A DNA stretch of 32,776 bases from Candidatus Methylomirabilota bacterium (lineage in GTDB: Bacteria > Methylomirabilota > Methylomirabilia > Rokubacteriales > CSP1-6): NCBI GenBank assembly GCA_036001065.1, contig DASYUQ010000173.1:1-32776 (forward strand), given 5' to 3'. The notes beneath the pieces are model-generated. The model ran no database searches. It saw only the letters and a program-made list of their open reading frames with translations, and was not told the DNA's origin. Shown piece after piece: positions 1 to 32,776 of this stretch (its first letter is position 1; each line of letters starts with the position of its first letter). Made by a program: the position numbers and the translations under genes.

Positions 1-3
1 GGG

Positions 4-1224
4 CTAGAGCGAGCCGATGTCTTTGCAGGCGCTGTACTCGGGCGGCAGCGGCGTCGCGCCCGTGGCCACGATGTCGGCGAAGTCCATCGGGTGCTTCATG
101 GCATCCTTCTTCTTGCAGCGCATGAAGAAGTACGGGCGCAGCGTCTGGTGGGTCTTGGCATCGACGCGCATCTTGCCAACCAGGTCCTCGACCTCGATGC
201 CCTCCAGCGCCTTGATGACGTCCAGGTGGTCGGTCGACTTGGCCTTGTCCATGCCGTGGAGCACCATCCGCGTCATGCCGTAGGCGGCGGCCGGCGCGTA
301 GCCGGGCGGGCTGCCGAACTTGGCCTGGTAGTTCTTGACGAACTCCTTGGCCACCGGCGTGTCCGCCGTGTAGTAGAAGTTCGAGCCCACCCACATGTTC
401 TCGCGCATCTCGGGGCTCAGCTGGACCAGCTCCTCCACGCCCGACGACCACGTGAGGATGAGCGGGATCTTCGGGGTCAGGCCGAAGTTGAAGATCTCGC
501 GCGCGGCGGTGACGGTGTCGAGGCCGAAGTTGACCATCGCGACGACGTCGGGCTTGTGGCCGGCCGCCTTGGTCACATAGTTGGAGAACTCGCGCTCGCC
601 GAGCGGGTGGCGATCGGCCCCCACGAACTCGATCCCGTGGGTCTTGCCGACCTCCTTGACGTACTTCTCCACCGACCAGCCGAAGGCGTAGTCGGCGACC
701 AGCAGGTGCCAGCGCTTGGCCCGGGGGTTGGCCTTCATGAACGTGTCCACCACGGTCTTGGCGGCCGTGTAGGGGCTGGCGGCCCACTGGAAGGAATAGC
801 GGTGGCAGCGGGCGCCCGAGATGTCTTCGGTGCCGCCGCTGAAGTAATGGAGGACCTTCTTGCGTTTGGCCACCTCGGAAACCGCCAGCGCCACGCCGGA
901 GGACCAGGGGCCGATGATGTACTTCACGGCCTCGCCGTCCACCGCCTCCTCGGCGCGCCGGGTGGCGGAGCCCGCCTTGGTCTCATCGTCGCGCGTGACG
1001 TACTTGATCGGCTTGCCCTGCGCCTTCATCCCTCGCTCCTCGAGGGCCATCCTCATGCCCCGGTCGAGGATGGGCCCGACGTCGGCGAAGGCCCCGGTGA
1101 ACGACCAGAGGCCAAGCATCACGACCTCCTTGGCCTGGGCGCCGACCCGGGCGGGAACGCCGAGGGCCGAAACGGCCCCGGCTGCACCGAGCTTCAAGAA
1201 GTCCCGTCGTCTCAGCTCGCTCAT
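4..1224 (-). CDS. Tat-exported ABC transporter substrate-binding protein (HAAT / Peripla_BP_6 type)
   Basis: Periplasmic solute receptor of a branched-chain amino acid/amide-type ABC importer, 406 aa. The N-terminus has a twin-arginine signal (RRRDFLK at about residues 5-11, then a small-residue hydrophobic stretch and cleavage near VGAQA), so export is probably folded via Tat. The mature part carries the family's hallmarks: opening sheet with LGLWSFTGAFADVG, a lobe with IIGPWSSGVALAVSEVA, and later PGYAPAAAYGMTRM. The ATG at 1224 has a GGAGGAG ribosome site upstream. It follows a zinc dehydrogenase on the same strand after about 90 nt; its permease and ATPase genes, if linked, lie beyond the left edge. 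Ligand cannot be told from sequence; this family in such genomes binds amino acids, amides, urea or aromatic acids. The class is clear, the substrate unknown. Confidence 0.93.
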   Translation of the reverse strand: MSELRRRDFLKLGAAGAVSALGVPARVGAQAKEVVMLGLWSFTGAFADVGPILDRGMRMALEERGMKAQGKPIKYVTRDDETKAGSATRRAEEAVDGEAVKYIIGPWSSGVALAVSEVAKRKKVLHYFSGGTEDISGARCHRYSFQWAASPYTAAKTVVDTFMKANPRAKRWHLLVADYAFGWSVEKYVKEVGKTHGIEFVGADRHPLGEREFSNYVTKAAGHKPDVVAMVNFGLDTVTAAREIFNFGLTPKIPLILTWSSGVEELVQLSPEMRENMWVGSNFYYTADTPVAKEFVKNYQAKFGSPPGYAPAAAYGMTRMVLHGMDKAKSTDHLDVIKALEGIEVEDLVGKMRVDAKTHQTLRPYFFMRCKKKDAMKHPMDFADIVATGATPLPPEYSACKDIGSL

Positions 1225-1315
1225 CGTCAGCTCCTCCGCCTGGTGACGCCGTGCGATGCCGTGAGGTGCGGCGAATGACCCGGGGATAGTAGCAGAAAAC
1301 GGCCGCTGGCCCGGG

Positions 1316-2419
1316 TCAGAAGGTCACCACGCTGCGCGCGACCTCCCCCCGCTCCAGCGCGGCGTACGCCTCGTTGATCTCCTTGAACGGATAGGTGCGG
1401 GTCAGCAGCTCGTCCAGCTTCAGCGTGCCGGCCCGGTAGAGGTCGATCAGCTTCGGGATGTCGATGCGCGGGCGGCTGGAGCCGTAGATCGAGCCCGTCA
1501 GCACGCGCTCCTCGAAGACCAGCGACATCACCGGCACCGCGACCTCCATCGTCATCGGCGTGACGCCGACCACGACCGCCATCCCGCGCTTGGCCAGACA
1601 GTCGTAGGCCTGGCGGATCGTCTTGGGCAGCCCGATCACCTCGAAGGCGTAGTCCACGCCGCGGCCGCCCGTGAGCGCGCGCACCTGGGCCACCGGGTCG
1701 CCGGTGGCGGCGTTGACCGTGTGGGTGGCGCCGAACTTCTTCGCAAACTCGAGCTTCCGGTCGAGCAGGTCCACGGCGACGATCTTCTCAGCGCCGGCGA
1801 TGCGGGCGCCCTGGACGGCGTTGAGCCCCACCCCGCCCGTGCCGAAGACCACCACGCTGCTCCCGGGCCTGACCCGGGCGCAGTTGATCACCGCGCCCAC
1901 GCCCGTGATCACCGCGCAGCCCAGCAGCGCCGCCCGATCAAGGGGCAGGTCCTGGGGGATCTTGAGCACCGCCGCCTCGGGCACGACCGAGTACTCGGAG
2001 AACGTCGACACGCCGGCGAAGTGCTTGATCTCCTTCCCATCGAGGCTGAAGCGCGTGGTGCCGTCGGGCAGGCGTCCGGTCATCCGCACCTGCATCCCGG
2101 CGTTGCAGAGCGCCGGCCGGCCGTCGCTGCAGTACTCGCAGACACCACACGACAGGCGCCACAGCGGGATGACGTGGTCGCCCGGCTTGACCGACGTCAC
2201 CCCCGGCCCGACGTCGGCGACGACGCCGGCGCCCTCGTGGCCGAGGATCGCCGGCAGCGCCACCACCAGGTGGCCCGTCATCGCGTGGAGGTCGCTGTGG
2301 CAGACGCCGCCCGCCGCCATCCGGATCAGCACCTCGCCCGGGCGCGGCGCCTGCACGTCCACCTCGCGGATGTCGAGCCTCTGTCCCACCTCGAAGAGCA
2401 CGGCCGCTTTGGCCTTCAT
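1316..2419 (-). CDS. Zinc-dependent alcohol dehydrogenase (MDR superfamily)
   Basis: NAD(P)-dependent oxidation of an alcohol to an aldehyde or ketone, 367 aa, cytoplasmic. The catalytic-zinc residues are visible as Cys40 (GGVCHSD) and His61-Glu62 (GHEGAG). The structural-zinc cluster is Cys91, Cys94, Cys97 and Cys105. The Rossmann loop reads VVVFGTGGVGLNAVQG. I chose ATG 2419 because it starts a canonical MKAKAAVLFE N-terminus and overlaps the stop of the upstream hydrolase by 4 nt (ATGA, 2416-2419), which implies translational coupling; a longer open frame upstream is only the shadow of the hydrolase. Both zinc sites are intact, so it should be active. Partnered with a hydrolase and transport genes, it probably serves a small catabolic pathway, but the substrate is not deducible. 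Confidence 0.93.
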   Translation of the reverse strand: MKAKAAVLFEVGQRLDIREVDVQAPRPGEVLIRMAAGGVCHSDLHAMTGHLVVALPAILGHEGAGVVADVGPGVTSVKPGDHVIPLWRLSCGVCEYCSDGRPALCNAGMQVRMTGRLPDGTTRFSLDGKEIKHFAGVSTFSEYSVVPEAAVLKIPQDLPLDRAALLGCAVITGVGAVINCARVRPGSSVVVFGTGGVGLNAVQGARIAGAEKIVAVDLLDRKLEFAKKFGATHTVNAATGDPVAQVRALTGGRGVDYAFEVIGLPKTIRQAYDCLAKRGMAVVVGVTPMTMEVAVPVMSLVFEERVLTGSIYGSSRPRIDIPKLIDLYRAGTLKLDELLTRTYPFKEINEAYAALERGEVARSVVTF

Positions 2420-3255
2420 GGAGTCGCCTCCTTCTGGGCTCCGGCCAGCCACTTCGTCACGATCGCGACGAAGCCCGGCGGATCGTCCAGGACCAGGTGA
2501 TGATACGCGCCGGGGAGCTCCGCGAACTGCCCGCGGCGCACGGCCATGGCCACGCGCTGCCACGCCTCCCGGTCCATCAGGGCGCTCCCCTGCCCGCGCA
2601 CCACCAGCGTGGGCGCCGCCACCTGGGGCAGGAACGGCCACGGATCGAGCGGCGGATGGAGAAAGACCTGACGGTCGAAGGCGTGGGTCCACGCGCCCGG
2701 CGCCAACTCCTTCACGCCCGTCTCGCCGAGGTGCTGGAGCCACTCGGCCGGCGCGCGCGTGTCGGGCGGCGCCAGCCGAAAACGCTTGCCCGCCTCGGCC
2801 GGGCTCGCGAACTCCGCGCGCGGGCGGGCGGCCTGGGCCCCGGCATACGCGTTCAATTCCTCACTCCAGGAGGTGAGCATGTCGGCGATCACCAGCGCCC
2901 CCACGCGCGCGGGATGGCGGGCGGCCAGATAGGCGCCGAGATAGCTGCCCAGCGAGTGGCCGATCACCACAGGCGCCCGCCAGCCGAGCGCGTCCAGCGC
3001 CGCCACGATGTCCGCCACGTAGTCCGTGAACCGATAGCTCGGCGGCTCGACCCACGCGCTGCCGCCGTGGCCCCTCAGATCGAGCGCGACGACGTGGAAG
3101 CGCTCGGCCAGCAGCGGCGCCGCCCAGTCCCACCAGTGGCTGTGCGCGGCCAGCGAGTGCAGCAGCAGCGCCGGCGGTCCTCCCGGCGCGCCCCACTCGT
3201 AGGCCTGAAGCGCGACGCCGTTGGCGTGGACGAGGCGCGGCGATCCGCAGGGCAT
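2416..3255 (-). CDS. Alpha/beta hydrolase
   Basis: Serine hydrolase of the alpha/beta fold, 279 aa, no signal peptide, so cytoplasmic. The oxyanion-region strand reads LLLHSLAAHSHWW, the next strand VVALDLRGHGGS, and the nucleophile elbow is GHSLGS with Ser101. The likely catalytic His is His252 or His253 in GAYHHLVLDDP near the C-terminus, as is usual in the family. Length matches esterase/epoxide-hydrolase/C-C hydrolase relatives. It is first in a coupled pair with the zinc dehydrogenase (ATGA overlap). The upstream 155 bp is relatively A+T-rich and probably holds the promoter. Whether it cleaves an ester, lactone or a C-C bond cannot be told. Confidence 0.92.
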   Translation of the reverse strand: MPCGSPRLVHANGVALQAYEWGAPGGPPALLLHSLAAHSHWWDWAAPLLAERFHVVALDLRGHGGSAWVEPPSYRFTDYVADIVAALDALGWRAPVVIGHSLGSYLGAYLAARHPARVGALVIADMLTSWSEELNAYAGAQAARPRAEFASPAEAGKRFRLAPPDTRAPAEWLQHLGETGVKELAPGAWTHAFDRQVFLHPPLDPWPFLPQVAAPTLVVRGQGSALMDREAWQRVAMAVRRGQFAELPGAYHHLVLDDPPGFVAIVTKWLAGAQKEATP

Positions 3256-3410
3256 GGCGCCGTCACTGTAACCGCTGAGGTATGTGAGTCAAGGCCTTGA
3301 GGGCCGCGTCAGTGCCGTCGATCAAGAAAAGCCAGTCAAAGGAGAGTATGACTCGTGCATCGATCCGACCGACTATCGGCCGTAACCACCAAACGATCCG
3401 GGCGCCCGCG
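3256..3410. other. Relatively A+T-rich intergenic stretch upstream of the hydrolase-dehydrogenase pair
   Basis: No supported gene. By eye the stretch has lower G+C than its flanks. Reading the minus strand towards the hydrolase it contains two TTGACT hexamers like a -35 element, but no convincing -10 at the right distance. A minus-strand frame through it has unusually A/T-ending codons for this genome and is not a typical native gene; it could be a decayed gene end or foreign scrap. A CAAGGCCTTG palindrome lies near 3292-3301. Confidence 0.4.
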
Positions 3411-4535
3411 TCACGTCGCGCCGCGCTGAACCAGCGGCTGCAGGCGGGCCAGCGCGACGGCGACGAGCACGGCGATCGCCGCCAGGCCGAGCCACGGCGC
3501 GGCGTACGAGCCCGTCGCCTCCAGCGCGAGGCCGTAGAGCGGCGGCCCCGCCAGCACGCCCGACCAGGCGAAGGCCACGGCGACGCCCGTGAGCAGCCCG
3601 GCATGGCGCGCGCCCCCGATCTCCGCCACCAGCGCGAAGTAGAGCCCGACCCAGCCGAAGGCCCCGGCGCCGGCGACGAGCACCAGCACCGCGATCAGCG
3701 GGCCGGACAGCGGGGGGCCGAGCGCGAAGGCCACGTACGCGGCGGCGCCCAGAAGTGCGGTGACGACGACGCCGGGGCGGCGCCGGCCGCCGAAGAAGCG
3801 GTCGCTGACGACGCCCCAGGCCAGGCGGCTGGCCGTGCCGCCGACCTGGGCCAGCGCCAGCAGCTGCCCGGCCGCCACCGCGGAGATCGCAAAGCTCTCC
3901 TTGGCGTAGAGCACGAGATAGGCGAGCAGAGAGGACTGCGCCATCGAGAGCGCCAGCCCGCAGCCGAAGAGCATGAGCACCCCGGGCCGGCGCAGGAAGC
4001 CGCCCACCTCCGCGAGCCGCGGCCACGCCGCCGGTGGCACGCCCCCGCCTCCCGGCGGCGTGCGATAGGCGCTGGCGACCACGAGCGCGGAGACGAGTGA
4101 GAACGCGCCCGCCAGCGCCAGGGCGTCGCGCCAGCCCAGGGCCAGCGCCAGCGGCGGCAGGGCCAGCGCCGCGCCGATGCCGCCCAGCGTGAGGCCGGTC
4201 TGCTTGATGCCCATCGCCACGCCGCGCTCGCGCGGCGGGAACCACTCGATGACCGCCCTGCCCGTGGCCGGGTTGCCCACGCTGAAGCCAAAGCCGCCCC
4301 CGACGAGACAGGCCAACAGGAGCGGCAGGCTGGACGTCAGCGACGCCAGCGCGACCATGGCGCCGGTGAGGGCCTGGCCCAGCGCCAGCGTGAGCCGGAC
4401 GCCGAGTCGGTCGGTGAGCCATCCCGCCGGCAGCGACATGAGCACGCCCCCGAGATAGAGCGCGGGCAGCAAGAGCCCCACCTGCGCGCGCGAGAGGTGC
4501 AGCGCCTCGAGGAGGAACGGCGCCAGCGGCGCCAC
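3411..4535 (-). CDS. MFS transporter
   Basis: Major facilitator superfamily permease in the cytoplasmic membrane. From the GTG at 4535 it has 374 aa and about 11 hydrophobic helices. The motif A loop after helix 2 is clear (GWLTDRLGVRL), a positively charged mid-loop follows helix 6, and the second half repeats the loop as WGVVSDRFFGGRRR. The frame stays open upstream and encodes a further hydrophobic segment (WAVLALVTLAYAGSALSAL), which would be the missing first helix. The only plausible start giving it is a CTG at 4604 that overlaps the stop of the upstream gene (CTGA), making 397 aa, the usual MFS length. The listed start is therefore conservative. Substrate unknown; relatives export drugs or import organic anions such as oxalate/formate or cyanate. 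Confidence 0.88.
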   Translation of the reverse strand: MAPLAPFLLEALHLSRAQVGLLLPALYLGGVLMSLPAGWLTDRLGVRLTLALGQALTGAMVALASLTSSLPLLLACLVGGGFGFSVGNPATGRAVIEWFPPRERGVAMGIKQTGLTLGGIGAALALPPLALALGWRDALALAGAFSLVSALVVASAYRTPPGGGGVPPAAWPRLAEVGGFLRRPGVLMLFGCGLALSMAQSSLLAYLVLYAKESFAISAVAAGQLLALAQVGGTASRLAWGVVSDRFFGGRRRPGVVVTALLGAAAYVAFALGPPLSGPLIAVLVLVAGAGAFGWVGLYFALVAEIGGARHAGLLTGVAVAFAWSGVLAGPPLYGLALEATGSYAAPWLGLAAIAVLVAVALARLQPLVQRGAT

Positions 4536-4600
4536 GGCCAGAGCCGAGAGCGCGCTGCCCGCGTAGGCGAGCGTGACCAGGGCCAGGACGGCCCAGCGGG

Positions 4601-5077
4601 TCAGGCGTCCCCCGCCCCGATGTCCAGCGCCTCGGTGAGCGTCTTGAGGAGCAGATACAGGTTCGCCTTCACCTGCGTGTCGTACCCGCCGTCACCTCCG
4701 TAGAAGACGGACATGACGTAGGCGATCAGGCTCGGATGGGCGCCGCCCGGGAGCGTGTCGAGCAGGCTCTCCGCCCCCGCCTCCGTCTCGGTCAGCCAGC
4801 CCACGTTCGCTTCGTAGGCCTGCTGGATCCGCTCCTCGGCCAGCAGGGGAAAGGGCCGCCCCAGGCTCCGCTCGAGGACCTTGAAGAGGAGGAAGCAGAG
4901 CCCGAACGCCGCCTGCTGCACGGGCTGCTCGAACTGCTTCATGAGGACGGTGGCGAACGCCGCGACGTGCGGCTGCTGCTCGAGGAAGACCCGGGCCTCC
5001 GCCTGGACCCGCTCGGGTGGGTAGCGGGATACGTCGCGCCAGACCTCGTCGACCAGCGCCGGGCCGATGGGGCGCAT
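4601..5077 (-). CDS. Uncharacterised 158-aa protein
   Basis: Not recognised. The protein is helical and soluble-looking, with no signal peptide. It has VWRDVSRYPPERVQAEARVF near the start, a moderately hydrophobic helix around AAFGLCFLLFKVLE, and a distinctive C-terminal stretch (YGGDGGYDTQVKANLYLLL). I chose ATG 5077; an upstream in-frame start at 5113 would add 12 residues but lies in the short divergent region facing the methyltransferase. It overlaps the proposed CTG start of the MFS permease by 4 nt, so the two are probably co-transcribed. Codon use matches its neighbours. Real gene likely; function unknown. Confidence 0.75.
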   Translation of the reverse strand: MRPIGPALVDEVWRDVSRYPPERVQAEARVFLEQQPHVAAFATVLMKQFEQPVQQAAFGLCFLLFKVLERSLGRPFPLLAEERIQQAYEANVGWLTETEAGAESLLDTLPGGAHPSLIAYVMSVFYGGDGGYDTQVKANLYLLLKTLTEALDIGAGDA

Positions 5078-5177
5078 GCGACGTAGTGTAGCGCCTTCCC
5101 CGCGCCCGCCCACGCCCGCCTGCCGCCGCTTGACAGCCGCGCCGAGCCTGCCTACCGTCCCGACTGAGGAAGGCGGG

Positions 5178-5789
5178 ATGACGCGAAATCCCTGGGCTCG
5201 GGAGTACGCCCGGACGCCGACGTCCTACATCTGGGGCACGGAGCCCTCCTCGTTCGCCCGGGAGGTGAGCGTGCGCCTGCCGCCCGGGGCCCGCGTGCTC
5301 GACCTCGGCTGCGGCGAAGGACGCGACAGCGTCTTCTTCGCCGCCCAGGGATTCGACGTGACCGGCGTGGACGTGTCCCGAGCCGGGCTCCGTAAGGCCG
5401 AACGGCTCGCGCGCGAGCAGGGCGTCGCCGTCCGCTGGGTGCGGAGCGACATGGCGCGCCTGCGCGTCGCCGGCCCCTTCGACCTGGTCTACTCCTGCGG
5501 GACCATCCACTACGTGCCCCGGCCCGCGCGGGGCCGGCTCCTGGCCCGGCTGCGGGCGCTCACGCGCCCGGACGGCCTGCACGCCCACATCGTGTTCACC
5601 GGCCGCGCGGTCTACGTGGAGCTGGGCGAGGCCATCGACTACTTCACCCCCGGCGAGCTGCGCGCGGCCTACACGGGCTGGCGGATCCTCGAGCGCCACG
5701 AGGGGGTGATCCCCTGCTCACGCGACGGCACACCCCATCGCCACAGCATCGAACAGCTCATCGCAAAGGCGGTCGGCCATGGCACCTGA
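5178..5789 (+). CDS. Class I SAM-dependent methyltransferase, TehB-like
   Basis: Small Rossmann-fold methyltransferase, 203 aa. Motif I is LDLGCGEGRDSVFFA at residues 41-55, followed by VTGVDVSRAGLRKAERLA with the acidic residue that binds the SAM ribose. Motif IV-like FDLVYSCGTIHYV lies further on. These match the tellurite-resistance TehB/thiopurine methyltransferase-like group, where DLGCGEGR(D/N)S is typical. ATG 5178 has AGGAAGG just upstream; a longer open frame upstream overlaps the divergent gene and is rejected. The last 11 nt overlap the next gene. Substrate could be a metalloid oxyanion or a small organic thiol or acid; family assignment is firm, substrate is not. Confidence 0.92.
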   Translation: MTRNPWAREYARTPTSYIWGTEPSSFAREVSVRLPPGARVLDLGCGEGRDSVFFAAQGFDVTGVDVSRAGLRKAERLAREQGVAVRWVRSDMARLRVAGPFDLVYSCGTIHYVPRPARGRLLARLRALTRPDGLHAHIVFTGRAVYVELGEAIDYFTPGELRAAYTGWRILERHEGVIPCSRDGTPHRHSIEQLIAKAVGHGT

Positions 5790-6048
5790 GCGCAAGATCG
5801 GCGTCGTCACCGACTACTTCACGAAGATCGGCGTGGTGGCGGTCCGCCTCACCGACGGCGACCTCCAGGTCGGCGACATGATCCACGTCCGGGGGCACAC
5901 CACCGACTTCGCCCAGACCGTGGACTCGCTGCAGCTCGAGCACCGGGCGGTCCAGCGGGCCGAGCGCGGCAGCGAGGTCGCGCTGAAGGTGCGCGAGCGC
6001 GCGCGCCGGCACGACGAGGTGCTCCGGGTGGACGGCGGGGGATCCTGA
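5779..6048 (+). CDS. Stand-alone EF-Tu domain 2-like protein (translation elongation factor-like)
   Basis: An 89-aa protein equivalent to the beta-barrel second domain of translational GTPases, without any GTPase domain. The barrel motifs are visible: GVVTDYFTKIGVVAVRLTDG, then LQVGDMIHVRGHTTDF, and the strand AERGSEVALKVRERARRHDEVLRV. Such stand-alone proteins are known in bacteria and archaea as translation elongation factor-like proteins of unknown role. It overlaps the preceding methyltransferase by 11 nt, so the two are coupled. Convergent with the Cys-pair protein at 6061. Fold assignment is good, function inferred only. Confidence 0.85.
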   Translation: MAPERKIGVVTDYFTKIGVVAVRLTDGDLQVGDMIHVRGHTTDFAQTVDSLQLEHRAVQRAERGSEVALKVRERARRHDEVLRVDGGGS

Positions 6049-6060
6049 AAGAGCGTGCGC

Positions 6061-6279
6061 TCAGGCGCCGCGAACGGGGGCGTCGGGTCGGGCTTCGTCG
6101 ATCACCACGAAGGTGCTGCAATCATGGCAATAGAGCACCACGAAGACGAGGCCGGGTCTCCACCGCCCGCGCAGCGATGGAACGGTGGCGACTTGCTCGT
6201 ACTTGAACTGCCTCTCTTGCCGCTCGATCCGATGTTCTTTGTGGTCGGCTCGGAACAGCTCCATCGAAGAGATCTTCAT
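6061..6279 (-). CDS. Small uncharacterised protein with a CxxC pair
   Basis: 72 aa, not recognised. It begins MKISSMELFRADHKEHRIERQ and contains a possible strand-turn with YCHDCSTFVVIDEARPD, where the two Cys could form half a metal site or a redox pair. Its ATG at 6279 overlaps the TGA of the PilZ gene by 4 nt (ATGA), which is the best evidence that it is translated and works with it. G+C in this pair is somewhat lower than in the flanks. Confidence 0.62.
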   Translation of the reverse strand: MKISSMELFRADHKEHRIERQERQFKYEQVATVPSLRGRWRPGLVFVVLYCHDCSTFVVIDEARPDAPVRGA

Positions 6280-6638
6280 AGCGACTCGGCGCTCGCGGTG
6301 TCTCGATCGTCTCTCACGCTTTCGGTCAGGCTCGTCGGGAACTCGCCGATGAGGTCAACGGGCAGCGGCTCTCTGATGTAGAGGCCGATGCCCTGATGGC
6401 CGACATGCCGAACCTCTCCGACGCGGGTGACCGCGCTCTCCGTCTCGGGATGAAAGATCTCGATGCGCCGGGGGTGACCGACCTCCAGCCCTCTGGGAGA
6501 GCAGTCGTCGGTGAGGGCGATACGCATCCCGTGGAGGCTCGCGTCCACGGCGCGGGCCCCGACGAACGAGCCTTCATCGAGCCACAGACGAACGTACCAG
6601 GAAACCGGATAGCGGGCGTACCGGCGACGTTCGTCCAT
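6276..6638 (-). CDS. PilZ domain protein (c-di-GMP receptor)
   Basis: A single PilZ domain, 120 aa, cytoplasmic. The two c-di-GMP-binding motifs are present: RRRYARYPVSW (RxxxR type) at residues 4-14 and DASLHGMRIAL (D/NxSxxG type), followed by the barrel strands HPRRIEIFHPETESAV and GEVRHVGHQGIGLYI. It probably changes conformation on binding c-di-GMP and acts on a partner in motility, adhesion or polysaccharide export. ATG 6638 puts RRRYAR directly at the N-terminus, as in minimal PilZ proteins; upstream in-frame starts add an unrelated tail. Coupled by ATGA overlap to the small CxxC protein. Confidence 0.88.
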   Translation of the reverse strand: MDERRRYARYPVSWYVRLWLDEGSFVGARAVDASLHGMRIALTDDCSPRGLEVGHPRRIEIFHPETESAVTRVGEVRHVGHQGIGLYIREPLPVDLIGEFPTSLTESVRDDRDTASAESL

Positions 6639-6946
6639 AGTCACAGGCCCCCTCCAGGGACGCAGCAAGGAGAGTGCCGGACCGCCCAGACCCTGAACTA
6701 GGGCCAGTTGCGTCCTCGATCGCCCGCGGAGCGGTCCTTCTGGCACGCCATGCCGGCAGGCGTGTTACCACGATGACGGTCCCCCCATTTGGGGGTCTGA
6801 CCCCGCGGCGTCCCCTACAGCGCCTGGCCCTGTCTCGAACAGCACCGCTATCCATCGGGAATCGTTATTGATGCGTGAATTCGAGCGCGAATCCTCAAGA
6901 ATGAAAGCTGAGCAGCGGTGAACCTTGGCCCGGCGTTGGCAGAGAG
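6639..6946. other. Divergent intergenic region with overlapping hairpins
   Basis: No convincing gene in about 308 bp between the minus-strand PilZ gene and the plus-strand small Cys protein. At 6781-6804 a C-run, a G-run and a second C-run lie in order, so the central GGGGG can pair with either side (CCCCC-ATTT-GGGGG or GGGG-TCTGA-CCCC). The right part (about 6840-6900) is A+T-richer, includes CGTTATTGATGCGTGAATTCG, and may hold a promoter for the plus-strand genes, though I see no clear -35/-10 pair. Confidence 0.45.
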
Positions 6947-7183
6947 GTGGCAGTGCGAGTCGAGGAGATGCTGGCCGGATTCCTGATCAGATGTCCCGGA
7001 GTAGACTTCTGCGACGACTGCGTCGCCGCCGAGCTGAGGGTGACGCGGTTCGACGCCGAAGAGGCGGCGGGGCGGCTCGCCACGCTGACCGACTTTCTCC
7101 GCGACGTCTGGCAGTGCGCCCGCTGCAGTCGACGGACGAAGGTGACCCGGGCCCTCTTCCGCTATCACCTCACGGTCCAATGA
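6947..7183 (+). CDS. Small Cys-rich protein, putative zinc site
   Basis: 78 aa from a GTG start; an AGAGAGG-like ribosome site lies just upstream. Cys pairs are arranged as RCPGVDFCDDCVAAEL near residue 15 and WQCARCSRRTKVTRALF near the C-terminus, a spacing that could make one four-Cys metal site. In between is an acidic helix (FDAEEAAGRLATLTDFL). The protein is not recognised. The stop overlaps the start of the next gene by 4 nt (ATGA, 7180-7183), implying coupled translation. Intact zinc-ribbon-like character is inference from Cys spacing only. Confidence 0.62.
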   Translation: MAVRVEEMLAGFLIRCPGVDFCDDCVAAELRVTRFDAEEAAGRLATLTDFLRDVWQCARCSRRTKVTRALFRYHLTVQ

Positions 7184-7440
7184 ACCACCGGTCGCGCGGG
7201 CTCCTCATCATCGTGGCGCGGCACGAGCCCCTGGTATACGCCCATCTCTCCCAGGTCTTCGCGGACAACGAGCACGTCGAGGTCGTCCTCGACCGTCGTC
7301 TGGGTGGGCGGCGCTCGCCCGAGGGACAGGCCGGATCCGCGCATGACCGGCGCCAGCACGACGTCAGCACGTCCCTGGACAGGCTCGGGTGGGCGATCGT
7401 GCGACGGTCGGCTTCGACCTCGCGAGGTCAGGCCGCCTAG
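7180..7440 (+). CDS. Small uncharacterised protein (LDRR motif)
   Basis: 86 aa. It opens with a beta strand (RGLLIIVARHEPLVYAHLSQ), then FADNEHVEVVLDRRLGGRRS, and ends with LDRLGWAIVRR. The strand-helix-strand start resembles the first part of a receiver-like fold but is too short for one and lacks the acidic pocket. Small proteins with VEVVLDRR and a terminal GW-IVRR motif look familiar from related genomes, from memory only. ATG 7180 overlaps the upstream stop. Downstream, 7441-7697 holds no supported gene. Confidence 0.6.
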   Translation: MNHRSRGLLIIVARHEPLVYAHLSQVFADNEHVEVVLDRRLGGRRSPEGQAGSAHDRRQHDVSTSLDRLGWAIVRRSASTSRGQAA

Positions 7441-7697
7441 CTCAGTCGGAGGGGGCGGACGTTACGGCCCGCGCGGCCCCTCTGAAACTCCCCAGAGGAT
7501 CGATTGCGCCGGCGGAGCCGCGCTCGAAACGCGAGCAGTGGCCGCAGCGGGCTCGCGTCATTCCCCGACAGGCACCCAGCTCTGGCAAGGCTCGGGGCTT
7601 TCTCGAGCTTGACGTTGACGATGCGTCCGGGCGCGCCCATACTGCCCCCCACTTCACGACGGGCTCGGTATCTTCCGGTCATTTTGGGGAGGATCCT

Positions 7698-8501
7698 ATG
7701 TGGCTCAAGGGCAAGCGCGCTCTGATCACGGGCAGCTCGCGGGGCATCGGGCGGGGCATCGCGGTGAAGCTGGCGCAGGAGGGCGTCCGCGTCGCCGTGC
7801 ACTACCACAAGAACGAGGCGGCGGCCAAGGACACGCTCGAACGGGTACGCAAGCACGGGGCCGACGGCCTCGTCGTCCGGGCCGACGTCTCTCGCCCCGA
7901 TGACGTCCGCCAGATGTTCGAGCACGTCAAGCGCGACTTCGGCGGGCTGGACATCTTCGTGAGTAACGCCCGCCCCGACCTGCCGGCGTTCTATCAGGCC
8001 CCGATGGACATCACGCTGGACAAGTGGGACATGGCCTTCGACTCCCAGGCCAAGGCCTTCTTCGTCGGGGTGCGCGAGGCGGCGCCCCTCATGAGCCCGG
8101 GGGGCCGAATCATCGCCATCACCTACGCTCCCAGCGCGCGGACCGGGAGCTGGCAGCCCTGGATCGCGATGGGATCGGCCAAGGCCGCGCTGGAATCGGC
8201 GGTGCGCTACTTCGCGGTCGCGCTCGCCAAACGGGGCATCACCGTCAACGCGCTCAGCCCCGGCCTCACCGACGACAGCGTGTTGAACACACTGCCGAAG
8301 GAGGTCCAGGACGTCAGCCGGGCCTGGCACGAGAGCGGGTGGACGCCGATGGGGCGGTTGACGAGCCCGGAGGACGTCGGCAATGCGGTCGCCCTTCTCA
8401 GCTCCGAACAAGCGGCGTGGATCACCGGGCAGGTCATTGCGGTGGACGGCGGCTCGTCCCTGATGGACACCGTCTTTCCACTCGACATTCAGCGAGGGTA
8501 A
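7698..8501 (+). CDS. SDR-family oxidoreductase-like protein lacking the catalytic tyrosine
   Basis: Short-chain dehydrogenase/reductase fold, 267 aa. The cofactor motif TGSSRGIG is at residues 11-18, and the usual NNAG becomes SNAR near residue 90. The active-site region reads WIAMGSAKAALE: Lys162 is present, but the classical Tyr (K-4) is Met158 and the FabI/FabL-type Tyr (K-7) is Trp155. Tyr143 (ITYAP) could match the second Tyr of enoyl-ACP reductases. The C-terminus ends in the standard ITGQVIAVDGGSSL. Overall it looks closest to FabL/FabI-like members. ATG 7698 has GGGGAGGA upstream; the longer open frame upstream is not coding. Either a non-classical reductase or a cofactor-binding protein without redox activity. 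Confidence 0.9.
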   Translation: MWLKGKRALITGSSRGIGRGIAVKLAQEGVRVAVHYHKNEAAAKDTLERVRKHGADGLVVRADVSRPDDVRQMFEHVKRDFGGLDIFVSNARPDLPAFYQAPMDITLDKWDMAFDSQAKAFFVGVREAAPLMSPGGRIIAITYAPSARTGSWQPWIAMGSAKAALESAVRYFAVALAKRGITVNALSPGLTDDSVLNTLPKEVQDVSRAWHESGWTPMGRLTSPEDVGNAVALLSSEQAAWITGQVIAVDGGSSLMDTVFPLDIQRG

Positions 8502-8674
8502 GCAGCGTCCCAAAACGCCCTGGATTTCCTCCCAGGTTTCCTCGGTTCTCCTGCCCTCCGGGCCAGGGCGGCCGGAAGCCGGCCCGAGGCTAAGTGCCTG
8601 TCTTCCCGATGAAAAGGAGCCTCGGGGGCCCGGCTCCGGCCGCCTGGTACCGAGTTTGCTCGTTCCAGGGTGTC

Positions 8675-8866
8675 ATGGTAGTCAGCTCGGTCCTCCTGGT
8701 GGTCGCGCGGGTCCCGGTGCCGCTGCGGAATCTCTCTGTGTGCACCGCCTGCGACGAATGCTTCGAGCTTGGCGCCGAGGTATGCCCCACCTGCGGGAGC
8801 GAGCAACACCGGCCGCTGGCGGAGTTGTGGGAAGAGCGAGTCTTCAACATCACTGGACTGAACTGA
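8675..8866 (+). CDS. Small zinc-ribbon protein
   Basis: About 63 aa from ATG 8675; GTG 8717 (49 aa) is an equally good start. The core is CTACDECFELGAEVCPTCGS, a CxxCxxC then CxxC arrangement typical of a single zinc ribbon, followed by HRPLAELWEE. Compact ribbon proteins of this type occur widely and are mostly uncharacterised. No strong ribosome site separates the starts. It lies 10 nt before the next small gene on the same strand, so they are probably one unit. Confidence 0.6.
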   Translation: MVVSSVLLVVARVPVPLRNLSVCTACDECFELGAEVCPTCGSEQHRPLAELWEERVFNITGLN

Positions 8867-8876
8867 GGGCGCGGGC

Positions 8877-9134
8877 ATGGACATCACCATCAGGAAAGTT
8901 CTCGGCCACATGTGGGGTCCCCAGGGAGAATGCGTGGTGGTCGTCGACGCCGAGCTCTGCGGGACGGTGCGGCAGGCGCTTCAGATCGTCCTGTCCACCG
9001 AGGCGGAAGCGGCGGCGTTCAAGACGATCCTCGACGCCCACGACGATCACCTGTCGGCCTCATCGAGCAACGGGGCGCCGCAGCGGGGTTCAGCGAGCGC
9101 ATGCGTGAGGAGCGAGCTGGTTCAGACCCGCTGA
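8877..9134 (+). CDS. Uncharacterised 85-aa protein
   Basis: Not recognised. It begins MDITIRKVLGHMWGPQGECV, then a strand-helix region (VVVVDAELCGTVRQALQIVL) and TEAEAAAFKTILDAHDDHL; the last 25 residues are low-complexity and probably disordered. A TGAGGGCGCGGG stretch just upstream of ATG 8877 can serve as ribosome site. Ten nucleotides after the zinc-ribbon gene. Coding support is moderate. Confidence 0.5.
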   Translation: MDITIRKVLGHMWGPQGECVVVVDAELCGTVRQALQIVLSTEAEAAAFKTILDAHDDHLSASSSNGAPQRGSASACVRSELVQTR

Positions 9135-9229
9135 CGCATCGCGGGCGGCGCCACCGCGCGCCGGCCCTACCCTCAGCCTGACCTGCCTGGAGTCACCCGC
9201 CCGCAGCGAGCCACTCGAGCCCGAGTCCG

Positions 9230-9664
9230 TTATCTGGGCGGGCTAGGGACGTACGAAAAGAAGACGAGATAGGCGCGGGCCACGACCCCCAGCGCGTAGA
9301 GCGACGTGGGCAACCACGCCTCCCGCACTATATACGTCCCGTAGGCCGCCGCCGTGAGGACGAGCGGCATGGACGGCCACTCGGGAAGGTGCAACTTGAA
9401 CAGCACGAGCTCGAACATCTTCACGACGAACACGATCAGCATGAGGAGCAGGCAGGCGGCCATCGGGGCCAGGAGCGCGAAGGTGACCAAGACCAGCAGC
9501 GCGTCGGTGCTGCCGCCTTGCGACGCGAACGCCGTGCGCACGTCGGGCTGGCTCGCAAGCCACCCGACGTGGGCACGCACCGCGGCGGAGGAGCTGGCCC
9601 ACCAGACGAGCGCCGCCGCCACCACGACAATGACCAACAGCCAGCGCTTCCAGCGGATTTGCAT
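9230..9664 (-). CDS. Hypothetical four-helix membrane protein
   Basis: 144 aa with a positively charged N-terminus (MQIRWKRW) followed by hydrophobic segments at about residues 8-26, 54-84, 97-112 and 118-138. Between helices 1 and 2 is an extramembrane stretch (HVGWLASQPDVRTAFASQGG). No family recognised. It is the last gene of a minus-strand run after the LLM oxidoreductase and a 37-aa membrane peptide, separated from the latter by about 184 bp with nothing else evident. Membrane location is clear, function unknown. Confidence 0.7.
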   Translation of the reverse strand: MQIRWKRWLLVIVVVAAALVWWASSSAAVRAHVGWLASQPDVRTAFASQGGSTDALLVLVTFALLAPMAACLLLMLIVFVVKMFELVLFKLHLPEWPSMPLVLTAAAYGTYIVREAWLPTSLYALGVVARAYLVFFSYVPSPPR

Positions 9665-9848
9665 GCCTCACGGGGAGTAGCAAAGCCGATACCACGGCTC
9701 GACACCCCGGAGGCGGGCGATAAATCTCGACAGGAGAACACCGGTCGCGGGGCCCGGGAAGCAAAACGACACGGCCAGCGACCAAATGGGCACGAAGAGT
9801 GACGGAAAACGTCAGGCTTCGGCGCGCGCCGGCATCGCCTCGCGAGGT

Positions 9849-9962
9849 CTAGAGGGTCGAGAGCGCGGTGAAAATCACGTAGGCGAAATCGAAGACGAGC
9901 ATCGCGAGCAGCACCACCGACAGAACATTGAGCAGCGTTTGCGTGCGCGCTTCATCCATCAT
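9849..9962 (-). CDS. 37-aa single-helix membrane peptide
   Basis: A very short gene: MMDEARTQTLLNV, then a hydrophobic helix through LSVVLLAMLVFDFAYVIFTA, ending STL. The helix of about 20 residues contains an Asp (VFDFAY), unusual inside a membrane span. Double ATG at 9962/9959 has AGAGGAGG about 9 nt upstream, one of the strongest ribosome sites in the window, which is the main evidence for translation. It starts 33 nt after the stop of the LLM oxidoreductase on the same strand. Probably a small membrane protein that modulates or anchors a partner; no homologue recognised. Confidence 0.6.
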   Translation of the reverse strand: MMDEARTQTLLNVLSVVLLAMLVFDFAYVIFTALSTL

Positions 9963-9995
9963 GGCCTCGACCTCCTCTCGCCGCGAAGGAGAATA

Positions 9996-10925
9996 TCACT
10001 GCTCGAGCGCGGGCAGGACGTCGCGCGCGAAGCGCTCGATCTGCTCCCGCCGCTCCGGCCAGCGGGGCACCATGAACTGCAGGGCCATGTGCCCCACGCC
10101 GATCTTCTGGAAGGCCCGCAGCGCGACGGTGATCTGCTCGGGGTTGCCCAGCAGGCGATCCTCCTCCTGGGGCACCGGCCCTGGCGTCAGCTCGATCGGC
10201 AGACAGCACGACAGGCGGATCTGCGCGGGATCGCGCCCCGCCTCCGCCGCCCAGTGCCGGACGTTGTCGAAGCGGGCGGCGAGCTCCCGGGGGGTGATCC
10301 TCACGAAGTAGGGAAACCAGGCATCTCCATACCTCGCAGCGCGACGCTGGGAACGCGCGCCTTCCCCCCCCACCCAGACGGGGATCCGCGGCTTCTGGAG
10401 CGGCTTGGGCGAGAATCCCATCTCGCGGAAGCGGTAGTACCGTCCCTCGAAGCTCGGCTTGTCCTCGTCCCAGAGCCGCCGCAGCACCTGGAGCTGCTCG
10501 TCGGCCACCGCCCCGCGCTCCTTGAACGGGGCGCCCAGCGCGTCGAACTCCTCCGCCATCCAGCCCACGCCTACGCCGAGGATCAGCCGCCCCTTGGACA
10601 GATGGTCGATCGTCGTGGCGATCTTGGCCCAGTAGAGCGGATGGCGATAGGGCATCACCAGCACGCTCATCCCCAGGGCGATCTTCTCGGTGACGCCGGC
10701 CAGATAGGCCAGGCAGGTCAGCGGCTCGAGGAACGGCGCGTCGGGCGGCACGATGAAGCGCTGGTCCGCGCTGTACGGGTAGGGCGTATCGATCTCCCAG
10801 GGGGTGACGATGCGATCGGCCGCCCAGACCGAGGCGAAGCCCAGGGCCTCGGCCCGGCGCGCCGCCTGCATCAGGACCCCGCTCGCCGCGCGGCCGGAGA
10901 TCGGGAGAAAGACGCCGAAGTTCAT
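9996..10925 (-). CDS. LLM-class (luciferase-like) F420- or flavin-dependent oxidoreductase
   Basis: Bacterial luciferase-like TIM barrel, 309 aa, cytoplasmic. It opens MNFGVFLPISGRAA, has ADRIVTPWE after strand 2, the conserved barrel run MSVLVMPYRHPLYWAKI, then GRLILGVGVGWMAEEFDALG, the most typical stretch of the TIGR03619-like F420-dependent group, and PRIPVWVGGEG. ATG 10925 starts at the canonical N-terminus; a much longer open frame upstream runs through the IS110 scar and is not coding. Divergent from the broken membrane gene at 10982. Substrate unknown; F420 versus FMN cannot be settled by eye. Confidence 0.93.
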   Translation of the reverse strand: MNFGVFLPISGRAASGVLMQAARRAEALGFASVWAADRIVTPWEIDTPYPYSADQRFIVPPDAPFLEPLTCLAYLAGVTEKIALGMSVLVMPYRHPLYWAKIATTIDHLSKGRLILGVGVGWMAEEFDALGAPFKERGAVADEQLQVLRRLWDEDKPSFEGRYYRFREMGFSPKPLQKPRIPVWVGGEGARSQRRAARYGDAWFPYFVRITPRELAARFDNVRHWAAEAGRDPAQIRLSCCLPIELTPGPVPQEEDRLLGNPEQITVALRAFQKIGVGHMALQFMVPRWPERREQIERFARDVLPALEQ

Positions 10926-10981
10926 GGGCGCGACAATTATCCTCGACGCGCGCGGGCAGCGCCACGAGGGGAGGAGATCGC

Positions 10982-11176
10982 ATGGAGCAGATCGTCTCGG
11001 TGGCTGGCGCACTCCTGATTCTGGCAGCCTATGCAGGCAATCAGCTCGGCCTGATCGATCGCACGCATGCCCGGTACAGTTGGATGAATTTGATCGTCGC
11101 CGCCGGCTGCTCCGCCAGGAACCGCTGGAAGCGGGCCCGCGTGAATCGATGCCGCTCCCGGACCTGTCCGGGGTGA
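10982..11176 (+). pseudogene. Truncated CBU_0592-like small membrane protein gene
   Basis: The first about 37 residues (MEQIVSVAGALLILAAYAGN, QLGLIDRTHARYSWMNL) match the N-terminal half of the small CBU_0592-like membrane proteins, which normally have about 80 aa with further helices after the LNL segment. A good ribosome site (GGGAGGAG) precedes ATG 10982. Around 11092 the native sequence ends and the frame runs antisense through an IS110 transposase fragment (VAAGCSARNRWKR, basic and Cys-containing) to a stop at 11176. So the gene was cut by a mobile element and probably makes no functional protein. Family call is by resemblance only. Confidence 0.6.
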
Positions 11177-11238
11177 CCCCAGACGGCGACTTCGAATACG
11201 GACTTGGCCACGTCAACCGCGACTGTCGTAGAATCCAT
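11092..11238 (-). pseudogene. IS110-family transposase, N-terminal fragment
   Basis: Starts at ATG 11238 with a GGAGGAG ribosome site and reads MDSTTVAVDVAKSVFEVAVW, then HRFTRARFQRFLAEQPAAT. The VAVDVAKSVFEVAV segment is the beginning of the RuvC-like DEDD domain of IS110 transposases, including its first Asp. After about 48 residues the frame passes into the neighbouring membrane gene, so the remaining roughly 85% of the transposase is missing. It cannot act on its own. The orientation means the element's own upstream end lies to the right (11239 onward). Confidence 0.8.
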
Positions 11239-11364
11239 CGGACTCCTCCTTCCACGGTGTGGACGCAAGGCGACTTTGGTACGTTGATGCCGTTCACGTC
11301 GCGCCCGCGCAACCCTTTCCGGGGGAAGGTTTCGGAGGGGGCCGTCGAGGCCCCCTCCGATGAC
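11239..11364. other. Remnant of the IS110 element's upstream end, with a perfect hairpin
   Basis: Non-coding stretch between the transposase start and the small IS630-type element. At 11332-11360 is a perfect 12-bp stem with a 5-nt loop (GTCGA), and just left of it (about 11312-11330) a second, bulged stem CCTTTCC/GGAAGG. In IS110-group elements the bridge RNA is encoded upstream of the transposase, so these stems could be remains of it; that link is inference. No U-run follows the hairpin on either strand, which argues against an ordinary intrinsic terminator. Confidence 0.4.
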
Positions 11365-11454
11365 CTAGTGCCGTTCCAACTTGTTGATACTAAATCTGTC
11401 CACGATCGACGTACACGGTGCCTTCCTAGGCGCGAATAGTTGGAACGGCACTAG
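11365..11454. mobile_element. Small IS630-type non-autonomous element (MITE-like)
   Basis: A 90-bp element with perfect 17-bp terminal inverted repeats, CTAGTGCCGTTCCAACT at 11365-11381 and its exact complement at 11438-11454. Both ends lie in CTAG; IS630/Tc1-mariner-type elements are known to insert at CTAG and duplicate the TA, which fits. The 56-bp core has no reading frame and is A+T-richer than its surroundings. The right end supplies the TAG stop of the adjoining minus-strand exported protein gene. Confidence 0.72.
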
Positions 11455-13067
11455 CGGCCCGCCGACTGTCGCCCGCTCCACCAGCGCTGCCACGCCGCCA
11501 CGTCGTAGCCGAAGCGCTGGCCGGTCAGCGCGGTGAGGGCGCCGACGAAATCGCCCACCAGCCACAGCGGCTGATCGGCGACGTCCAGGCGCGCGACCAG
11601 GGCGGCGAGCGTCTCCTCATCGGCCTGGCCGAGCTGAGCCACGGCCCAGGCCGCGCCCGGCGCCGCCTCCACGTATTTCTCCGCGCGGTTCGGGCGCGCC
11701 GTCCAGGGCTCGGCGAGCAGCGCCGGAGGAATCCGCTCGCGACCGCCCAGCGCGATGGCCCAGAGCAGGTACCAGCGCGCCACCTTGGCGGCCGGCGCCG
11801 TGAGCGCGCCGCCGAACAGGCGCACCTGAGCGTCGGGGAACGGGCCGCCGAGGCGCTGCACCAGCGTGGGTCCGACTTCGGCGAGCCCGTTGAGCGCGAG
11901 CGGGGCCACGGCGGCGCGAAGGCGCGCGGCCGAGCCTTCGTAGCTCGTCGGGTCCTTGAGGACACGATCGAGGACCGCCAGCGCATCGTCCACCGCGGGC
12001 GCCAGCCGGTGCGGCAGCGGCGGGAGCGGACGGGGCGGGACCGGGGGATCGACGGGAGCGGGAGGGCGCGGTCCCCAGAGAGTGCCGCGCTCGCCGGGAC
12101 CGCGCGTGCCCACGTAGACGCGGCCGGCGTAGACCGCGAGGGCGAGCGGCTCGGCGCTGGGGAAGCGCTGGGCCGCTCTCCAGGTGACCCCATCGGGGCT
12201 CCGCCACAGCGTGCCGCGGCCCTGGCGCGCGCCGATGGCCCAGAGCGCGTCGGGACCCGCGGCCAGCGCGCGGATCGGCTCGCCGTCGAGCGCGGTCACG
12301 CGCTCCGCCGCCGTGCCTCGCGTCCGCCACACCGCGCTCTCGTCGCCGTTGCGGTTCACGCCATAGAGCCAGCCGCGGTATGCCGCCAGCGTGGTCACGC
12401 TCTCGCCCCACGGCCACCCCGTCGTCGGGCGCAGGGTGTCGTCGGCCACCTTTAGAAGGCTGACGCCGATCCGCCCGTACGTCGTCAGCCCCGCGTAGAG
12501 GGCGCCGTCGAGGGCGGCGAATGTCGTGATGCGGCTGACCCGGCGCGGCGGCATCGGATGGTCGTAGATCGCCTGCCAGGTCGCGCCCTCGTCGTCCGAG
12601 CGCTGGAGCCCGGCGTGCCAGGCCGAGGTGGCGGCGTAGAGCGCTCCCCCATTGGCGGCCATGGCGTGGACGTGGAACACTTCGCCCGCGGGCAGCACGC
12701 ACCACTGCCACTCCCGGCCGTTGGTGACGAGATACTCGCCATGGCCCGTCGAGAAGCGCCCATTCGCGAACGGCCAGTAGAGGAGCCCGCCGGCGACCGC
12801 GGGATCGCCGGCGTCCTGGCTGAAGAGATGGCGCTCGTAGCGCGCCTCGCCGGCGGCGGGATCGTAGCTCCAGACGTCGGCGGAGTTGTGATCGGCGAGC
12901 TTGACGCTGTTGACGAACCAGAGCCGCGCGCCGTAGCCGATGAGGCCGGAGACGCCCGACCAGGGACCGGGCTGGGTGAGCGAAACGAGCGGCTCGGCGC
13001 GCGCGACGCGCGGCCCCAGGAGCAGCGCGCCGAGCGCCAGCGCCGTCGCGAGCGAGTGGGACCTCAC
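11451..13067 (-). CDS. Exported protein with propeller-like BNR repeats
   Basis: 538 aa from GTG 13067, with a Sec signal peptide (MRSHSLATALALGALLLGPR, cleavage near VARA-EP). Residues about 30-340 contain repeated short strands of the type GGALYAATS, GALYAGLT, GWLYGVNR, GRVYVGTR together with Asp-box/BNR-like pieces (RSDDEGATWQAI, RSPDGVTWRAA), so a beta-propeller is likely. A Pro-rich linker (PPAPVDPPVPPRPLPPLP) leads to a helical C-terminal domain. The GTG overlaps the stop of pruA (GTGA). The TAG stop at 11451-11453 lies inside the terminal repeat of the IS630-type element, so the natural C-terminus may be altered. Ligand and role are unknown. Confidence 0.85.
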   Translation of the reverse strand: MRSHSLATALALGALLLGPRVARAEPLVSLTQPGPWSGVSGLIGYGARLWFVNSVKLADHNSADVWSYDPAAGEARYERHLFSQDAGDPAVAGGLLYWPFANGRFSTGHGEYLVTNGREWQWCVLPAGEVFHVHAMAANGGALYAATSAWHAGLQRSDDEGATWQAIYDHPMPPRRVSRITTFAALDGALYAGLTTYGRIGVSLLKVADDTLRPTTGWPWGESVTTLAAYRGWLYGVNRNGDESAVWRTRGTAAERVTALDGEPIRALAAGPDALWAIGARQGRGTLWRSPDGVTWRAAQRFPSAEPLALAVYAGRVYVGTRGPGERGTLWGPRPPAPVDPPVPPRPLPPLPHRLAPAVDDALAVLDRVLKDPTSYEGSAARLRAAVAPLALNGLAEVGPTLVQRLGGPFPDAQVRLFGGALTAPAAKVARWYLLWAIALGGRERIPPALLAEPWTARPNRAEKYVEAAPGAAWAVAQLGQADEETLAALVARLDVADQPLWLVGDFVGALTALTGQRFGYDVAAWQRWWSGRQSAGR

Positions 13068-14698
13068 TCTCCGGGCTGCAGGAAGGGGTAGCGGAAGTCC
13101 GTCGGCGGGACGAACGTCTCCTTGATGGCCCGCGGGCTCACCCAGCGGAGCAGGTTCAGCGCGCTGCCGGCCTTGTCGTTGGTCCCCGAGGCCCGCGCGC
13201 CGCCGAAGGGCTGCTGGCCCACCACCGCGCCGGTCGGCTTGTCGTTGATGTAGAAGTTGCCGGCCGCGTGGGTGAGCGCCCCGGCGATCTTCACGATCGC
13301 CGCGCGGTCCCGGGCGAAGACCGCGCCCGTCAGAGCGTAGGGCGTGCCCCGGTCGCAGATCCCCAGCGTCTCGTCCAGGTCCCCGTCGTCGTACACCCAC
13401 ACGGTCAGGACGGGACCGAAGATCTCCTCGCGCATCAGCTTGACGTCGGGCTTCCTGGCCCGCACCACGGTGGGCTCGATGAAGTACCCCTTGCCGTCGT
13501 CGCCGTGGCCGCCGACCAGCAGCTCGCAGTCGGATGATGCCCGCGCGAAGTCGATGTAGCCCTTGATGCTGCCGAAGGCGTTGCGGTCGATCACCGCGCC
13601 CATGAAGTTGGTGAAGTCGGCGGGGTCGCCCACGCGGATCTCGGCGATCTGGGCGCGCAACACCGTCTCCACGCCCGGCCAGAGCGAGGCGGGGACGAAG
13701 GCGCGCGAGGCGGCCGAGCACTTCTGGCCCTGGTACTCGAAGGCGCCGCGCGTGAGCGCCGTCGCCAGCGCGGGCACCTCCGCGGAGGTGTGGGCGAAGA
13801 CGAAGTCCTTGCCACCCGTCTCGCCGACGATCCGGGGGTAGGACCGGTAGCGGCGGATGTTGCGGCCGACCGTCTCCCACATCCCCTGGAAAGTCCCCGT
13901 GGAGCCGGTGAAGTGGATGCCCGCCAGATCCGGCGACGCCAGCGCCGGGTCGCCCACCTCGGCGCCCGCGCCGGGCACCATGTTGATGACGCCCGGCGGG
14001 AGCCCGGCCGCCTCCAGCACCTCCATGAGGAAGTGCGCCGAGTAGATCGCCGAGGAGGCCGGCTTCCACACCACCGTGTTGCCCATGATCGCCGGCGCCG
14101 TCGGCAGGTTGCCGCCGATGGACGTGAAGTTGAACGGCGTCACCGCGAAGACGAACCCCTCCAGCGGCCGGTGCTCCAGGTAGTTCCACGTGCCCGGCGC
14201 CGAGAGCGGCTGCTGGCGGTAGATCTGCTCGGCGAAGTGGACGTTGAAGCGCCAGAAGTCGATCATCTCGCAGGCCGCGTCGATCTCGGCCTGGTGAGCC
14301 GTCTTCGACTGCCCCAGCATCGTCGCCGCGTTGAGGACCTGGCGGTAGGGGCCGGCGAGCAGGTCGGCTGCCTTGAGGAAGATCGCCGCGCGCGCCGGCC
14401 ACGGCATGCGCGACCAGGACTGGTGAGCGGCGAGCGCGGCGTCGATCGCCTGCTGGACTTCTCTGGCTCCCGCTCGGTGCCACACGGCCAGCACGTGGCG
14501 GTGGTCGTGGGGCATGACGGCCTCGGCCGTCTTGCCCGTCGTGGTCTTCCGGCCGCCGATGCGCGGCGCGATCTCGACGACCTCGCCCGCCATCTTCTTG
14601 AGCTGGGCGCTCAGCGCGCGGCGCTCGGGGGTACCGGGGGCGTAGCCGAGGACGGGCTCGTTGCGGGGCTCGGGGACGCTCAAGAGTGCATTGACCAT
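13064..14698 (-). CDS. pruA: Delta-1-pyrroline-5-carboxylate (glutamate gamma-semialdehyde) dehydrogenase
   Basis: Oxidises glutamate gamma-semialdehyde to glutamate with NAD+, the second step of proline breakdown. 544 aa, the length of the stand-alone (non-PutA) form. Catalytic residues are visible: Glu293 in VGETGGKD and Cys327 in GQKCSAASR. Other family signatures are AVTPFNFTSIGGNLPTAPA, VVWKPASSA and FTGSTGTF, and the C-terminal substrate loop GQQPFGGARASGTNDKAG. ATG 14698 has AGGAGGA upstream and a TACAAT -10 further up. No proline dehydrogenase is seen nearby, so the partner enzyme is elsewhere. Its stop overlaps the exported-protein start. Confidence 0.96.
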   Translation of the reverse strand: MVNALLSVPEPRNEPVLGYAPGTPERRALSAQLKKMAGEVVEIAPRIGGRKTTTGKTAEAVMPHDHRHVLAVWHRAGAREVQQAIDAALAAHQSWSRMPWPARAAIFLKAADLLAGPYRQVLNAATMLGQSKTAHQAEIDAACEMIDFWRFNVHFAEQIYRQQPLSAPGTWNYLEHRPLEGFVFAVTPFNFTSIGGNLPTAPAIMGNTVVWKPASSAIYSAHFLMEVLEAAGLPPGVINMVPGAGAEVGDPALASPDLAGIHFTGSTGTFQGMWETVGRNIRRYRSYPRIVGETGGKDFVFAHTSAEVPALATALTRGAFEYQGQKCSAASRAFVPASLWPGVETVLRAQIAEIRVGDPADFTNFMGAVIDRNAFGSIKGYIDFARASSDCELLVGGHGDDGKGYFIEPTVVRARKPDVKLMREEIFGPVLTVWVYDDGDLDETLGICDRGTPYALTGAVFARDRAAIVKIAGALTHAAGNFYINDKPTGAVVGQQPFGGARASGTNDKAGSALNLLRWVSPRAIKETFVPPTDFRYPFLQPGE

Positions 14699-14722
14699 GA
14701 TCGTCCTCCTGCTGACGGTCCC

Positions 14723-14728
14723 ATTGTA
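14723..14728 (-). promoter_or_regulatory. Candidate -10 element for pruA
   Basis: Reading the minus strand the hexamer is TACAAT, five of six matches to the sigma-70 -10, in otherwise G+C-rich DNA. It would place the RNA start about 20 nt before the pruA ATG, leaving room for the AGGAGGA ribosome site. The -35 at 17-bp spacing (GCGGCA) is poor. Confidence 0.35.
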
Positions 14729-14831
14729 TCCCCCGCGCTGACATTTGCCGCATGTCTGGGGTGTCTGGAACCGCTCGAACGGCCCGCCAATTTTCTTGGT
14801 AATCCCTGCCGGTGGCTGCTAAGCTCCTGCC

Positions 14832-15407
14832 GTGAACACGCGCCAGTGGGTGGTCCTGGTCCTGGTCGCGATGTCGGCCGCAGCGTGCTCGACCTCGCGT
14901 CCGAGACCGATCTACGGCGAGTTCGAGGACGTTCCGATCCCCACCGGGCTGGTCTATCAGCCCACCAGGTCGATCATCATCGAGTCTCCGAGCGTCAGGG
15001 CCGCCCGCCTCGTCTACCGAGGCCGCGTCGAAGCCGGCTCCCTGCGACTGGCCATGCGGGCCATCTTGGAATCCAACGGCTGGCGCCACGTCAGCACCAG
15101 CACGACCACCGAGCGGGGGACAGTCCAGGTCTACGACAAGGCGGAGAACTCGCTCCAGGTCGCCATCTATGAGGGCCTCTGGTTCACCTACATCGCCGTC
15201 GGTGCCTCCCGAGCGTCGCTGATCGCCCAGCCGGCTGCAGCCGGTCCGCTCGAGAACAGTTTCGCCGCAACGGCGGCCAATACCGCCCCCGAGAGCGTCG
15301 CCGAGACTGCAAGCAGCGCCGGAGACCAGCCAAAGCCGGGAAAGAGCGCCTGGGAGAAGGCCAGGGACGAGGTCAAGAGCTTCTTCAACAAGCTCTTCTC
15401 GAACTAG
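14832..15407 (+). CDS. Putative lipoprotein
   Basis: 191 aa from GTG 14832. The N-terminus is a lipoprotein signal with lipobox SAAAC and Cys19. Ser20 next to it predicts outer-membrane or outer-leaflet sorting under the usual +2 rule. The mature domain (about residues 28-125) starts IYGEFEDVPIPTGLVYQPTR, contains VYRGRVEAGSLRLAMRAILESNGW and an STTTERGTVQVYDKAE strand pair. A disordered linker and a charged amphipathic end (WEKARDEVKSFFNKLF) follow. The central domain looks like a conserved small alpha-beta domain seen in other bacterial lipoproteins, which I cannot name. Divergent from pruA. Confidence 0.82.
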   Translation: MNTRQWVVLVLVAMSAAACSTSRPRPIYGEFEDVPIPTGLVYQPTRSIIIESPSVRAARLVYRGRVEAGSLRLAMRAILESNGWRHVSTSTTTERGTVQVYDKAENSLQVAIYEGLWFTYIAVGASRASLIAQPAAAGPLENSFAATAANTAPESVAETASSAGDQPKPGKSAWEKARDEVKSFFNKLFSN

Positions 15408-15435
15408 GGCGGAGCACCCGAGCACCTCTCAGCAC

Positions 15436-15455
15436 CCCCGAGCGCCGCCTCGGGG
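15436..15455 (+). terminator. Hairpin after the lipoprotein gene, weak terminator candidate
   Basis: A 7-bp perfect stem CCCCGAG/CTCGGGG with a 6-nt loop lies 28 nt after the lipoprotein stop. The following sequence TCAATTTCG has only a short T-run, so termination would be weak. Confidence 0.4.
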
Positions 15456-15552
15456 TCAATTTCGTCACCTTCAGGACCGAGACACAACCCCCATGCGTCA
15501 AGCTCCGTCCCGATCTAGAACTTTAGAAACTTACGACGGAAGGAGCACGGTC

Positions 15553-15723
15553 ATGGCGGAACGCACGAGAAAAGGAACGCCGAGGCCTCCGCGACCAGCG
15601 GAAACGTTGGACGTGCCGAGCCACCATGAGATCGCGGTGCGCGCCTACGAGATCTATCTGGCCCGGGGTGGGAACGAGATCGACAATTGGCTGGAGGCGG
15701 AACAGGAACTCCGTCAAGATTAA
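15553..15723 (+). CDS. DUF2934 domain protein
   Basis: 56 aa. The signature of the DUF2934 family is complete: HHEIAVRAYEIYLARGG followed by NWLEAEQEL. Such proteins are short, soluble, often in several copies per genome, and of unknown function. ATG 15553 has GAAGGAGC upstream; an in-frame ATG at 15493 would add 20 residues not typical of the family. Followed after 57 nt by another small gene on the same strand. Confidence 0.8.
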   Translation: MAERTRKGTPRPPRPAETLDVPSHHEIAVRAYEIYLARGGNEIDNWLEAEQELRQD

Positions 15724-15780
15724 GGCTACTGGCCCTCGATGGCGTGGGCGGAGTCCGAACACGCCGGAAAGAAGGGTCTC

Positions 15781-16029
15781 ATGGCGGACGGAGACGAGGA
15801 CGAGTTTCTGCGCCGACTCCATGACGCCCTGATTGGCATTGAGCGGAGGGAAGCCATTCAGCGAGATGCGGTCGCGAGGCAGGAGCTCTGGAGGCTACGG
15901 CAAATGGTGGCGGAGCGACTGCGTTCTTCGCTGTCCAGGCGCTCGACACGGCGGCGCGTGATCCGGCTGGGTGGCTCTCCCGGGCAGGGTGGCTCTCCGA
16001 CCACTCCCGGGAGCGGCGGCCCTACGTGA
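15781..16029 (+). CDS. Small uncharacterised protein with charged helix
   Basis: 82 aa. The N-terminal half is a charged helix (DEDEFLRRLHDALIGIERRE, then RQELWRLRQMVAERLRSSLS) that could form a coiled coil; the end is a Gly/Pro/Ser-rich repeat (GGSPGQGGSPTTPGSGG). ATG 15781 has a GAAAGAAGGG stretch upstream; ATG 15739 is an alternative with 14 more residues. Not recognised. It converges with the nucleotidyltransferase gene. Confidence 0.5.
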   Translation: MADGDEDEFLRRLHDALIGIERREAIQRDAVARQELWRLRQMVAERLRSSLSRRSTRRRVIRLGGSPGQGGSPTTPGSGGPT

Positions 16030-16041
16030 TTGGACAGCGGC

Positions 16042-16962
16042 TTACGCGATGACGGCCGCCTCTGGTCTGATCCACTCCGGGCGCATGCCGATCCTGGCCA
16101 GCCTCGCCATGACGCGGCGAGGCTCTCCCAGATCGTCCCACTCCACGCCATTCAGGGCCAGCACGGCCAGGTTGGCCGGGCAGGTGGCGAGCACGTGCCG
16201 GGAGAAGTCGATCGAGGGGATCTGAGCGTAGAGCGCCCGCACGGCCTCCTGTTCACTCGACGTCCCCATCGCCGGCCGGATGGCGGCGAACCGTTCATAC
16301 AGATCGGGGAGCGCCTCCTTGACGAGAGCCAGGAGCGTGCGGACGGACGCGACTATGACGAACGTATTCCACAGGCACCCCAGGCCCAGGAGCTTGCGGG
16401 CCAGCGCGGGAGGCGGCTTTTCCCAGAATTGGCGGACGCGGGAGAGTCGGCCCCGCGGCTCGATGGGCATCGCATAAGCGGGTTCGATCCACCCGTATTC
16501 CGGCTCCGGGGTTCTCGGAACGCTTCCCAGCAGGATCGCCAGGTCCGGCCGGAGACGGGCCGCGTGGAACGCCGCGGCCACGTGGGCCATGAACAGATCG
16601 TCGTCCGAGACGTAATGGTCGGACGGCAAGATGGCCACCGCGCCGGCCGGCACCAGCGCGTCGAGGGAGAGGAGGCCATAGAGGATCGCGGGAGCCGTCC
16701 CTCGATTCTCCGGCTGGACGACGAGGCCCGGCGCCGGGACGCCGGACAGAAGCGGGGCGTAGTAGCGTTCGTGAGCGCGAACGACGACGGTGACGGTCTG
16801 CTCGGGCGGGATCAGCCGGCCGGCGCGCCGGAGGGTCTGCTCCAGCAGGATCTCCCGGTCGAGGAGGCGGCAGAACTGCTTCGGCCGCTCGTCGCCGGCG
16901 ATCCGGCGCGTCAGTGGCCGGAGCCTCGTGCCGTCCCCCCCTGCCAGGATGATTCCCTTCAT
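16042..16962 (-). CDS. Sugar-1-phosphate nucleotidyltransferase, mannose-1-phosphate guanylyltransferase-like
   Basis: Transfers a nucleotide to a hexose 1-phosphate, making an activated sugar for polysaccharide or glycoconjugate synthesis. 306 aa. The signature IILAGGDGTRLRPLTRR is at residues 4-20, followed by DERPKQFC, the form typical of GDP-mannose pyrophosphorylases rather than glucose types. PENRGTAPAI and ILPSDHYVSDDD (metal-binding Asp) are present, then YGWIEPAY and VRQFWEKP. It is shorter than the two-domain ManC and lacks the isomerase domain. The small gene at 16968 lies 5 nt upstream, so they are co-transcribed. GDP-mannose activity is likely; other hexoses possible. Confidence 0.88.
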   Translation of the reverse strand: MKGIILAGGDGTRLRPLTRRIAGDERPKQFCRLLDREILLEQTLRRAGRLIPPEQTVTVVVRAHERYYAPLLSGVPAPGLVVQPENRGTAPAILYGLLSLDALVPAGAVAILPSDHYVSDDDLFMAHVAAAFHAARLRPDLAILLGSVPRTPEPEYGWIEPAYAMPIEPRGRLSRVRQFWEKPPPALARKLLGLGCLWNTFVIVASVRTLLALVKEALPDLYERFAAIRPAMGTSSEQEAVRALYAQIPSIDFSRHVLATCPANLAVLALNGVEWDDLGEPRRVMARLARIGMRPEWIRPEAAVIA

Positions 16963-16967
16963 GAGCG

Positions 16968-17216
16968 CTAGTTTTTCGCGAGCTTTTCGATCTCCCTCTT
17001 TGGCATGGTCTGCAACCGCGACAGGAGGCCTTTCACCTTCCGCTCGGACGCGTCATCGGCCAGGATGAGCTTCTTCGACTTCCCTCCCACGATGTAGGCT
17101 ACCCAGTCGTCCAGGTTCGGCGTGCCGCGCCAGGCGATCGTGAGACCGCTGTGCCGCAGACGACGCCGCCCTTCGATCTTTGCTAGCGGCTTTCTCTTAC
17201 CCTCAGTCCGTTCCAT
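16968..17216 (-). CDS. Small uncharacterised basic protein
   Basis: 82 aa from ATG 17216; ATG 17231 would add five residues. Rich in Lys/Arg, with GLTIAWRGTPNLDDWVAYIV, GGKSKKLILADDASERKVKG and a C-terminal helix LQTMPKREIEKLAKN. No domain recognised; a nucleic-acid or protein partner is possible given the charge. Five nucleotides before the nucleotidyltransferase start, same strand. Confidence 0.55.
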   Translation of the reverse strand: MERTEGKRKPLAKIEGRRRLRHSGLTIAWRGTPNLDDWVAYIVGGKSKKLILADDASERKVKGLLSRLQTMPKREIEKLAKN

Positions 17217-17420
17217 TGTGCAGGGCGCCACTACGGACCCTGACGCTCAGGCTGTCAAGGCTTCGTTTGCCCGCATCAGACGCGTCTCCGCGCCGGGCTA
17301 GGCGACGGCGACCTCATCGAATGGGAGAATTCTCAGGCCGGCCCTCGCCGCAGGTTGGCCCACCGTCACTTTTCCTGGGCGAGAGCCGCGAAGCCGCGCC
17401 CCCCCGTCAATTCTGCGGGT

Positions 17421-17447
17421 TGTGGATAGTGGTGGAAATGTGGATAA
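17421..17447 (+). promoter_or_regulatory. Pair of DnaA-box-like 9-mers
   Basis: TGTGGATAG at 17421-17429 and TGTGGATAA at 17439-17447, same orientation, 18 bp apart. The second is the exact complement of the DnaA consensus TTATCCACA, the first has one difference. They lie in the roughly 240-bp non-coding stretch between the EamA gene end and the small basic protein. There is no A+T-rich unwinding region, so this is not an obvious replication origin. Confidence 0.4.
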
Positions 17448-17457
17448 GACCGCGCCG

Positions 17458-18330
17458 CTACCCCGTCGCGAAGCGCACCACGGCGGCGACGCCCGCGACG
17501 ATCAGCCCCGCCGCGACGGCGATCCGCCAGGTGACCCGCTCGAGGTCGCGCAGGAAGACCGCGGCGAGCGCGACCGCGAAGATCGACTGGGCGTTGATCA
17601 GCGGGGAGACGACCGACACGTCGCCCAGGGCCAGCGCGCGCCACATCGTCATGTAGGCCAGGCCCTCCGACAGCCCCGACAGGGCCAGGAAGCCCAGCCC
17701 GATCCATTGGAGCCGCATGCGGCCGCTCCCGGCCTGCAGGCCGGCGAAGAGCCACATCACCGCCAGGGACGTCAGCGTGGCGGCGGCGGCGGCGAGCAGC
17801 GGGTCCGAGTACTCGCGAAACCCGTAGCGGCTGATGTTGTCGCGGAAGGCGAAGCCCAGGGCCGCCAGCAACGGGAAGACCAGGTCGCGCCGCCGCCAGG
17901 CCCGGTCCGTCAGGCCCCGCTGCGAGAGCAGGACGCCGCCCGTCACGATGCAGGCGGCGCCCACCAGGAGCATCCACGACGGCCGCTCGCCCAGGAAGAG
18001 AATGGCCATGGCGACGGAGAAGAGCGGCGCCGTGGCCACCAGCGGCGCCGCGCGCGACACGCCGATGCGGTCCACGCCGACGAAGAGCGCGAGCCGCGCC
18101 AGCCCCGGCGCCACCAGCCCCGCGATCAGAAACGGCAGGATCGTCCCGGTCATCAACAAGGAGAGCTCGGTGGTGAGGGCGGCCAGGAGCCAGACGAGGC
18201 CGGTGGTGAAGGTGACGGAGACGAGCGCGGCGGTGAGCGGCGTCGCGTACTGGAGCCCGCGCTTGAGTAGCACCCCGGCGATCCCGAACGCGAACGCGGC
18301 CAGCAGCGCCAGCAGCGCGGGCCAGGTCAC
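17458..18330 (-). CDS. EamA-family (DMT superfamily) permease
   Basis: Ten-helix drug/metabolite transporter, 290 aa from GTG 18330, cytoplasmic membrane. Two EamA halves are visible: residues about 5-135 (ending FSVAMAILFLGERPSWMLLVG, with the typical FLGERP motif) and about 150-288 (ending SPLINAQSIFAVALAAVFLR). Probably exports or imports a small metabolite; substrate cannot be given. No ribosome site is seen before the GTG, because an IS630-type element begins 14 bp upstream; the natural 5' end or leader may have been replaced. Confidence 0.88.
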   Translation of the reverse strand: MTWPALLALLAAFAFGIAGVLLKRGLQYATPLTAALVSVTFTTGLVWLLAALTTELSLLMTGTILPFLIAGLVAPGLARLALFVGVDRIGVSRAAPLVATAPLFSVAMAILFLGERPSWMLLVGAACIVTGGVLLSQRGLTDRAWRRRDLVFPLLAALGFAFRDNISRYGFREYSDPLLAAAAATLTSLAVMWLFAGLQAGSGRMRLQWIGLGFLALSGLSEGLAYMTMWRALALGDVSVVSPLINAQSIFAVALAAVFLRDLERVTWRIAVAAGLIVAGVAAVVRFATG

Positions 18331-18343
18331 GAGCGCCGCGCCG

Positions 18344-18500
18344 CTAGTGTCCCGTCCTCGAAGTCATGTGGAGCCCAGCCTCACCGGGGCGGACGCGCGC
18401 CGTGTGGTCCCGCGATCCCTGCCGCGCGTGCCGCGTCGGCCCCGCCGGCAGCGGCGCGAGCGCGGCGATCGTTAACATGACGTCCCAGACGGAACACTAG
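18344..18500. mobile_element. Second IS630-type non-autonomous element (MITE-like)
   Basis: 157 bp bounded by CTAG on both sides. The left end CTAGTGTCCCGTC and the complement of the right end CTAGTGTTCCGTC begin imperfect 26-bp inverted repeats (21 of 26 positions match, including a shared GTCATGT at the inner side). It shares the outer CTAGTG with the element at 11365. The core of about 100 bp is G+C-rich and has no evident gene. It fills the space between the kinase-like/BON gene and the EamA gene. Confidence 0.65.
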
Positions 18501-19006
18501 ACGCGCGCGAAGGTGGGCGGCGCGACGACGGTGATCTCGTCGGTCACGACGGCGACGCCGGGGGTCGCGCCCAGGAGCTTCACCACGGTGTCCCGCAGCG
18601 CCGGGGACTCCACCCCGCCGCTGACCGTGAGCTGGCCGCCGGTCACGGCGATGGAGAGCCGGAGGTGCCGCGTGGACGGCTCCATGACCAGCCGGGCCCG
18701 GGCCTGGGCGGCCAGGCTCAGGTCGCGCGCCTGGGCCAGGCTCCGCTCGGTCGGCTGCACCGAGGCGCTCTGGAGCGCCTCGCGCATGAGCCGGGCGCCC
18801 TCGGCCACGCTCAGGCGCTCGGTGTTGAGGACGAGGTCGTAGAGCAGCGGGTCGTTCCAGTCCACGTGGTAGAGGAACTTCATGCGCTCCGCGGCCTTCA
18901 TGATGATCTCCCGGTCGGCGAACGCGTAGCCCAGCGCGCGCGCCAGCTCGCGCCCGATCTCGTCCCCCTGGCTGCCGGTCGTCTCGGAAATGGCCACGAT
19001 GCTCAT
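18497..19006 (-). CDS. Shortened cytidylate-kinase-like protein with C-terminal BON-like domain
   Basis: 169 aa from ATG 19006 (GGGAGGTG upstream). Residues 1-40 match the start of the cytidylate-kinase-like family (SIVAISETTGSQGDEIGREL, then FADREIIMKAAE); residues 41-80 match its last helices (HVDWNDPLLYDLVLNTERLS). The central roughly 100 residues with the CMP- and lid-regions are absent, and the P-loop is degenerate (TGSQGDE, no Lys). Residues about 112-162 look like a BON domain (RLSIAVTGGQLTVSGGV, then VVKLLGATPGVAVVTDEI). Catalysis is unlikely. The TAG stop at 18497-18499 lies in the end of the IS630-type element, so the C-terminus may be truncated or altered. Confidence 0.78.
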   Translation of the reverse strand: MSIVAISETTGSQGDEIGRELARALGYAFADREIIMKAAERMKFLYHVDWNDPLLYDLVLNTERLSVAEGARLMREALQSASVQPTERSLAQARDLSLAAQARARLVMEPSTRHLRLSIAVTGGQLTVSGGVESPALRDTVVKLLGATPGVAVVTDEITVVAPPTFARV

Positions 19007-19156
19007 AGCGCACCTCCCTGCCCATCCTCGGGGCGCGGAGCACAGGACGATGGCGGAACGAAGGATGCTGTCCAGAAACCCGCTGCGGAGCATGCTCCAC
19101 TCCCCGGGGGCCGGACGATTTGTCGGGAGAACGCTAGCGCCGCCGCCGGCGCCCTG

Positions 19157-21850
19157 TCAAGGCGCCGTCCGGCTGACGATCGCCGCCAGGCCATCGACCA
19201 GCTCGGCCGGATCGATCGGCTTGGCCAGGTGCATCAGAAAGCCCTCGCGGCGGACCCGCTCCCGGTCCGGCGTCCCCGCGTACGCGGTCAACGCGACGGC
19301 CGGGAGGTTCGAGCGGAGCTCGGCTCTGGCCCTGCGGAGGAAGTCGTAACCGTCCTGGAAGGGCATCCCGATGTCGACGATCAGCAGGTCGGGCGGCCAT
19401 CGCCTCAGGAGCTCGAGCCCTTCGCCGGCGGACGCGGCGGTCTTCACCGTGGCGCCGTATCTCGAGAGCGCGGAGCTCAGCAGGTCGCGGGTGTCGGCGT
19501 CGTCCTCGACGGCGAGAATCTTCACGCCATCGAGCTTCCGCTCCGCCGGCGTCTTCCGGTGCTGGTGCCGCGGCGCCTTGCGGCCGGCGGCGAGATGCGC
19601 CGCCGCCGTCGCGATGGGCAGCCGCACTGTGAAGGTCGCGCCCTGGCCGGGCCCGCCGCTCTCGGCCTCGACGGTGCCGCCGTGAATTTCCACGAGATGG
19701 CGCACGATGGCGAGCCCGAGCCCCAGCCCGCCGTGACTTCTGGTCGCCGAGCTGTCGGCTTGCCGAAAACGGCCAAACAGGTTGGCGAGAAATTCTGCGC
19801 TGATGCCTTCCCCCGTATCGCTGACCCTGATCTCGGCGGTCGTGCCGGCGCGCCGCACCGAGAGCGCGACGCGGCCGCCGACGGGCGTGAACTTGACGGC
19901 GTTCGAGAGCAGGTTCCAGAAGACCTGCTGGAGGCGGGTGGGGTCGCCCAAGACGACCGCGGCCGACGAGTCGATGTCGGTCTCCACCCGGATCTCCTTG
20001 GCCCGAGCGGCCACGGCGATCGCTTCCAGCGCGGATTCGGTCACCGAGGTCAGATCGACGGGCTGCAGCTCCAGGCGCAGCTTGCCCGTCACGATCATCG
20101 ACATGTCGAGCAGGTCGTCGATGAGCTTCTTGAGGGCCAGGGCGCTGCGCACGATCGTGCCGGGGGCGCGCTCGGCGTTCCTTTCGCCGGCCTTCCCCGA
20201 CTGGAGCAGCCGGGCCCACCCGAGGATCGAGGTGAGCGGCGTCCGAAGCTCGTGGGACAGCGTGGTCAGGAACTCGTCCTTCAGGCGATTGGCCGCTTGC
20301 GCGTCGTCCCTCGCTTTGCGTTCGGCCTGATAGAGGCGGATGCGGTCGATGGCCAGGGCGATGCGATCTGCCATGAGCTGGAGCCGGTCGGCCTCGTCCG
20401 GCGTGAATCGCCGCGGCCGGAGGCTGCCCACCTGCAGGATACCGATCAGGCGCTCTTCGATCAGCAGCGGCACGCCCAGGAGCGACCGCACCCCCTGCTC
20501 GCGCACGAAGGGCTTCAGGATCTCCGCGCGGTCGACGTCCTCGATGATGAGCGGCTTCCCCTCGGCCGCGATGTGCCCGGCCACGTCTCTGCCGACGGGG
20601 ATGCGGACGCTCCGGTCCACCTCCTCTTCCAGCCCCGGGCCGATCCGCACCATCGCCAGCTCCTTGCCGTTTTCATCGAGCAGGAGGATCAGCGCGGTGT
20701 CGGCGCCCAGGCCCTCGGCGACGGGGCTGAGGGTCTCCTGGAGCAGCTCCTCCTCGTTGAGGTGCGCCAGGGCCGCCTCGGTGACGAGCTGGAGCTGCCG
20801 CAGTTGCCGGTTGGCCGCCTCCGCCTCGGCGCGGGCTCGAGCTTCCCGCTCGAGCCGGGCCCGATCGAGCGCGAGGGCCACGCGGTCCGCCACGAGCTGC
20901 AGCAGGGCCACCTCGTCCGCCGTGAACCGCCGGGGGCGGAGCGTGCCCACGTGCAGGACGCCGATCATCCGCCCCTCGATCAGCAGCGGCACGCCCAGGA
21001 GCGACCGCACTCCCTTCTCATGCAGCAACGGGTTCAGGACCTCCGAGTCATCGACGTCCTCGATCACCACCGGCCGCCGCTCGGCGGCGATCCGGCCCGC
21101 GAACCCTTTCCCGATGGGGATGCGGACGTCCCGCTCGATGTCTTCCTCCAGCCCTCGCGCCGCCCGGGCCACCAGCTCCCTGCCGGCCTCGTCTGCCATC
21201 AGCACCGCCGCGGTATCGGATTTCAAGATTTCGGTGATGCGCCACAAGAGCTCCTGGAGCAGCTCTTCTTCGCCGAGGTGGGCGAGGGCCGCCTCGGTGA
21301 CGAGCTGGAGCTGCCGGAGTTGCCGGTTGGCCGCTTCGGCGTCGGCGCGGGCTCGGCGCTCGGCCTCGTAGAGCCGGGCGCGATCGATCGCGAGCGCGAT
21401 GCGGTCCGCTACGAGCTGCAGCAGGGCCACTTCGTCCGGCGTGAACTGGCGGGGCCGGAGCGTGCCCACGTGCAGGACGCCGATCACCTGCCCGTCGATC
21501 AGGAGCGGCACACCCAGCAGCGACCGCACGCCCTTTTCCCGCAGCAAGGGGTTCAGGACGTCCGCGTGGTCGACGTCCTCGATGACCACCGGCCGCCGGT
21601 CGGCGGCGATGCGGCCCGCGAAGCCTTTCCCGATGGGGATGCGAACGCCTCGCTCGACCTCCTCCGCCAGCCCTCGCGCCGCCCGAGCCACCAGCTCGGA
21701 GCTGCCGCGATCCGTCAATAGAACTGCCGCCGTGTCGGCCTCGAGGATCTCCGTGACCCGGTGGAGCAATTGCTGCAGCAGATCGTCCAGGCTCAGGTGA
21801 GAGAGCGCGGTGTCGGTGACGACCTGCAGGCGTCGGAGTTGTTCGAGCAT
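19157..21850 (-). CDS. Hybrid sensor histidine kinase with three GAF domains and a receiver domain
   Basis: Soluble hybrid kinase, 897 aa, no membrane segments. Three consecutive GAF domains (about residues 18-160, 190-333, 362-505) each carry the IPIGKGFAGRIAA / VIEDVD / RSLLGVPLLI pattern. Next come the dimerisation box with phospho-acceptor His533 (LSHELRTPLTSILGW), the HATPase with N-box Asn646 (WNLLSNAVKF), G1 DTGEGIS and G2 GGLGLGLAIV. The C-terminal receiver domain has Asp826 (LLIVDIGMP), Asp783-784 and Lys877. All phosphorelay residues are intact. The first two GAFs are closest to each other. The signal is unknown; cytosolic small molecules or redox are usual for GAFs. No output regulator is adjacent. 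The gene diverges from the radical SAM gene. Confidence 0.95.
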   Translation of the reverse strand: MLEQLRRLQVVTDTALSHLSLDDLLQQLLHRVTEILEADTAAVLLTDRGSSELVARAARGLAEEVERGVRIPIGKGFAGRIAADRRPVVIEDVDHADVLNPLLREKGVRSLLGVPLLIDGQVIGVLHVGTLRPRQFTPDEVALLQLVADRIALAIDRARLYEAERRARADAEAANRQLRQLQLVTEAALAHLGEEELLQELLWRITEILKSDTAAVLMADEAGRELVARAARGLEEDIERDVRIPIGKGFAGRIAAERRPVVIEDVDDSEVLNPLLHEKGVRSLLGVPLLIEGRMIGVLHVGTLRPRRFTADEVALLQLVADRVALALDRARLEREARARAEAEAANRQLRQLQLVTEAALAHLNEEELLQETLSPVAEGLGADTALILLLDENGKELAMVRIGPGLEEEVDRSVRIPVGRDVAGHIAAEGKPLIIEDVDRAEILKPFVREQGVRSLLGVPLLIEERLIGILQVGSLRPRRFTPDEADRLQLMADRIALAIDRIRLYQAERKARDDAQAANRLKDEFLTTLSHELRTPLTSILGWARLLQSGKAGERNAERAPGTIVRSALALKKLIDDLLDMSMIVTGKLRLELQPVDLTSVTESALEAIAVAARAKEIRVETDIDSSAAVVLGDPTRLQQVFWNLLSNAVKFTPVGGRVALSVRRAGTTAEIRVSDTGEGISAEFLANLFGRFRQADSSATRSHGGLGLGLAIVRHLVEIHGGTVEAESGGPGQGATFTVRLPIATAAAHLAAGRKAPRHQHRKTPAERKLDGVKILAVEDDADTRDLLSSALSRYGATVKTAASAGEGLELLRRWPPDLLIVDIGMPFQDGYDFLRRARAELRSNLPAVALTAYAGTPDRERVRREGFLMHLAKPIDPAELVDGLAAIVSRTAP
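20336..21838 (-). repeat. Tandem triplication of a GAF-coding unit
   Basis: Three direct repeats of about 172-173 codons inside the histidine-kinase gene, each ending in a short coiled-coil linker (AEAANRQLRQLQLVTEAALA between units). Nucleotide identity is visibly high in places, for example the stretch encoding RSLLGVPLLI appears near 20470, 20995 and 21515. Confidence 0.8.
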
Positions 21851-21947
21851 ATCGGTCTCAGGAGCGAATCGCGAACGGCCCTCAGGCTACCCGAAGCGGA
21901 GCGCTCATTGCAAGGGTCCGGGGCTTACTCATCTGTCCCGGGCCTAA

Positions 21948-21953
21948 TATAAT
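21948..21953 (+). promoter_or_regulatory. Consensus -10 element upstream of or overlapping the radical SAM start
   Basis: A perfect TATAAT in a G+C-rich setting, in the 101-bp divergent region before the radical SAM gene. A TTACTC at 17-bp distance is a poor -35. RNA synthesis from it should begin around 21960-21961, exactly at an in-frame GTG. Confidence 0.5.
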
Positions 21954-22857
21954 GGTCGCCGTGCGGACCGAGTACCGCGAGGAGCCCTGCAAGGCCGCCC
22001 TGAACCGCGTGACGGGGATGGGCTTCCACTGGTCGCTCAACCCCTACATGGGCTGCGAGCACCAGTGTACCTTTTGCTACGTGCGCGCCTTCGAGCGGCG
22101 CGCCGATCGGCCCTGGGACGAGCGCTACGGCCAGTCGATCCGCGTCAAGGTGAACGTGGCCGAGGTGCTGGGCCGGGAGCTCGGGCGCCCGTCGTGGAAG
22201 CGCGAGCTGGTGGCCATCGGCGCCGCGACGGATCCCTACCAGCCGGCCGAGGGGCGCTATCGCCTGACGCGCCGGTGTCTGGAGGTGCTGGCCGCGGCGC
22301 GCAACCCCTTCAGCCTCATCACGCGCGGGCCCATGATCGTGCGCGACATCGACGTCCTCCAGCAGGCCGCCCGCCGCGCCGAGGTCGACGTCACCTTCTC
22401 CATCCCCACGCTCGATCCCGAGGTGTGGCGCAAGACCGAGATCGGCACCGCGCCGCCCCGCCAGCGCCTCCGCGCGGTGCGCAGGCTCGTGGACGCCGGC
22501 ATCAAGGCCGGCATCGGCCTGGCGCCGATCCTGCCCGGCATCTCCGACCGCCCGGAGCAGCTCGCCGAGGTCGTCCGCGCCGCCCGCGACGCCGGCGCCA
22601 CCCACGTCTGGTGCAACGTGCTCTACCTGAAGCCCGGCACCCGCGAGCATTTTCTAGAGTCCCTGGCCCGCGAGTGGCCCTCGCTCCTGCCCCGCTACCA
22701 GCGCCTCTACGCCGGCCGCGCCTACCTGGACCAGCGCGTGTCGGAGCCGGTCAAGCAACAGGTGGCAGCGCTGCGCGAGGAGCTGGGGATCGCGGATCGG
22801 CGGGAGGTGAAGCTGGAGCCGTCGGCGGAGCCCGAGCAGCTCGCGCTGGCGATCTAG
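21952..22857 (+). CDS. Radical SAM protein, Rv2578c / spore-photoproduct-lyase-like
   Basis: 301 aa. The iron-sulfur motif CxxxCxxC is Cys35, Cys39, Cys42 (GCEHQCTFCYVRAFERR), preceded by NPYMGC as in the Rv2578c-type group distantly related to spore photoproduct lyase. Barrel motifs follow: IGAATDPYQPAE, LITRGPMIVRDIDVL, VTFSIPTLDPEVWRKTE, IGLAPILPGISD. No additional Cys cluster is obvious, so it has one 4Fe-4S site. Substrate unknown in this group. The ATG at 21952 overlaps a TATAAT -10; if that promoter is used the real start is GTG 21961, three codons in, on a leaderless message. Confidence 0.92.
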   Translation: MVAVRTEYREEPCKAALNRVTGMGFHWSLNPYMGCEHQCTFCYVRAFERRADRPWDERYGQSIRVKVNVAEVLGRELGRPSWKRELVAIGAATDPYQPAEGRYRLTRRCLEVLAAARNPFSLITRGPMIVRDIDVLQQAARRAEVDVTFSIPTLDPEVWRKTEIGTAPPRQRLRAVRRLVDAGIKAGIGLAPILPGISDRPEQLAEVVRAARDAGATHVWCNVLYLKPGTREHFLESLAREWPSLLPRYQRLYAGRAYLDQRVSEPVKQQVAALREELGIADRREVKLEPSAEPEQLALAI

Positions 22858-23050
22858 GCCGAATCGCCTCGCCCGGAACGCGCCGGCACGAAAGAATACG
22901 AGCAATCGACGTGGAAGTGTGTCATGCTCGGCCGGTCTGGTTCGGCCGTCGGTTCATTGGAACCCCCTCCCTATCAGACTTCGTCCCTGGCGCCGTCTTC
23001 CGCGCTCTAGGGCGACGGTCTTACAGCGGGAGATCTCGGAGGGGAACGCC

Positions 23051-23341
23051 ATGGCTCACAAACTCTTCGTCGGCAGTCTCTCTTTCTCCACGTCTACGGA
23101 GCGGCTCCGGGAGCTCTTTGCCGGGGCCGGCGCTGTGGAGTCCGCCGCGGTCGTCGTCGATCGGGACACCGGCCGCTCGCGCGGGTTCGGCTTCGTCGAG
23201 ATGGCGACGGCCGAGGAGGCCGACCAGGCGGTCGCGCGCTTCAATGGCCACGAGCTCGATGGCCGTCAACTCAAGGTCGAGCTGGCCAAGGGCACGGGTG
23301 GTGGACCGCAGCGCCCCGGCGCGCGCCGCGATCGCTGGTAG
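23051..23341 (+). CDS. RRM-type RNA-binding protein
   Basis: A single RNA-recognition motif, 96 aa. RNP2 is LFVGSL at residues 5-10 and RNP1 is RGFGFVEM at about 44-51, with the usual aromatic residues, and a Gly/Arg-rich tail (GGGPQRPGARRDRW). It resembles the cyanobacterial-type Rbp proteins, which bind RNA and often respond to cold. ATG 23051 has GGAGGGGAA upstream, and the 190-bp leader before it is non-coding and could hold regulation. Two small genes follow closely. Confidence 0.93.
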   Translation: MAHKLFVGSLSFSTSTERLRELFAGAGAVESAAVVVDRDTGRSRGFGFVEMATAEEADQAVARFNGHELDGRQLKVELAKGTGGGPQRPGARRDRW

Positions 23342-23345
23342 TTCC

Positions 23346-23561
23346 GTGCAAGTGGTCGCCTTCATGACGCCCGCGCGCCCGGAGTGGCGGTGGCGCATCG
23401 TCAACTACGCCGGGGAGATGGTCGAAGAATCGTCTCGCGTGTTCCCGACCATTGCCACGGCCGTGGCCGCGGGCTCGCAGCGGCTCGACGAGATGAACGC
23501 CGTCGATCTCTCGGTGCGCCAGAACCCGTACGGCTCGACGTCACACCTGCGGGGCCGGTAA
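23346..23561 (+). CDS. Small uncharacterised protein
   Basis: 71 aa from GTG 23346; GTG 23352 and ATG 23364 are alternatives. It reads TPARPEWRWRIVNYAGEMVE, then a Ser/Thr strand and TAVAAGSQRLDEMNAVDLS, ending YGSTSHLRGR. The WRWRIVNYAGEMVEES part looks like a two-stranded hairpin similar to small stress-related or RHS-like strands; not recognised with confidence. It begins 5 nt after the RRM gene and ends 2 nt before the next, so all three are co-transcribed. Confidence 0.6.
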   Translation: MQVVAFMTPARPEWRWRIVNYAGEMVEESSRVFPTIATAVAAGSQRLDEMNAVDLSVRQNPYGSTSHLRGR

Positions 23562-23562
23562 C

Positions 23563-23832
23563 ATGGAACCCGGCGACCGGAAGATGTTCGCGCCCGTGTT
23601 CAGACGCCAGGCCCGATCACCCGAAGCCGAGGTGTGCGCCGTCTTGGGCGCCTGCGAAGTCGGCGCCACGGCGGCATGCCTGGCCGACGAGCTCGTGCGC
23701 TCGGGCCGTGCGATCGGCGTCCGAGCCGCGGTCACCAAGCGCGTCGTGGAGCTTCTCGACGATCTGGAGCGCGTGGCGCAGGTCGAACGCATTCCCGATG
23801 GCCGCTACCGCGTGGTGAAAACCAAGCGGTGA
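23563..23832 (+). CDS. Small protein, possible winged-helix DNA-binding fold
   Basis: 89 aa. After a charged N-terminus come helix-like stretches EVCAVLGACEVGATAACLAD, RAAVTKRVVELLDDLERVAQ and a terminal strand pair IPDGRYRVVK, the order of a winged helix (helices then wing). Two Cys residues lie in the first helix. No family recognised, so the DNA-binding idea is inference. ATG 23563 directly follows the previous stop. Confidence 0.6.
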   Translation: MEPGDRKMFAPVFRRQARSPEAEVCAVLGACEVGATAACLADELVRSGRAIGVRAAVTKRVVELLDDLERVAQVERIPDGRYRVVKTKR

Positions 23833-23850
23833 GACGGTCGGGGACGTCTG

Positions 23851-24438
23851 ATGCCGAGAATGCTCGTTGATCAGGCGGCGACCGCGCTGGCCCAGACCAG
23901 CGGGTTCTCTCAGGACGAACGGCACGCGATCATCACCCTCGTCAGCGAACAGGCGATCCGGGACCACGCGGTAGACGACGCGCATTCCGCGGTGCTCGGT
24001 CAGATGGGTGCGCGGGACTTCGAGTGGCCCGAATTCGATCGCTGGCAGACCCTCTTCGAGCGGCGCGGCGCATTCCCGCCTCTGTGGGACGGGCTCGAGC
24101 AGCGGCCGCGCCGTGACGCGTCCTTCCCGGTCTGGGAGGCCTATCAGACGCGCAAGCTTTATCTACTAATCGACTGGCTCCACGCGCTCGTCGCCACCCG
24201 CGCCGAGATGCGCGCCGCGCTGACGCGGTACACGGTCCGGGGCCTCCACGCGCAGATCAGGCGCCAGAGCGCGGGCATCACCTGCCCCGCCTGCGATCCG
24301 CTGAACCACGAGAACGTGCCGAGCAATGCGAGCGCCGTCCCGCCCTTTCACCCCGGCTGCCGCTGCCTGATCCTGGCGAGCCATCCGGCGCCCCCATTGC
24401 CCCACGGGAAGACGAACGGCGTCGCTACGCGGAGCTGA
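23851..24438 (+). CDS. Uncharacterised protein with Mu gpF-like C-terminal Cys motif
   Basis: 195 aa, soluble. The N-terminal two-thirds are helical (AIITLVSEQAIRDHAVDDAH, YLLIDWLHALVATRAEMRAAL). The C-terminal part has GITCPACDPLN then PPFHPGCRCLIL, i.e. CxxC about 20 residues before a PxHPxCRC. That ending is typical of the phage Mu F-like minor head/ADP-ribosyltransferase-related domain, where it probably binds zinc. No phage genes surround it and the rest of that domain is not obvious. Begins 18 nt after the preceding stop. Confidence 0.65.
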   Translation: MPRMLVDQAATALAQTSGFSQDERHAIITLVSEQAIRDHAVDDAHSAVLGQMGARDFEWPEFDRWQTLFERRGAFPPLWDGLEQRPRRDASFPVWEAYQTRKLYLLIDWLHALVATRAEMRAALTRYTVRGLHAQIRRQSAGITCPACDPLNHENVPSNASAVPPFHPGCRCLILASHPAPPLPHGKTNGVATRS

Positions 24439-24491
24439 CTAGGGAGGGGACGCCGGCCGGCGGGACGTGAAGCGGGGCCCGTGCCGTTCTG

Positions 24492-24519
24492 GCCGGGGAG
24501 ATTACCTATTTTCCCCGGC
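24492..24519 (+). other. 8-bp stem-loop in the leader of the heptad-repeat gene
   Basis: GCCGGGGA and TCCCCGGC pair across a 12-nt loop in the non-coding stretch 24439-24625. It may terminate the upstream transcript or act in the leader of the next gene; a T-run is not evident. Confidence 0.35.
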
Positions 24520-24625
24520 TGTGGAGGATGGCCGTCTTCCCCGCTCGTCAAGGAATCCAAGCAGTTTTGCGCACGGAAATTTCTGGCACGAATCCTGCCG
24601 TCTCAGCCACGAGAGGAGGAACACT

Positions 24626-25108
24626 ATGAAACGCCTCTTGTGGGTCACCAGCATCTGCGCCGGGGTCATTCTCGTCGCGTTCGCTGCCACTGCGCAGGAC
24701 GTGAAGAGCGACCGACAGGACATCCGGCAGGACCGCAAAGACGTCCGCGAGGACACGCGGGACATCCGCCAGGACCGCCGGGACATTCGCCGCGACACGC
24801 GCGACATCAGACAGGATCGCCGAGAGATCCGCGAGGACGCGCGGGAGATCCGGCAAGACCGGCGGGACATCGCCAGAGACCGCCAGAAGCTACGTGACGC
24901 TTACAAGTCGGGCGACCCGAACGCCATCAAGGCCGCGAAGGAGCAGCTGGAGAAAGATCGGCGCGAGCTGCGTGGCGACGTCAAGGATCGGCGCGCGGAC
25001 GAGCGAGACCTCCACGAGGATCGTCAGGACCGGCGTGAAGACCGGCGGGACGTCCGCCAAGATCGGCGTCAGTTGCGCCGCGACAGCGACGCGCAGCGCG
25101 ACCGTTAA
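24626..25108 (+). CDS. Exported heptad-repeat protein rich in Arg, Asp and Gln
   Basis: 160 aa. Sec signal peptide (MKRLLWVTSICAGVILVAFA, cleavage near ATAQ-D), then almost only charged residues arranged as a 7-residue repeat of the type DIRQDRR / DIRRDTR / EIREDAR for about 60 residues. A short non-repeat linker (YKSGDPNAIKAAKEQLEKD) follows, then a second block (RDLHEDRQDRREDRRDVRQD). One Ile/Val per heptad predicts a long charged helix or weak coiled coil in the periplasm. Its ribosome site is GAGAGGAGG. Similar RD-repeat exported proteins are known only as hypotheticals. The stop shares TTAA with the convergent FAH gene. Confidence 0.85.
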   Translation: MKRLLWVTSICAGVILVAFAATAQDVKSDRQDIRQDRKDVREDTRDIRQDRRDIRRDTRDIRQDRREIREDAREIRQDRRDIARDRQKLRDAYKSGDPNAIKAAKEQLEKDRRELRGDVKDRRADERDLHEDRQDRREDRRDVRQDRRQLRRDSDAQRDR

Positions 25109-26088
25109 ACAGTCCGGGGTCGGACGTTGAGGCGCGGCGCTCCGTCTCGCACACGCTCGGCGCGGACGGGCGTCGTGAGGGTGCCGAGCCCCTCGATCCC
25201 CGCCGTCATCGTGGCCCCCGGCTTGAGGAAGATCCCGCGGGCCATGCCCACGCCCGTGGGCGTCCCGGTGGCGATGAGATCTCCCGGCTCGAGCGTCAGG
25301 ATGCAGGAGAGATACTCGATCTGCTCCCGGACGTCGAAGATCATCTTGCCGGTGTCGGAGTCCTGCATGACCTCGTCGTTCACGGCCAGCCGCATGCGCA
25401 GCTTCTGCGGATCCGCGATGCAGGATCGTGGAACGAGCCACGGTCCCACCGGCGCGAAGGTCTCGAAGCACTTGCCGTGGAACCAGTCGAACTTGAACGG
25501 GTAGTCGGATCGCATGTTGCAGTCGCGGGCAGAGACGTCGTTGACGATCGTGTAGCCCGCCACGTGGTCGAGGGCGCGCGCGGCGGGGATCCGGCGACCG
25601 CGCCGCCCGATCACCACGCCGAGCTCGACCTCCCAGTCGACCTGGGCCGACTCGGGCGGGATCATCACCGCCGCTCCCGGGGCGATCACGTTCTCGGGCA
25701 GCTTCAGGAAGAAGTAGGGCTTGCTCTGCGACTTCGCCGCCAGTGCGCTTCCCATTTCCTGCGCGTGCTCGCGGTAGTTCGCCGCGGCGCAGAAGATGCG
25801 GCGGGGCGTCAGCGGGGCCAGGAGTCGCGAGCCGCCCCGGGGCACGGGCTGGATCCGGCCGGTGGACAGCAGCTCGGCCCCGCGCGCGGCGAGGCGGGCG
25901 AGCGGGCGTTCGACCTCGGGCCAGGCCGCCAGGAGCGCGTCGACCGTCATCGGGGCCGCGGCCCCCTTGCCGAGCGGCCGCCCGGCGGCCCGGTGCACGG
26001 CCTCGAGATCGAGGAGCTTGCCGTCGAGGACCAGGCCTGCGCGGGGACCGCTGACGTCCTTGTAGGTCGCGAGCGCGAACGAGCTCAT
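25105..26088 (-). CDS. Fumarylacetoacetate hydrolase (FAH) family protein
   Basis: 327 aa. Carries the catalytic FAH core: CAAANYREHAQEMG at the entrance, metal-binding acids in VDWEVELGVVIGR, then YTIVNDVSARDCN, KCFETFAPVGPWLV, and the C-terminal LEPGDLIATGTPTGVGM, a hallmark. FAH proteins cleave or decarboxylate oxo-acids from aromatic ring breakdown (fumarylpyruvate, acylpyruvate, oxalocrotonate or 2-hydroxyhepta-2,4-diene-dioate types). It is the last gene of the dioxygenase-transporter operon, 27 nt after the zinc dehydrogenase. This position supports a role after ring cleavage. The exact reaction is not set by sequence. Confidence 0.93.
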   Translation of the reverse strand: MSSFALATYKDVSGPRAGLVLDGKLLDLEAVHRAAGRPLGKGAAAPMTVDALLAAWPEVERPLARLAARGAELLSTGRIQPVPRGGSRLLAPLTPRRIFCAAANYREHAQEMGSALAAKSQSKPYFFLKLPENVIAPGAAVMIPPESAQVDWEVELGVVIGRRGRRIPAARALDHVAGYTIVNDVSARDCNMRSDYPFKFDWFHGKCFETFAPVGPWLVPRSCIADPQKLRMRLAVNDEVMQDSDTGKMIFDVREQIEYLSCILTLEPGDLIATGTPTGVGMARGIFLKPGATMTAGIEGLGTLTTPVRAERVRDGAPRLNVRPRTV

Positions 26089-26115
26089 CGAGTCGCCCCC
26101 ATCATGGACTGAAGA

Positions 26116-27147
26116 TCATGGAATGAGGATCACTTTGCCGAAGTTCTTGCGGTCGGCGACGTAGCGTTGGGCGGCCGCCGCCTCGGCGAGCGGAAAGGCC
26201 CGGTCGACGACCGCCTTGAGCTTGCCCTCGCCGGTGAGGCGGATCACCTCGTCCAGCGCGTCGCGGGTGTAGCCGGCCGTGAAGAGGAGGGAGGCGTGGC
26301 CGCGATAGAGCGCCCGGATGTCGATGCTGGCCTGGCTGCCGCCGTGGGTGCCACACGTGACCACCCGGCCGGCTCTCGCGAGCGAGGCCAGGCTCCGGTC
26401 CCAGGTGGCGGCGCCGATGTTCTCGAAGACCACGTCCGCGCCCCAGCCGTCGGTGAGCCGGCGGACCTCCTTGGGGAGATCGTTCGTCGCGTAATTGATG
26501 CCGGCCTCGGCGCCGAGCGTTCTCGCCCGCTCGAGCTTCTCGTCGCTTCCCGCCGCGGCCAGCACCCGGGCGCCGCGCAACTTGGCGATCTGGATCCCCG
26601 CCACGCCGAGCCCGCTGCCCGCGGCCATGATCAGCACCGTCTCGCCCGGCTGCACGCGGGCCAGCGTGACGAGGAGCTGCCAGGCCACCGCGTAGGAGAG
26701 CGGCAAGCACGCGGCGTCCTCGAACGACAGCGCCGCGGGGAGCAGGACGACATTGGTGGCCGGGACACGGACGAGCTCGGCGTACCCCCCGTGCCGGTGC
26801 ACGCCCACCACTCTCAGGTTGAGGCACGCGTTCTCGGCGCCCCGCCGGCACAGCGGGCAGGCGCCGCACGTGATGAGCGGGCTCACGGCGACCCGGTCGT
26901 TGACCCGCGGCCCTGCCTGGCCCGGCCCGATCGCCACGACCTCGCCGCAGGGGTCGGCGCCGGAGACGTGCGGGAGCGTGATGCCGAAGCCCGCGCCTTT
27001 CTCGCGCGCCTCGAGATCGAGCGTGCGGTTCACCGAGCAGGCACGGACGCGGACCAGGACTTCGCCGGCCTGGGGGACCGGGTCGGGCACGTCGCGGTAG
27101 CGCAGGACCTCGGGGCCGCCGAACTCGTCGAAGACGACGGCTTTCAC
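26116..27147 (-). CDS. Zinc-binding dehydrogenase / quinone oxidoreductase-like (MDR)
   Basis: 343 aa from GTG 27147. The N-terminus MKAVVFDEFGGPEVLRYRDV is of the QOR type. The structural-zinc Cys set is intact (Cys94, 97, 100, 108 in TCGACPLCRRGAENAC). The Rossmann loop reads VLIMAAGSGLGVAGIQIAK. At the catalytic-zinc position the usual Cys is not obvious (ACSVNRTLD), though His60 is present, so the catalytic metal site is uncertain. The GTG overlaps the stop of the binding-protein gene by 4 nt (GTGA). It should reduce or oxidise an intermediate handled by this operon; the substrate is unknown. Confidence 0.92.
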   Translation of the reverse strand: MKAVVFDEFGGPEVLRYRDVPDPVPQAGEVLVRVRACSVNRTLDLEAREKGAGFGITLPHVSGADPCGEVVAIGPGQAGPRVNDRVAVSPLITCGACPLCRRGAENACLNLRVVGVHRHGGYAELVRVPATNVVLLPAALSFEDAACLPLSYAVAWQLLVTLARVQPGETVLIMAAGSGLGVAGIQIAKLRGARVLAAAGSDEKLERARTLGAEAGINYATNDLPKEVRRLTDGWGADVVFENIGAATWDRSLASLARAGRVVTCGTHGGSQASIDIRALYRGHASLLFTAGYTRDALDEVIRLTGEGKLKAVVDRAFPLAEAAAAQRYVADRKNFGKVILIP

Positions 27148-28358
27148 GGAGCCGGGTAGACGATCTTCGCGCCGGGCGCGGCAAACTCCTTCGGCCAGAC
27201 GACCACCCAGCGCCCGTTCTGGACCTGCTTGACCTTGGTGTACTCGGGCCCGTAGTTGTTGGGGCCGTCGAAGCCCAGCTTGCCGTACACGGTGTCCACC
27301 TTGTTGGCCTTGAGCCAGGCCGCCAGCACCTTGTCGTCGAGGCTCCTGGTGGCGTTGACCGCGGCCTCGATCAGCTGCCACGACGCGAACGAGCTGGCGG
27401 CCTGCGTCTCGACGAACGGATAGGGCAAGCCGGCCTGCTTCGCGCGCTCGTGGAAGAGCTGGGAGAGCTGCTCGGCGGACGGATTGTTCGTCATCGGCGG
27501 GTGGGCCTCGAAGGAGGTGTAGGCCAATGCGAACGCCGACCCCGGCGCGTTGATGAGCGGGCCCGGCGCCGGGAACAGGTGGTACTGACCGCGCGGCTTG
27601 TAGCCGATCGTCTGGAACGCGTCGAGGAGCAGGTTGGCGTCGACGCCGATGGCGCCGACCCAGAGGAAATCGGGATTCGCCTCCTTGATGCGCGTCGCGA
27701 TCGGCGCGAAGTCACGGGCGCCGAACTCGTACTCGAGGTACAGGACCACCTTCATCCCGCGGGCGGCGGCGACCTCCCGGGCGCCCACCGAGATGAAGTG
27801 CACCGATGCGAACTTGCTCGTCACGACGGCGATCGTCCTGGGCGCCTGGCCCGTCGACTCCATGGCTTCGAAGACCTTTTTCGGCAGGCTCTTGTCCGGC
27901 TCGTTGCCGAGCGCGCTCACCGGAACGTGCATCGGGTAGGTCGCGAGCTTGGGGATCCCGAAGGAGTGGTGGATCAGCATCTTCTGGTAGCGCTGGGCCA
28001 CCGCCAGCGCGGAGAGGATGGCGTTGGTCGCGTAGGGGCCGATCAGCAGGTCGACCTTGTCGACCGTGATCAGGCGCTCGTACAGCGTTCGGGTCACGTC
28101 GGCCTTCGACTGGTCGTCGAGCAGGACCCACTCGACCGGCCGCCCCAGCAGCCCGTTGCGCTTGTTGATCTGCTCGATCGAGATCTCGCCGGCGATCTTG
28201 TGGACGAGGGACGTCGGGCCGAGGGGGCCGGTGAGGGCCAGGGTGCCGCCGATGCGGACGGGCGGGCCCGACGTCTCCGCGGCCGCGCGGGCCACGGGGA
28301 CCAGGGCGAGGATGCCACCGAGCAGCAAGATCAGGAGGGATCGGGTCGTCGGGCTCAT
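27144..28358 (-). CDS. ABC transporter substrate-binding protein (HAAT / Peripla_BP_6)
   Basis: 404 aa receptor with a Sec signal (MSPTTRSLLILLLGGILALV, cleavage near ARAAAE). Mature motifs: RIGGTLALTGPLGPTSLVHK, EWVLLDDQSKADVTRTLYER, DLLIGPYATNAILSALAVA, and late QAASSFASWQLIEAAV. It is a different subtype from the Tat-exported receptor at 4-1224. GAGGAGG precedes ATG 28358. It follows LivF by 28 nt and overlaps the dehydrogenase start, so it belongs to the operon. Neighbouring ring-cleavage genes suggest an aromatic or dicarboxylic ligand, inference only. Confidence 0.94.
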   Translation of the reverse strand: MSPTTRSLLILLLGGILALVPVARAAAETSGPPVRIGGTLALTGPLGPTSLVHKIAGEISIEQINKRNGLLGRPVEWVLLDDQSKADVTRTLYERLITVDKVDLLIGPYATNAILSALAVAQRYQKMLIHHSFGIPKLATYPMHVPVSALGNEPDKSLPKKVFEAMESTGQAPRTIAVVTSKFASVHFISVGAREVAAARGMKVVLYLEYEFGARDFAPIATRIKEANPDFLWVGAIGVDANLLLDAFQTIGYKPRGQYHLFPAPGPLINAPGSAFALAYTSFEAHPPMTNNPSAEQLSQLFHERAKQAGLPYPFVETQAASSFASWQLIEAAVNATRSLDDKVLAAWLKANKVDTVYGKLGFDGPNNYGPEYTKVKQVQNGRWVVVWPKEFAAPGAKIVYPAP

Positions 28359-28386
28359 GGGCGCCTCCTCGAGGGGCCACATGCTA

Positions 28387-29094
28387 TCACTGCTGGCCGA
28401 GGTAGGCCTCCCGGATCCGGGCATCCTGGGCGAGCTCCCGGGCCGCGCCCTCGGCGACGATCCGGCCCTGCTCGAGCACGTAGGCGCGGGCGGCGATGGC
28501 CAGGGCCTGGGCCACGTTCTGCTCGACCAGCAGCACCGCCACGCCGTCGCCGTGGATCGCGGCCACCACCTCGAACACGTTGTCCGCGATGGCCGGCGCC
28601 AGGCCGAGCGACGGCTCGTCCAGCAGGAGCAGGCGCGGGCGGGCCATGAGCGCCCGGCCGATCGCGCACATCTGCTGCTCGCCACCGGAGAGCGAGCCGG
28701 CGAGCTGGCGGCGCCGCGCTCGGAGGATCGGAAAGAGGCCGAAGACGCGCTCGAGGCTCTCGGGCCGGTGCGCGCGGGCCGCGGCAGCGTAGCAGCCGAT
28801 CTCCAAATTCTCCTCGACCGTCATGCCACCGAAGAGCCGGCGGCCCTCGGGGACCAGCGCGATGCCGTGATGGCAAAGACGGTGCGCCGGCAGCCGCCCG
28901 AGGTCCACCCCGTCGAAGCGCAGCGTCCCCGCCCGGATCGGTAAGAGGCCCGCCAGGGCATTGATGAGGGTCGTCTTGCCCGCGCCGTTGGGGCCGACGA
29001 CCGTGATGAGCTCGCGCTCGCCCATGACCAGGGAGACGTCCCAGACCGCGACGGCATCGCCGTAGGCCACGGTGAGGTGATCGACCTCAAGCAT
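28387..29094 (-). CDS. HAAT ABC transporter ATP-binding protein (LivF type)
   Basis: 235 aa ATPase subunit. Walker A GPNGAGKTT at residues 34-42, signature LSGGEQQ at 135-141, Walker B LLLLDEPSLGL with Glu160, and the LVEQN H-loop region where Gln stands at the usual His place, as is normal for LivF. VPEGRRLFGGMTVEENL is diagnostic of LivF. ATG 29094 overlaps the end of the fused LivM-LivG gene by 8 nt. It pairs with the LivG half of that protein. Confidence 0.96.
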   Translation of the reverse strand: MLEVDHLTVAYGDAVAVWDVSLVMGERELITVVGPNGAGKTTLINALAGLLPIRAGTLRFDGVDLGRLPAHRLCHHGIALVPEGRRLFGGMTVEENLEIGCYAAAARAHRPESLERVFGLFPILRARRRQLAGSLSGGEQQMCAIGRALMARPRLLLLDEPSLGLAPAIADNVFEVVAAIHGDGVAVLLVEQNVAQALAIAARAYVLEQGRIVAEGAARELAQDARIREAYLGQQ

Positions 29095-30838
29095 AGGCCC
29101 GTCCCAGGTACGCGCGGATCACCTCGGGGTCCCGCATGACGTCGCGGGGCTTGCCTTCGGCCAGGACCTGGCCGTAGCTCAGGACGACGACCCGGTCGGC
29201 GAGGTCGATCACGGCCGGCATGATGTGCTCGACGAACACCACCGTCGTCCCGCGCTCGCGGATCTTCCGCACGAGCTGGAGGGCCTCGCCCATCTGGGTA
29301 GGCGTCAGCCCCGAGAGCACCTCGTCCATCAGCACCAGCTTCGGCTCCGAGGCCAGCGCGCGGGCCAGGTCGAGGAACTTCCGCTCGTGGAGGTTCAGCT
29401 CCTCGGGCAGCGCGGCGGCCTTGTCCCCGAGGCCCGTGAACGCGAGCCAGCGGCGCGCCTCGCGCCGGGCCGCCTCGCGGCCGCGGGCGCGGGCGCCGAA
29501 CATGGCCGCCAGGGCCACGTTGTCGAGCGCCGTCAGCCGGCGGAACGAGCGTGGGATCTGGTACGTGCGCGAGAGCCCCAGGCTCGCGATGCGATGGCCG
29601 CCCAGGCCGGTGATCGAACGGCCGTCGAAGGTCACGCGACCGCCATCCGCCCGGTAGTAGCCGCTGACCACGTTGATGAGCGTGGACTTGCCCGAGCCGT
29701 TGGGGCCGATGAGCCCGAGGATCTCCCCGGCCCGCGCCTCCAGCGTCACGCCCGCCAGCGCCTGGAGGCCCCGGAACGCCTTGCGCACGTCCGCGCATTG
29801 CAGCAGCGGCGTCCCGGCCGCGGCTGCCGGCCGGACGGCGACGGCGGCCGCGTGACCGCCCGTCACCGAGACGGCCCCGGCCGATCGGGCGCGCCGCTTG
29901 AAACGGCGCGCGATCCCGCCGGCGACACCGTCCGGCAGGAAGACGATGACCGCGATCAAGATCGCGCCGATGAGCGCGCGGTTCAGGATCGCGCTCTGCC
30001 CGCCCGTGAGGGCGTGCGTGAGGCCGGTGACGATCGCGGCGCCGACCGCGGGCCCGAACCAGTAGCGCGTGCCGCCCAGCGCGGCCATCATGATCGCGTC
30101 GACGGCCAGACCGATCGAGAAGACGTCGGGCACGGTCACATACGTGACGAAGATCGCGTAGATCCCGCCCACGACCCCCGCGATGAAGCAGCTCGCGGCG
30201 AAGGCGTAGAGCTTGTAGCGATAGGTGGGGACGCCCAGCACCTCCGCCACGTCCTCGTCGTCGTGGATCGCGAAGAGGCCGGCGCCCCAGCGGGAGCGCT
30301 GGATCCCGTAGGCCGCCGCCACCGAGCCGAGGGCGACGGCCATGGAGAGCAGGTAGAGCGTCGCGTTCTGGGAGCCGAGCCACAGCGGCACCGGCACCGC
30401 GGCCAGGAACACGCCGGGGCCGCCGTCGATCGGCGTGTTGAGGACGATCGTGGACAGCACGAACGTGATCGCCAGCGTGAGGAGGGCGAACAGCTCGCCA
30501 CGCACCCCGCGCACGCGGAAGACCACCGCGCCCGCGCCGGCGCCGAGGAGCGCCGCCACTAGCCCGGCCACGGGCAACGTCCACAGGAACGGCATCGCGT
30601 AGGTGGCGGTGAGCGTCGCGGTCGTGTAGACGCCGGCGCCGAAGAAGGCGGCGTGACCGAAGCTGAAGTAGCCCGCGTACCCGCTGATCAGGTTCCAGCT
30701 CGTCGCCAGCGCGACCCAGAAGAACACGAGGTAGAGGAACGTCTCGTAGTAGGCGGGGGGACGGAGGGCGGGCAGCAGGGCCAGCAGGAGGCCGGCGCCG
30801 AGGAACCCCAGACCCGCCGCCAGCCGGGAGGTCGTCAC
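29087..30838 (-). CDS. Fused HAAT permease/ATPase (LivM-LivG)
   Basis: 583 aa from GTG 30838. Residues 1 to about 315 are the LivM-type permease, with about eight or more hydrophobic helices and the family motif SGYAGYFSFGHAAFFGAG. A linker of roughly 30 residues (Ala/Val-rich, about 316-345) joins it to a LivG ATPase: Walker A GPNGSGKST 378-386, YQIPRSF Q-loop near 427, Walker B LVLMDEVLSGL with Glu506, H-loop His538. The signature is weak (LNLHERKFLDLARAL in place of LSGGQ), typical of some LivG. No stop or frame change separates the halves. The GTG overlaps LivH by 4 nt and the end overlaps LivF by 8 nt. Confidence 0.93.
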   Translation of the reverse strand: MTTSRLAAGLGFLGAGLLLALLPALRPPAYYETFLYLVFFWVALATSWNLISGYAGYFSFGHAAFFGAGVYTTATLTATYAMPFLWTLPVAGLVAALLGAGAGAVVFRVRGVRGELFALLTLAITFVLSTIVLNTPIDGGPGVFLAAVPVPLWLGSQNATLYLLSMAVALGSVAAAYGIQRSRWGAGLFAIHDDEDVAEVLGVPTYRYKLYAFAASCFIAGVVGGIYAIFVTYVTVPDVFSIGLAVDAIMMAALGGTRYWFGPAVGAAIVTGLTHALTGGQSAILNRALIGAILIAVIVFLPDGVAGGIARRFKRRARSAGAVSVTGGHAAAVAVRPAAAAGTPLLQCADVRKAFRGLQALAGVTLEARAGEILGLIGPNGSGKSTLINVVSGYYRADGGRVTFDGRSITGLGGHRIASLGLSRTYQIPRSFRRLTALDNVALAAMFGARARGREAARREARRWLAFTGLGDKAAALPEELNLHERKFLDLARALASEPKLVLMDEVLSGLTPTQMGEALQLVRKIRERGTTVVFVEHIMPAVIDLADRVVVLSYGQVLAEGKPRDVMRDPEVIRAYLGRAYA

Positions 30839-31683
30839 AGCTCGGGCCGGAGCAAGAGCACGACGATGAGGAGCGTGAACGACACGAGCGGCGCCCAGCC
30901 CGGGGAGGTCACCGCCATCGTCAGGGCCTCGCTGACCGCGATCGCGATGGCGGCGGCCAGCAGCCCCAGCGCGTTGCCCAGCCGGCCGATGATGACCGCG
31001 GCGAAGACCACGCCCATCCAGGCGTAGATCTGCGAGGGCGCCAGCGTGTGGCTGAGCGCGATGAAGAGGCCGGCCACGGCGGCGTAGGCCGCGCTGAGGC
31101 CCGAGAGGAGCAACGCCAGGCGCCGGCGGTCCACCCCGAAGGCGGCCGCCATCGCGCCGTCCTCGGCGAGCGCCCGGGCCGCTTTGCCGAGGTAGGTCCA
31201 GCGGAGCCAGGCCCACGTCCCCAGCGTCAGCCCCGCGGCCGCCACCAGGCCGACGAGGCCGGTGACGCTGACGTAGAGCGTCCCGACCTTCAGGGTGGCC
31301 CGCACGTAGGGCGTCTCGAGCCGACGGAAGTCGGCGGTCCAGATCCACTGGATCAGGCTCTCGAGAATGACGGTGAGGCCGAACGTCACGATGAGCGACA
31401 CGAGCTCGCTGATCCCGAAGCGCTGGAAGCCGAGCTGCATGAGGACGCCCAGGACGAAGAAGGCGGGGACGACGATGGCCAGCGTGACGAACGGGTCGAG
31501 CCGGAGGGCCGTGGCAAGCTGGTAGCTGAGGTAGGCCCCCAGGAAGGCGAGCGCGAAGTTGGCGAGGTTGATCACGCGGAGCAGGCCCCAGGTCAGGCTG
31601 AGGCCGAGCCCCAGCAGGGCGTAGAGGCCGCCCGTGAACAGGCCGGCCAGGAGCGCCTGGCCGAGGAGGTTCAGGCTAGGCAC
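30835..31683 (-). CDS. HAAT branched-chain-type ABC permease (LivH)
   Basis: 282 aa integral membrane permease with about eight helices. The family start is clear (LLAGLFTGGLYALLGLGLSL TWG, split here for length) followed by RVINLANFALAFLGAYLSY. The cytoplasmic coupling loop reads TYLGKAARALAEDGAMAAAFGVDRRR, where the permease meets the ATPases. It forms the membrane channel with the LivM half of the fused protein. First transporter gene of the operon, 73 nt after the dioxygenase stop. Substrate specificity lies with the binding protein. Confidence 0.95.
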   Translation of the reverse strand: MPSLNLLGQALLAGLFTGGLYALLGLGLSLTWGLLRVINLANFALAFLGAYLSYQLATALRLDPFVTLAIVVPAFFVLGVLMQLGFQRFGISELVSLIVTFGLTVILESLIQWIWTADFRRLETPYVRATLKVGTLYVSVTGLVGLVAAAGLTLGTWAWLRWTYLGKAARALAEDGAMAAAFGVDRRRLALLLSGLSAAYAAVAGLFIALSHTLAPSQIYAWMGVVFAAVIIGRLGNALGLLAAAIAIAVSEALTMAVTSPGWAPLVSFTLLIVVLLLRPEL

Positions 31684-31756
31684 GATGGCGCGGGATTATA
31701 CCGCCCGCGGCGTCAGGCCGCCGGTGTGGCCGGAGGGCTCGCCTAGAACTCTGCGG

Positions 31757-32704
31757 CTACGGGCAGACGCGCCCGATGAACTTCTCCGGCGGCGGTCCCC
31801 CCCACTGCGAGACCAGCGCCTTCTCGACCGGCAGCAGGTTGGAGCCGTTCCTCGCGTTCAGGCGGTCGCTGTCGGCCCAGTGCTCGTGCACCCGCCCCCA
31901 CGGGTCCGCCCAGTAGTCGTAGACCTGGCTGCCCAGCAGATGCCGCCCGATCCCCCACATGTGCTCGTACTTGCCGAGCTTCTCGATGTAGTCGTGGCCC
32001 ATGAACACGTCGTCGACGTCCTGGACCTCGAACGACAGGTGGTTCAGCCCCGCCCGCTCGTTGCGGATGCAGAAGAACACGTGGTGGTCGACGTAGGTCT
32101 CCCCGCGGTCGCACCGGTTGAACGAGCCGATGATGTTGTCCTTGCTGTCCGCGTACACGTCGTCCGAGCAGATGAACCCCAGCGTCTCCCGGAACCACTG
32201 GACGGTCTCCACCACCTTGGGCGAAGCCATCACCCCGTGGCCGATCCGCTTCACCCGTGAGGGGCCCTTGGGCAGCCGCATCAGCTCTCCGGCCCGCTTC
32301 AGCGGCTCCGGGCCCGAGTTCAGCGGCTGGAGCTCCACCCGGATCGGCGGCAACGGCTTGATGCCGTACACGACCTCGATCTGGTACCCGTTCGGCTCCT
32401 TCAGCCGGACCCGCTGGCCCCCGCCGGGCTCGTCGATGTCCTCCACCCCCGAGGCTCCGGGCGCCTTCGCCACCCGCCTCAGGTCGTCCTCGCTCGCCGC
32501 GTAGTAGGCGAGCCCCACGAAGCCGGGATCGCCCTTCTCCGTCACGTGGAGGTGGTGGGCGGAGTCCGTCCCCCGCATGTAGAGCGCGTTCTTCGTCCGC
32601 TCCACCTTGGCCATCCCGAAGTGGGTCAGGAACTCCTCCGCCACGTCCAGATCCGGGGAGCGAAGCCGCCCGTACGCGAGATCCGTCACCTTGATCAGTG
32701 CCAT
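31757..32704 (-). CDS. VOC-family extradiol dioxygenase (catechol 2,3-dioxygenase-like)
   Basis: 315 aa with two vicinal-oxygen-chelate modules, the type I extradiol layout. Iron ligands fit the 2-His-1-carboxylate pattern: His156 (RIGHGVM), His222 (LNHLSFEV) and Glu274 (RVHEHWADSDR). The N-terminal module (LAYGRLRSPDLDVAEEFLTH) lacks metal ligands, as usual. Ring-opening next to a diol with O2 is the expected reaction. Lies first in a minus-strand operon with importer, dehydrogenase and FAH hydrolase. GGAGACGG precedes ATG 32704. The substrate could be a catechol, a homoprotocatechuate-like acid or another vicinal diol. Confidence 0.92.
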   Translation of the reverse strand: MALIKVTDLAYGRLRSPDLDVAEEFLTHFGMAKVERTKNALYMRGTDSAHHLHVTEKGDPGFVGLAYYAASEDDLRRVAKAPGASGVEDIDEPGGGQRVRLKEPNGYQIEVVYGIKPLPPIRVELQPLNSGPEPLKRAGELMRLPKGPSRVKRIGHGVMASPKVVETVQWFRETLGFICSDDVYADSKDNIIGSFNRCDRGETYVDHHVFFCIRNERAGLNHLSFEVQDVDDVFMGHDYIEKLGKYEHMWGIGRHLLGSQVYDYWADPWGRVHEHWADSDRLNARNGSNLLPVEKALVSQWGGPPPEKFIGRVCP

Positions 32705-32776
32705 GGTCCGTCTCCAGTGTCGTTCAGCGTTGTCGAAACCAGCCCGCCGGGCCCGCGGCGTGTCCGGGTCGCGCGG

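Follow-up and report, generated by a model that had tools for sequence, protein, structure and literature searches.

A 157-bp CTAG-bounded element between BON-domain and EamA genes of a Candidatus Methylomirabilota bacterium is very probably a shortened IS630-type MITE

In the stretch of DNA analysed here (the window; positions 1 to 32,776 of contig DASYUQ010000173.1), the 157 bp that separate a BON-domain gene from an EamA transporter gene are very probably a non-autonomous IS630-type transposon, a MITE of what we call family B, which has been shortened and which was inserted at a CTAG. The order on the minus strand is histidine kinase, BON-domain gene, element and EamA gene, and the features discussed below are collected in Table 1. 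The element opens with CTAGTGTCCCGTCCTCGAAGTCATGT and closes with ACATGACGTCCCAGACGGAACACTAG, and its 26-base ends are inverted copies of one another with five mismatches and a CTAG at each end. Indeed, the 157 bp at 18344-18500, the CTAGTGT start and the 21/26 inverted ends that a preliminary description had reported are all present in the sequence, while its distance of 14 bp to the EamA GTG is corrected here to 13 bp (18331-18343, with the GTG at 18330). The two ends have no exact 9-base seed in common, which is why the default repeat finder missed them as an inverted pair.

Table 1. Position, strand and basis of the features in and around the element (window coordinates).
Feature	Position	Strand	Basis
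"First element", 90-bp MITE family A, separate from family B	11365..11454	.	Full-length copies, 96-100% identity
EamA transporter gene; its GTG start lies 13 bp from the element	17458..18330	-	Pfam PF00892; 90% identical protein in G001
Shortened copy of (very probable) MITE family B, 157 bp including both CTAG ends	18344..18500	-	13 two-ended genome copies; pairwise alignment to 263-bp C156 copy
Left terminal inverted repeat, 26 bp with CTAG	18344..18369	+	12 genome places at <=3 mismatches
Right terminal inverted repeat, 26 bp with CTAG	18475..18500	-	With next 3 bases, 28/29 to IS630 end
Left CTAG, target site with presumed TA duplication	18344..18347	.	Single CTAG at orthologous G001 place
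Right CTAG, second target copy, contains minus-strand BON TAG stop	18497..18500	.	Sequence, ORF table
BON-domain / cytidylate-kinase-like gene, its end within the element's CTAG	18497..19093	-	Pfam PF04972, PF13189

When the genome to which the window belongs (G000; 4.46 Mb, assembled as 239 contigs) was searched with the whole element, many partners were found, the best at 94-95% identity, and searches with the end sequences returned 12 places for the left end and 21 for the right. The search for other copies, which had been proposed as a check at the outset, thus yielded 13 two-ended copies, the ends being paired in the loci examined. This count omits one pairing in L040, where the joined ends belonged to two different copies, and includes two copies (C71 and C108) that have one flank in common at contig ends and may represent an assembly branch; partial copies are present beyond the 13. 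As expected of an IS630-derived MITE, the element is short and has no transposase gene, complete G000 copies being up to 263 bp long. Twelve copies measure 256-263 bp and the window copy alone 157 bp. The usual form of the family is a long palindrome of about 260 bp, from which the window copy is shortened by internal deletion: in the pairwise alignment with the C156 copy, which together with the C71 and C108 copies is its nearest sequence and from which the deletion sizes are taken, 102 bp are lacking behind the left end, another 4 bp are lacking deeper in the element, and the closing stretch is identical.

Comparison with G001, the only other genome of the same genus in the search, provided empty sites. 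The alignment with a relative lacking the element, also proposed in the preliminary description, showed a single CTAG and no element at the corresponding place in G001. There EamA aligned at about 91% as far as the CTAG, and when the window flanks were joined at one CTAG the EamA side agreed with G001 at 41/44 positions. On the BON side 7/8, 9/12, 11/15 and 14/21 bases agreed, a 21-bp match that is equalled at only 4 of the 3,427 positions of the G001 locus. The homology on this side ends after about 21 bp, the BON gene having been lost from G001, and past the match the same histidine kinase region follows, with 84 bp at 94%. The second empty site is cleaner: in G001 the sequence that forms the left flank of C156 runs through one CTAG directly into the C108 flank (1,500 bp at 94.8% identity, and 44/44 over the CTAG plus 40 bp at the junction), which shows insertion at a single CTAG. 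When L036 was compared with G001, the alignment reached the CTAG and was followed by a different right flank, namely that of the C108 copy. More generally, flanks that are contiguous in G001 sit in G000 on separate contigs beside family B copies (C156, C108, C71 and C133), as the result of either recombination between copies or misassembly.

Two copies, at C3:40845 (G001 C56) and on C226 (G001 C35), are common to G000 and G001 with matching flanks; since some copies are shared in this way and others face an empty site in G001, family B was active both before and after the split of the two genomes. One G001 copy (C35; L101:1500-2873) is interrupted by inserted DNA whose 338-aa ORF resembles an IS110-type transposase, and bacterial MITEs are reported to be sometimes themselves targets of IS elements (PMC10969869). 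The 157 bp are not conserved in all relatives and an empty site exists, so the transposon reading stands, and the original proposal of a mobile element at a CTAG is borne out by the other copies and by the empty sites in G001. A native palindrome of the REP or terminator kind would likewise be intergenic, palindromic and present in many copies, but the empty sites, the discrete CTAG-bounded ends and their match to IS ends make it extremely unlikely that the sequence was resident rather than inserted. A native terminator was rejected on the absence of a T-run and the empty sites in G001.

The ends also connect family B to complete insertion sequences. Ends of the family B type occurred in 16 of the 99 genomes searched, the window's own included, and all 16 belong to one taxonomic family. 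In G037 (C11) the two ends bound 1,145 bp with CTAG, encoding a 352-aa transposase that matched the IS630 model NF033545 of NCBIfam at 248 bits (cut-off 100) as well as Pfam DDE_3. Another genome, G012, has a transposase 90% identical to the G037 protein in a partial element at a contig end. The right end of the window element agrees with the G012 IS end at 28/29 and 32/34 bases, and with that of G037 at 26/29; family B thus has IS630 ends. When named genomes were scanned, the end sequence was found in 14 stretches, among them one of Nitrospira moscoviensis (NZ_CP011801.1; L150:5479-6627), where the ends lie 1,149 bp apart around a 352-aa ORF that, compared by eye, appears to resemble the G037 transposase. 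The window element thus has terminal repeats and a CTAG target in common with the IS630 family (IS630-Tc1-mariner), as represented by the N. moscoviensis and G037 elements, but differs from complete IS630 elements in lacking a transposase gene and in being only 157 bp long. Within G000 we found no transposase like the IS630 partner at E<=1e-20, and none of three NF033545 matches was above the cut-off; one of these is a fragment at a contig start, and another is an ORF that looks IS3/IS481-like. The missing partner is weak counter-evidence, because repeats are often lost from an assembly of 239 contigs.

Most family B copies have CTAG on both sides, and where the sides are unlike they often retain TA, as in the TTAG/CTAG pair of L092, which is what duplication of TA predicts. 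Filled sites have two CTAG and empty sites one, and although duplication of TA and of CTAG are inseparable at a CTAG target, the L092 copy favours TA. IS630 itself, to go by the title of a 1991 paper by Tenzen and Ohtsubo, reportedly prefers the TA in CTAG. IS630-family elements duplicate TA (PMC2170065). We infer cut-and-paste transposition in trans, with TA rather than CTAG as the duplicated unit: an IS630-family transposase from another element would recognise the family B ends, cut the element out and paste it into the TA within a CTAG, duplicating the target. In the present case the target CTAG would have held the BON gene's TAG stop, which would have been kept at the junction, leaving the gene intact.

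The CTAG on both sides would also fit movement by an IS5-type transposase with a 4-bp duplication of CTAG/YTAR, a reading to which we give only a very small chance. Such a MITE is known from Pseudomonas syringae: as described in its report, MITEPsy1 is, like the window element, a non-autonomous CTAG-targeting sequence (100 nt), but it has different ends, probably derives from ISPsy2 (IS5?) and makes a 4-nt duplication, of CTAG or YTAA (PMC3189936). A third repeat family of G000 (family C) occupying TTAA/YTAR sites adds to the case for IS5. Against it, the complete element with matching ends that was classified, in G037, carries an IS630 transposase, and some copies, again as in L092, have unlike side tetramers with TA in common. 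Other bacterial MITEs, such as MITEAba12 (PMC6382973) and those covered in a review (PMC10969869), are reportedly also small and multi-copy, with inverted ends and size variants, in other hosts; the term IS630 is absent from the main text of that review. Overall, family B adds a MITE family to a known kind, that of IS630, and the insertion event itself is ordinary.

Family B is accompanied by other repeats. The preliminary description had considered the ends of the element to be related to those of a first element in the window; this holds as far as CTAG followed by TG, which both have, and the rest of the ends differ. That the two are one family was rejected on this difference, and is also disfavoured by their distribution: family A end matches number 351 in G000 (185 + 166) and 0 in G001, whereas family B occurs in both. 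Full-length family A copies were found at 40 places among the matches listed, at 96-100% identity, which together with the end counts suggests a recent burst of perhaps 170-180 copies. No common partner of families A and B was identified. Some family A end pairs are about 320 bp apart instead of 90 (G000 C5:1-320 and C33:104761-105080), and are possibly longer members or nested inserts. The roughly 60-bp sequence before the first element (11302-11364) matches about 40 places in G001 and looks like a dispersed terminator-like repeat. The third, palindromic repeat (L033, L034 and L005) is about 200 bp long, starts with CCCCGATCCGAAAT, and sits at TTAA/YTAR, also inside family B copies; the ends of contigs C56 and C48 resemble the two halves of a single insertion of it.

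The strand that carries the window element folds at -88.8 kcal/mol (z -4.1), beating all 200 shuffles, and the C156 copy at -175 kcal/mol (z -6.9), with 0/200 shuffles as good; the recurrence of the element through the genome and its fold are far beyond chance. This raises the question of whether the element is instead a resident regulatory RNA, a hairpin or attenuator controlling EamA from a BON-EamA transcript. The folded strand is presumably the transcribed one, the element directly precedes the EamA start, and when 19 copies from six genomes were aligned, 9 of the 80 predicted pairs of the family consensus had changes on both sides. However, the palindrome of a transposon already predicts a hairpin, the flanks of the other copies are unrelated, G001 is without this copy, and the window copy is without most of one internal arm. 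Neither a promoter-like (sigma-70-like) nor a terminator-like (T-run) site was found within 18250-18600. Regulation by a resident hairpin is therefore improbable, and inserted MITE remains our reading of the element.

An effect of the insertion on EamA is another matter. The insertion could have been taken to account for the missing ribosome site of EamA, but the 13 bp before the gene are nearly the same in G001, which has an ATG start and no element, and a Shine-Dalgarno sequence is evident in neither leader; the missing site is therefore not due to the insertion. With the insertion, the BON stop and the EamA start lie about 170 nt apart instead of 13, and the RNA structure is changed as well. 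An effect of the element on EamA expression is possible, and if it exists it would most likely act through the longer BON-EamA spacing and the strong hairpin in the putative joint transcript. For EamA itself, the element is at present of little significance.

The BON gene ends in the element: its stop is the minus-strand TAG at 18499-18497, within the right-hand CTAG. Six BON homologues end 2-10 residues past the aligned part, so the C-terminus looks natural, and the corresponding CTAG of G001 closes a similar short tail (ARI-stop versus ARV-stop, read by eye). The target was duplicated at insertion, and the stop was thus left in place. The family A copy of the window adjoins a TAG stop as well, a 1324-aa ORF ending at 11451, inside the CTAG at 11451-11454. 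We counted likely TAG stops at CTAG by a simple rule. The frame ending at the TAG of the CTAG had to be open over 100 codons or more, or over 50 or more where the locus end truncates it, and its third-position GC had to reach 0.75 and exceed that of the other two frames; a copy whose flank was short or not CTAG was scored as a miss on the side concerned. Such stops were found at 24/36 for family A (L033-L086; Fisher p 0.0004), at 6/13 for family B in G000 (p 0.16, not significant) and at 15/18 for copies outside G000, two complete IS among them (p 0.00003), each compared with 9/38 control CTAG sites, comparisons in which the control is small, the gene test home-made, L153 an orthologue of L042, and selection against within-gene insertions adds to the excess.

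These counts raise the idea that TAG stop codons serve CTAG-targeting MITEs as a safe harbour, a tentative proposal that we lean somewhat against. It holds that CTAG is rare, that gene ends account for a fair part of its occurrences, and that duplication of TA keeps the stop; the families would therefore build up at gene 3' ends and between operon genes with proteins unbroken. In a literature search on MITE or IS630 together with stop codons, no stop-codon preference was stated in the titles or abstract openings, and no paper was found that had both Rokubacteria and miniature inverted-repeat. If the proposal is true, safe-harbour insertion adds hairpins to many transcripts, and the suggested rule, that a CTAG stop is targeted and the stop kept, would explain how repeats can multiply while costing the host little. 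In any case, a little-studied bacterial group now has an IS630-type MITE family that is defined and for which a likely parent IS and empty sites were found.
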